64,000 nt of DNA from the NCBI RefSeq assembly GCF_047663525.1, contig NC_092591.1, forward strand, positions 32,335,001 through 32,399,000, written 5' to 3'. The position numbers and the translations under genes are program-made. Positions within the stretch are counted from its first letter, which is position 1. The number at the start of each line of letters is the position of its first letter. The notes under the pieces are model-generated. The model made no database searches. It was given only the letters and a program-made list of their open reading frames with translations, and had not been told where the DNA came from. Source of the stretch: Anas platyrhynchos. Taxonomy: Eukaryota; Chordata; Aves; Anseriformes; Anatidae. This document shows, piece after piece, positions 1-64,000 of this stretch.

Positions 1-3000
1 TTCTGTGAAATGAATAGTCAGGCCTTGATTTGCAAATCTCCTGGGAAACGTGCTGCAAAAGGCTTGCTAATTTACAAAAAAATCAAGTGATATTTTGCAA
101 AGGGTGTTAAAAAAACCTTTAGATTTTCTGCCAAGAGAGATTGCACTGTTTTAAATAGGTGTGGTTAAGCTAGTGCAAATCTTTAAGCTTAATTGAAAAT
201 CTGTTCTAAACAAAGGTACTTGTGGTTGTCATATATTATGTACTTGTATTAGTTTAAAGTACAAATATCTGGGCAAATTACTAAAGCAAGCATGGTCCTA
301 AAACCGACGCTTAACCCATACAATAGTGGCATTTCTTTGGTGAAATCTCTGCTATTCAAGAAAGGAAATGGTGGTCTTTGTATAAATGATACTGCTCAGC
401 TAACTCCCTCTAATAGGTTCAGACATTTTCTTTCTCCTCTGTACCTTGATGCAGCTTGAAGCCCTCGTTGCATAGTCTCAGTCATCCATAGGCTGGAAGG
501 CTTAATCAGGAGCAAGCTGGATATCTGCCTTATGGCTGTGGGTGCCAGGTCAGAGATGTATGTACTTGCAAGTAAGAGGAAAGATCATGCTGAGGGCTTT
601 ATCGCTCAAAGTCATTTACAAGAAATGGAGTTGGGAGAGGGCAGGTTGTTTGGTTGGCCCTGGTGGAGAAAGGGTCTGCTGAAGGTCAGCAGTGAGGATG
701 CTTGCTGCTGCAGTGGGGAGTGCCCACTGTCTGTTCTCAGCCAGTTTTCTGGCCCTGCAGGTAGACATACGTACTCAATTTACACTAAAAAGCCAGGTGA
801 GAGTGGTAGTGAAGATGTTGAACTCCCATCATGACTAAGCCGAGTGACCTTGGCTTAAGCATCCCCAGAATCAGCAAAGAGCAGCGGCATTGGCTGCCAC
901 AGGTCTTCCTCCTGGGAAAGGAAAGCAAAATCCTCGATTCTCTGGCAGTAAATGAATAGCAAATAGGTCCCTGGCAGTGAAATATAGCTGATAAATGGCA
1001 GCATTTAAAACCAGTGTGCAAAGTCATGTATTCAATGGAATGGATATTGATTTTGCTGTCCAGGGAAAGGTGTGAATTGACAGCAAAGAGTTGGAATGGA
1101 GTTTCCTATACGACAACCTGACTGTACAGCAACATGCCTCCCCAGAACGGGTGGGAGAAGGGAAAAGTATTTAACCTTGCATTGTTTGTCAGCCTGGTAC
1201 CATGATGCTTTTGTAAAAGTGAGATGAATCAGACTCAAGATGTGTATGTGTGCATGCACATACAGGAACTGAGTTTTCTGTGCAGTACGTACCCGTGGTG
1301 TTTGTGGGAAGGGGAGAACTCAGCATTGCCAGCTCGTGATTTAGCTTAGGGAAAGCTTTGCAGTCTTCTGGGTTTTAGAGGTGGGAGCTGACAAAACCAT
1401 ATACAGCACATGGACGCTTGGTGAGGAATGTGAGTTGTGTTTGTGGCTGTGAGGACCGTGGCTATGAGGACCGTGTCTGTACTTCGGAAAGCAAGAAGTG
1501 TGGAGGGCATGGGAGAAGAGCATGGGGTCACTTCACCTCTGTTGGATAACAGCTGCAGATGCCAAGGAAACCAGGCTTTTTCTGGAAAATTTGACTACCA
1601 GGTCAGAAAGTCTCCCTTGCTGAGGGATTGTGTTGCTTTGCAGACAGCAAAGTGTGACAGATCTCAGTGAACTGGGCAGAGGATGAACAGTCAGAGAGGG
1701 ACTGGTAAGTGTGCAGCGGCAGGTTACCATCTGTCAGTAAACTCCAAAGTCATTGAAAATTTGCATCTCCCTGGCAGCTGCTTTCATGGGGTATAATGCA
1801 GCACAGGGTTAGCACAGAAAAAAAAAAAGAAAAGTAATTATTGCTTCCTGTAGACTCTTCCTGTAGTGCGTGGTTCTGTTGACCTAATTTTCTCCAGCTT
1901 TTGTACTTGGTCCCGACCTGGGGTGCTGTAACCCCATCAGCCTTGCCCCAGGCCTCCAGCAGACTCAGCTCTACCATTGTCTCTTCTAAGCTGGGGTTCT
2001 TGATGCAGCTCTTAGACATGTCATTACAGGGACAACGTGTGCCTTCATATATATGTACATACACTGTTTGTTTGTGCCTGAGCCATAACCTACCAACTAC
2101 TTGTCCTGGATCCTTCCTTTAGACTCTGGGTGCGTCCTTTGTTCATGCCCTGAGAGGTGCTGCTAGTCCAGCTTTTTAATGCCATCCCTTCTGTCTATGC
2201 AGCACTTTTTTTTTTTTAACCTCCTTATGGTGACCGCTGCATAGCACTGCCATCTTTCTACCTGTTTTCTGTAGCTAGCACCAGCGGGGACAAATCTGCA
2301 GTCCAGTACACAGCATTGCTTAGAAATCCTCAGGCCAGCTCACAGGGAGCTGGTATACCAGCACGGCATGGCAAAACCCCTTGTAGAAATTCCCCGTGAG
2401 GCCAGCCCCATGTTAATTCAGCCCCCACGGGGCTTTTGGAGGTGAGCCGCAGTAGTAGGTGGGAAATCTCTCACACTGCACAACATGTGCCTGTTTCTTG
2501 GTGTAGAGTGTCCCTCCGCTTGTCTCACTGTGTAACTTGCTGACAAGGCTTCCTAGTGCCCTAGGGAGCCCCCTGCTTTCTGTCTTCATTTAGGTTATCG
2601 GGATCCACGAGCCTCAGGTGCTCCCTGCTTCTTAAGTGTGTATCAAGCTGCTGGCCTGTCTGTGCGCATATTTCTGTCATCTGAAACCATTTTCCTTACA
2701 GAGTGTAACCAGTGACTGTAGGGCAGGAGGCCTGCTCCTGAGCCCATCGGCCAGGCAAACAGTGAGGGCACTTTATGAAGGTCTCCCACACACCTTGCTG
2801 GCTGCACTCCTGCAGCGTGGCTCCTGAGGTCCTGGGAGGTACTCTTATTGCCATGGCTCGTCTGCCCAAAGGATCCTTCCCAAGCAAGGCCCTGTCGCTG
2901 CATTTTGGATTCTGTGGAGGGAGTGGCCTTACAAAGCCTTGTGGATGACTCTTAGGCTTATATTTATGTCCCTCCTGTTATCCCAAACTTCAAATGACTA

Positions 3001-4003
3001 CAGTCTTGTCCATGCTCTAGCATTTTGTTGGAGCAGGGCTTCTAGGCTGACTAGGCCAAATCCCACAGTTAACCGCTTTGATCCTGTAAGAGAAGGTGGG
3101 GGCTCTTACGTGACTAGAAGGGCTCCATCGTGTATGGCATAGAGCAAGTTGGATTCGCTGTCTTCCAGTTGAAGAGCTACTGGGTTTCAGAAGTTGTGGG
3201 AGGTGTACTTAGAGCGTCACGGTTATGACAGCTTAGTGTCTTCAGCAGTGGAGAGGTGATCCACGATATGTTGTTGACCTTCCCTGTTTGTGTGAGGTGA
3301 TTAGCCAGCCCTGGATTTACACAGCTTTTTAGGAAATGCATTGTGAAAGTTTGCCAAAGCATTGATGTTTTGCTAAACTTAGTAGCATTAGCTGTAAAAT
3401 TGAAGCTTTGGACTTCTCCGGTACAGACATAGTTGATCCAGCACAAACTCTTTTGTGAAAATTTACAAAAATATCCTCTGCATCTGCCCTTGTTCTGCAG
3501 TGACTGTCAGTGGGAAGGCTGTGTAGAGATTTATTTATAGGTAGAAAGAGCGAGAACCTTTCGCAAAGAAACTAAATGTAGAATACAGAGCAGTATTTTA
3601 CTTAGCATTACCTAGCGCAGGAAATGCTGGCAGGCACCACAAAGAGAATTGGTCTTCCCATTCCAATTCTTTGTTTAGTCACTTGGAGGTACGGTAACCT
3701 GATTTTATACACACAGTTGTATGTCTTCATTTCCTGAAAATCTCTCCATTCGTGGTGCCTTGCTTCAGTGCTAATATTGAATTGAAATGAATGGGAATGG
3801 GATATTCCAGAGCTATCTGGGTAGTGCAGTACTCCGTGTTCGCAAGTGATGATGTGCCTTTGTAATGAAGACATGAACTGAGCTAGATCTGCAGTCTCTG
3901 TGGGTCAGGAATCAGCACTGTCCTCCATGTTATGGGGGTGTAATGTATGCTGGATGGAATAGCGTCCTGCTGTACTGATGTATCTCTTCTTTGTTGTTTC
4001 AAG
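1..4003 (+). other. AMBRA1: AMBRA1 intron (window begins inside it)
   Basis: AT-rich, stop-rich sequence with no reading frame I can match to AMBRA1 or to any other family. It ends in the acceptor AG at 4002-4003. The exon it feeds starts at splice phase 2, so the upstream exon outside the window must end two bases into a codon. A 36-nt stretch at 761-796 has plausible splice signals but carries a stop in the phase needed. I see no RNA gene or clear transposon. Confidence 0.8.
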
Positions 4004-4096
4004 GGCCTTAAACTCTGGAGTTGAGTACCACTGGGACCAGCAGAACGAGAATGTCTTCGCTGTGCATTCCAGCAGCAGGAGCACCGAGCGGCCTGG
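4004..4096 (+). CDS. AMBRA1: AMBRA1 exon carrying the LIR region
   Basis: 93-nt exon between acceptor AG (4002-4003) and donor gtgagt (4097). It encodes about 31 residues from [16 protein letters not shown] to [10 protein letters not shown]. The mammalian counterpart holds the LC3-interacting motif WDQL that AMBRA1 uses in mitophagy. Here the fourth core position is Gln (WDQQ). The exon ends two bases into a Gly codon that the next exon completes with A. Confidence 0.95.
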
Positions 4097-7000
4097 GTGA
4101 GTCTCCTGAGTGTAGGTTAGAGTACGCTAACCCTTTCTGCTGTCTTCATTACATATGACAGCACCACTTCTTCCCCCTTTTTTTCTTTGGTACTGCTTTG
4201 TTGGGCCATCTGAAGTGCTGCTAGCAGCATTCAGTGCCCCAGGATGCTGCCAGTGATAGCGAAGTACATGTCATCCATGGCCTTAGCAGCATCCTTGAGA
4301 AAGCTGTGGAAGGAACATGTGGGGCTTGAAGCATCAAAGATACTCTGCAAAGTAAATGGTGCCTTTGAGGATAAACTGAAGAATGTGATGGTTTGCAGAA
4401 ATGAATGCAAATCCAACAGGTTGCCCTTGTGACTGATTTTCATCTTTTTGGTGTGTAGTCATGGGACAGTTGTTTCTCAGGACTAAACTCTGAAAATAAA
4501 GCTAAATCCCTTGAGAACCCTGCTGGCTGTTTCATCCAGTCTGCCCAGTGATGCACCCATTAGTTATCCTAAAGACGAAAGAAATAAGCAGCACCATGCT
4601 TATTTCCCCGGTCAAGAGTACTTCTCCTTAGGCCAACTGTTCTTGACAAAAGGGTGGCAGTCCTGTTTTTGAACTATGAGCTCCAAGATCCCAAGGAAGT
4701 TATGAGCCTGTGCCTGTTCTGTCCTACAGCCCTGGCCTGACTGCGGATGAATTAACAAGCAGAGATTCTTTCTCTGCCACATGAGTGGATATTGCCATTA
4801 CTTGCCTTTTTTGACAACGCATATCAGTCTTGTAAGCTGCTCCGAACAGCTTGAAGGGTGAGAGCTCCATCCCCTCTTTAGGGGACTAAGGTATCAGAGG
4901 CAGAAACACTGCTCGAGAATGAACCCTCTCCCTGTGAGAGGGCAAGATAAGCATGGTAGGTTTCAAAACCTTATGAAAGAATGTAGATTGTGATGAGGCA
5001 GTCTTTCCTAGAAACTCCTTACCATTCCCAGCACTTATAGCCAGAGGTCAGTTTTGGAAAGAGCATCCAAGCATTGCCAATATTCAGTTTTTGTAGTTGA
5101 ATACACTTCAACTGTTTGTCTCTGAGAAGAAGCTAATGAGCCTTGAGGCGGTTCCTGTTATTTACTTTGGAGAACAGAGAATTTCTCGTCTGACTGGAAC
5201 GAGCAGAAATGCCTGCCAGAGTGCATTCATGTGTGATGCTGACAAACTAGGAGGTCCAGAGGAGGGAAGGGATACAGGCTGTGTTCTCGGGACTGAAACT
5301 GTCCTGCTGACGTGCAGAGGGAAGTTGTGTGTGTGTTTATGGTCCTGCGCTGCATTTGTGTTGTCGACTTAACTCAGTGACCCCAAGAGCAAGTTGTTCT
5401 ACAGCCTGTGATACTGCAGGGATATCTATCTATGCCTGTCAGACACACTGCTTCTGTGGAAGGGTGAGTGGACTGAAAGCTTAAAACAGGAGACCAGCCA
5501 GCTGAAGCCAGAGGGAAGTCTGTATGTAAGTGCAGGTGGTGATTTCCTCCTGCCCCTTTCTGCTCAGTGGTTGGCAGGTGTGTGGTTGGAGTGGAGGCTC
5601 AGATGGATGCTTCCATCTTGCTGGGGCATATTGCCTCCAATGCTCCCGGTCTGATTTGTTTTTCTCTCTTTTCAGAACCAGCAGAGCCACATGGAGGACA
5701 GACAGGGACATGGGCCTGATGAATGCCATAGGCCTGCAACCCCGAAATCCCCCCACCTCTGTGACTTCGCAGGGTACCCAGACCTTGGCGCCTCAGCTGC
5801 AGAATGCGGAGACTCAGACAGAGAGGGAGGTACAGGAGCAGGAATCCGCCTCTGCAGGGACTGGGGAAGGTAGGAGCTCAATCAGTCACTTATTTGACAG
5901 AGTTTACTTGGTGGGTGAGGAGTTTTCACATAGGTTCCACATCATGTGATCCATTTGGACACTTACATCTCTTCAACAATGATTTGTCCAGCCTAATTTA
6001 CGTGTAGCCAGACCAAGATGATCAGTTCAATGAATCTCCATCCATACGAATAGAAAGGATGTCTTTTTCATGTGCTTTTACAGGGCAAAATGAGCTTCTC
6101 TCCAGATCATTGCATCTTTGTAAAGTCAGTTGTACTGGCATCACTCCTTACAAATCTCCTGAAATGTAACCATTAGTAAGGCTGCAGACTGCTAATAATC
6201 ATCCTTTCTGCCTCTGTTAGAGCTTGGCTTGGTCTTTCAACCTCTGCGCCTAAAACCCGTGTGGGTTTCACAAACTCAGTCTCTGGATACAAAATAAAAT
6301 ACTGTAAATTACTTCTTACAAAGCAGGTATGAGTATTCTGTTTACTATGATTGACAAAGACTGATGAGTGTCCAGCTCAGCTGTTCAAAAACATCTCTAA
6401 TGTTTTCCAGTCTCAGAAAATTTATCAGCGTGTAAAGAGCTGTGAGAAGCTGATGTGCAATTCCTTTATGGTAACAAATCACCAATTTTTTGAAAGCATG
6501 GTGATCTTGTCCAGGCTTCCTGTCTCTATTACTGTACCACGGTGCTTTGGTGCTCTGGACGCTAGGCTAGGAATGCATTGGGCACTTTATATATGGGAAG
6601 GGCAGAGAAAATCAGAGATGCAATTTTGAAAGTGTTGGTTCATGATGAACTCATTGGGCTTTGGAAAGCAGCCCCACGACTTACCTCTTTGTGCCTGTAT
6701 GCTTGAGCTCTGTCATTCTGGGAGATCCCTGTCAGCCTGCAACTCTTCCACAATTGCTGCTGTGCAGCATCCAGCATGTGGGATAAGGCTTTGTGTTTCT
6801 CTGATCTTGGCTCTTGTGTTCAAAGTTAAACGACAAATTCCTGACCTGTGGGGTTTCCCATCTGCTTATCTCAGCGGGACTGGGATTAACCTCTCTAGAA
6901 AGTTAATGCAGCTGAGGGCGTGTGAATTCGGCTGGAACATAGGATGTCTGGACAAGTGTCGATCTTGTGGGAACTGTTTCTTCCACTGAATGTAGTATGC

Positions 7001-10000
7001 GGACCGAGAACAGGGGTACGTAGGGTATGCAACAGCTGTGGGACCTTCCTGCATCAATGCAGCGATGGCTGATGCTGCAGCCTCTCTCTGCTCTATTAAA
7101 TCAGAGGAGTTCTCCAGTGGCTTCCTCCCACAGCTGCTGTTCTGCAGTCATCTGAAAGTTTCACGTCCTCATTCTCTTTAATTAGCCTTTCAATTTGCAG
7201 ATCTAGAACGTGGCTTGTAACTATACCTGTTAGTGAGATGAGGAAAGGTTGTTCTTAACTAGTGCCTTGGGCAAGTTATGCACAGTGGGACAAAACACAT
7301 AGCACGTGAAAGAAAAGGGGTGTAGATAGCAAGCAAATGATGGAGACTTCCTGTTGTCTGTCTCTTGCTTGGAAGAAGGTTGTCAGGTTCCATAACTGGT
7401 GTGGTCTCTGGCTCAGACTTACCATATATCCTTCCACAAGTGGCTTCACGTGCAAAATGGGCTGTCACTGCCCTGTCCACTATATGGATTCTCAGAACAA
7501 AGGAGGCTTTTTCCAGGACAGGCGCGTGCACTGGAGATGATTCATGCGTTTTGGCTGATCAATTATTTCACCATTTACATTCTCAGTGGAAATTCCTGTG
7601 CCAAAACAGGGAGAGTTAATGCATTTGAAGACGTGTGAAGAGATTAACTGTGAGGAGAGTTTAGGATCCAAATACAACTGTAATTATTGACAGAGGAATA
7701 GCATGAGGACCTGTTGTGAAATGGAAAGACAAGTTTGGATGGACTGGCTTGTTCAGCTACTTTGTCTACCACCTCAGGGACATGTGACATCAGTGGTATG
7801 GTTCATCCAAAAGTCCTATTGTTTCACATTAGAAGAGCTTGAGCCCTATTGAGCTTGCTGGGGCATTACATATACCTTTATTCCAGCATCATAATCTCTT
7901 AATACGCATGTAGTGCATTTAAACAGGTTAGATTAGATGCTGCTTTTGTGATGGTTAATTTGCCCACTGTATCTGCCATAACTCTTTGCCCTGTTGAAGG
8001 TAAACAGAGTTTCACTAATAGCAGGATCTAGATGCCAGGAATATTCAAAGAAAAGAAGTGTGCTACCACTAACTTGGTGTGTGACCTGGGGCAAACTATT
8101 AATCATCTATCAAATGGGAATAAATCTTCCCATACAGTGCACCAGGGGCTGTGAAGATTAATTAGTGTTTTGTATGGGGCTTTGAAGATGTAAATCGCTA
8201 TGTAAGGGCTTAGCAGTATTATCAGCAGCAAAATGGATAAATCAGATGTGATTCTGAGTGATGTAGAGGAAAGTGCTTTGGTTATCATCTCATCATGAGG
8301 AAAGGAATAAAAATCCCTGAATGTTGTCCTAAAAAATAAAAACAAAGACTGGTGCTACCCCCAAGAGTGGGCTTATGTCCTGCATCCTGTCAGCTCTACT
8401 TTTGCGGGGAGTTCTGGATCAGGGCATTTCTTGCAGATATGTGCTTACTGTACAGGAAAAAAAAAAAGGCAGAATTGCATCAGAAATCTAATTAAGCTCT
8501 GTGCTGGTATAAATAGTTTCCTTTTCTCATGCAAAGCTCTGCGGGGACTTTGCTGTTCTGATTATCTTTCTACCTCCTTTGGAGGAATGAGTATATGATG
8601 ACTTTATTAGAAGTGAATCCCTCTAATGTCTGTATCGTTTTGTTTTACAGCAGTTGATAGCTGCCTTGTGAGCTCTGCTCACCAGCCACACATGAACCAA
8701 GCAAAGTTAGATTTGTGTGGAAAGCTGAGAGGTACTAAGAAATTCCTAAACCAATGTTTCAGTTGTCTCCTACTTTCTTTTAAGCTGACAGACACAGTGG
8801 AAATCGTGATGGAGTTGTAACTTTGAGGCACTCTTAATTAGAAACAATCTGTTGGGCATTATACTACATTTTCCCTCGCAAATGGACAGTCATGATGGGG
8901 AAGGATGTGTATTCAACTGGCAAATTAAATCTCACTCGAAACCAGCAAGATTCTTTATGAGTGTTAATGACCTCTCTTTAACCTTTAGAAATAGTAACTC
9001 CCAGCCCAGATTGTGTCATGCTGTGGCTGACACTTGCTCAGACTGCTGAGGCGTGTGGAGTGTGCTGCAAGCAGCAGCAGCTGGCAGGGGATGGAGTTAT
9101 GGAAAGAAAAGGTGCGGCAGACCGAGGTGAAGGGGTCTTTGCAGACGCTTGCCCATTTGTATGCCCACGCTGTCCTTGGCTCTTAACAGTGTATTGATAG
9201 AGCTTCAAGATAATACATTTTTTAAAAAAGAAAAAAGGAAAGAGGTATTTCCAAAACTAGTAAAAATACCTGAGTTGCAACCATCATCTTAGTTCCCATC
9301 ATCTGCATTGTTTTTGGGGCTTAAAATTCAGATAGCTAGCTAAATGCTCATTGTGCAAGTAGACACCAGTTATGAACTGAAAGTGTAGCCATCACTGGGT
9401 TGCTACTTTGCCTGTCTTTGAGGAATCAACACATTGCCATGTAAAGTTTTTTTTAAAAACCTACTTGAATAGCTAAATTCCCTGGCCAGTACACATTTCT
9501 GTCCTGTCCAACTGCTTTCAGAGGCTGGTGCTTTTGGGAGGAAAAAGGGTTGTGGGATTCATTCTGTTCAAATAGTAGTGAAATGAGACCACATGCAGGT
9601 GAAACTTTCGTGGTACAAACAGAGCATCCTGAGGATGCCTAAGCAGCATTTAAGAGCAGAGTCAGTGTGCCTAGATGCAATATAATATGCGTGATCTGAG
9701 ACATTAGGAACATGTGCTGTAGCCTGCATGGGCAGGAATACTGTGACCCCAGCAGAGTCTCACGTGTTTCACAAAGAAACATGCTGGTTTGAATTAGCTG
9801 CACGCATTCCTGCAATGCTCTTGTCAGATGTAATGTGACTTTTTGGAGATTAGTGTGGGAACCACACAAAATGGGATCCAGGACACCACAGATCTATTTC
9901 CAGATCTGCTTCTTGTTCTCCAGGCAGAAACGTGGGTAGATCCCTTAACCTTTCATCTGTCTGTCCATCTGTAAAACGTCACGTGTCCTATGGAACTGCA

Positions 10001-13000
10001 AATCTGTAAAATGTTTTACAAGCCCTATAGAACTCTGAAGTTCGGTTTCTCTTTAAAACCCTCTGAAAAGTGCTCAATAAAAAATAACGTCGGGTACTGT
10101 GCAAGCCTTCGCACTGCTAAGTACTTCAAGTACCTTGCTCTCTTGGGATTAAATTATAGAGCAATTTTTAAACTCTAATTAGAAAAATAAGTTTCACTCT
10201 ACAAATCACCAAGGTGAGATGCTGTTAAGAAATTGGTTACAAGTCAAAGCAGTTGTGCCTTTTCTATGTAGATTAGCTACCTCAGAAGGGGAGCGTGAAT
10301 GTGCTGCTGAGCTAGGTTGGGGAGGAAAGTAACTGGTAGTATTTCTTCTTGCACTAAGAGAGATGTGATTATTTGTAGCTGGTTAGGCAGAGCTGTGACC
10401 CTCCCTTTCCTCTCCTTCTGCAAGGAGTGAATTAATTTAAAAGTGCTGATATTTTTATCTTTGAGCATCTGAATTAGTGGGTCAGCTCACACCTCAGAGC
10501 TGTTGTTCCATGTACTCTGAAGACTTAGATGTCTCTGCAGTTCTAACACTAATTTTGTAGCTTTGTTTGCAAGCATAGCTACTAACTACTGCTTGTTTTA
10601 GAAAGAGGAAGGCTGAGAATAGGAAAAGTTGAAGAGTGATACTAGCTGCAGATGAGCCAGCCTGATCTCACCCTTGCCTCTATGGGCTTTGCTCTATCAG
10701 GTGTGTGTTCTCCATTTCCACAGGTAACCTAGAACTTATGTCCTGTTGCCTGTAAGTGTGGCAGAGTTCACTTTGTTTAAGAATGGAAGTGTTCCTTATG
10801 CCCTGCTCCTTGTGTCTTATGCCCAGCTCCATTGAAAGGTTGGTGGCTGTTTTGCCCTTGTAGTCTTCCGTACCAAAGTCTTGTTTTGCTGGAGTGGTGT
10901 GGTAGAGGGCTTCTAAAGACAGATGCGTTAGCTAGAGAGTATCCTAGTTATCATTTCGTTAATTGTTGGAGCCAGTCACCTAGAGTGACAGAAATCCATT
11001 GGTCTGCGGGATAAGTTTTGGTACGTGTTTGTGAGATTTATGGGGTTCTGGAACTCTGGAGAGATTACTTTGGGAAGAGTATAAAATGGTTGTAGGAGCA
11101 GCACAGTAGACATAATAGTAATACTTGTGTTGTGGGAGGGAACAACGTGTGATGAGTTTCTGTGCTGTCAGGCACCGAATTTGAGTGTCCTTGGCCAGAA
11201 CTTGGAGACTTTTGAGATCACTGCCCTGTGATGGATTCTGACGTAGGGACAGCTGGGGCGGAGGACAAATTGCCGGGTCTTATGGTACTTCACACACAGC
11301 CTGTTTCTGGAACTGGTTAGCTCAGTTGTCTGGACATTGTCTCTGCATTATTTTTCTATTTTCCTGGCCCAAGAAGGTAGGCTTAGAAGAAAGTGAGTTG
11401 AGGATGAAGGATTTTACAGGGCTTGAAAGAAGAGAATGTAGTTCTGAGCATAAAATGAGAGAAGAGGAATTGCCTTTTCTGAGTGGAGAATGAGAGATGC
11501 TGTGTCACATGGATTATTCATCCCACACAAGCTCAGGTTATGCTTAAAACCCTTGGAGTCTGGAGAGAGAGGAAAAAAAAGTATCACCAGCACAGGTTTT
11601 TCTCTGTCCTGGTTTTGTTCAGCTGGTGGAGCAGAGAATGGAGTTCGGCCACTGCAGCAAGTTGGAATTTCTGGCGACCTCAGGTGTGGGTTTTACAGCA
11701 CTGCTGCTGTTTTGGGGAAGTGCCCATGTACGTAGCCTGAACCTCCACTAAATGGAAGTCAGCTTCCATTTCACTTGCACTGAGGGCTAGTGTGGTCTGC
11801 ATTGGCAGCATGGAGAAGAACATGTGTGGGAGGCTCCAGACAGTGGAAATGGTCTGTGCAGGAATCTGTGCTGTAGCTCAGCTCAAGGCAAATCACTCAG
11901 GAAGCTGTGCTCCTAACCAGTCAGCCAAAATTGGAACCTGAGGAGGGGGGAAAAGGGAGGACAGCTCCCCCAGCCCCCAGAGCAGAGGTGCTTTTGTGGC
12001 TCACTTCTGACCTTTGGTCTGTCTTGCTGACGTTTCCAATACTGCTGTCTCTCTGTCCCCATAACCTGAAGGCTTGGGACTTGCTGATTCCTCCTGTGGC
12101 ATCAGCCCTGGCCTGTTTTCTGAGCAGGCAGCCACCTCAACTGGCAAGTCCGCCACAACACATGGTAATTAAGGGGAAGGGAGCAGCAGGGGGTGCTGCG
12201 GTGTGTGCTGTCTGCATGGGCTCCCCTCGTGAAGCACATGTTTGTGATGTTAAGGGACATTGTCCAGGGACCCTTGCTGATTCACAGCTCCAGTTCTGTA
12301 TGGGCCAGTTCAGAGCAAGCGATCTGTCAGGAGCACAGTACCTGCTGGTCCAGGGCTTGCGTAGATAGGGCAGGCTGGCAAGCCTCTAAACCAGGTTGCA
12401 CGTCTTGGCTCTCTCAAGCTTCCTGTCTGGCCTGGCCAGATGGTTGTTAACAAAGTGCTTACGACTATGCCCTCAGAAGGAAACGACGACTGAATTCAAA
12501 ACCACGCTTCTCAAACCTTCCACTTACTCCTGCTCATGATTAATGCTCCTATATCCTCTGGCATTCATGTTTTTCACGCTCAAGTTTCCAGTCCTATAAT
12601 AGTCTCCTCTGTTCTCAGTCTTGTTCGTGCTGGTCAGCCTGGTTCCTAGCTCATGCACCAACCATGTCCTGGACAGGATTTCTCTGCTAGTTTTTGGCCA
12701 GGCTCTGCCCAGAAGGTCGTTCTTGCACGATCCGCTGGGCTCTGCTCCAAATTCTCATGTGGTTACTGGTGTCTGTGGTCTCGCTAATGCTCTAAATCAA
12801 GGAGCTGTGTCACTACTGTACGTATGGTTGATACAGCAGGCTTACTACATTGCTAGCAGAAAGGGACTTAGTCTGCTTGTGAGAATTAAGCTTGTTCTTG
12901 ATATCCACGGTATTTCTTCAGCAGGGCAGTATGTCAGCAGACTTGCTTGAAGATGAGATTAGCCTTACACTGGTGGAAGAAGCCAGTGGTATTTTGGTGC

Positions 13001-14784
13001 ACTGAGCTGAAGAAGAAAGGGAATAAGCTGTTAGTGACTGGCTGCATGCATGTTAACAGCTTTAAATATGTTCATTATTAAAAAACAAAAAAAACAAAAA
13101 AAAAACAAAAAAAAAACAGTAGCAGCATGGTGTAGACTGTATTGAATACCCCAGATCCCATGTTGGAGACACGATCTCCATCCCAAGTCCCAAACTCTTT
13201 GTCTTCCTAGTCAACGTGGCATTTTCTTTTTATTGTGTTTTAACTCCTGCCTCCATCTAGCCTTGTTGACATTTGTGTTGATTTCCTTGGTGCCAGGAGA
13301 GCTCATGGTTTTCTCCTCCTCTAATCAGCACTGTGATAGCTTCATGGAGCTGGGAGTGAGATTTATCTCTTTAATAAGAATAGTCAGGATCCCACTGTGG
13401 AATGGTTCTGGCAGTTTATGATTACAGATTGTTTTCCCCAGACAGTCTGGTTAAAGTCTGTAGCAAAAGGAGGATGCTGGGAAACAGAACTGGGCTGGAT
13501 GTTCCTGCCACAGGGATTTAATTTCCTACATGGGCTATCTTTCTGAGAAATTTTCTTCTTCAAAGGCAATCTTTAGCAACTAAGGCATCTGACAGTGGTT
13601 CCCTCAGAGCCCAGTACAGCCTGACCATGAAGGAACTCTCAGAGGCAGAGCAGGCAAAGACCCTAGATCTTTGTTCATTGCGTTACTCAAAAGATACCAG
13701 TGGAGGAGAGCAGAAGACTAAACGCTTGATCTTTCCTCAGTCACAGGTGATGTGGAGGCACAGACTGTGTTCTGTAGCTGCTGTCTGCACTTGGCTGGCT
13801 GCCCATGTCCTCCGTGGTACTGGGGAGAGTGCCTTTGTGTTGCTTGCCTGGGGTGCTCTCAGATGGGTGAGACACATTACCACCCGTCTGAGAACCATGG
13901 TGAAATGTTTGGTTTACTGCAACGCAAACAGAGCTTTCTTTTCTTCCTGCCCTGTGGAAGTGGCAGGACTGTCCTCACGGCTGTGAGAACACCGCCTCTG
14001 CCTCCTCTTTGGCTGACCCACGTGGCTAGATAGAAGCTTCCTCTTCGAGGCCTGGGCAAACAAGTCTGTGAGGGATACCTGTGGGAGTGACCAAGATTTT
14101 CGTGACAGAGCGTGCTGAATTTGTTTGGCGCTTCAGTGAAAGTTACTGAAATAAAGCATTGGGCTCCCTCTGGAGCAAATCTTGTCTTCTGTCCCAGCAC
14201 GGCTGCACGGTGATTCAGCAACCCAGCGTGCTTTGTCTTTGTCTTGTAGTTTGCCGCGTGCACCAACGTTGCTTCTGCTTTCTCTTGCAGGTGAAGGTCC
14301 AGAGTACGGGGCCAGTGGGGAGGATGCCCTGAGCAGGATCCAAAGGCTGATGGCAGAAGGTGGCATGACCGCTGTGGTGCAGCGGGAGCAGAGCACCACC
14401 ATGGCGTCCATGGGTGGCTTCGGCAACAACATCATCGTCAGTCACCGCATCCACCGCAGCTCTCAGACGGGTGCGGAGTCCACAGGGGCTGAGGGCACAG
14501 CAGCAGCACAGCAGTCCACCTCGCAGCAGCTGGCGGCTGAGCTGGAGGGACGCATCCTTTCAGAGTCTATGCAGCTGTCAGAGCACGGCCTGAGCCCGCG
14601 GACAGCCCCTGGCGGGAGTGAAGGACAAGGCGCCGGTGACCTGGACCTGCCAGAGCAGGCCCAGTCCTCCATGGACACTGAGGGACCAATTGAGTACAGT
14701 GACCTAACTAATAATAACCATCTTCCTGACAGTACCAACTTCTATAGTAATGACAGCACCAGTGGGGAGTCGCGGAACAGGTAG
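4004..14784 (+). CDS. AMBRA1: AMBRA1, C-terminal part (three last coding exons)
   Basis: Coding exons are 4004-4096, 5676-5869 and 14291-14784 (stop TAG 14782-14784), all with GT-AG borders and compatible phases. Together they encode the last ~260 residues of AMBRA1, a scaffold that links Beclin-1/VPS34 autophagy initiation to dynein and acts as a substrate receptor for CUL4-DDB1. The WD40 N-terminus is outside the window. Recognisable family sequence includes [18 protein letters not shown], two TQT dynein-light-chain motifs, the block [16 protein letters not shown], the invariant-looking [20 protein letters not shown], and an ending in RNR. The middle of the last exon (about residues 60-140 of that exon) is Ser/Gln/Glu-rich, low in complexity and poorly conserved. 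The 8.4-kb last intron is the longest here. Gene identity is certain from sequence; the full-length protein cannot be judged. Confidence 0.96.
4097..5675 (+). other. AMBRA1: AMBRA1 intron
   Basis: 1.6-kb intron with donor gtgagt and acceptor ttttcag. No internal exon, RNA gene or repeat is recognised. Confidence 0.85.
5676..5869 (+). CDS. AMBRA1: AMBRA1 exon with two TQT dynein light chain motifs
   Basis: 194-nt exon with acceptor tctcttttcag and donor gtagga. It encodes [20 protein letters not shown], then a Pro/Thr/Gln-rich stretch with two TQT triplets (in QGTQTLA and AETQTERE). In the human protein these triplets bind dynein light chain and tether the autophagy complex to microtubules (family knowledge). 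Both are intact here. Confidence 0.95.
5870..14290 (+). other. AMBRA1: AMBRA1 last intron
   Basis: 8.4-kb AT-rich intron with donor gtagga and acceptor ctcttgcag. It contains an A-rich C-interrupted tract at 13078-13119. Short open frames such as 11907-12368 and 13627-13986 have no family resemblance and no conserved splice context, so I do not call them. Confidence 0.8.
13078..13119. repeat. A-rich simple repeat (An-C)
   Basis: Runs of 6-10 A separated by single C, in the AMBRA1 last intron. This is a low-complexity tract, possibly the old poly(A) end of an inserted element. No element body is recognised on either side. Confidence 0.85.
14291..14784 (+). CDS. AMBRA1: AMBRA1 terminal coding exon
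   Basis: Starts after cttgcag and completes the Gly codon left by the previous exon, then reads [20 protein letters not shown]. It continues through a strongly conserved block ([19 protein letters not shown]) into a degenerate Ser/Ala/Gln-rich segment. It closes with SGESRNR and TAG at 14782-14784. Confidence 0.96.
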
Positions 14785-15050
14785 AGATGAGTTGTGTGTT
14801 GGTGCTACCCTTGTACTGCTCAGCAGAGACCTGTACCTCACAGCTGGCCAGAAGCTGGAAGAGTAGGGACTTGTGGCTCTGACAGGACGTTGGTGGTTCA
14901 GGGGGTTTCTGTATCCTGGGTGAGTGGCAAGGGATAAGAACTTCAAGAAAGCCATGGGCAAGAAAGCATACTACCTTAACTTCCAACATTCCCGCTACTG
15001 AATAGTTTAACAGGATTATAAAAAAATAAAATAAAATATGCCGGCTGCAC
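14785..15050 (+). other. AMBRA1: AMBRA1 3' UTR (short form)
   Basis: Sequence after the stop codon up to the overlapping AATAAA pair near 15030. A later ATTAAA at 15908-15913 could give a ~1.1-kb UTR instead. The sequence does not decide between them. Confidence 0.55.
15025..15035 (+). terminator. AMBRA1: AMBRA1 polyadenylation signals (two overlapping AATAAA)
   Basis: AATAAA at 15025-15030 and again at 15030-15035, about 245 nt after the stop. This is the first canonical signal downstream of the gene on this strand. Confidence 0.6.
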
Positions 15051-15127
15051 CCCATGCAGATTTTGAAGTCCTGTGGGATCCCCTGAGCTCAGCCCTAATC
15101 CTGCAATTTGGTCAGTGTCATCCTTTG

Positions 15128-15182
15128 TAAAGCTTCTTTCCTTTTCTTTCCTTTCCTGTCTTTTCCTCTTTCCTGCCCTTTT
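15128..15182. repeat. pyrimidine-rich tract
   Basis: About 55 nt of almost pure C/T built from CTTTC/TTTCC units, just beyond the proximal AMBRA1 polyadenylation signals. Low-complexity DNA. Confidence 0.7.
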
Positions 15183-15907
15183 ATGCCCAGGGGCTGATCA
15201 GTAGAGTGAAGAAAGGGAAACGGGCCTGCAGCATCCTTCTGGAGACTGGAGGTCCTCCTGGGCAAACCTGGGCGTGATGCTCCAGCCCTGTAGCTGGAGT
15301 GGAGGAGTCTTCCAGGCCACAGTCCTGCTCCGTGGCTCAGCACTGCTACCCCTCAGAGCATGGTGTTCTGGGACCCTTCCTGCCTGCGTTGTGGTCTTTT
15401 CTGGGAGGAGCTGGGCTTTGTCAAAACCTGCATGGCTCAGGAACTGCTCGCAAGAGAGGATCCTTCCTTTTTAGAATTAGTTTAGTACTTGGCAGGAAGC
15501 TAAGCAGAGCTGCTATATGAATGGGTAGAGGGACAGGGGCTACTGCTCTCTAGTCGGGATGCAGTTCACACAAGGATATCCTAAGCTGTGCCAACATAAA
15601 CGTGAATGAGCCATCCCAGTGGTTTCACGGTGCCAGGACTGAGCTGCACCTCCTTGGCAGGGGGCAGGAAATGTCTTTCAGCTCCAGGCCAGGGTGTGAG
15701 GTATGGGTCTGTGATGTAAGGTGTTGCATGTGAAATCTTGACCTTGTACATGTAGTTTCTAGTGGAGAAATCAAGGCTCTGATATTTTGTTTTTAGTCTC
15801 AAATGTGATTTTCCTTTTCGTTTGTAACTCTCCATCCCTAGTAGGTTTGTGGAGGAAGGACGGGGAGAGCGTGAGTGCTAACGAGGGAAACACCAAAGAT
15901 CAATGTC

Positions 15908-15913
15908 ATTAAA
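15908..15913 (+). terminator. AMBRA1: alternative AMBRA1 polyadenylation signal (ATTAAA)
   Basis: ATTAAA 1.12 kb downstream of the stop. It is a candidate distal site only, because I see no strong GU-rich element after it. Confidence 0.3.
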
Positions 15914-18064
15914 ATATGACAAACCCTTGCTTGACCTGCTGTCTTCATTTGTGTGATGGATGTCTGTGTGATCGGCCTCGGGGTAGCTACATCCAGCTCA
16001 GAAGCTTGAGGTAGCTTACAAACGTCAAATGATGATCATCCCCTTCCCAGGAGGACAACAGGCTCAGCCTTTGAGTTGGAGGCTCACAATGGGAAAACAG
16101 AGGAGCAGTTGAGAGTCTTGATTGCAAATTGCCTTTTAACCAGTATGGAGATGAGCAGGCACTCCCGCATTTCCCATCATTCGAGTATTGCAGCAGGGAG
16201 AGAGGCTAGAGTATTTCTGCCATCCTGCTCAGAAAGGAATGTAAAGATGCAGCACCGTCTGTCTTGCTGACCTCTTAAAGCAGAAAGGAGATGCAATGTC
16301 TGGCTGTCCTGGATAAAGGAATGCATGCCCCAGTGCCTGTTACCACTTTCTGTGCTGAGGGATGCTTCCCCTGCCATCTGAGCACCTGCCAGCAGCTGCT
16401 GCGCTCCTGCCCTGCTTCTGTAGACTCTGTACTGCAAAGACATTACGATAAATAAGGCTGTCATTAGGCAGCACTCAGGCTCCCAGTCAGAAGAGTCTGT
16501 TAGAGAACATTAAGCAAATCTTCTCTTAAATCACAGCCTGGAAATGAACCTTAAATCAAATCAGCTGCTGCCAGGCCTCATTGCAGAGTGTTAATGAGGC
16601 TCTAAAACCTGCCCTGAGCCAACCACATCCCTGATCTGACAAGAGAGCAGCCTGAAAAACGGGATTCCCTTGTGCGGTGAGCAAGGTTTCATGCGTCCCT
16701 GTATTGCCTCAGTGTAGGTTGGCCCGAGGATGTGCTGACACGGGGAGCCAGAGGAACTGTCTCAGCTGAAGCCCTGTGCAGACAGGGTGGTGCAGGTCTA
16801 GGCGGAACTGTTTACTGCTCTGCTTGAAAACAAAGAAAAACAGAGCCTGGAAAAAACTGCTTCTGCTTCAGCTCATCCTGGCATCTCCTGTTCCCACTCC
16901 CGGCATGATTCCTGGAAGAGTCTTTAGGCCCGTTCTCAGTAGATGCGCTGCAGAGCGCTTGCAGATGTCCATTTCCACAGCCAGAGCCAAGCTACCTACA
17001 GAAAAATTTCCATCACGGTTGGGGAAAGGTCTTTTGGGAGGCCTTGCTCTAGCGCTGGCAGGCTCTCAAAGGCCTGGTGTGCACCGGGGCTGGGCACGCT
17101 GGCCAAGCTGCTGTGCCACAGCTCCACCAGGGCCTGCAGCCTGCTCGGCTGAGGGCTTCCACTTGGTCAAGACCTGTCCCTGTTGAGATGGTGGCAGAGC
17201 TGCAGTGAACTCCAGTGGGAGCACGAGACAACTGCAGCCACTGCTTGGTGTCAGCCTGGGGACATCACTGAGGCTCCCGAGCAGCTTTTGGTTTGAGGCT
17301 TGCAGGGAAGGCCCTTCTGGATGAGGTAAGGCTGGTGGAGGCCTCAGATGGAGGCTTTGATGCTTCTCCTAAACCTGCTTTGTAGCTTTGGGCCAGAGAC
17401 TGATGACAGCTGTGGCCTGACTTCAACGAGCTCTGAGCAGGAGTGGGTGTGGGTGGGCTCACTCTTCAGAGGCTGCCTTGGATGTGCTTGGTAGATGTCC
17501 TGCCGTGGGCACAAAACCAGCGGGTACTTTCAGAGGTGGTGGGCTTTCATACAGAGAACACATTTTATTTTTTGAGTTCAGCCCTAAAACGTGCCAAGCG
17601 CAGCTCCTCTGCCTTGCCTGCCACGTTTTAGCCCAAGAGGCTTTTTGGTGGTTGGTTTGGGCAGGGCTGGGCTGACCTCCACACGTGGGCCTACAAACAC
17701 CCCTGAGCTGACGTGGTAGGCACAGAGCCCTGTGTGGGACAGGCCTGGGGGGCTGCCCACCTCCAGGGCAAGCGCAGCAGCAGCACTAGGGGCTCCTTCC
17801 CAAAAAACACAGCTTATCTGTTCGCTGTGATGTGATAACGCAGCACGGAGGCAAATGCCCTGCCAGGAGCGAGGTGGAAATTCAACACGAGCTGCCTGAG
17901 GAAGCCGGAGCCACGCACGTTTGCTGGCCCAATTTAGGAAGCAAAATGAGAGCTTTGCTGCTTAGGAGCAGGAAATAATCTTAAAAACCAAAAGCTTTCG
18001 TCAGCCTTAGCTTGTCAGGAGCCTTTAAATGTGCTAACAAAATCCTGGGAGAAATGCAGTGCGG

Positions 18065-18170
18065 AGAATTTTATTTAGCTTTCAAAAGGCTTTTGATAAA
18101 GCCCCTCGCAAGAGGCTACTAAAGAAACTGAGTCACCTCGGGGTGAGAGGTAAAGTCCTAGAAATGGAAA
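18065..18170 (+). mobile_element. decayed LINE reverse transcriptase fragment
   Basis: From 18080 the + strand reads FQKAFDKAPRKRLLKKL, then SHLGVRGKVL. This is the F-x-KAFD core plus the following helix of a non-LTR retrotransposon reverse transcriptase (motif A region). Upstream, the expected YLDF is broken by what looks like a 1-bp deletion (ttatttagctttc). Similarity ends after GKVL. It is a short, neutrally decaying piece, and I cannot assign the LINE clade from this length. Confidence 0.65.
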
Positions 18171-21100
18171 CTGCTCGAGGTGGGAACTCGAGTCAAAAGT
18201 AAGAGCTAGATCTGGGTGTGGAAAGAGGTTACTGGTGGGTTGGCCAGGTTTGGGAGGAGCCAGGGTTCTCCAAATGCCCTGATGAGCTGAGAGGAGGGGG
18301 ACAGCTGAGGACACGAGATCACTTAGGTCAGGTAGGAAGAGAGAAGGTGCCAGAAGCCTGGGCCAGTGGGAGGAAGCAATGGGTGGAGCTGCCTGCAGTA
18401 GATGCATGCTCCAGCACACCAGGCTTGCCTCCTAAGCAGCTGGTGGCAAGGAGAGACGCTTGGGTCCAAACATGGGGTTGCCGAAGCCCTGCAGGCAGTG
18501 CAGTGAAACAGTGAGGCACATTTGTCCTGTCAGTCCTGGCTTTTCTGTCCTCTCTCCTTTGCTGGCCTCCTGCTCTGTCTCCAAGCATATCCACTGAAGT
18601 CCCACCTTGCACCACCCAGTGCCAGCCTCGGGGCCACCACGGGGTGACCCTGCAGACACATGGTGTGGGGACCCCAGCTCCGCAGGACAGCCAGGACGGA
18701 GCAAGAGGGCAGGGGCCAGGGCACAGATGAGTGCACCAAGACTTCTTCCTTGGTGTCTCCAGTGTCAGCGGCTGTTTTTGTCCCTTTTCGCACATGTCAG
18801 GGGATGTGGTTGCTCATCACAGCTTGTCTCATCCACATAGGCCAGCGACAGGGCTGTGGGTGGCCCCTGGGGCCTTTTCCAAAGCCAAGGAGTGGACTTG
18901 TGCTGCTGCCAGCCTTTCCCAGGCCAAGGCCTGGGGTTGTCCTCTCCCCCTGCTGCTGGGGCCAAGGACGAGCAGTTCACCAGGGAGTAGCTGGTCCCAA
19001 TCTGTCAGAGAAGTCATTCACCAACAGGAAAAGGCAAATTAATTAAAGCGTGCAGCATGTGAGCCATCCGCCTCTAATTGGGATCTTGGTGTGCAGCACA
19101 CAAATGTCACGCTGCTGCCAGCCCGGGGCGGTGCTCAGTACGTGGCGGGGACGGCCTCTCCTTTCCAGCTGACACCCTCAGCCCATCCCCAGCCCGTTAA
19201 CTGTGGTGCCCCTTCCTCCTCCGGGCTGACAGGTGGGGTTTTTTGGAGCCTCTGAGGTTTCTCTTTCTGTCCTTGCTCCAGCTTGCCTGGTGGAGATGGA
19301 CACCGAAGCCCCTGCCCTTCCCAAGCTCAGGAGGCACCCGAGTCCCTCTGGCTCTCTGTGCTTGCCCACCGAGCTCCTGCCTCCATCCAGCTTTACAGAG
19401 GCAGCGTGCGAGCTTGTGCAAAACCTTGGGATTTCGTGGTGCTTGGGGCTTACTTCTTCCTACGCCTTAGGCTCGGGCACTGCTCACACCCACGTGGTGC
19501 CATGGATCCAGCACTGCTATGGCAGGAAGAAAGCAGGAGCCCAGAGCTGGTCACAGTGGGTGCTCTGCTGTGAGTAAACTGGGGAAAGGGAGAAAGCACC
19601 TGGTGTCACGGCCTTTCCTGGGGTTTAGTGCTGGAACCCTGATACCATCCTAGCTCAGAGTGCCCTCCCTCTGCTCCCAGCCCAATAACCCAGCAACGCC
19701 CTGATAGCATCAGGGGCTGGCTCTGGCCGCGGGTTGGCTCCAGCCTCTCCTGCAGAGCAGGGCCCTGCCACCACATCGCAGGGCACCTGTAATTGGCAAT
19801 TATTTATTTTTGAGGCACTTCAGCCCCAGACAGGCTCAGGAAAGGCTCGTGTGGATTAATGAAGATGGACTGGCAGCTGGCAGGGAGGCTGGCATTAAGG
19901 CATGTAAATGCTAAAGCAGCGCAGGGCTGCCGCTGGTCTGTCTGCCCGCTGCAAAAGTTCCCGTGGAACTAATCACCTACATCAGCCCGAGTGCTAATTA
20001 AAGCAATCATTTAAGGAGGAAGCAAGGCTGGTCCTGCTGCACTGCTGTGGGGCTCCGAGCAGATTTTGGGCTGCGGGGGTGATGAGCAGGACCCTCAGGG
20101 CAGGGGGATGCAGGCAGGGGGTTTGGGCAGCTTTTGGGGTGCTGTGACCTGGGAGAAGCCCCCAAGACAGCTTTGCCCCAGAGGTGCTGAAGAAGGATAA
20201 AGCCGGTATTGTTTTTGTGATGAGATTTCAGCTTTGGTTGACAAAGGTAGCTGCGTCGGCATAATACGCTTAGGCTCCTGTAAGGTATTTGACGTGATAC
20301 GGTGTGACAGCCTGATCAGAAATTAGCCCCGTGTGGCCCTCGGTGGGTTTAATGCAGCTAAGTGCGTGGCTGTGTGTTTGGGGATGCTGAATGTAGGTCG
20401 TGGCAGCGAGACGGGGCTGGGGGCAGTGTGGCTGTGGTCCTGATGTGACAGGAGGACGAGCATCACCTGAGGGTGCTCACTGCCTCGGGGCTACTCGGGG
20501 AAAGGAAGCTTGGGGAACACCCTGTGTAACACCCCAGTGGCACGCTAAAGGGACACAAATGGGCCTCGGCGTGGTTTCCCCGCTCCCCCTTGGGATTCCT
20601 GTGGCTTCTTTCTGCGGGGCCAGCAGCACAGGACACCTCTGGCCCCAGGGGCATCTCCCTGCTTTCCTTGCCCTGTCCCAGCCCCTGCCTGCTGGCTGTC
20701 ACCTCCCACCAGGGGCCTTTCTCCAGCACCCTCCTCCTGCTTGTTTTTTCACCCCCTCTGGACAGTTATTTATCTTATGCTCATCAGCTCGAATGGGTTT
20801 TTCTTCCTAGGAGCTCTGCCTCCCACGCAGCTAATGGGCTTGACGGGAACGGGACGGGCTGGAGATGACACCCGCCGGGGCTTGGATCCTGCCCAGCCAC
20901 CCCGAGAGGACGCCTGGGGCCGCACAGCTTCACAGCTGCCCGGAGGAGAGCAGAGCCCAGCTCGTGTCCCGCACACGCCACAGCAGGGGGGAGTTTGGGC
21001 TGCCCCTCTGGTCCTGGACAGGCCAAGGAGCAGCCCAACCTCATCCCATGTCGCAGGCGTGGGGCTGTGTGCCAGCACGGGGCTGCTTCTCTGCCCTGCA

Positions 21101-24100
21101 GCACCGACCCTTTGCGAGCAGTCCCTCTGCAAGTGGTTTTGCAGCAGCGGTGTGCTTTTTTCCCCTCTCTGGAGAGACTTGAGACTCTTGTTGGGAGGTA
21201 TAATAAACCAGAGAATAAATTAGCTCTCCCCTGGGGAAGGCCTTTCTACCTGGTTCCTTTTAATGGGGCTGATAACGTATTATCCAGTTTCTGCCTACAC
21301 AGCCTTCCCTTCCCTTTCAGGAGGGAAATTTTCCTGGTGTTGGTTTTGCTCTCCCCTGCTGGGGCGATGCTCAAAGCACTTCACGTTCCAGCTCTTTTCC
21401 CCGCTTGCTTTTCCCCTTCTCCCAGGGCTGGGGGGGGGGCTCTCATGAGCCTGGGGGGCTGCAGCCTTGCTGGAGGGTGAGGGGACGTGTCCCAGGCGAA
21501 GGTCTTGGTGCAGGAGAATTGCTGGCATGGGCAGGGCAGGAGCTGTTCTGGCTGCTGCTGCAGGGAGGATGAGGAAGAGGAGGAAGGCTGCACGTGTGTA
21601 TTTGCACGCGTGAGCTGGAAGGACAGACGGAGCTCTGCGGGGGGCTGGGGACGCCTGGCTGGGCCGGGGGCCTCCTGCCTTTCTCCTCCTCTTCTGCGCT
21701 CTGCTCCGAGGAGCTTTATTCAAACAAATGGTGCAATTACAGGGAATTAAGGGGAGGTGAGGGATTGATGCCAAAACAGAGCCTTCTAATTTCCAACTTC
21801 ACCGCGTCCTCTGGGTTTCTCTGTGTGCCCTCTCCCCCTCTCTCAAGATTTCTCTTCCTCCCAGTAAAATTTTTGGAGGGATGGGGAAGGATGGATGGAG
21901 ACCAGCCTGGCTGAAGCTGCCCTGGCGGTGGCAGCCCTGCAGCTGGGTCCCCGTGTAGGGGTTGGGGTCCTGTGTGCCTGCCCCTCACTGGGGTCCCACA
22001 GCCCCCCCAGGGCTGCAGGCAGCTCCTGCCCCCCGTCCCCTGCTCCCCAGCACCCCCTGCTCGCCTCCCCGGCAGGCACCGCGCTGAGATTATCGTAATG
22101 ATCCCCGACAAGGCACTATCAGGAATTATGCTGATAAATCTAAACAGACAGCTTATAAAAAAAATAAAAATAAACAAACCACAAGCCCGGGCCCGTAATT
22201 TAATACAAGGTTATTAGCCTGGCTGGCAGGGAACAGAGCTCTCTCCTGCTGCAGCCCTGAGTCTCCTCTGCCCCCGGCTCTGCCTGGAGCCTTTGGCCAG
22301 GTCCCTGCAACGCGGGGGGACCCCAGACCTGCTGCTCCTCGGGGGCTGGGAAGTTTAGGGGAAGATTTGAAGTGTTTGGGGAGGGGAAGAGCGGCAGAAT
22401 CAGGATGTGTGGAGGGTGTGGGGATGTGGCCAGAAATAAAAGTGAGAGGTGCAAGGGGGGAGATGGCAGGGGGGAGGCTGCTGGCGAGCAGGGGTGAGGA
22501 GTTGTGTGTCAGCACATCCCGAGGTGTGAGTCCTGCACGCGTCCTTGTGGGCACGTTCACAGCCCTGAGATGGGGACGAGGGAGCGGTGGCCTGGCCCCC
22601 AGCTGCGGAGGGCCTGGGCTGCAGAAGAGGATGCTTTGGGGGGCTTCCCCCAGGAGCAGCACAGGCTGGTTTTGCTGGACTTTCATCCATTAAATTCATG
22701 CTGAACGTGATGGCAATGAAGCAGTGCTGCCCGGAGGCACGCGTTAACAGAAGCACAGCGCTGACCTTCTCGTCAGCCGAGCCATCGCCAGATGTTTTTT
22801 CCCTGCTCTGGTTTCTGCACGGTTGCTGCTCGCCCCTTGGTTTCGTTCCCTGCGAGCAGGACCGTGGATGGCGTTAATATTAATGGCTCTCAGGGCCGGG
22901 CAAACAGCACAAATCCTGCCCAAACGCGGGGGCTGAGCTGGGCTGCCTGGGGTGAGCCGCATGGAGCACTCCGCGCCCCTGCAGCGCTGGCGATTGCTCC
23001 GAGTTGAGGGGAGCCCGGGTTTTAATAGGGACATTTAAAGCCGTGGGCGTGTAAAAGCACACTTCGATTAGGCTGTGTGCGTGGCACAGGCTGGGCTCTG
23101 TCACACTGCCCAAACCTGAGCTGTGGCTCAGGACATGCCCAGGCTCCCAGCCTCTGCGCAGGGCATTGCCGCAGCCTGGTGATACGATACAAGGGGAAGC
23201 AGCTCCAAGCTGCATTTCCACTCCCCCCCCCCTTTTTTTTAAATAATAGGTATAAAAGAAGTGATTCAGAAGCACTTTACCCCTTCCATTACCCAGAAAG
23301 CAAATAAGAGTTGCAAGAATGGGGACTGCAACACAACAATTATATTGAAATATTCCAAGTCGTGCTTATATGGCGAATGTGACAAAATTGAGTGCAACCT
23401 TAAAATAGCAGCAGCGATCTTTTAAAACACAAAAAGCAGATGATTATTGACTGGAGGGATGGCAGCGCACCGGGATGGGAGGCAGGCTGCCGGGTTTAAC
23501 TCTCCCGAGGTGTGTGCGCTCTCTGGGCCGCCCCGAAAGTGGTTTGGATGGGCTCAAGCAAGGGGCTGTGCCCGGTGTTAGAAGGCTAAAATGGTGTGAG
23601 ATGGCACCTAACGTGGAGATATTGTCTGATCCTGCACCTGCAGAAGGAGCAGGAGTCCACAGCTGGTCAGGGCCGCCTGGGGCTGAGCCCCCCTCACTGT
23701 CACTGCCTGCTTCCCAGCTCTCTGCCTCTCCATTTCGGGTTCTTTTTTAATTTTTATTTTATTATTTTTATTATATTTTGTTAGGGGCTGATAGGCAGAT
23801 TAGCATTTATCAGCGAGCTGACTACCGGAGGGTTATTAAAAGCCATTTGCAATGTAAATACTTTCATCAGCAGCCACGTTTTCCTTAGACTGGGGTTGAC
23901 TTTTATGAATATTGAAGATGTCAGGATGGGTCTGCCGGGTTCACGGGAGCGTGGCTGCTGGAGGGCAGGGGCTGGGCTCGCGCTGCGCTGCGGGAGGCAG
24001 CCGGGAGCATGAGAGGATCCGTGCGGGGCAAGGGAGAGCCCCTGTGGAAGGACGGGGAGCAAGGCTGTGTGTCTGAGAGCATCTCTACTGGGGGAGAGAA

Positions 24101-24842
24101 GGGATTTTGCCTGCCTCTAGGCAGATGTGGCTCGGGCTGAGGGCACGGTTTGAGGCAGAGCCCGTGGAGGCTCGCCAACTGGTGGTGGGAGTGCGGGGAT
24201 TGCTGATGGGCTGTCAGGCAGAGCGAAGCTCGGGGCATGGCCAAGAAAAAAATGGAGAAGCCGTCCAAAACCAGTGGATGGAAATAAAGGGATGAGGCAG
24301 GGATGTGCGAGTGTTTCGAGGAGAGAAGCAACCACGATTTCTCACCAGAACGTGAGCCTGGGCCTTCAGAGGCTTCACTTCTTCTGCCCAGTGAGAGGGA
24401 ATAGTGCTGGGAGAAGAGCTAGGAGTTGAAAAGTTTTGTTCTTAATTTGGTTACACGTTTTTGTCTCCACGACTGATCAGCTTTGGAGGAAGGCTCCTCG
24501 CTGCTCATTACAGCCTTTTGTCTACCCGAGGGGAGCTGCGGTTTCAAACAAGAGCCCAATCAAAGCAGCCAGCCCCGGTGCAAGCAGATTGTCTTCCAGG
24601 CAGACATCTCCTCGCTCGGATGGGTCCTCCCGGGGCGCGGCAGTTCTCCGTACACCATTTGGGGCTGGGCATTTGGCTTGGAGAGGCCAAAACCCAGCCG
24701 AGGGGCACATCTCCGGCCCGGGAGGGGGGCACTGCCCTGAGAGGCGGCTCTCGGGGGGCAGGAGCCGTGAGAGGGGCCGGGGCAGGAGCTGGGGGGGCTT
24801 TGGCTGGGAGCCCCCGGGGGGCTCCGTGCGGGGCGAGCCTCG

Positions 24843-24863
24843 GGCGCTGTCCGCGGTGCTGCC
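24843..24863 (-). promoter_or_regulatory. CHRM4: RE1/NRSE silencer element (REST binding site)
   Basis: The minus strand matches the 21-bp RE1 consensus at 18 of 21 positions by my count. Both the CAGCACC half and the GGACAGCGCC half are exact, separated by GC where the consensus has AC; the first two T are G here. REST/NRSF silencing of the M4 receptor gene through an RE1 in its promoter is established in rat, which fits this position about 0.4 kb upstream of the first in-frame ATG. Confidence 0.8.
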
Positions 24864-24931
24864 GGGGCGGTGCCGGAGGGTGGAGAGGGTAAAAAAAAAA
24901 AGGGGGGGGCAGCAGATTTAGCAGATTTTTT

Positions 24932-24941
24932 TATAATTTAT
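24932..24941 (+). promoter_or_regulatory. CHRM4: candidate TATA-like element of CHRM4
   Basis: TATAATTTAT stands out as an AT island inside very GC-rich sequence, 70 bp after the RE1. A start ~25-30 bp downstream would give a ~300-nt 5' UTR. The TSS is inferred only. Confidence 0.35.
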
Positions 24942-25096
24942 TTCATTCCGGGAGGGAGGCAGCAGCGAGGGGATTGGCCGCGGCACCGTGACGCCGCGGT
25001 CGCCCCCTCCCCTCGTTGCTCCAAGCCTCCCCCCGACGTGGGGGTGATGCTGGGGAGATGGGGGGGGGCACCGGGCCGAGCCGGCAGAGCCGGGTC

Positions 25097-25145
25097 CTCC
25101 CCCTCCTCCTCCTCATCCTCATCCTCCTCCTCCTCCTCCTCCTCT
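25097..25145. repeat. CHRM4: (CTC/CTT)n pyrimidine tract in CHRM4 5' region
   Basis: CCT/CAT repeat array of ~50 nt, uninterrupted pyrimidine apart from two A. It is probably transcribed as part of the CHRM4 5' UTR and is likely to vary in length between individuals. Confidence 0.85.
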
Positions 25146-25216
25146 TCCCCACGCCCCTCCCCGCCCTCCGCACGGCGCCGCCGGCAGCCGGGAGCCGGGA
25201 GGAGCCGGCCGGGGCC

Positions 25217-25276
25217 ATGAGCACCGGAGCCCCCGACGGGGCGGCGGCGAGCTCGGCGCTGCGGGATGGCCGCTGA
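25217..25276 (+). CDS. upstream ORF in CHRM4 exon 1
   Basis: ATG at 25217 (context GGGGCCATGA, G at -3) opens a 19-codon frame that ends with TGA at 25274-25276. It overlaps the in-frame CHRM4 start candidate at 25266 in another frame. If translated, it would limit use of the 25266 start. This is seen in sequence; translation is inference. Confidence 0.4.
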   Translation: MSTGAPDGAAASSALRDGR

Positions 25277-25320
25277 CAACCGCTCGGCGCCGGGCGGCGG
25301 AGAGCCCTGGGGGCTGCCCG
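25266..25320 (+). CDS. CHRM4: CHRM4 exon 1, candidate N-terminal extension
   Basis: Exon 1 ends at the strong donor G|gtgagt (25321). ATG 25266 has a good context (G at -3, G at +4). Its frame (MAADNRSAPGGGEPWGLP) stays open to the donor and, spliced to 30819-30860 and then 31006, runs in frame into the receptor. The 5' limit of the exon is unknown. Rodent M4 genes have an untranslated exon at this place, so the conservative reading is 5' UTR. Confidence 0.45.
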
Positions 25321-28300
25321 GTGAGTGGCGGGGGGCAGGGGGCACCCCCGGACCGGGGGCACCCCGAGGAGGTGGGGGGGTGGAGGGGGGCGTGCTCCCG
25401 AGGCGCGCACCCCCGGGGATGGCGCACACGGGGAGGGGGTCGGGGGGGCTCGCTGATAACTTCCCTCGGCCACGCAGCCCCCTGCCCCTCTGGACACCCC
25501 TCTGGCTGTCCCGTCCTGTCCCGTCTCCCTTGTCCCGTCCCGCAGCAGCGAGGGGCAGCGCTCGCCCCCTTCGTCCCCATCCTGGGCTGCCCCCTGTCCC
25601 CATCCCGCTGACATCCCGGCTGGCGGGGGTCGCGCAGCCCCACCCTGCTCCTTGCCAAAATCGTGCCTTTGGCTTCAGACCAGGGGGCCGGTTCTTGGCA
25701 CTCCTTCAAGCCAAAGCAGCGCCGGCTTCTCCTCTCTCTCCCTCTGTAAGCCCCTCTGACTGTGCCACAGCCGCGTTTGCCGTCTGGTCCTTGCAGACAC
25801 CGGGGTTGGAGGGGCTGGAGGGGCACTTCCCCAGCTGGGAAAGAGCCGTCCTGCCTCGTCCTGAGGAGCTGGGCTGTGGGTGTCAGCGCATGGAGGAGCC
25901 CTGCTTCGCCCCGGGCACCCGGGGTGACCTCGGAGGGCGGCCGGGTTCCCCCGCGCTGCTGGCAGGGTGAGCAGGGGCTGGCACCCGGCTCCTCGAGCCT
26001 GGTGCTAGCAAAACACACAAGAAGCCAGCGAGCCAGGGCCCAGGCCTCCGGTGAAACATCCCCGGTGGCAGTGCTCGTGCTGAAAGCACAGGTAGCAGCG
26101 GGACGCGTGGAGCTGTCACCACCTCGGGGCACCACCGCTTCCTAACACCTGGCCTCGTGTGCTCGGAGCGCCCATAGCCTGGGCTAGGTCCCGTTACGCA
26201 CCCCAGGACATGCTCCCAGGGGAGCTGAGCGGCTGGCTTCACCCTCACGGACAGGCTAAAAATTAGGGACACATCCCCGGTGCTCACTTGGCCAGGCTGG
26301 AGGCCAGCGGGCAGGGTGGGCTGGAGATGCAGGAAGGCGTCCAGCAAACGTGGCTTGTTCCCCCACGTGAGGGGCATGCCCGTCGCCGCAGGTCAGTCTG
26401 GTTTCTTTCATCGAAGAGAAATGAACTGAAATGATTAATTAATGCTGCGATCCAATTACTCTGAGTTTGCAGAAGAAGTATGGCTTTTCTCTTCAAACTA
26501 TCCCCAAGAGGAGCCTATTGATACCAGCTCCTGTCATGGTTGTGCTTGTTGTTGTCGTTGTTTTTTTTTTCTTGTAACGAACATGACAGACGTCTCCCCA
26601 GCAAAACGCAGCCAGAGGCAGGGATGGATGTGGTGAGAGAGGTGCCCAGCACACCTTGGCTTTGGAGCCCCTCTTCCCCCGCTGTGCTGGGACGCGGCCG
26701 CAGCGGGGCCGGTGGGCACAGCCGGTGGCAGCGGGGAGAGCAGCAGCAGGAGGAGAGGGAAATGGAGGCTGTTTGCAAGGGGCTGCTGCTCGCTGCACAA
26801 ACGCAGCTCGTCGTTCCACGTGCGTGCACACACAGCCAGCCCTTCATGTGCACAAACTGCCCCTTGGCACTCAGCGGGGCATTTACCAGAGAAGCAGGCT
26901 CTGTCCTTGGCTGGTCGCTGCTGGGTTTGGCACGGGGATATGCCCCTCTTGTTCCCAGGTGATCCGAGGGGGTAGATTTGCTTTGCATTTCAGCATCCTC
27001 CCCGGGCTGGCTCTAACGCCAGCTCAGGAAGCCGCAAGGTGGGCGCCGGGGCAGCGAGGCAGTGGAAGTTCAAACCAAGCCATTCCCATCCACCTCCCTC
27101 CCCTCTTCATCCCCGCTGCTCAGCCTGTGTTAGCCCCACAGCCGTGCCAGGACCAGCGGTGGGGATGCTCAGCCCTGAGCCACGCCGAGGCCTCTTCAAG
27201 CCAGCACACGGTCTGGAGGCACACCAAAGCCCGAGTGGAGCCGCGGCGGCCCCGTGCTGCTCCCGTGACTCAGAGGGGCCGGGAGGGCTGCCGGGAGCCG
27301 CGGCGGCTGTTTGCTCCTCTTCGAGAGCCTGGCAGAGGAGCCCCATCCCGGGTCAGCTGGAGGGGAGGAGCGGCAGCGGGGAGCCTGGCCATTAAAGGCA
27401 GGGTGCTGGAAGCGTGGCAGGCTGCCCCGATGCCACGCTGAGCGGGCTCTGCCGCAGCCCCTGCCAGTGGTGCAGCAGCCAGATGCAGGAGACCCAGCCG
27501 GAGAAGCAGCCCCTCGATTACCACTATATTCTGAATGTGTTTTACAGCTCCTCGCAGCTTGCAAGGCGCCACAGCCGCAGGCATTTGTCCTGCCCAAGCC
27601 AGGCCATGGTGGCACCGGGTGGCACCAAGGTTTGGGCACTGAGAGGAGAGGGGTGCTGGGCCCGGGGGCAGGCACAGAAATTGCTGAGGTGCTTTGCAAC
27701 GGGCAGGGTGGGAGCCGGCTGCCACCCGCCGTGTTAAGGGTTAATGGCGAGTTGGTTTGGGTCCAGCAGAGCGGGGCCGATTGGCCTGTGGGAAACTCAA
27801 AAGTTTTGGTTGTGCAACACCAAGGGCCGAAAACATCATTTTGTGCAAACACAATGTCCCGTGGCCGGGTCACAGGGCAAATCTCGAGCGGCAGCTCGGC
27901 GCCTGGATCCCAAACCCTCCCAGCACCTCCTCGGCGGGGCAGCAGGATCATCCGACTGCTGGGACGGGATGGGATGGGATGGGATGGGTGCCTTATGGGG
28001 TCAGCACGGGGCAGCTGGGATCCAACCCCGCAGTTGACTTGTTTTCGGTCCCAAGCTGTCCTCACTGCTCCCTCTCCCCCTGTCTCTCCTGTCTCCTCTC
28101 TGATCCAGGCAGCCACTTGTTGCAGCCACCCTCCTGCCCTCTCCCTCCATCCCCTCTCCCCTGCCCTTTTCCTGCTGTGTTATCCGGGGTTATTTGTGCC
28201 GCGCCGCCTCCGAGCAGCTGGGTCCTGCTGAAGCTCCAGCCCAGGGCTACAGAAGAGCGTGAGCATCTCTCTGAGGCAGGCAGCATTAATGCAGCAGGCG

Positions 28301-30818
28301 CCAGAAGCTCAGCTCTGTCCTGGGCTCCGCAGAGACCCAAGAGCATCCCGACCTCTGTGCGAGTCCTCTGGCAGGCACGCTTGCTGCCAGCCTGACATTT
28401 TTGGGGACTTTGGTGCCCCCCCAGCCTCACCATGCAGGGGCAAAAGGAGCCTGGCAGTCCCAGAGGAGCACATCCCGCCGGCCCCTCTGCTTCTGGCTGC
28501 TTTCCCACTTGTTTTATCACCTCCATCGCTCCCCAGGTGTGGAGCAGCCAGGCAGAGCCCCCCGAGGAACCCCCCCAGCAGTAGGACCCCTCCTTTACCC
28601 GCTCCCCACACATCTCTCCGCATCCCTGGGGTGCCTGCGGCGGGTCCCCAGGATTTCCACGCACTCCAGAGGTGTGAATCTGCCAACCAGAACAGCCCCT
28701 TGCTGGATGTAAGCTGCTGCCGGGACTCAGAAACTCGTTAGAAGCTATTAGATAACGCAATTAGCACCACAAACTGTCACCCCAGTGAGCAGGGGTAGCC
28801 ATTCAGCATCCCCCACCCCTCCCCTCTCCCTTCTCCCTTTTGCTGAGGGCTGAGCCCCACATCACATCCCCAGTTGGACACATCGGGCCTAACCCTGTGG
28901 CATTTTTAACCTCTGGGTCCTTTGGGTCATCAGCCTTTAGGTTCATGGCATCAGCGTTAATGGCACGCCAAACCCGGCCGCCCCAAGGCGGGTTGTCCCA
29001 ACCCCTCCTGCAGCCTTGGATGCACCTCATCCCTTTAGCTGTGCTGTGTGGGGAGGGAACGAGCTTCTCTGCCTCAAGGATATACTTTTTAGTGGCTCCA
29101 CGGAGAGGAGAAAGCTGCGAAATTCACTGCAGGCAGCCCCAGGGAGGGGGCAGGCAGCTGAGGATGCTGCAGCTGGTGGAAGCGGGGCCGGGGGCACATC
29201 TGCTGAGCGCTGTGGCCAAGGGACAGTGTGTGCAGGGACAGAAACCAGCCAGTATCTGGGGCTGTGGGCCCTGTGGGCATCAGCCCCAGGAAACCCCACG
29301 GGATGTCCTCTGGGCTTTGCCAGGGCTGCCTCTCCGGCTGTGGTGTGTGGAGGGGACAGGGACCAGGAGGACTGTGGGGAGGGGAGGAACACGCTGCTGG
29401 AGGTGCAGGAGGAGAGAGCTGGGCATGGAAGAGGACAGCCCGAAGGCATCCTTTCCTATCATCCTACCCAAGGGTGCCCCCATCCCAATGGGCCAGCCGC
29501 GGGGCTGCTCCTCGGGGAGGGAAACCCGCCTGGGAGGGCTGGAGCTGCTGCTGGGGAAGGGGACCTCGTGCCACCAGGCAAAGCCAGGCAAGGTGACACT
29601 GAGAGTGTGGCAAACACAAAGCACGACCTCTGTCCCCAGTGCCACCACAGCGGCTGAGCTGTGGGCACGATGCACGGCCTGGCTGTGGAGAGGTGGTGGG
29701 GTGGAGAGGGCAGCAGGTGGGGAAAGAAAAGCTGCCCGATAGAGCAGGGCATGGCAGAAAACAGCCAATATTCATTTTCAAAACACTGGTTGAAGTCTTT
29801 CATCCCGAGGATCCCGTTTCCTCTTTTTTTCAGCCCAGAAATTTTCAACCTGACCTCTGGGTGGCATCCAAGGACATTTCAGCGGGGCCTCTGCAGCCCT
29901 CTCCCTAATGCCCTGCGAGTCGTGTGGTGTGGTGGGATGAGCTGCACTTGTCTTACTTACGTATTTTGGATCCATTTGCACACCTGGGACACGTGCATGG
30001 TGGGGCAAAGCCAGTGCTGCTCTATTTTGATAGCCCTTGGTCTACACGAGCAGCCAGCAAGGATAACCATGTGTTATTGGCAAAATCAGCTCCAGGACAG
30101 CCGGGGTGCTGGGAGCCAGTGCTGCCTCCACAGCTGGCTGCAAGGGACAAACTTTGCCAGCCACACACCAGCTTGGGCTGCTGCTGGCCTCCGTCGGGCC
30201 TGTGGTGGCCACCTCCTCTTGGCCTTGCCCCCAGTAGCCCCAGGGCCAGGGCTCAGCAAAAATCATCACAGAAAGTATCGCTGCTTTCTGAGAGATACAG
30301 GAGGCAAAGAAGAATATTTGCTCTGGAAGCACGGTGTAACAATAAGCGAGGCTTCCTTAGAAAAACAAACATGTTCCTCCTTTCCTTTCTTTCAGCCCTG
30401 GAGGGTTTTCTTAAAGCGAGTTTTGGGGCTGGGTGGCGTGTGAGAGGCGGGTCGGGTGGGAAGCTCTGCCCAGCCCCTTTGCTTCTCCTCCCCCCTCCAC
30501 GAAATTCCCCCTTCGTACCAATTTTGGTCCAATGATTTTCTGGAGGGCCACGCTCCTCTTAGCCATCCCCCTGGAGGATTACCCACAAGCATTGTGGTTT
30601 GGGTGGAGGCAGTCTTTCTGCCCATCATCTCCCACACCCTCCAGGGCCAGGCTGTGAACCCAGCCAAGACAAATTACCCGGGGATGGCAATCCCTTTCCC
30701 CGCCTGCTCCGAAACCACACAGCTTTTGGGGAAGGCAGGCCAGGCCGGCGTGCTGTAGGACGTGTATGGACATCTCGGGGTTGAAGCCAAGTGTAACTTG
30801 CTGTTTTCCCTGTCTCAG
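25321..30818 (+). other. CHRM4: CHRM4 intron 1
   Basis: 5.5 kb between donor 25321 and acceptor 30818. It holds a G4-capable GGGAT array (27961-27988), two identical TTGTGCAA C/EBP-like words (27810 and 27841), and AT-rich islands near 26395-26480 and 28725-28780. Open frames on both strands are GC artefacts. Confidence 0.7.
27961..27988 (+). repeat. (GGGAT)n array, G-quadruplex-capable
   Basis: Six GGG runs separated by two-base loops (AC, then AT). It fits the canonical G4 pattern on the transcribed-RNA-like strand of CHRM4 intron 1. Confidence 0.8.
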
Positions 30819-30860
30819 ATTTCCTCTTCCAGAAGGAGCTGCTTGCTGCCAGAGACACAG
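30819..30860 (+). CDS. CHRM4: CHRM4 exon 2 (42 nt), in frame with the receptor
   Basis: Acceptor ccctgtctcag, donor gtgagc, 42 nt (14 codons). It reads DFLFQKELLAARDT in the frame that joins exon 1 to the receptor. It may equally be an untranslated exon. The exact multiple of three and the absence of stops support coding potential but are not decisive at this length. Confidence 0.5.
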
Positions 30861-31010
30861 GTGAGCACCGCGGGCCGTGGTGTGGCTTTGTGGGGTGTCC
30901 TGCCGGTGGGCAGCCCTCCCTGAGGGGCTCACAGCCCCCCAGGATGGACACGCGGACCCGCAGGTGTGATAACGTTCTCCCTTTCTGTCCCCGCTCCCCT
31001 TGCAGACCCC

Positions 31011-32483
31011 ATGCACAACCTCTCTGCGCAGCCCTGGCAGGCGAAGATGGCCAACCTGACCTACGACAACGTCACCCTCAGCAACCGCTCCGAGGTGGCC
31101 ATCCAGCCTCCCACCAACTACAAGACGGTGGAGATGGTCTTCATCGCCACGGTCACCGGCTCGCTCAGCCTCGTCACCGTGGTGGGCAACATCCTGGTGA
31201 TGCTGTCCATCAAGGTGAACCGCCAGCTCCAGACCGTCAACAACTACTTCCTCTTCAGCCTGGCCTGCGCGGACCTCATCATCGGGGTCTTCTCCATGAA
31301 CCTCTACACGGTCTACATCATCAAAGGCTACTGGCCGCTGGGGGCCGTGGTGTGCGACCTGTGGCTGGCCCTGGACTACGTGGTGAGCAACGCCTCAGTC
31401 ATGAACTTACTCATCATCAGCTTTGACCGCTACTTCTGTGTCACCAAGCCCCTGACGTACCCGGCCAGGAGGACCACCAAGATGGCAGGGCTAATGATTG
31501 CGGCTGCGTGGATATTGTCCTTCATTCTCTGGGCCCCTGCCATCTTGTTCTGGCAGTTCATTGTGGGCAAGAGGACAGTCCCTGAGGGGGAATGCTACAT
31601 CCAGTTCCTCTCCAACCCGGCAGTGACCTTCGGCACGGCCATCGCTGCTTTCTACCTGCCCGTGGTCATCATGACGGTGCTGTACATCCACATCTCCCTG
31701 GCCAGCAGGAGCAGGGTGAGGAGGCACAAGCCTGAAAGCAGGAAAGAGAGGAAAGGCAAGTCCCTCAGCTTTTTCAAGGCCCCCCTGATCAAACAGAACA
31801 ACAACAACTCCCCCAAGAGGGCAGTGGAGGTGAAGGAGGAGGTGAGGAATGGGAAGGTGGATGACCAACCCTCGGCACAGACAGAGGCCACTGGCCACCA
31901 GGAGGAGAAGGAGACCTCCAACGAGTCCAGCACGGTCAGCATGACCCAGACCACAAAAGACAAGACCACAGCGGAAATCTTGCCAGCGGGGCAAGGGCAG
32001 AGCCCGTCCCACCCCCGGGTGAACCCAACTTCCAAGTGGTCCAAGATCAAGATCGTCACCAAGCAGACGGGGACCGAGTGTGTCACCGCCATCGAGATCG
32101 TCCCGGCCAAGGGAGGAGCCTCTGAGCACAACTCCCTGTCCAACAGCCGCCCGGCCAACGTCGCCAGGAAGTTTGCCAGCATCGCCAGGAGCCAGGTGCG
32201 GAAGAAGCGCCAGATGGCAGCCCGGGAGAAGAAGGTCACCCGGACCATATTTGCCATCCTGCTGGCCTTCATACTCACCTGGACTCCATACAACGTCATG
32301 GTCCTCATTAACACCTTCTGCCAGACCTGCGTTCCCGAAACGGTGTGGTCCATCGGCTACTGGCTCTGCTACGTCAACAGCACCATCAACCCGGCCTGCT
32401 ACGCCCTCTGCAACGCCACCTTCAAGAAAACCTTCAAGCATCTCCTCATGTGCCAGTACAGGAACATTGGCACGGCCAGATAA
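31011..32483 (+). CDS. CHRM4: muscarinic acetylcholine receptor M4
   Basis: A single coding exon encodes a 490-residue class A GPCR that couples acetylcholine to Gi/o at the plasma membrane. N-terminal glycosylation sequons are at N3, N15, N20 and N25. Seven membrane segments follow, with the ligand aspartate D122 (3.32), conserved C115, DRY at 139-141, a ~190-residue third cytoplasmic loop rich in Lys/Glu/Ser and with QNNNNS, a WTPYN motif in TM6, NPACY in TM7 and the tail [10 protein letters not shown]. All of this matches avian M4. The exon begins at 31006 after ccttgcag, five bases before the ATG. That ATG has a weak context (C at -3 and +4). Met13 (ATG 31047, A at -3 and G at +4) aligns with the mammalian start. 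The start site is therefore ambiguous; the receptor identity is not. Confidence 0.97.
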
Positions 32484-33077
32484 GCTGGCACTCAGGGACC
32501 ACTTCAGCCAAGTCACGGCGGGCCTCCCCTTTGTCTCCTTTGTCCCGAGGGGAGACAGAGGTGGGGGGTCCTCTGCTCCCCACTCACAGAAGTGCAGACT
32601 GTGAAGTGCTGGCAGGTGATGCCCTTCAACGCTGACGAAGGCCCACGGCACTGCTGGGCTGCAGCTCCTCCAGTCACCCCGGGCCCAGGGACTCGCTGGG
32701 GGAGCCAGAGAGAGAGCTGGAGGTGAGACGAGACCAGGAGGGGTGGTTGCCAGGAGCCCTCCCAGCCCTTGAAATGTTGGCCGAATGGCATCAGTGCTTG
32801 TCATCAGACTGGGTGCCTCTTCTGACCACCTCCCAGGCCTCAGAGCTTGTTTGCACGCAGGCGGCCTAACGCCAGATGCTTTCGATAGGCTTGTAGACCA
32901 TTTATTGCCCAAAATGAAAAGAAACAGGGGGCCAAACTTGCCAGCCACTTCGGACCAGGCTGGCTTGAGTGTGCTGATAAAGCCCTTCTGGCCCATCCAG
33001 GCCCTCTCCTGAGGAGGTCAAGGTTGTGCCGTAGCAGCTGTGCCGAGCTCCCCTCCTACCCCCCGATCTCACATCCT

Positions 33078-33143
33078 GACCCAGGGACCTGTGGGGAAAG
33101 CGTGGGGCACGACCCAGGGACGTGTGGGGAAGGCGTGGGGCAC
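33078..33143. repeat. 33-bp tandem duplication
   Basis: Copies 33078-33110 and 33111-33143 differ at two positions (c/g and a/g). The unit begins GACCCAGGGAC and ends CGTGGGGCAC. It lies in the CHRM4 3' UTR. Confidence 0.9.
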
Positions 33144-33521
33144 CTGTCCCACCGGTGGTGGCCTGCGTGCACCCCAGGGAGGACGGAGGAGGTGGCTGCT
33201 GAGCATTGTACATGGATGTAACCCCACGGCCGCTGCCGTCGCGGAGTCCTCAGCATGTGGGGTCCCGCCAGCCCCGTCCCAGCCCAAACCCCGTCGTGCC
33301 AATGCCCCACTTCTCCCAAGGCCGGGGCTCTGCCGAAATGTGGGGGCACGGCCGTGTCCGTGCGTCTGTCCTGTCCCCAGGGTGACGCCGTGCGACCTGG
33401 AGATGGGCTGCCCCGGCTGGGTGGGGACCCCCTCACTGCCTTTAGGATAACCGACAGAGCGTGTCACTGCAGTGCCCAGCGGGTTGGTTTGGGGTGTTCC
33501 GAGAGGTGTGACGACGACGGC

Positions 33522-33538
33522 TGCCCCCCCCCCCCCCA
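33522..33538. repeat. poly-C tract
   Basis: Run of 14-15 C immediately 5' of the CHRM4 AATAAA. The exact length should be treated with caution because homopolymers are error-prone in assemblies. Confidence 0.8.
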
Positions 33539-33541
33539 GCA

Positions 33542-33547
33542 AATAAA
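33542..33547 (+). terminator. CHRM4: CHRM4 polyadenylation signal AATAAA
   Basis: First canonical hexamer after the CHRM4 stop, 1.06 kb downstream, followed by GT-rich sequence (gaccatgtgg..., ggttgctgt). Confidence 0.75.
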
Positions 33548-33565
33548 GACCTCGGACCAGAAACC

Positions 33566-33989
33566 AAAGGCCATCGGTTGAGTAGACCATGTGGCGTCAC
33601 CTGGTTGCTGTCCCCAGCACCCCGTGGGCCCCCGTGGGGATGGTGAGAGCAGACAATGGTCCCTGGGGACATCCCTGTGGCCACTTTTGTTTTTGTCACA
33701 GAAAGAGCATGGGTGGGAGCAGGGGAGAGGGGTGGCAGGCAGCCCAAAGTGCTGTTGGGATGGGGTGCTGGCACAGGGCATGTGTGTGTGTGGCACCCAG
33801 GCCACTGTCCCCAGCCACCCAGTGACTTCTCTGCTCTCTGGTCCTGGGGGGTGCCCCATGCTGGTGCTGGCCCCTCCGAAGGTGTTTGCAGCCTCACCCC
33901 GAGTGGAGGATGGATGTGGTGGCTGCAGGGCTGGTTTCCCTTCTTCTGGGGTACCCACAGGGATGAGAGGCGATTCTGATTCATGGATT
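33566..33989. other. CHRM4-MDK convergent spacer
   Basis: About 0.42 kb between the inferred 3' ends of two convergent genes. No element is recognised apart from a short TG run at 33781-33791. Confidence 0.6.
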
Positions 33990-34004
33990 TTTTTTAAAAA
34001 GATT

Positions 34005-34010
34005 TTTATT
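34005..34010 (-). terminator. MDK: MDK polyadenylation signal AATAAA
   Basis: TTTATT on the + strand reads AATAAA on the minus strand, about 307 nt after the MDK stop. Confidence 0.8.
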
Positions 34011-34210
34011 GGAAAAGAAACCGAACCCCATTTTCCAAAAGACACAAGAGTGCCCACCTGGCGCTGGTGCTGGCACGGCGCAAGTCGAGGCGACGTGCAG
34101 AGGGGACACGGTGGCCGCCAGGCTGGTGGCACCTTCCCGAGGTGGGCACGCCTGCTCTCGACTAGAGTAGCGGTTAAACAAGGCATCTCCGTGAAAGGGG
34201 AGGTGGTGGG

Positions 34211-34243
34211 GAGAGGAGAGGGAGGAGGAGGAGGAGGAGGAAG
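34211..34243. repeat. (GGA)n repeat in MDK 3' UTR
   Basis: Purine-only GGA array on the + strand, a CCT array in the MDK transcript. Confidence 0.8.
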
Positions 34244-34316
34244 GCTGGAGCATGGCTCGCTGCAGTGGGGAGAGGTGCACACGTCCAGGGGCCGACGAGG
34301 ACGCCGGCGTTCCGCT

Positions 34317-34342
34317 CTAGTCCTTCCCCTTGCCCTTCTTTG
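34317..34342 (-). CDS. MDK: MDK exon 5: basic tail and stop
   Basis: 26 coding nt after acceptor ggctgcag. Encodes AKKGKGKD and TAG (34317-34319). The same exon continues as 3' UTR to about 33990. Confidence 0.93.
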
Positions 34343-35020
34343 CTGCAGCCGATGACCATGGGAGACAGGTGTTAGCACGGCCGCTGGCAGACCCCTGCTG
34401 CCCCAAAACAGCCCCCCCAGCCCCAAGAGCCACTGCCCGGGGGCGGGTGGGAGGCTGGGGACTCACCTTTGGACTTGGACTTCATCTTGGAGGCACAGGG
34501 CTTGCTCACGTAGACGATCTCCTCGCACTGGGCGTTGTACAGGGCTTTCTTCAGGATGCCCGAGCGAGTTTTCACGCCCGTCTGCGCGCTGCACCCTCCC
34601 CAGCTCTCAAACTTGTACTTGCAGTCGGCTGCGAGAGGCAAGAGGTGTTACGGACGTGCAGCACCCGGCGCAGCCCCCAGCCACCCCCCGGCCGCCCCCA
34701 CACCTCCGAATTTCTTCTTCCAGTTGCAGGGGATCTTGCACTTGAGCTTCTTGCTCTCGTCCCCACAGGTCCCCTCGCGGTAGCCCAAGCCGCAGTCCTT
34801 GCTGTTGGGGACGCAGGGCCCCCAGCGCCAGTCCTGGCACTCGGAGCCATCCTTCTTCACCTTGTCTGCAAGACAGGGAGCGGGTGGGAGTGGTGGGAGC
34901 GTGCCCCTGACCCCCCTACATCCCCCCAGGCTCCCCCTCACCTTTCTTGGCTTTGCCAGCCTCGGTGGTGACAGCCAGCAGCAGCAGTGCCAGGAGGAGG
35001 AGGAGGCCCCGGGGCTGCAT
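34317..35020 (-). CDS. MDK: midkine, heparin-binding growth factor
   Basis: Four coding exons on the minus strand: 34942-35020, 34704-34865, 34467-34628 and 34317-34342. All borders are GT-AG, every junction falls after the first base of a codon, and the sum is 429 nt = 142 codons plus stop. Midkine is a secreted cytokine that binds heparan sulfate and receptors such as PTPRZ, ALK and LRP1. Residues 1-22 or so form a Leu-rich signal peptide ([19 protein letters not shown]). The N-domain (27-80) has six cysteines (36, 44, 51, 60, 69, 73) and the C-domain (81-134) has four (83, 93, 115, 125), which gives the family's five disulfides. The heparin-binding C-domain retains K84, R102 and K107/K108, and the Lys-rich tail ends KKGKGKD. 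Close to chicken midkine (RIHB); pleiotrophin is excluded by the tail and the length. Confidence 0.97.
34467..34628 (-). CDS. MDK: MDK exon 4: C-domain
   Basis: 162 nt, the same length as the preceding domain exon. Begins [13 protein letters not shown] and ends SKMKSKSK. Carries four cysteines and the heparin-binding surface. Confidence 0.95.
34704..34865 (-). CDS. MDK: MDK exon 3: N-domain
   Basis: 162 nt. Begins [18 protein letters not shown] and ends NWKKKFG. Contains six cysteines. Confidence 0.95.
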
Positions 35021-35025
35021 CCTGC
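34942..35025 (-). CDS. MDK: MDK exon 2: start codon and signal peptide
   Basis: Acceptor ccccag, then GCAGG before the ATG (35018-35020). It encodes 26 residues (secretion signal plus AGKAKK) and one base of Asp27. Donor gtgagg. Confidence 0.95.
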
Positions 35026-36451
35026 CTGGGGAAGGAGGGATGGGGGGGACGGTGGGGACCCCGTGCCACACGGCCCCGCAGTGCTCAGCGGCTCTCATCC
35101 AGCGCCCAGCACCAAAGAATGCCGGGGCCAGAGCCTGTGGCTGCCATGGTGCCTTACCCCAGCTCCCAAGGAATCCAGGGATGGGAGAAACAATCCCAGC
35201 AAAAGCAGCCCCCTGCCATGGGGGGGCCGGGGAGCTGAGCCAGCAGATCTCACACACAAGTGCACGCAGTGTGCGAGCTCGCCGGAGCGATTTAGCAGGA
35301 GCGCTGCGCCCACTGCTGGCTCTACACCCATCAGCACATCGCCCGAGCACCAGGCATGTGCACCAGGCGTGTGCATGAGTGTGTGTGTGTGTGTGTGTGT
35401 GTGTGCACAACGGCAGGGCGAGCCCTTCCTGGCAGCAGCCCCGTGGGCTGGGGGATCGATGCCTGCTGGAGAGCGGTGCCCGCATTAGGCAGGCTCCAGC
35501 GCCCTCGCCTCCGTGCACCCGCCGCTGGCTGCGCTCTGAATGGAGCTGTCAGGGGGGATTACACAGCCCGGCTGGATGAAGGCTGGGAACCGTCCTGCCC
35601 AGCACGGCCCTGCTGCCTTCGGAGGGGACGAGGGCTCAGCCCACAAGCCTGATTTCGGAGGGCAGGGCTGGGGCTGAGCTGCTCCTGCCCCGCTTGCTGC
35701 AGGGTCCCCTGGGGCAGCGCTGGCACCCGCACGATGCACGGCGTCGCCCGATGCTCGGTGTTTGGTGCTCTGTAACTTCTCTCCACCACAGAGCACTTCC
35801 CTTGGTGTCTGCGCCCTCTGGCACTGTCCCTGCTCAGCCCCCTCCTCAGCCGTGGGCACCCCTGGGTCCCCAAGGCGTGGGGACCCCATGCAGGGTGCGC
35901 AGGGACCCTCATCCTCAAGCGTCCATGGATAAAAGGCAGGGCAGCTTTCTGCCCGCTTTCCCCTCCTTCCCCCTGCCCGCTGCTCACCCAAGGGCTGTCC
36001 CCGCTTCCCCTCCCTGCTCCGGGTGCCCTGACCCTAAACCAGAGCCCAAACCCCCCCCGGCGATGCTGGAAGAGGCGCCCCAGCACCGGGGCCGAGCTCC
36101 TCCTCGGCTGGGCAGCGGGGGGGTGGGCACAGGGAACAGGACCCCTCTGTCCCCACAGCACCAGCACCGGGCACTTTGGGGACAAGGGGGGCTTTCTGCC
36201 CCCATCCCCCCGACCCCCTCCAGCTGAAGGGAGCACCCAGGGCCCCCCACTTCCCTTCCCCACCCTCAGGCAGCGCCGTCCCCTCCCCAAGCGTGTGCGC
36301 GGGGGGCTAAGATCCAGCACCCCCCACGCCTCCCCTCTTGCCCCGCGACCCCCGCAGCTGCTCCCTCACCCCATAACCCCCCTTCTCCCGCCCCCCGGGG
36401 GATGGGGATGAGGTTTGGGGGGCCGGGGCACCCCGTCGGGGCCGCACTCAC
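35026..36451 (-). other. MDK: MDK first intron
   Basis: 1.4-kb intron between the untranslated first exon and the start-codon exon. Contains (GT)13 at 35379-35405; nothing else is recognised. Confidence 0.75.
35379..35405. repeat. (GT)13 microsatellite
   Basis: Perfect dinucleotide array in the MDK first intron, likely polymorphic. Confidence 0.95.
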
Positions 36452-36560
36452 CTGGGGCGCGGAGCGGCGCCGCTGCCTTTGTGTGGCGGCCGCGTGCGGA
36501 GCCGCCGCGCAGCGCTGCACAGCGGCCCCTGACGTCGGGCTCGGCCGGCAGAGAAAGGTG
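36452..36560 (-). promoter_or_regulatory. MDK: MDK untranslated exon 1 and CpG promoter
   Basis: On the minus strand a very CpG-dense segment ends at donor CCCCAG|gtgagt (exon end 36452), matching the untranslated first exon of midkine genes. TGACGTCG, a 7/8 match to the CRE palindrome, lies at 36530-36537. The TSS is not resolved. Confidence 0.6.
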
Positions 36561-38674
36561 GGCTCGGCCCCAAATTTTGGCAGGCTCCTCCCCTCTGTGT
36601 CGCCCCCCCTCCCCTCCCCTTGCCTGTAACCCCCGGGCACGGCCAGGCACAAAAGGGGGCGGCCCGCCGAGGGGCGGCCCCCGGGGTGGAGGGGGCTGGA
36701 GGGGGATGCTCAGCCCCGAGGGGGCGGCTCCGAGCCCCCAAATGGGGAGGGGGTCCCCATGTCCCTTGTCCCTTGTCCCCCTGGCCGGGCGCTGTAGGGT
36801 GGCTGAACGGGGGGCGAGCTGGTGCTGCTCGCTCTGGGGCTCCGAGACCCCTTTGGTGATGCCCCCACAACCCCGGGGCTCGATGGGGCAAAGGGACAGC
36901 CCCGTGTCCCCACCTCGTGCCTCCTTCCCTCTCCTGGTGACCTCTGCCACCCACGGACGGACCCGCCCCCATCTCTGTCCCCATGGGAGAGCAGGGGTAG
37001 GGGCTGAGCCGAGGCTCCCCTCACGTTACCCATCAGGAGAACGGGGCTGTGGTGGGAGCCCCCAGGGCTGCTGTGGGATCAGTGGGGCGCACACACCGGG
37101 ATGGGTTTCGGGGCTGTGATGAGCAAACCAGAGCCATGTAGAGCTGGGGAAGAGCTGGCAGCAGGGTGAGCACCGCTGGTTTCCTTCAGCCTGCCCTGGA
37201 CAGGAGCCAAAGAGCCCCTTGGAGACCCCAGCGTGGTGCTGCCCAAGGTAGGGCACAGCTCTGGGCAAAGTCCCCCCCGTTTTCAGATGGGGCCGCGCTC
37301 GGTCCCTGCCGGGCCCTTTCTGTGGGATGCAGGGGAAACGGCTCCTGCGGCTCAAATCAGAAGCAGAAGGCAGCGCTTGCAGAAAGGGGCCTCATACCAA
37401 GGGAAGGAGGGAAGGGAAGGGAAGCGAGCGTGACAAACCCAGGTGCATTTCCCCACTACTTTTCTAGGGCTTTTTACCCCCTTAACAACATCACAAGGCA
37501 ACTCGCGGCGTGCTGGCGGCACGTTTTCCACCCCCAGCACACAAAGCCTGCTCCTTGGGGCACCGTGACCGCACGCTGCAGCGGTGCCAACGCGGGGACG
37601 TGGCTACGTGTGAGGGGAAAGCTCCTCGCTGGGACGTGGCTGAGGCGAGAGCACAGGCGGTGATTTACACAGCCCTCACCCTGGGCTGGCAGGGTCCCCG
37701 TGGGCACTCACACACGCCCTATGCATGCTGCCCGCACCGGGATCTGCTCCTCTCCCCCACCATAAACCCGACACCGGGGCGGCTGGAAAACCCATTGCCA
37801 TGGTTACTGGCAGCCCTCGCTGCGGAGACATGGGCCGAGCGCCAGCAGGCCGGCACCGCGTGCGGCTGGGCCCCGGGCAGGGCCTGGCACCCGCGGGTCC
37901 CTCTGCCAGCTCCCGGGCTGCAGCCAGAGCGAGGGGGGCTTTGTGGGGCAGGGACGATGTGCTGGGGACAGAGAAGGGGCCGTGGTGGTGCCAGGCAGGC
38001 GGCCAGGCTGCCCTGTGAAGCTGACTTGAAGGTGTGGGCCCGCAGCCCGTGCCTGCCTCCAGCTCCCTCGCCGGGCCCGGCGGGCTCGATCACCTCCCCT
38101 CTGCGAAGGGAGCTCTGCGGGAGGGATGGTGTTGGCCACAGGCATCCCGATGTGTCAGCGGCTGGGCTGGAGGCAGAAGCCTTCCTAATCCCCTCCTTTT
38201 GTAACCAGATAGCAGTCCTCCTGCTGCGGCTAATCCCCAACCTCGCAACGCCGCCCCAGTGCCCAGCGCTGGAAGCAGAAGCCCCCCTGCGAGGCTGGGG
38301 ATGGACGGGAAGGCAGACTCGTCCCCCGTGGAGCAGGGGGACAGCTTGCCACAAAGAAGGGCCCTGCAGGAGGTGCTGGAGGTGGGATGCTGCTGCTGTA
38401 ACCCATCAAGAGCTGTGCAGCTGTAAAGGGCAAGGCGTGATCGTGGGACTGCTGCCTCCCAGCCCAGAGCAGCGTGAGCAGGGCAGGGGCAGGAGCTGGC
38501 AGCTCCTGGCACACTTCTCAGCTCTCCTGCATCACTTGGTGGGTCTTCTCCCTGTTCCACGCGACGCTGAATAGCGATGGGATGTGGGACAGAAGACCTG
38601 GGGTCAGACCTCGCTCAGTGCCAGCCGTCGCCCACGCCGTGCCCACTGCAGCAGCAATTAAAGGAGGGAGGAAT
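36561..38674. other. MDK-DGKZ intergenic spacer
   Basis: GC-rich upstream sequence of MDK and downstream sequence of DGKZ. A long open frame on the + strand (37510-38574) shows no family resemblance and is attributed to composition. Confidence 0.7.
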
Positions 38675-40621
38675 TAAAACATCCAACTCTTTATTTCAAT
38701 GGCAAGAAACAACAACATCCAAACAGTCAAAGTTGAAAAGCAACAGGAGCGCAGGCTCATGCCAGGCCCTGGGCCTGCTAGAGCCGGCACCCTTACAGAG
38801 TTACAAAAATACAGTCCTACGACAGCATCTGGGAAACACAGAACCAGGTATTGCACAGATCCCCTGCCCTCCGCGGGCAGGGCTACAAACACCCCCTCCG
38901 CCTCTGCCTAAGAAACCAGCCAGACGTGGAATTGCACAGCAACTCGGCTCACGCGCGCAGGGGCCCGGCGGGGAGGGGGACAGTGTGTCTCTGAACTACC
39001 TGTACAAAAACTAAAGGGACATACAAAACCGGGGAGGAAGGGGGAAGCTGGGGCTGTGAACGCCCCCAGGCCAGGCTGGGAGGCAGCAGCTTGCACCTTT
39101 GAGAAGATGACAGTGCCTTGTCCGTCTGCAGCCAGCGAGCAGCACTGGTGGGAACTCCTGGCACTGCTGGAGCATCACGGTCAGGACAAGGATATTGACG
39201 GCTGATTCTGCTGCTGAACCCCAACACCAGCCTCACGCACTGCCCTGGCCCAGCTTCCCCCCATACTCGAGGGTAACTCTGCCCCGCAACCTAAAGCCTG
39301 AACAAGATTGTGGTTCTCTGTGGTATCGTGACACGTTCGTTCTTTTTGGTATTGGTGCTGTGGGGGGATGCAGAGGGTGACAGCCGGCACTGTGCAGCAG
39401 CCACAGCCGGGTGTGAGCGCACGGTGGGGCTGCCCCAGCCTCCTCTCCTGGTACCCAACCTGCCAGCAGCAACCTGGGCCTGACTGAACACACCAAGCAG
39501 GTCCACAACACACTCAGCTGCCTGCTCTCCTCCCCTGCTGCCACCTCTGCATCCCAGAGACTGCTGCTGCAAAAGCTGCTGCAGGGGCTGCTCTGCTACC
39601 CCTGGGCTCACAGCTGCTGCAGGGCAGACGGTGCCTCGTGCCCCGTGGCAGGTGGTACCCAAAATGCCAGCCCAGCACATGCGGGACTCAGGGCCGGGGT
39701 CCCCGATGCTTCCTACGCATCCGAACCCCTCGTTCTGCTAAAACCCTAGAGGTAGGCTGGCAGCCTGCCCAGGGAGCTTGTGTCTGGGCAGGGCAGCCTC
39801 CCGGGTTTTCCCTGTGAAGCCCTGGGTCCCGTTTGAGGGGCTGGCAGAAGCCATGCTCAGAGGATGCACACCCACAGGCTGGGGGCGCGGGGGGAATCCC
39901 TGAGAGCAGCACGGACCCCAGCACCGAAGGCACCCAGGAGGGCAGCGGCTGCCAGGCTTCCAGCTGCACTAGTCCCAGGAGCCCTGAGGAAGGGGTGGGT
40001 GCACGTCCCCTAACATGCCAGGGACCTTCCTCCTGCCACAGAGAGCCAGGGCAGTCCCAAAGCAGCAGGAGGGACGAGGACTCAGAGGCTGTAAGTTGCA
40101 GAGCTTCCCTCGGGGCAAGATTTTAGGTTCAGCCCCTGCGCAGGCAACGCTGCTGCCTGCCTGCACCTCCCGTGGCTGCTGGGGAGGAGAGGAGGAACGG
40201 GATGTGAACCGAGTGAAGAGGCTAATGGGGGGCACTGCCGGCAGGGCGAGGGTTGAGCAGGGACATCCCACGTGGGTCACAGCTGAGGACCTGCCAGGGG
40301 CACTGGCAGCGTTCCCCTGTGCAAAGGTGACGGGCGGCTCCATCCCTGCCGGCCCCGGTGGGCTTTGGGGAGGAGCCCAACCAGAGCGGGGAACGTGGTG
40401 GATGAGAGGCAAAGGGGGACACACAAAGAGCCGGGCTTCAAGTCCCAAATACCCACTGTCCTCAAACAGAGTCCCAGCCCAGCCTGGAGCAGAGCTCTGC
40501 TGTCTCCATCTCCTCCTCCGAGGCTGACACCCAGGGAGGGCTGGGCCAGACTCACAGCTCTGCCAGGTGCCGTCCTCTTCTCGTCCTGCCCGAGCTGGCT
40601 TGGGCTAAGGCACGCTGAGCA
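38675..40621 (-). other. DGKZ: DGKZ 3' UTR
   Basis: About 1.95 kb between the stop (40622-40624) and the inferred cleavage site. I saw no closer AATAAA. A non-canonical signal could shorten it. Confidence 0.55.
38690..38695 (-). terminator. DGKZ: DGKZ polyadenylation signal AATAAA
   Basis: TTTATT on the + strand. It is the first canonical signal I find downstream of the DGKZ stop on the minus strand, 1.93 kb away. Confidence 0.65.
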
Positions 40622-43600
40622 CTACACAGCTGTCTCCTGGTCCTCCCGCTGGATCATCTGGTAGTGCTGTCGGTTCTCGAGGTAGGCAGCCAGGTCAGGG
40701 TCATTGGCTTTCTCTGCCCTGTGCTTGGGGGTGTCTCCCTGCAGGGGGAAGGCAACGCGTCAGCACAAGGAGCACGGCCTGAAGGCAGTTGTGTGAGCCC
40801 TCTTGGCACCCTGAGGTTCCCCTGTTAAAAAGGGGGCTCTGCATGGGCCCTGCAGCCCCACACCCACTGCCCGTGTGCCTGCTACGGGGCAAAAGTGAGC
40901 TCCTGAGGAGCCCAGCTGAGCCGCAGGACTGGAAGCCATCCCAAAAAGGGCCACGCGCCCTACGTGCGGGACAGGACCAGGACCAGTCCCACCTCCACCA
41001 GCCCCGCAGAGGAGACAAAGGCTGCTCTCCATGACCTGCTCTTCCCCGGCACTGCGCAGGCAGGCAGGAGAGGGTGAGGAATGAGGGGTATGTCTGGGGA
41101 ATGCCCGGGAATACCAACCCCCCTTCCCTCTCGCAGCCTCACCAGCGCTCCCGCTCCCGGAGGAGGCTCACATTTCACCAGCTTATTGCAGCCATCTGGA
41201 CTGTGTCCACTAATGAACTCCCGCACTCCATAAAAAGCAAATCTGTTAACAGCTCGCCGCTACGTCTCCTCTCCCCCTCCCTCCCCCTGCTCCTCGCTCC
41301 TTCTCGTTAAGCGCCCGGGCTCTGCGGTGCTGAACAAACCCTCTGCTGAGAAAGGCCACAGAAACCTGGCACGCTGCCGCTGCCATTGAAAAGCGGCCCC
41401 CGGAGGGAAGCACGGCTTGCCCAGCTCGTCCCGCAGCGCACAGCGGGGCACGGGGGGCTGCAGGGGGCGTGGGGGCCCTCAGGACAACCCGCAGCAGCTC
41501 TGTTGCTTCAGCACGAACAAAGGCCGGGCACAAGGAGCCTCTGCCCTGCGTGGGTACAAAAAGCTCGAGCCCACCCCGCCGTAAGGGCAGAGCCACCACG
41601 GGGACAGCTCTGTTTTGGCTGCCAAGTGTGCAAGAACCTATTTTGCACACACACACACATGGGCATGCCACAAGGTCCTGTGCAAGCAGGCGCTCGGGCA
41701 GGGGGCTGGGGGCTGCTCTGTGCTTCACTGCTCGGGGGGCCTCCTCTCTGCAGCGGCTGAATCCGAGCAGTCATTTAACAAAGGGGGGGAAAAAAAAAAA
41801 CAAAACAGGAGGAGGAATTGAGTTTCTCCCTCGTCCCCCTGCAGAAGCCTTGATCCGGCACTGCCTGCCCAGATCCACAGCCTGAAACTGGAGCTCGCAG
41901 GGCCCCTCTGCAGGGCCGGGCTGATGCAGGCTACCTGATAAGGGCCGGCCTCCCTCTCTGCTGCAGGGGACGGATCAGACTGTCTCCCAGCTGCGCTGCA
42001 GCTCTGACAAAGGGTCCTGCAGCGGGCTTTCTGCAGAGGCTAGTTCCTGCCTGTGCAGGCAGGCTGTAACCCGGGGGGCTACGCAAGGTCAGCGCCACGG
42101 AGCAGCTGGGTCCCCAGGCAGCCACAAAGCCAGGCGTGTGCGCACGCAGGCACACGCAAGCCCCGCTCCCCGGGGCAGGCTGTCAGTCCTGAGCCGGGCT
42201 CCTTTCCGTGCCGGCAGGTCTGGGGCTGCTCATCAGGCAGATAGCTCAGCCTGCGCCCCTGCCCGAAGCACCGAGAAGGGCTGTGCCTCCTCAGCTGCCC
42301 TCTGCTGCTGGCTCTCCCCTCAGCTGGGCAGCCCCTTCTCATCCTGTGGCTACCGGCCGAGCCCCCAGCGGGCCGGCCCCCCAGGAGGACTGAGCGGTAG
42401 CCAGAGATTGTCTGTACAGCATCCCCCTGGCAGCTGGCAAAGGGGCTGCTCATTGTCTGAGGCAGCCCCCGAGCTCCACCAGCCCCAGCGAGCTTGCAGC
42501 CCTGGTCGGGCTCTTGGTTGCAGCCCCACGGGCTGCATTTTTTGGACGTGGCACCTCGTCTCCCCTGTCAGGTATGAGCACATCCCCTCGGCTGCAACGC
42601 CAGCTCCAGGAGCCTCACGTAGCAAAACACCGCTTCAGCCCCCTTCCTGCAGCTCCTCTGCGGGGCCTGGCACGAGTCCCTGGCACCAAGACACATCTCA
42701 ATTAATCTGGCATGTGAACGAGAGGGCCCCGACCGCCTGCTGACACTCTCTGCTTCACCCGAGGAGCTCCAAGCGCTCCCAGCCCGGCTCCGCGGGGGGA
42801 GCCCTGCAGCTGGGAGGGAGCTCGCCAGCGAGACTGTCCTCGCTGTGACCCCAGAGGGTGGGAAGGGGGAGACAGGGATGAGACATTCCAGCGCCTTGCT
42901 CCTAATTTAATAAAACAACAGAGGGAGAAGCAAATGGGAGAAGGGGGGGAGAAGAGGGATTTAACCCCTCTGCTGCTGGGAGCCCCGAATGGCTCCTCTC
43001 CTCCCAGCTCTGCCTTTCCCATGTGCAGGCTGCCTGCTGGCAAAGGCTCCAGCCAAAACACTGCTGATCTCCTCCTCGGACAGCCCTGTGAGGCCCTGCT
43101 CCTGCCACAGTGCCCCCAGCAAGCCCCCTCCCAGCCCTCTGCCATCACCTGCAGGTCCGTCTTCATCAGCGACGCCCCAGCTTCCACGATGTAGTGGCAG
43201 ATCGTGCGCTGGCGTAACGCTGCAGCCTGGTGCAAGCTGGTCTCACCGCTGAGGGGGAAAAGGGGGAGATGTGAGACCTTCCCCATAAACGTGGCAAGAC
43301 GGGACAAGCACTGCGTGTGAGGGATGTCCCTCGGGCTGCAGAAGGAGCTCATGGCGGGCTGCATGCTTGTCCGGGCAGCCCTGGCAGAGGAGGGGATGCT
43401 GCTTGGGGATGGTCTGAACAGGCTGGAAGCCTTGTCTGGGGATTACAGTGAGGACAGCGGGGCATGAGAAGGGCCTGGGTGACTCTAGTCATCGTGCAGG
43501 GGGTCCGGCCAACAAGGTAAAACGCGTCAGGAAACGACTTACTTCTCTTCCTCTGTGGCATCGAGGATTTCTGAAGGGGCTGTGGAGAGAAAGAGTGCAG

Positions 43601-44554
43601 GGCAAGTGAGACCCAGCTGCGGGGCAGAGCTGGGCCTACCCGCTCCCCAGCCACGCGCTGCCTCTGGCTGTAGGGGCTGCTATCTGCACCGCCTGCGAGG
43701 GGCTGGGCTCCCAAACACTCAGGCCAGCAACTGCATCTGACCCCAGCTGAGAGCAGGGAAGAAGAGTTGCTTGCGGTCTCATTACAGAGAAGTATCTAAA
43801 TACAAATAAATCAGCCTGCATTTCAGCAGGAGCTGCCAAAAACAACAGGTCAGCTCCCCCGAAAGCAGAAGCGGGACACTGGGAAATTTTTCCCAGGGAC
43901 ATGCTGGGCCCAGCAAGGATGTGGTAACAGCCTGGGGGCACCCCAATACTTGCAGACAGAGGCTAAAGAAAGCCCGTGCCACAGTGGGAGGGTGTGATGA
44001 ATCTGGAGGGACAGGATCGCGTGCCCAGGAGCACTCTGGCCACAGCAAGCCAGCCCCAGCTCACCGTTCTCGATGATGTATTTGACGATGTCCTTGCTCC
44101 CTGATTTGACAGCGTGGTGCAGGACGGTCCGGCCCGAGGAGTCTCGCACCATCAGGTCTTTTCCAGCCCGGTGCAGCTCTTGGAACTACGGGATTGCCAG
44201 AGAGCTCCAGATGAGTTTCCATGCTCATCCATAACCCTCAAGCCCTAGCACTGCGTCCCTGGGGTACCCAGCAGGTTGTGTGGGTATTCGGTGCCTGGCA
44301 GGGAGCTTTGTCCAGCTCAGCCACGCTGCAAAGTCCCTTCCTTCCACATTCCCCAGCTGAGGATCAGGGCTCCTTGCCAGCAGCCCGCCTGCTTTTCACC
44401 CCCTTGGGTGCTGCCTGGAGGAAGGGCCTCAACAGGAGCTGCTGCAGGTCGGCAGTGATGTTTGGAGCCAGCCCTGGCTGCATGTCGTGGCACACAGCCA
44501 AAGCACCCACCTTGCTGAAGTCGCCGCTCTTGGCAGCTTCTATCAGAAGGTCAT
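40622..44554 (-). CDS. DGKZ: DGKZ exons 27-31: ankyrin repeats and PDZ ligand
   Basis: Exons 44554-44511, 44185-44065, 43579-43543, 43248-43149 and 40738-40622 (residues 1014-1152). Ankyrin signatures are [55 protein letters not shown] and [20 protein letters not shown]. The protein ends QREDQETAV, a class I PDZ ligand that binds syntrophins in mammals. The last intron (40739-43148) is 2.4 kb. Confidence 0.96.
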
Positions 44555-47500
44555 CTGCAAAGAAGAGAAACGGGTTGGGATCAGAGAAGCAAAGCTGCAA
44601 TGCTATTTATCTGACTGGGGAGCCAAGAGCTGGACACCAGAGGCTCAAAGCAGGCAGCTGAGGTCCTCCAGCTGACCCCTTGTTCTCAGGGTGAGCAGCA
44701 ACCACACGGATTTTATACAGCTCCTTCACCTTCAGCTATGGGAGGGACAAGCCAGGTGAGGGAGAGAGGCACCCATGCATCTGGGGGTGCAGCCAGAGCT
44801 CAGCCCCAGGGAGCCGTGTGGCGCAGGAGCAGGGGCTGTGCCCGTGGGCAGGGTGCCTCGCGATGGAAGCAGAGAGCAGATCTGGGTGTCGGCCAGCGGC
44901 CAAGACGCCTCTCACCAGTGACTCACTCACACTTCCAGGCACTGGGCTCTGCTCAAGCTCCAGGAAACTCTTTCCATTTGCTCAGCTTAGCGAGGCCCCT
45001 GACCTTGTGCTCCCACCTCCCGAGCTCCCGCAGTGGCCTGGCAGAGACATCCCCTGGCCCAGGCAGCGGCGCACGGCTCCACAGGTGGGGGATTAACCCC
45101 CCTGCCGTGCCGCTTCCTGCCCTCCCCTGCAGCTCAGCCCGGCCTGGGCAGCTCCACAAATCATCCTCAGGTCTCTCCTGCCCGCCTCTGGGGTCACCCG
45201 CCCCCGCCTAGCACACGAGCTGCAGGGCTCCTGGCTGCACATCAGAGGAAGGACAGGCCAAAAAGTGATGGCAGGAACCCAAAATAGCTCGACACGCGAG
45301 GAGGCACGGCAGCTTGAGAGCCCTGCTCAGCGCCTGTGGCGAGGACAGAACTCACCTTTCTGCGGGAGGCAGAGCTCGGCCTCAGCACTGGAAGGGAAGA
45401 AGAAGAGGAGTAACTAACCCTGGCAGCACAGCACCCAGAAGGGCACACGGTGGGTGGAGGGATGGCTGTGGAGATGCCTACCTGTGGCACTCCTCCAGCA
45501 GGCAGGAGCAGCAGGCCAAAGGATTAGCTGTCCTTTGCCCACGCCATCTGCTTCTATCCCGAGCTGGATTCTCTCCCATCCCCACTCCCACCTCCACCCC
45601 CAGCTCCAGACCCATGCCCATGGACAGGGAGGGTGCTGGAGCTCAGCCCCGTGGCTGAGTTGCCTGGTGGTGCTCCACTGCCCTCAGCCGAGCCAGCAGG
45701 GAGCAGGCATGGCAGGGCAGCATCCCAGCCCTGGGTCTAACTGAGCAGGGAATTCTTGCTCACTTCCTGAGAGCAGCCTCTGCAACCCAGCCCAGGGATC
45801 AAAGCTGTGAAGCCATCCATGACTCCCCCATTGCTGCCCATCCTTCCCGAGGCCCAGCACCCTATTTCTGCCCACTCCAGACTCACATGGGGGCAGGAGA
45901 GCAGGGTGGAGAGGAGGAAGAGGAGGGGAATGCAAAATGGTGCCCAGGAGGTGCAGCGGATGAGTCCACGAGGTCAGGCATGGCAGGAGAGGTGCCCACA
46001 GTCTGGGTGATCACCAGCTCTGGGTCCAGCACATAGAGCTCATCCTGAGAGATCTCCGTCACGTAGTTGAGGTGCTCCTGGAACGCACAAGTCAGCCCCT
46101 TTAGAAGCAAGACCTACGTCTGTGCAGCTCCATCTCCCGTCCGCTCACGCCCCGTGCCTCATATCCCACCCACACACTCAGCAGTGATGATGGCTCAGAG
46201 TCCTGGGTGCTCTGCCTGGGAAGCCTCTGCCCCCGTGCAAGGTTCTCAGACCCTCACAGGACTCCTGTCCTGGCCCAAAGCACGCCCCTGATGATGCCTG
46301 GACACTAATCCCCACTTGGCTGGGTTAAAACAGCCTCTCCCCTGCCAGCTGCCTGCACAGTGCACAGGTGATGCCAAGACAAACTCGTGCACCAGTGAGA
46401 CACAGCCTCTGCGGGGTGGCTCCCACCCTGCTACCTGCTCTGGGCTGAGGCAATAAACATCCCCCCTCCATTTCCAACCCCCTAGCCTCAAGCAGTCTGG
46501 GTTGCTTTCGGTGGTCTCCATCCCCTGGGCTTCCCCCACCTCAGTTTAAAGTTGTTTTTCCCCACGCTCACCTGTGCGCGGTCTATCCTGTAGAACCGAT
46601 CCGCCGTGGTTGCTGCAAGACAGGGACAGGGACAGATGGGGTGATTCTGGCTGGGGAACGAGCCCGGTGGCTGCTCCCCACCACGGGGTGTTGGTGAACT
46701 GTTCAGCCACTCCGTGACCTGCGCAGAAGGCACAGCAAAGCCAGCAGCACCCCCTGGCCAGGAGCAGCCCCCCGCCCTTTGGGACCCCGCTGTTCTCTCC
46801 ACCTGAGAGGCGGCCCTACAGATCTCCATGCCCCATGCAATGTGCCTTTGCTCAGTGTCCTCTCCTCAATGATTCCTGGCAACATCAGGAGGCAGAGGGG
46901 AGGCACAACCATACCTAGCTGGCACCATGGCCTTTCTAGGGATTTTGAGGTGTTTCAGCATTGCAGCTGCAATGCTGAGAGAAGAGACAAGGCTCAAGGC
47001 TGTGCTCATATCAGAATCTGCTTGGACAAGGTGAGGAAACACTCTGATTAACGTGATACATCTTGTTGCACAGCACAGGGAAATTGTGGCACTGAGGGCT
47101 GGAAGAACACCAGGCTGCTGGTGGCTGCCCAGGTGAGGTTGCTCTGGTGAGACCCTTGGGGACCTGGGGAATTCTCTCTGCAGAAGGAGTGGGGACAGGC
47201 CAGAGCAGATTAGAGGAGTGAAAGAACCCCGTTTATCCTGTCCTGGCTGGAGATTTACAGCCATGAAGCTGCTGTAATTCAGCCGCTTTAATGAGCCTGC
47301 GCTGTCTTGAATGAGGCCCTGGCCTCTTTCCTGACACATTTTCCTGAGCTCAGAACCTGCTGCTGGGAGACTGGCTGGAGGAGGGAAAGCAGTCCTGGTA
47401 GCGACACCTGGGAGCAGCCATCCCAGCCGGGCTGAAAGCCCCAGGGCAGAAGCTACATCCTTTCTGCCTAGCAGGAGGCTTCCCGAGCCCATGTTGCAAC

Positions 47501-50500
47501 TCGTGGCTGTGTGTGGTGTCCTCTTCCACGATAAAGAGGCCCAACGCATGTGCCTGAGACCTGGAATCTCAGAGGAAACACAGCAGTGTCTCTGTGAGCT
47601 GTCAGCTCTGGGGATGGGGCTGGCTTTTGCTCTTGGCTTTCCTCCTGGCCCCCAGCAGCCCTCCTGCACGCAGGGGCTAAGCTCCTGTGCGCTGCCCTCT
47701 GACAACGCAGGAGGAGAGCAGCTCTGCTCTGCCCTACGCCCTGCTACTGGGAGCTAGAAACTCCTCTTGCGAGTCAGGGAGATGAAATATCGCTGGTAGT
47801 CACTTCTCTCGGCCAGCTTCCAGGTGCACAGGGAGAGCTCTGGCCTCCAGGTCAGCAAAGACAAAGAGGAATGAGAAAGTTCTTTCCAGGATGGGAAGGA
47901 GAAGCAGCTGAAGACCGGCAGGGAGACTCGTCCCCATACCTCCAGGATACACAAGGTGATGTCTTGCTCCCAGCGTGCTGGAGCATGGGGGCCCCCTGCC
48001 TGCACGACACAGGAGAGCAGCACCTCCAGTCCTGTAAAGACCAGGCATGCACTGCAAAGCCACTTTCAGCTCTGGGGGCTGGAGACCAGCAGATGCTCCT
48101 CGCCTCGCAGGCACATTGCTTCACTTGTGGCATGCAGCCAGAGGCACAGCCTGGGGCCAAAATCTACTGAACCTGGCTACAAAGACCCCAGCATCCTTGA
48201 GTCCCAGATCCCACATGGCTTGCCACTAAAGGCCTCTCCCATCACCCCCCTGATTCATGCACAGTGCTCCCAGGGGAGGAAGATACTCACAGTCCAGGAA
48301 ACACCACTTTGGTGACAGCTTCTGGGATGACAGTGTCTTCGGTTTGGCTCCATCTCCTTCCTGCATAAAAAAAAAGAGGAGTTATGCCTCTTGGCCTCCC
48401 TGTTCTCACCCCAGTGTGTCCCTCCTGCCTTGGGAGGTCCCTGCAGACTGGAGGGCTGCAGGGACCTGGACAGAAAGGGGAATTTTGAACACAGTCACAG
48501 CACACAGTGATGAGAAACAGCATGGGACAAACCAGAGCTGACACACGCCATCTCACTGGAGAAATGCCACAAGATGAGCCCACAAGACCAGCATGGTGCA
48601 CATGAAAGATGGGCCTGGGGGACAGAGCGAAACCATACACACCTGAAAGAGCAGGCGCTGCAAAGCAGAGGGCTGTGGAGGGAAATCCTGCAGAAAGGCA
48701 AGGTGTGCTGTTACAGTGCCTGTTTGGGCAGCCCCCCGTCCCTTCTTTGGTCCCCCAGGGGTTGGCTCTGTCACCACACTGCAGATGTGGCAAGGAGCTT
48801 TACATCCTTCCAGGCCAAGGCCCCTGCCTTGCTCCAGGGCCAGAGCACAGGATTTGCTCAAGGAGAGAGAAGGGGTAAAACACAGAACGGCTCGGGTTGG
48901 AAGGTTGTCCTGTAGATCTTCTGGGAGAAAAATGGATTGTGCAGTACAACACCAGAGGGCACGCTGTGGGCTCAGAAAGTATTGCTCACCAGGAGCAAGG
49001 TTTATGCAGCCTGTGTGCAGGCTGGGGGCATGCACTAGCACAGCGGCAGGAGCACTAAGGTTAGTACTTGCAGCTGAAAAGATTTGGAGGGAGGAGCAAC
49101 CCTAATCCAGGTACCCAGGGAGAGGCAGAGTTGTGCAAGGAGACAGAGCCTGCAGAAGGCTGAAGGAACACACGGTATAACAAGTAAATGGAGAGAGGAA
49201 AGGTCTCCCCGCAAACAGCCGGGAGGTGACAGGTCCCTGTAGGATGTGTACTGGCCTCTTCCCCTGGCCCGGAATTTTTCTGGGCCACTGACACTCTGTC
49301 CGGGAGAACAAGGTCTGAAGAGCAATGCTGAGAAATAAGTTGCTAGAGAGCAGGGAGAAATATGCCAACCAGCTTGGGATCTTACCTCCATCACATGGTA
49401 AAAGCGAACTGTGAGCATGTGTGCTGGTGTGTGCAGATCAAAGAGGCCTAGAAATCCCTTCTCCCAGCCCCTCCATTCTCAGCATCCATCTGCAACCACT
49501 TCCCATGCAGAGCCTCACCTCCTGCAGCCTCTCGATTTGGGTCCGGCACAACTCCAGGTCACTGTCTCCTGGAACCACGATGATCCCCAGAGGCACGGCT
49601 GCACAACAGGACACAAACGCAACTCAGGGAGCAGATTGTGCCTGATCCCCAGCACCTCACACAGCTCAGCTGTGGGCACTGCTGGACTTGGGGAGTGCAG
49701 GTTCCCACCCCTGGGTACTCAGGTGGTCACTCACAGGCTTCCTTGAGCTTTTCCTTGTCGTAGTGCAGTGCCTCGTAGTCGCGCATGCTGATTCGGCTCA
49801 CCCGGATTCGCAGCCGCTCAGGTACTGGCTGCTGGCTGCATGCAGGGGAGAGGAAAAGAGAAGTGGTCAGAGAGTGTCAGCTCATTTTCTTCTTATCCAC
49901 ACCCCACTCCTTTGATACAAGCAAGAACACAGGCTGGGGTGGGAGCTTCCCACCAGAAGCTTCTCCAGCACCAGGGTCTGGCCACACTTCTGCAGCCTGA
50001 TCCCTTCCCAGCCCCTCCTTGAGAGGATCGAAATGCTCATGGGAGTGACAGATGAGTCCTTCCCCATCCCCATCCACCCCTTCTGCTTTGGAGAGGAGGT
50101 GACAGGCCGATCTGAGGAACCTACTCATTGAGCAGAGGCATGGAGTTGCGCCGCTTGGTCTTCTGCACCATGTTGGCTTGGTTGCGCAGCGAGATGTGGA
50201 TGCAGGAAGCCGCCAGCTTGCAGGGCTCCCCGTCCACCTGCATGGGGATGGCCTTGGACGTGGTGAGAACCACCTGCCGGCACTGGCACAGCCGCTCCCC
50301 ATGGCCACCCACCTGCAGAGCAGCCTGGGAAAGAATTCCAGAGTGAGAGCAGAGCACGGACTGAGAGGTGGATGGGGAGAACACCCACTGACGGCCAGAC
50401 TTTGCAAGTGAGCTGAGTTCTCAGGGTTTCAGATGATCCACAGGGATCAGTGCATGACAGCACCTTGCCTAAATCTTAGATACTGTCACTTGCCAGCACC

Positions 50501-53500
50501 ACAACTCCATGGGAGGGGAGCTGAGGAGCTGTGGGGCTCCCTGACTCCTGGGCGATGGGACCAGTCACTCATAAAATCACAGAATGGCTCAGGTTGGAAG
50601 AGACCTTAAAGATCATCTAACTCCAGCTCCCCTGCCACTCCCCTGGCTGCTAGCTACCACCAGCGACAGCACCAACTCACCAGGGAGGTCATGGTGAAGC
50701 CGATGACTTCAATGCAGCCGTCATCGTGGCGCTGTGGTTCAAAGTCGTGGTGCTCGCCAGGGTTGCCCCAGGGCATAGTGCCTGCACAATACCTGTGAGG
50801 GGACAGTGAGCATGAACAGGCACCCTCAGACTCACAGATCCGTTGGAAGGCAGTGAGGAGTCCAGCACGCAAGGAGCTGCTCACCTGGGGATGTTCAGGA
50901 AGACCAAGCACTGAGGCTTCAGGTCCTGGATCTTGGGGGTCAGGTCTGTCCCATCGCACTGGAGACAACACAGGGGCATTCAGGCTGCTGGAACGAGGGG
51001 TTCTGTCCCACCCTACCCACTTGGGATAAAACGGCCTCCCCCTCTGCTCCTCACACCACTGAGCTCCCAGCCAGAGGAAGCTGATGCCCCAGGGAACACC
51101 CTGAGGTACTCAGTGCACTTAGAGGGGATGCTCCTCACCCCCAATACAGTTTTTGCCCCCCTCCCTGGCCCAGAGCACTGATGCACACTCACAACCAACT
51201 TGACGTGCTTCGCTAAGTCTTTGGAGCTCCCTGTGAGGAAGTCGGAGAAAGCCGTCTGCCAAGGCAAGAGACAAAGTTAGTGCCCAGATGTTCACTGAAA
51301 CGGGCAGCCAGGAAGCCTGCCATCCACCCTCAGACTTCAGCTGCTGAGAGGAGCAAAGACCTTCCTATCTGCTGGCAGAAATCCTCTTCTCTCCCCCTCT
51401 CAAAACAACCTGATCTGTTCCTCTTGACATTTTACCTACCAAAAACCTTGGGGCACCTCACAGCTTCAGTAACACGCTCTCACTTTCCCTTGTTAGCCCA
51501 GTCCTGGCTTTAGGGAATAACAGGCAAGGGGGGTTTCCTCTACCAAGACACTCGAGTCACAAGAGACAAATTCAGTCTCAAGCATAAAACAGAGATCGTG
51601 TGACCCCATTTAGAGATACCAGGAGAGACTGTATGGCCTCTGTTGCATAGATCCTAAGGTACCCTTTGTGTTTAACTGTGCAGCGAGGACGGGGGACAAC
51701 TAGGAGAGATGTGAGATGGTGCAGAGCAGCATTTGGCCTTCAGTACTGCTCAAATACCAGTCACCGTCACCTGGGTAGGGAGGTACATTGAGGGCCTAGG
51801 GATGGACAAATAAACAAGATCCTGAGACAAAGACTCTAGGAGGCATTATTAGCCAGGGAGCTGTAACTGGCCCAAGGTTTAAAAGAAAAAGTTAAAAAAA
51901 AAAAGACCAAAGTAGTGTGGGGACTGCATAGAGAGGCTTCCCGCTCCCCTGCAGGAGGGCCAGCCTGCCTTCCCACAGCTCTGGGGAGGTCCTGCCTGGC
52001 TGACTGTCCACGAGCCTGAGAATAAGAACAATAGTGGCAGGAGATCAAGGGAGCAACTGTACCACAGGCCAGAGAGTCAGCTGTACCACCAGAAGCATTT
52101 GCAGCCAAGCAGAGCTGCAACTCCCAGGGCTTCAGCCCTTCTCTAGCACCTCTCCAGCTTCAGGGGCAGGGCTCAGTTTGGGTGTATACAGGCCCCAGCA
52201 GCTCAGAATTGTGGCTTCAGACCGTGAACAGGAGCTGGGGCCATGCCTGAGCTCTGGGCATGCCCAGATACCCTCATGCACTCACCCCAGCATAGAACAT
52301 TTTATTCCGAAACCGGCTGTTGAACTTCTCTGGATTGGCCTCTAGGGAAAGAAGAACAAAGTCCAGGTCATTGGCCTGCACGTGGAAATACTTCCCTTGC
52401 CTGCTCTGTCCAAACACGGCTCTCCAGCCAGCCTCAGCCAGGACAGTCCCCAGCTCTCTTCCCTTGCAGGCACCCCTCTTCCCTCTCGACAGCTCCACTC
52501 ACTCCCCCGATTTCACCTCTGTCCCTCTGTCAATCCTCTCACCTGCTTTCCTGAGGAGCCACCTCTGTGGCACCCCCTCATCACAGACCCCGCCCCAGCC
52601 CTGCCGCACCCTGCTGCCACCTACCTCGGGATTCGTGAAACTCCAGTGTCACCCGTGCATCAAAGCCAAGGCTAAAGTAGTTATTGAAGACATCCAAGGG
52701 GAGCTGAAATGGAACGGAAGAATAAGACTGGAAACCCTGCTGCTGGCAGGATGGGGCTGCCAATGTGTGGCCATGGCAAAGATGAGGTGAGGCTATAGTA
52801 AAGCCATGCACTGTGCTCATGAGGTTGAGTGGGGACTCGCCTTCCCCCCAGGACATAAGAGGTGACCAGCATGAGGTGACAGACCATCCCTTTTCTGCTG
52901 CCCTCAGCTTAGTGGCCAAACAGCACTGGCACAGGCTGCAGGACAGGCAGAGCCCAGGAACAGGGACCATAAGGGACCATGCAGCATCCAGCCACCCCCT
53001 CCTCAGCAGAGGCGCAGCAGATATTTCAGTGGAGCAGGGAATGAAGGCAGAGAGGAGCTGACCCACCTTGTCAGCGGCTGCCTCATCCTTTTCCTCAGGG
53101 TTTGCATCAGGGTTTGGCTCCACATGGAGGTTCCAGCGATCGAGCTGCACAATGTTTCCATCTTCCACATGTGACAAGATCTTGGACAGAGGCTCATCTG
53201 TGTAACCCTGGTAAAGAGCAGGATCTGGTGAGTCTGCTGTCTGTCTCCCAGAGATGTCCCAGAGACAGTGGACTGTGGGCAGACATCCCAGAGCAAAGGG
53301 TGTGGAAAAGACAGATTCTACTTGAATGCACAACAACTAGAAGGGGCTTTCAATTAAAAAACAATGCATCTTCATTCTAAAAATCTCCTGAAAGTATGAA
53401 ATAATGATTGCTTTTGTTAGTGCCCTAATATATTGTAATCCTATTCAGAGTAACTCAAATGTCAGAAGAACAGTTACTGTCCAAATGACACTTATTTGTT

Positions 53501-56500
53501 GGTTTGTTTTTATAGAAAGTTGGTGCAAATCCCCGCCACATGTCTAGAATCAGGGTCACACTGCTCAGGCCTACCTCTGGCAGCAGTAAGCTCTTCTGCC
53601 CATCACTTACCCCACCCCAGTTCAGTGTCCTGGCCAAGTCGTTCCCGGTCCCCAAGGGCAGGATGGCCACGGGAGGAGGTGGGTTGAGGCGTAGCTGGTC
53701 CAGAATGGAGAGTATCCAGCCCACCTGCTCGAGCAAGAGAGCGCGGAGAAACAGTTGGTTATTTCAGGGACCAGCAAGTAGGTGAAGGTGACATGGAGCA
53801 CTAGCTATGGCCACAGAAAGAGACAGGTCCCCTTAGCCACTGCTGAGGCTCTTCGTGTTCCTTATTGCTCCAAACGGGTGCTGCAGCAGATACCAGAAAC
53901 CCCAGTGGGGACACTGCTCCCCACAGTGACCACAAAAACAGACACACCATGCAAATAGTGCACCCTGGAAAGGTGCATGAGGGAACCCACAGCATCTGGT
54001 GCTACCAGTCGCACCACAGATAGAGTGCACACATTTTGCCCCGCTCTGAATTACAGCGAGGGGAGCTGCTGAAAGGGTACTGCAAAGGTTACAGTGGGCA
54101 CGAGGGGACAGGGGGACTCACCGTGCCGTCTCCCCCACACGCCAGGATCCGCAGGTTGTGGACCTTGCGGTACAGCTCCAGCCTGCAGGGAACAGGGAGG
54201 GACAGGAGAGGAGGGCAGACACTGAGACTGCAGCCAGGGAAAGGTGTCACTGCAGGGTCCCTGTCCTCACAGAGCCCTGAGGGAGGTGGCATTCACAAAG
54301 CTGTGCTCGTCTCCCTATCACCTCAGCAGTGGGCAAGCCATGGTAATTTTGCTCTTGTGGAGGGAGAGTGGGGTATTTATAGTCACTGTACATATGGATA
54401 AACTGAAACGCAGCAAACAAACCAGACTCACGTGGCATTGATGCAACATAGATTAGATTTGGGAATGTCACCTCCCAGCTCATGTCTTAGCCACTAGCCT
54501 TAAGGTTGGACCATCTGTCCTGCAGAAAACACTGGAAAGTCAGTACTGGCCAGAACATGTCCTAGACAGGCCTCTCAGATCCTGAACTTGTTTGAATGTC
54601 TCTTTGCACAAGGGAACTATGGAGCATCGGGCCTCTGCCAGCTGCAGAATGAGCTCTGGGGAAGGGAAGGGTGCTGCCCCCATCAGTACTCACGCCTCCT
54701 TGGGTCCACCCTGGCTGAGGTCAAACACTTGCCGTGGGTTGAGATACCACATGAAGGACTGGATGATCTTGGCTCCCTAGGGGGATAAGAAAGGCTTCAG
54801 GAAACAGGCAGTTCCCAGTGGACAGAGGAAAGAAGGCATCTGGTTTTGGGGACAGGCCAAGACAATGGTGTCTGGGGGCACTCAGGCAAAGCCTGGGTTA
54901 GGTGGGAAGCACCAGGCAGCAAATTGACACCATGGAGGTTGCTGACCTCTTCTGCAGCTGAGACATTATCAAAGCTATGCAGAGTTCTCAGCAGCCAAAT
55001 GGCAATGCCCTCAGAGAGCTGCCTTCTCAGGGAGGTGTAGGAAAAGGCCATACCTGATTCCCACCGCTCTTGGGGTTCACAAACACCAGCAAGGGTTTCA
55101 TGAGAGGAGCTGGCATGGGCTTGATGACAAAGGGTTTCCACCTCCCTTCCTGCAAGAGACGCCATATGTTCATCAACAAACCTGGTGAAATGTGAACTCC
55201 CACCTCCATCTGAGTGCTAACACCACACAGATTAGGAGTTGGAGGAAGAAAACAATCCCAGCCACCCCATAAGCCTTACAGCTGGGATTTACCCTGCCAG
55301 CAGGTATAACTCACCTGCCAGGCCTTTCTCATCACTGTGCCATCCTCTGAGATCTTCAGCCACCCCCAAAGCTCCTTGCCCCAGCACCCTCCCTCCACCT
55401 CACTCTCCTTAACCTCAGCACAGACCCTGCAAAGCGCCCCTGTTTCCCAATCCTGCTCCTTGCTGCCCAGACCCTCTGCCCTTCCAACACAAGGTCCCGT
55501 TCCCTTATCTCTTACCTCAGCACCCTTTTTGCTGGATTTCCGCTTGAATGATGTCCTCTTCTTCTTCTTACTGGATTTCATTGGGTTCTGGACACAAAAT
55601 CCAAACAGTGTGTGAGGAGCTGCTGGGCAAGCAGGAGTCAGGCAATAACCCAGGAGCTGATATGCCTTACCTGGGGCCGTCGGACCCGCAAAATCCAAGT
55701 GGGAGGAACAACGACAGCAGCATGAGCCCCCAGTGAGCAGGGCTCTTCGATGTGTTGCAGCATGAAACAAGACACTTTGCTGTGATACTGGAGAAGCAGA
55801 GAGACAGAGAGAAAACTCAGCTGCTCCATTTGCTGGGGACAGCCACTTTCTCCTCCCAGCTCCCCCATGCCATTGCTGGAGGAAATGACATAGGAGTTTT
55901 GTAATGGGAAGGCTTCCCTTGGGAGGCACTGAGGAGAGAGTTTACCAAAAGAGCTTCCAGCCGCCCCACTGAGAGGAGCTGTAAGGGCAGGCTGCAAAGA
56001 ATAAGCTAGGGGAGTCCCAAGAGAACACAGGGGTCATTAGATACAGAGCAGAGTAGTAAGACATTCACTGGGGGCTTTGCTCACCGCTTGCTTGCACCAG
56101 GAACAGCTGATGGCTACAATCTCTTTACTGTGGAAGGCAAACTTTTGCTGGAAACCCTGCAGAGGGAAGGTTAAGAGGCTTAGGCAATTCTTTGACAGCT
56201 TCCTACCATCCAGCAGGACTTTCCCACCACTAGGAAAGACATAAACAAAGAGAATGTGCCTGCAGCTGGAGCCCTCTGGATCCTTGTCAGATAGCCCCAA
56301 CCACCACTACAGCACCAGTGACCCTGTTACCCAAATAAAATATGTCAGGAATAAAATATGTCCCTCTAGGACTGATCGGGCCCAGGGGGAGAACAACTCT
56401 AAATGGGACCTAGGTAGTATTTCACTATGCAAAACAGGGCATGAGCCTTGGTTTTGCCCTAGGCTGCTCCTGCCTAGCAGGAATAGTGGGATGTTATGCA

Positions 56501-59500
56501 GGAATTCTGCCTCCCAGCCCTGCTATTGTTCCTAGTCTGACCTTAGCTTTCCTTCAGGCTGAGAAAAAAACAAGATGCCCTCTCACCTTGCCACACTGCC
56601 GGCATTTCCCTTCCTGCCGTCTCCGGTGCACCCAGTGATGCCGGACAACTATAGGCTAAAGAGAAAAGAAAAAAAGTAAAAAAAAAAAAAAGAAAAAAAA
56701 AGTTAAAGGATAAGTATGTGCAAGAATGGAGAAACGGGCATGAGGAATGGATACAGGCCAGCCAGGACCTCTGCTACTGCAGCAAGCCCACTGTTCACAT
56801 GCACCAGCAATAAACCTCTAGTCAAAGCCACAGAAATGAGGCCAACTTAAGATGCTCAGAGAAGAGGGAATTAAACAAAACAAAAACAAACAAACAAACA
56901 ACACAAACACAAAAACAATCAAAAAAAAACAGGAAGGAAGCAAGGGAAACAGAAGACAGAATCACAGAAAGCAAACAAAAGACTAGGTAAGCAGTAGTGT
57001 GGAATGCTACTTTGGCAATAAATCACAGCTCTGTCTCAGTATCTCTGACTAGCTGACCACAGGATAAGGTGAAAAAAGTGACAGTGGAAGGTACAAAAAA
57101 CCCCTGTGAGACAGTTTGTGTGTACAGCAAGATGATCAGAGTGCCTGCAGCCAAGCAGCTGCCTGCCTAGCTCCTAACAGCCATGTTCTTTGAGGAAAGA
57201 AGCAGCACCCACTACATCACGATGTGGAATAAAGGGGTCCAACAGCACCACTGTGGAGTTCTTCCATTGCTACATGGAGTACCTGTGTCACGCAGGGCAA
57301 GACTGAGTGAGAAAGCAAGAAGTGAGCCCACACTGCCCCCTTCCAAACTGTGGAGACTGAGGAAACCACTGCCTGCTCTGTTTGCTTGGGGACCAGCACA
57401 GGAGGGGCAAAAACCCTCTCAGGAAACACTGCTTGCAGGTTCCCCCCATGCAGGTACAAGAGCTGTAGCACGTGCAAACCAGGAGATGCTCTGCCTTTTG
57501 CTGCTTGCAATCTCCTCTCTCCACACAACCAGTCTGTGCTGGTGCCTGGCGAAGAAATATTCCCTTATTGCACCTCCTCTTCGGAGCCAGGAGGCAGCAC
57601 AATGCCAGTGCTTTGATGGACAACACGCTGCCAGCATGGGCTGGGAGCACGCTGGCAGCATCTGATCCCTTTGTCACCAAACTGGAAAGGTGACAAGGCA
57701 GACACGGGCACAGTCCAAGGCACATCTCTCACCTCCCGTACGTTCCGGGATCCTGACTCCCTGAAGGAAGGTTTGCAGCGGAAATTTATCTGTGGATTGA
57801 ACACACATGGGAGGAATCAGTAAAACCATCACCTGAAGGAAACCTCCTGGAGTTTATTTTATTACTGTAGAGCCTCTGGAGATGTTCAGTGCTTGTGTAT
57901 GAAACTCCCAACTTATCTCTCACTGAACAAAATGGGGCCTGGGGTCCCAATCACACCATTAGCACTCCTTTTGGTATTGTCTCCTCATAGAAACCCTCAT
58001 CACCACAATGCATAGCAGTTCCCAACCCTCTTGAATTGCTTTACCCCAGAGACAGGGCAAAGGCTGTTAGAGCTTTGCAAGCCACAGAGAGGGGCTTAAC
58101 AGGCTTTACTCACTTTCTCCAGCTGTTCTATGCAGGGTGTATGCACTACGATCTTGCAGGCCGCACACTTACGCCTGGAGAGAGGTTTTTGCTGGAGGAC
58201 GAGAAAAGAGGAGGAAAAACATGCACGTGAGCAGCAGGGTTCAGAGGCCAGCAAGCTCAATCTCCCCTCACATTGCCTTCATATTTTTCGGAGCACAGAA
58301 CAAGTCCTGCAGGAGTTACATACAACCTAGTAAGCAAGTGAAGGGACCTAAACATGTACGTAGAGCTGATGCTCTTGGTTCTGCAACACAGCAGGGAGGT
58401 GCCCACAATATGTTTGGGCTCCAGTACTGCTATACAGGGTCAGGAGGCAGCAGGCCTGGGTCTCCAGTGCTCATTTTTCCCCACTATTGAATGGTCTTTC
58501 CAGAGCAGATGGGTTCAGATTCCTCCTCTAAGCACGTGGGATCCCAACAACCTTTCCCTGGAACATCGTCTCACTTCTGGCTGCTTTGCAATCGCAAACC
58601 AAACATCGGCACTGGCAGAAATGGGGGATGCGGCACTCCAGCACACAGATGTAGGAGGAACACATGGTCTCTTCCTCTTGCTAGCTCTCCAGGCCCCCCA
58701 CGCTTCTTCTCCCAGCACCAGGCAGCGGCAGGGCCTTCGTGGTCTCTCCGCCGGGTGGCAGCACAGCCTGCAGCTGCGGACCTTGCGAGGGCCGCGGGTG
58801 ACCCCAGGTGACTTACCAGCAGTTTTGCCATGCAGTTCTGGTCCCCAACGTAGCAGAAATCCCCAGACACGTTGGTCTCAAACCAGATGTGCTCCCCGTA
58901 GACTGCAGTCTCCTGAAAGGCACGAGACAATGTATTTCTGAGAGCACCCCCAGAGGGGCATCCAATCCCTAACTGCTTTGTGCTAGGGACAAGGTAACTG
59001 GAAGGAGGTGTGGGGGGAGGGAGAGGAAGCTAAATCCAGGGCGACAAGATGCACTGCACAACCAGGGCTAACATCCGCACGAAGGAAACCTCACAAAGCT
59101 GCTGCCACCACCCACCCACCAGCAATCAGAGCTCCTCAGGAAACCGACTCTCTCCCCTTTCGCATCCCACCGCAAGGACCTACAGCCCAGTTGCAAACTG
59201 TCCTGCACAGAAGCGCTGCTTCCACCAACCCGAGAGGAGCCATCTGGGCAAATTCACCACACGTGAACGGTTTCTGCTTTATGACCCAAAGGTGCAGCTT
59301 AAAACCTGCCTGGCTTTGCCTGTGAAGGAGCAGAGGCTCCTGTCCTCAGCCCCAGCCACCAGCAGCCCTCCACGCCAGGAAGAGAAAAGCTGAAGCGCCG
59401 TATCTGTGCCACCCTCCCAGGGCACAGCCTGTGGCTGCACGGCCTCTCCTCGCAGTGTCGAGGGGTGCTGCCAGCAGCACAGATGCTGGCACCAGCTGGT

Positions 59501-60756
59501 GGCAACGGCAGGGGCCATAAATGTGTCAAAGCCGAAGCCACCTGGGAAGCCTCAGCGTGGGAAGAGCCCGCTGCTTTCTGGCCAGGAGCCCACCGCACGC
59601 AGTGCCCGGTGCAACACAACACAACTCGCAAGATGCAACCCAACTTACGCTCCAGTCCACGGTGCTGCGGATCTGCCTCTCCGAATCGCTCCTCAGGGCT
59701 AGCGTGGGGTTTGGCTGGGCTACCATGTGCTGGAGGCTGGACTTGGCAATAGCTTTCCTGGAAGACACGGGAGGGCCGCCTATTAGCTCAGGGGAGAAGG
59801 AACACACACCGAAGCCCTCAGGGATGGCAAGTCCCTTGCAAAACACCCCAGATTGCCCCACCAAGACGTGGCGGAGCCTGAAGCAGCCTTCCCGGGGGGC
59901 GCAGAGCGCCCTGCCTGTCCCTCTCACCCCTCCCAACCTCCCTTCCCTGTGCATCGCCTCCTGCGCCCTGCCATACATACAGCAGCCGGGGGCTCCAGCC
60001 GTCGGGGCAGCAGGCGGGCTCCGGTCCCAAGCACTCGGGGAAGGCGGCCCCGGCTGCCCCCGCGCACTGCTGGGCCAGCCGCCACGCGCGGCCGGGGGAC
60101 AGCAGCCCGGGCCGCAGGGCGTCACTGGAGCGGCGGCGCTGGCTCAGGCGGCGGTAGCGGCCCGGCAGGCCGTGGGGCACCCGGCCGCAGCCGCTGTCTG
60201 TGGGCAGGACGTGGGAGGAGGTGCGGCGCAGGCAGCGGGGACCCCTCGACAGCAGCCCGGCCTGCAGCGGCCGCAGCCGGGGCAGCATGGTCAGCCAGCT
60301 CTCCTCGGCCCACCGCCCGCCCCGCTCCGCCTCGCCGCTCGCTGCGTGGCCACCGCCATCCTCCAGAGGCCAGGAGATGGAGGTGTCGGTGTGTGGCGCC
60401 CCATCACCCTCCTCTCCGTCGGGGAGGGGGCCGGCCAGCAGCATGGGGTGGCCCAGAAGTTGGGCATCGATGGCGGGCAGCCGGCCCCCGCGGTGCTGCT
60501 GCACGGCGAAGCGGGGGCTGAGGCAGGGCGGCGTGGTGCTGGAGCGGCGCCGGGGGCTGCTGCGGCGGGGCAGGGGAAGGCAGGAGAGGGGCAGCGGCAC
60601 GGTGCTGGAGCCGCGGCGGCGCTGGGCCAAGGAGGCGGAGGGCAGCCCGGCCTGGGAGCGGCGGCGGGCTTTGCTGGTGGGCACAGCCACCACGCTGGTA
60701 CGCCGCGGCCCCGGTGAGCCCTTCCTCCCAAAATGCCTCTTAAAAAAGGTTTCCAT
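40622..60756 (-). CDS. DGKZ: diacylglycerol kinase zeta, long isoform
   Basis: 31 coding exons were placed by eye and all join in phase: 60756-59981, 59757-59649, 58912-58817, 58191-58114, 57789-57733, 56655-56587, 56156-56085, 55787-55671, 55587-55516, 55149-55054, 54776-54694, 54182-54122, 53724-53611, 53207-53067, 52703-52625, 52341-52286, 51255-51193, 50958-50885, 50792-50681, 50324-50125, 49835-49735, 49598-49519, 48360-48291, 46612-46572, 46077-45887, 45387-45356, 44554-44511, 44185-44065, 43579-43543, 43248-43149, 40738-40622. The sum is 3,459 nt, 1,152 residues plus stop. The enzyme phosphorylates diacylglycerol to phosphatidic acid and so damps PKC, RasGRP and T-cell signalling. Domain order: Arg/Ser-rich N-terminus, two C1 domains (~303-358, ~378-426), MARCKS-type basic box (465-479), catalytic domain with GGDGT (558-562), accessory domain, linker, ankyrin repeats, and C-terminal PDZ ligand ETAV. 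Start ATG 60756 gives METFF, as in the human long isoform. Confidence 0.97.
40739..43148 (-). other. DGKZ: DGKZ last intron
   Basis: 2.4 kb and GC-rich. Holds a (CA)7 run at 41646-41659 and an A-rich tract at 41791-41805. No other feature. Confidence 0.8.
45356..49835 (-). CDS. DGKZ: DGKZ exons 21-26: linker
   Basis: Exons 49835-49735, 49598-49519, 48360-48291, 46612-46572, 46077-45887 and 45387-45356 (residues 842-1013). Conserved: [54 protein letters not shown] and [20 protein letters not shown]. The rest of exon 25 is a Ser/Pro-rich divergent tract, and the 32-nt exon 26 (AELCLPQK) differs from the mammalian sequence. Confidence 0.92.
46613..48290 (-). other. DGKZ: DGKZ intron between exons 23 and 24
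   Basis: 1.7 kb with donor gtgagt. No repeat or exon recognised. Confidence 0.8.
48879..48925 (-). mobile_element. CR1 LINE 3'-end fragment (degraded)
   Basis: acacagaacggctcgggttg followed by gaaggttgtcctgtagatct resembles the reverse complement of the avian CR1 3' end (cacagaatgg...ggttggaagggacc). It is short, diverged and intronic, so the call is tentative. Confidence 0.5.
50125..52703 (-). CDS. DGKZ: DGKZ exons 15-20: accessory catalytic domain
   Basis: Exons 52703-52625, 52341-52286, 51255-51193, 50958-50885, 50792-50681 and 50324-50125 (residues 648-841). Key stretches are [52 protein letters not shown] and [11 protein letters not shown], matching the DAGK accessory domain throughout. 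Exon 19 is followed downstream by a CR1 relic in its intron. Confidence 0.95.
50574..50645 (-). mobile_element. CR1 LINE 3'-end fragment
   Basis: aatcacagaatggctcaggt then tggaagagaccttaaagatc and atctaactccagctcccctg closely follow the reverse complement of the avian CR1 3' terminus, so the element is inserted in minus orientation, the same strand as DGKZ. It is about 72 bp long and ends ~35 bp from exon 19 (50681). Confidence 0.85.
53067..55149 (-). CDS. DGKZ: DGKZ exons 10-14: catalytic domain
   Basis: Exons 55149-55054, 54776-54694, 54182-54122, 53724-53611 and 53207-53067 (residues 483-647). [15 protein letters not shown] opens the lipid-kinase fold, [10 protein letters not shown] is the ATP-binding glycine loop (the second Gly is essential in the family), and [20 protein letters not shown] follows. 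All catalytic motifs are intact. The acidic [17 protein letters not shown] loop before exon 15 is the usual divergent spacer. Confidence 0.96.
55516..55587 (-). CDS. DGKZ: DGKZ exon 9: MARCKS-type basic box (nuclear localisation)
   Basis: 72 nt, [20 protein letters not shown] and KGAE. A Lys/Arg cluster with Ser at 463, 464, 471, 476 and 477. In mammalian DGK zeta this box is the nuclear localisation signal and is phosphorylated by PKC. It is one exon, so exon skipping would remove it in frame. Confidence 0.95.
55671..56655 (-). CDS. DGKZ: DGKZ exons 6-8: second C1 domain
   Basis: Exons 56655-56587, 56156-56085 and 55787-55671 (residues 373-458). [36 protein letters not shown], then YHSKVSCF. 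This is the extended DGK C1 domain, followed by the conserved [20 protein letters not shown] stretch. The intron before exon 6 ends in a very long pyrimidine tract. Confidence 0.95.
56656..56705 (-). promoter_or_regulatory. DGKZ: exceptionally long polypyrimidine tract before DGKZ exon 6
   Basis: On the minus strand about 45 nt of almost pure T/C runs into the acceptor ctctttag. Far longer than the usual 10-20 nt tract. Confidence 0.7.
56874..56933. repeat. (AAAC)n-type simple repeat
   Basis: A/C-rich array (acaaacaaacaaacaacaca and similar) in the DGKZ intron between exons 5 and 6, likely variable in length. Confidence 0.85.
57733..59757 (-). CDS. DGKZ: DGKZ exons 2-5: first C1 domain
   Basis: Exons 59757-59649, 58912-58817, 58191-58114 and 57789-57733 (residues 259-372). 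They include [12 protein letters not shown], then [29 protein letters not shown] and [19 protein letters not shown]. The pattern is the first cysteine-rich C1 fold, with spacing atypical for phorbol-ester binding as in other DGKs. Confidence 0.95.
59981..60756 (-). CDS. DGKZ: DGKZ exon 1: long-isoform N-terminus
   Basis: 776 coding nt. Begins [19 protein letters not shown] and ends at donor CT|gtatgt. Rich in RRRS/RRxS clusters (for example [36 protein letters not shown]) that suit basophilic kinases. The middle is low in complexity and divergent from mammals; the two ends are conserved. The preceding GTG codon (60759-60757) is not used as the start. Confidence 0.92.
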
Positions 60757-63700
60757 CACGGGCGGGTGGTGGCTGTTGGCACAGAAATCAGGAGTTAACG
60801 AGGCTCCCCGCGGATCTGTGGGGCATGGCGGGGATGGGGGGCAGGAGCAGGGACACGGCGGGGAGCTGGGTGCTGCGATGTGTGGCGGGGCTCAGACCGG
60901 CACCTGCTAAAGCCACCGCCAGCAGCTGGGCCACGGGGCTCTCCCTCCCCTCAAGCTCAGAGCCAAAGCTCTTTTTTAAGGCAGTCTCTCCATCTATTTT
61001 CACAGCTTAGCACAGGGAGGGAGTCTCAGAAACACCTGCTGGAGTGCTCTGAGGACAAGCTCCTGCCCTGCTGCCCGGAGGACAGCAGTCCCGGCACCTC
61101 TCGGCAAGGTCAGCCCTGGCCACTGCCCCCCTGCTTTCTGCTCCCCTGGTGCTGGCACTCTTGGTGTCCCAGCCGTAAGCACTCGGCACAAGCAGCAGCC
61201 CCGCAGAATTTGTGGCAAATGGAAACTAAGCACGAAAGAAGGAAAAAGGTCAGGCAAGTCAAAGTGGGGCAGGCACATTTAGCAGAGTCTGGCGGAGAGA
61301 GCTGGAGCAGAGGAAAGCTAGGAAAAACATCCTATCTGTGCTGCTCAAAGCTTCCCCCTCGCTTTGGAAAGAGCTTTAACAGGTCTCTTGACCTTTCCCT
61401 GCCCAGCCCTCCAAGCCTGACAGCTTGCCAGGACGTGGCAGCTGTCCGTGGGGCCACAGATGGAAGCTGCTGCCGCAGTGGTTTCAGCGCTCTCAGCTTG
61501 GCATGCAAATGTCTGAGTGGGAGAGGCTGGCTGACTAGCACCAGCACTCCTGTCCTCCAGAGCTACTGCTTCTCTTCCAGCTCTCCAGCCACCGCTTGTC
61601 TTCAGCCTCTAAACAGAGAGGATTTATTTGAGGGTAACTCAAAAAACACTGGCACCCGCAGCTTGGTAGAAGCAAACTTCTGGATCGTCAGTTGCTACAA
61701 AGGCAGGGGACTCGAGATTACGCAGGCATACACCAGCTGCCACCCCCACAGCTCTCAACAACTTCTGTGCTGAAAAGGCTGCTCCTCTACCCTTCACCAG
61801 GGCAGAGCACGCCAACCACCACGGCACTAGGATTAGCATCTGCTGCGCTCACATCTTTCTTCCTCCCTAGTCACGCTCTTTTAGGCACTCGCTTGCAGGT
61901 CAGCAATGCTTGAAGACCGTCAGAACACCATGATCCAAACCCAACACCCTGAGATCCATGCAAAAAGGCATTTTTTTTCAGACAGAAGCTTCCCTTTCTG
62001 GTGTATGCATATTAGATGGTACATACATGCTATTTTCTGGAGCTTTTGCTCAGTGCTTGTACCGCAAGCAAGAGGCACATTGGACTATGCCTCTGTTTCT
62101 TTGAGAGGAGTCTAAAGCAGAGTCTGTATTTTTGCAGAAGGCAAGGCTTGGTTCCATCTCGTCCAGCCTGGCTATGCAAAGGAGCTTGCTCTTCATTTTC
62201 TCATCTTATTGCCATGTTTGTACTCAGCAATATCAGACAAGGAGGGAAAAAAGTGCAGTGATGCTCTCCAGAGGAATCTGCAGTTCCAGCATCAGGGGAG
62301 CTAAAGCCCTGCTGAACCAAAAGCAAAACCAAAGTGCAATCTCCTCGGAAGGATTCCTCCAGTTCCATCACAGTGAGCAATGTGGGTTTCTCCCTCGTCT
62401 GAGGGACAGTGCAGCAAATTGCATCATCACCAACAGGTGTTAAAATTGTCTGAGGAAATGAAACACGTTAAAACAACACCAGAGAGAACTGCCTGGGTAC
62501 GGCAAACTGCAGCAAACTCTTCTTGACTGGTTTAAACTACTGGGGGAGATGTAATTGTCCAACTCCATCCCAAACGAGCTGAAGGGATGCTCCCTTCTGC
62601 CCCAGATATCCCACTGACATGAAGCTGGTGCAGTGCTTGCTGAGCTGCTGCTATGGGCAGGAAGATCTCTCAACACAGCTTCCTTCCTTTTCGCACCACA
62701 GTCGCATGAGGAAACTTGCTAGAACAACCTTGGCTTGACATTTAAGTTTGGTTACTAGCTGATTACAGCTCTTTTTATCTTCAGAGCTGTCAGAAAGTGG
62801 CACATGGACTCACGCTTCAGCCACCAGTGGTGAAGGTTATTGCTGGGCAGTCATCTGACAGCCCACACCAGCGCCGTGCGGCAGCTCAGATCCGATGGTG
62901 AAGATATCCCCTTTGCTTGCAACTGGCTCCCAGCCTGAGGTCCGAATGCTGTATCGAAGGTGTCGAGAGCTGCTGCTGGCAGTGCAGATGGACTGCCCAC
63001 ATGGGGTGCCCAGGATTGATGTGCACCACCAAAGCTGTGTGCAGAGCAGCTGGGGAACCGTGAGCTGGGCGGAGAGGAGACTAAGGAGAGCTGAGTCTTG
63101 GATGCTCCTGGCCTAACACTACCAGCATTTCTGTGATCTCCCTTCTCTTAAGAGACTGCTTGCAGCTGAGGCAGGACAGAGAGCAGCCGGTGCTTGTTGC
63201 AGCTCTGCAGGCTGCATCACTGGGCTGTTAGGTAAGGGGGCAGTCTGGCATCTGCAGGGTGGGAGGGGAAGGAAACACTGCTGCATGTACTAGGATATCA
63301 GTGCCACTTACAAGCAGCTTTTATCGTTTCAATCTCCTGTGAATAAGGAAGGAGAGATCAACTCTGGCCTGCTCAAGATCTGCAATCGGAGCTTTTGGGA
63401 GTTTTTTTTCTAACCAGACCTCTCAGAGCTCCTCAGCCTCCCACGCTCCTGCCTGGCATTGGTGGCAGAGATGTTGCTAAAGCAGGGACATATCCCAGGG
63501 TGTGTGCTGCCCTCAGGTAGCTATAAAACAAAACATGCAGACTCCTGCACCCAAACATGCAATATCCCTCAAGGCACAGGCTCTGCCTATATCATGGAGA
63601 GCTTCTTGATGCTCAGGTCCATCACTCTGCTTTGCTCCAGAAGCCTCAAGTAAAACCTTAGGTATTATGTTGATCATGCCCATGATCTGCTTGGTCCTTC

Positions 63701-64000
63701 CTGTGTTATCATTCCTTCTGCCCCTCCAACAGTCCGGCGTCCTCCTGACAGTGCCCAGAAGCAAGAACGATGCCAGGCTGCCTCTCGCTTGCACCAAAGG
63801 TGGCAAGAGGCCCCCACTTAGGACACTCCTGGCTGCATGACCGACAAGCCTTGGGCCTTAGAGAAGTCTGGACTTGAAAAACGCCATCAGCTCCTCCAGA
63901 CCTTTCAGCAAGCCTCTACTTAGTCGGCTGGAAATGCATTTTTTCCAACCACTGGGCTACAGTGAGGGAAACGAGCCTGAGTCTCACCCTGCTCCATGAC
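60757..64000. other. DGKZ 5' flank
   Basis: 3.2 kb upstream of the long-isoform start. The first ~200 bp are CpG-rich and may hold promoter and 5' UTR; further out the composition becomes ordinary. No exon matching the alternative short-isoform DGK zeta N-terminus, and no other gene, is recognised. Confidence 0.65.

Follow-up and report, generated by a model that had tools for sequence, protein, structure and literature searches.

Judged by its sequence, the receptor gene in the 64-kb window (i.e. the whole stretch of DNA that was analyzed) is CHRM4, and its open reading frame (ORF) is nearest M4 among muscarinic receptors. Specifically, this ORF matches 7tm_1 (E = 2.7e-63), and the best five of 45 rows from a PDB search are all M4 (E 5e-236 to 6.6e-188); an M2 chimera ranks sixth, above three more M4 fusion constructs, and the rows for M3, M5, and M1 score below M4. 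Midkine exons, recognized from the PDB and Pfam matches of neighboring exons, lie on the minus strand at about 34.3–35.0 kb, tail-to-tail with the receptor gene, the same arrangement as at human CHRM4. Among five peptides of the window compared with Pfam, two exceed the curated cut-off (DAGK_acc and PTN_MK_C), one matches DAGK_cat below it, one matches an unrelated family weakly, and one matches nothing; an ankyrin-like peptide in the window also has a Pfam match under the cut-off. Searches for the receptor gave 4 pattern matches in viral contigs and 40 in bacterial and archaeal genome contigs, none of which were confirmed. The features of the locus are listed in Table 1.

Table 1. Features at the 5' end of CHRM4, by position in the window; exons and regulatory functions are predicted.
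Feature	Position	Strand	Remarks
RE1/NRSE-like (REST) site GGCAGCACCGCGGACAGCGCC	24843..24863	-	Probably acts on the M4 promoter as a neuronal silencer
uORF, 19 codons (MSTGAPDGAAASSALRDGR)	25217..25276	+	Other frame, overlaps ATG 25266; G at -3, A at +4
Exon 1 portion of the extension	25266..25320	+	Codons 1-18 plus one base; strong Kozak; donor G/GTGAGT
Exon 2, 42 nt, symmetric phase 1-1 cassette	30819..30860	+	Remainder of D19, FLFQKELLAARDT, first base of D33
Exon 3	31006..32483 (ORF end)	+	Acceptor 31006, five bases, complete M4 receptor ORF
M4 muscarinic acetylcholine receptor, 490-aa reading	31011..32483	+	ATG 31011, weak context
478-aa reading	31047..32483	+	Strong-context ATG 31047 = Met13 of the 490 aa

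Upstream of exon 1, positions 24843–24863 probably represent a near-canonical RE1/REST site that would act as a silencer of the M4 promoter. Scored with an approximate consensus and weights set by the analyst rather than a curated matrix, this is the best RE1 match in the window (15.6 of 17.4, with the runner-up at 13.0), and its score is reached in none of 60 simulated 64-kb windows and none of 500 local 1-kb simulations. Near exon 1, a TCC tract (25095–25162) is the sole tandem array. Between 24000 and 36000, Rfam returned zero matches at the gathering threshold.

Given the predicted splicing, the frame that opens at ATG 25266 enters the receptor without a stop, as the sequence-only reading had proposed. 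Its pieces measure 55 nt (25266–25320), 42 nt (30819–30860), and 5 nt (31006–31010, ACCCC). Splicing yields an ORF of 524 codons, whose sole stop ends at 32483; the 524 aa comprise the 490-codon CHRM4 receptor and 34 additional N-terminal residues, MAADNRSAPGGGEPWGLPDFLFQKELLAARDTDP. Both junctions are in phase 1 (G/AT and G/AC), so skipping of the 42-nt exon 2 keeps the frame, leaving 20 extra codons and 511 aa (stop position included). The extension had been described as non-glycosylated, which we reject because an N-glycosylation sequon (N5-R6-S7) lies within it. The share encoded by exon 1 is a Gly/Pro-rich peptide from GC-rich DNA. Searched together with 12 receptor residues, the extension has no Pfam match up to E = 1, and its one match among solved chains is at chance level (E 0.46). 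No direct repeats of at least 25 nt in 24500–32600 cover its exon pieces.

Exons 1 and 2 look genuine, with predicted splice sites of a quality far above background. Scored with matrices that are approximations and not curated files, the donors at 30860 and 25320 rank first and second among the 279 GTs of 24500–31005, and the acceptors of exon 2 and exon 3 (31006) rank fourth and sixth among the 426 AGs of the same region. Exon 2 is the sole plus-strand cassette of 20–300 nt in the window with splice scores at least equal to its own two; on either strand, the only others at these thresholds are the midkine signal-peptide exon (35025–34942) and a 32-nt candidate (45387–45356). Relaxing both thresholds to 9.5 yields 6 cassettes on the plus and 11 on the minus strand of the window, some of which at least are surely false. 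A TAAC branch-point core lies 22 nt upstream of the AG of exon 2 and a TGATAAC core 33 nt upstream of the exon 3 acceptor; TAAC cores accompany 6.9% of 421 local AGs, in a test chosen post hoc with the sites already seen. A rival acceptor at 30833 scores 10.32, and its use would throw ATG 25266 out of frame. Among control sites, the midkine donor at 34942 scores 11.09 versus 4.66 at 34920, and the assumed last midkine acceptor and one midkine donor score 1.53 and 7.23, so that presumed true sites may score far below those of exon 2.

Could exon 2 be a decoy, with the usual transcript joining exon 1 directly to exon 3 and an extension of at most 20 codons? The direct junction is likewise in frame, and the rat m4 gene is a two-exon gene. 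However, exon 2 combines the best donor of the region with a top acceptor and its branch core, and when the intron is simulated with a Markov model, only 2% of 300 runs contain a cassette that equals or exceeds its scores; a decoy is very improbable. The exon structure and the open frame are, as predictions from the DNA, well supported.

The AUG contexts given earlier are confirmed, with G at -3 and +4 around ATG 25266 and C at both positions around ATG 31011. Two nearby starts had been overlooked. The first, ATG 31047, corresponds to Met13 of the 490 aa and lies in a strong context (A at -3, G at +4); its Met aligns with residue 1 of the M4 chains 7v68_R and 8e9x_A. The weak context of 31011 had been taken to argue for an upstream start, but by itself it does not support one, because this strong ATG, 36 nt downstream, matches the start of solved M4 chains. 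The second opens the uORF at 25217–25276 (G at -3), which precedes ATG 25266 and overlaps it out of frame. In all, three ATGs (25047, 25058, and 25217) come before 25266 within 24900–25265, and the frames of two of them end at 25276, beyond 25266. An upstream AUG in adequate context whose ORF overlaps a later start, or ends ahead of it, is the arrangement of a uORF-controlled leader, which the predicted transcript would have. Translation from 25266 is plausible, given an upstream transcription start and scanning rules; with a transcription start downstream of 25266 the extension would be absent.

An open frame of such length was rejected as coding evidence by itself. In simulations (n = 20,000), the probability is 0.60 that 34 codons are open, 0.21 that an ATG 34 or more codons upstream is both open and in frame, and 0.32 that a 420-nt exon 1 holds any ATG with these two properties. 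Two of the three frames are open when 25221–25320 is joined to exon 2 and the five bases. The codon score per codon is -0.23 in the extension versus +0.73 in the receptor CDS, and 9.4% of 2,799 stop-free random joins reach the score of the extension. Neither chance openness (0.21–0.32) nor codon use gives a clear sign of coding selection. The proposal that exons usually taken as untranslated encode a longer N-terminus is partly supported, in its exon structure and open frame but not by signs of coding selection.

These results also fit another situation, in which exons 1 and 2 are the usual untranslated 5' leader, ATG 25266 starts no receptor, and the 490/478-aa receptor is the only form, either because transcription starts downstream of 25266 or because upstream uORFs capture ribosomes. 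Along with the chance openness and a codon use unlike that of the CDS, the three ATGs ahead of 25266, the two frames that end past it, and the strong context of ATG 31047, whose Met matches residue 1 of solved M4 chains, are all consistent with this situation. It is nevertheless rather unlikely in our judgment, as an mRNA started upstream and spliced as predicted should sometimes use a stop-free, in-frame AUG with G at -3 and +4.

Conversely, the extension might be selected and conserved in the main isoform of birds, and perhaps other sauropsids, with exon 2 coding and 25266 the true start. The strong AUG, the symmetric phase 1-1 exon that keeps the frame whether in or out, the resemblance of the N-R-S sequon to those in the remaining N-terminus, and a codon score that fewer than one in ten stop-free random joins reach would all agree with selection. 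We find it improbable, however, given the overlapping uORF before the start, an openness that is ordinary by chance with two of three frames open, solved M4 chains that begin at the residue matching 31047, and an exon 1 part that reads as Gly/Pro-rich peptide from GC-rich DNA.

The explanation we propose, with evenly balanced confidence, is a genuine CHRM4 5' end with a multi-AUG leader that yields mainly the 478/490-aa receptor and, depending on the transcription start, some 524-aa isoform. In this layout, the RE1 site would be followed downstream by the GC-rich exon 1, the 42-nt cassette exon 2, and exon 3 with the whole receptor, and the spliced leader would present its AUGs in the order uORF (25217–25276), strong in-frame 25266, weak 31011, and strong 31047. 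The sequence, the frame, the quality of the sites, and the AUG contexts are observed directly, while we infer the transcription start, the splicing in vivo, every translation step, and the topology. Ribosomes that translate the uORF would bypass 25266 and reinitiate downstream, chiefly at 31047, to give the usual receptor; those that leak past the uORF, or mRNAs that start between 25217 and 25266, would allow initiation at 25266 and hence a 524-aa receptor. Over a distance of no more than about 130 nt, ribosomes usually reinitiate poorly, and other transcripts or starts may therefore supply most of the canonical product. The long form would carry 34 residues beyond the 490-aa reading (20 with exon 2 skipped), in an acidic, probably flexible, extracellular N-terminus with one additional N-glycan sequon. 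Most likely, the extension owes its origin to a leader that is open in this frame by chance, and it is tolerated with no demonstrable selection for it.

M4, a major drug target, is considered to be encoded entirely within one exon. Among the matches listed from the open-licence literature (titles and abstract openings), there is no report of an N-terminally extended M4 receptor. If real outside mammals, an alternative N-terminus would mean revising the annotation of a receptor under much study, could influence trafficking, glycosylation, or signaling in the manner of GPR35, and would inform the question of whether the N-terminal introns of teleosts are gains or ancestral. If this is just an open leader, it offers a useful caution regarding upstream AUGs that are in frame where 5' exons are rich in GC.

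In mammalian CHRM4, the receptor ORF is free of introns and a 5' exon is joined to it by splicing just upstream; the rat m4 gene consists of one non-coding exon (exon 1) and one coding exon and is not known to have the 42-nt exon. Rat exon 1 is non-coding, whereas the leader here is open in frame. The likeness to the rat gene lies in this layout and in an RE1-type site that would control the gene. That REST controls the m4 receptor gene is stated in PMC10605157 (its refs 112 and 113; Wood 1996; Mieda 1997). In teleosts, CHRM4a and CHRM4b have N-terminal introns, which PMC6298421 reports as teleost-specific gains beside a general statement on single-exon coding sequence. As in the long form predicted here, an intron falls within the coding N-terminus and the upstream exon holds coding sequence; the difference is that those introns are reported as specific to teleosts. 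Speculatively, and with only slight credence on our part, birds and perhaps other non-mammalian vertebrates may have a conserved, N-glycosylated 34-residue M4 N-terminus over three exons. The teleost introns would then correspond to this one ancestral 5' intron, which would lie in coding sequence in fish and birds but, after the start codon moved downstream, in untranslated sequence in mammals, and a uORF would select the long or short form.

Human GPR35b/a offers a further comparison. By the use of different promoters, by splicing, and by alternative start codons, it has two N-termini that differ by 31 residues, and these isoforms differ hardly in agonist potency but do differ in response amplitudes, as described in PMC9450150. 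The receptor, gene, and extension sequence are unlike those of CHRM4 here, and the GPR35 isoforms are backed by transcript and functional data, whereas the long CHRM4 form is predicted from sequence. What the two would share is a GPCR with N-terminal forms that are otherwise identical, and CHRM4 here, given the predicted splicing, has an in-frame, stop-free upstream AUG.

The frame opened by ATG 25266 covers 55 nt up to the exon 1 donor (G/GTGAGT), the 42 nt of exon 2 (30819-30860) and five bases (31006-31010) before ATG 31011 of the M4 receptor, and its 34 codons (MAADNRSAPGGGEPWGLPDFLFQKELLAARDTDP) contain no stop, with the spliced ORF yielding a 524-aa product. The coordinates, lengths and lack of a stop given by the sequence-only reading are borne out, and its observation was correct and careful. 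Both introns flanking exon 2 are phase 1, so a transcript that skips this exon stays in frame and carries 20 extra codons. For the receptor ORF, the five top-ranking rows of the solved-structure search are M4 chains and Pfam identifies a rhodopsin-family 7TM protein; its N-terminus presumably resembles chicken M4, and searches of viral and prokaryote contigs returned no receptor relatives. Two 33-bp tandem copies (93% matches) lie between CHRM4 and midkine (33078-33143). Also downstream, on the - strand, are diacylglycerol-kinase-like exons (one accessory-domain match above the cut-off, one catalytic-domain match below it); the human CHRM4 neighbourhood likewise holds midkine, tail-to-tail, and a diacylglycerol kinase.

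Features of the CHRM4 locus, with positions counted within the window
Feature	Position	Strand	Remarks
RE1/REST-like site	24843-24863	-	near-canonical sequence match; ~400 bp upstream of ATG 25266
uORF	25217-25276	+	19 codons; G at -3; stop beyond ATG 25266, overlapping it
M4 muscarinic receptor ORF	31011-32483	+	complete, 490 codons
Midkine exons	34340-35030	-	downstream of CHRM4, tail-to-tail; identified by PDB and Pfam

With approximate splice-site matrices, the donors at 30860 and 25320 rank first and second among 279 GTs (24500-31005), and the acceptors at 30819 and 31006 fourth and sixth among 426 AGs (25321-31010). Exon 2 is the sole cassette (an internal acceptor-donor pair) of 20-300 nt on the whole + strand of the window to reach both its own scores, and a cassette of that level occurs in 2% of 300 Markov-simulated introns. 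The - strand holds two, namely the midkine signal-peptide-start exon and a 32-nt candidate at 45387-45356; the latter, a possible microexon among the diacylglycerol-kinase-like exons, has very strong splice sites (12.04/12.15). TAAC branch-point cores lie at normal distances from the acceptors of exon 2 (22 nt) and exon 3 (33 nt), against a background of 6.9% of 421 local AGs. The RE1-like site is the window's top match (15.6 of 17.4; runner-up 13.0), a score reached by 0 of 60 simulated 64-kb windows, and it likely marks the M4 promoter. A TCC tandem array occupies 25095-25162 of the presumed promoter/leader. The m4 receptor gene is reported to be under REST control (PMC10605157). Splice-site ranks, cassette uniqueness, branch cores and the RE1-like site together indicate that the predicted exons 1 and 2 are very probably genuine 5' exons, and we regard exon 2 as a decoy as highly improbable. 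A second good acceptor, overlooked earlier, lies 14 nt into exon 2 (30833, +; score 10.32) and, if used, would shift ATG 25266 out of the receptor frame.

The open frame by itself is weak evidence of coding. As the sequence-only reading cautioned, chance openness is not negligible: among 20,000 simulations of local composition, 34 codons stayed free of stops in 60%; 21% had an open in-frame ATG 34 or more codons upstream, and 32% had one anywhere in an exon 1 of 420 nt. Exon 2 lacks stops in every frame, and the joined leader piece in two of its three, so openness gives little frame signal. Scored against receptor codon usage, the extension frame reaches -0.23 per codon, versus -0.34 and -1.13 for the other frames, while the receptor CDS scores +0.73. 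Of 5,000 random joins drawn, 2,799 were stop-free, and 9.4% of these score as high as the extension. The extension plus 12 receptor residues, a 46-residue piece, has no Pfam match and nothing meaningful among solved structures. That exons 1 and 2 are purely untranslated is possible, if rather unlikely.

The weak context of ATG 31011 had been read as a pointer to an upstream start, which does not hold, because ribosomes can use the previously overlooked ATG 31047 (Met13; A at -3, G at +4) and need no upstream start. This codon, giving a 478-aa product, lines up with the first residue of M4 chains 7v68_R and 8e9x_A, and is presumably where native human M4 begins. The 524-aa receptor as the selected main form seems improbable; we find the chances evenly balanced that the leader yields some 524-aa receptor as a by-product that is tolerated.

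Start choice may be framed by the scanning model of initiation. Leaky scanning past the uORF, a previously overlooked potential translational switch, or transcription starting between 25217 and 25266, would let ribosomes initiate at 25266 and make the 524-aa receptor. On mRNAs that begin upstream of 25217, ribosomes translating the uORF would bypass ATG 25266; such translation, or transcription starting further down, would give the 490/478-aa receptor, chiefly via 31047. Longer mRNAs would carry more ATGs ahead of 25266 (25047, 25058, also 24620). Over 308 nt, the leader around the competing start codons is predicted to fold into strong structure (-145.7 kcal/mol).

The extension has a net charge of -3 and, judged by hydropathy alone, nothing that would pass as a signal peptide or membrane segment (the highest Kyte-Doolittle mean over 9 residues is 0.88), from which it is natural to infer an extracellular, flexible N-terminus. 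It had been called non-glycosylated, a description at odds with its N5-R6-S7 sequon; four more N-glycosylation sequons occur within the first 56 residues, the stretch scanned, of the 490-aa reading.

It is an attractive idea that the N-terminal introns of teleost CHRM4a/CHRM4b, reported as teleost-specific gains (PMC6298421), are putatively the CHRM4 5' intron seen here. Human GPR35, as described in PMC9450150, has long and short forms with a 31-residue N-terminal difference, produced via promoter choice, splicing and alternative starts, with potency hardly changed and response amplitudes changed. The CHRM4 locus would work similarly if the long form is made.
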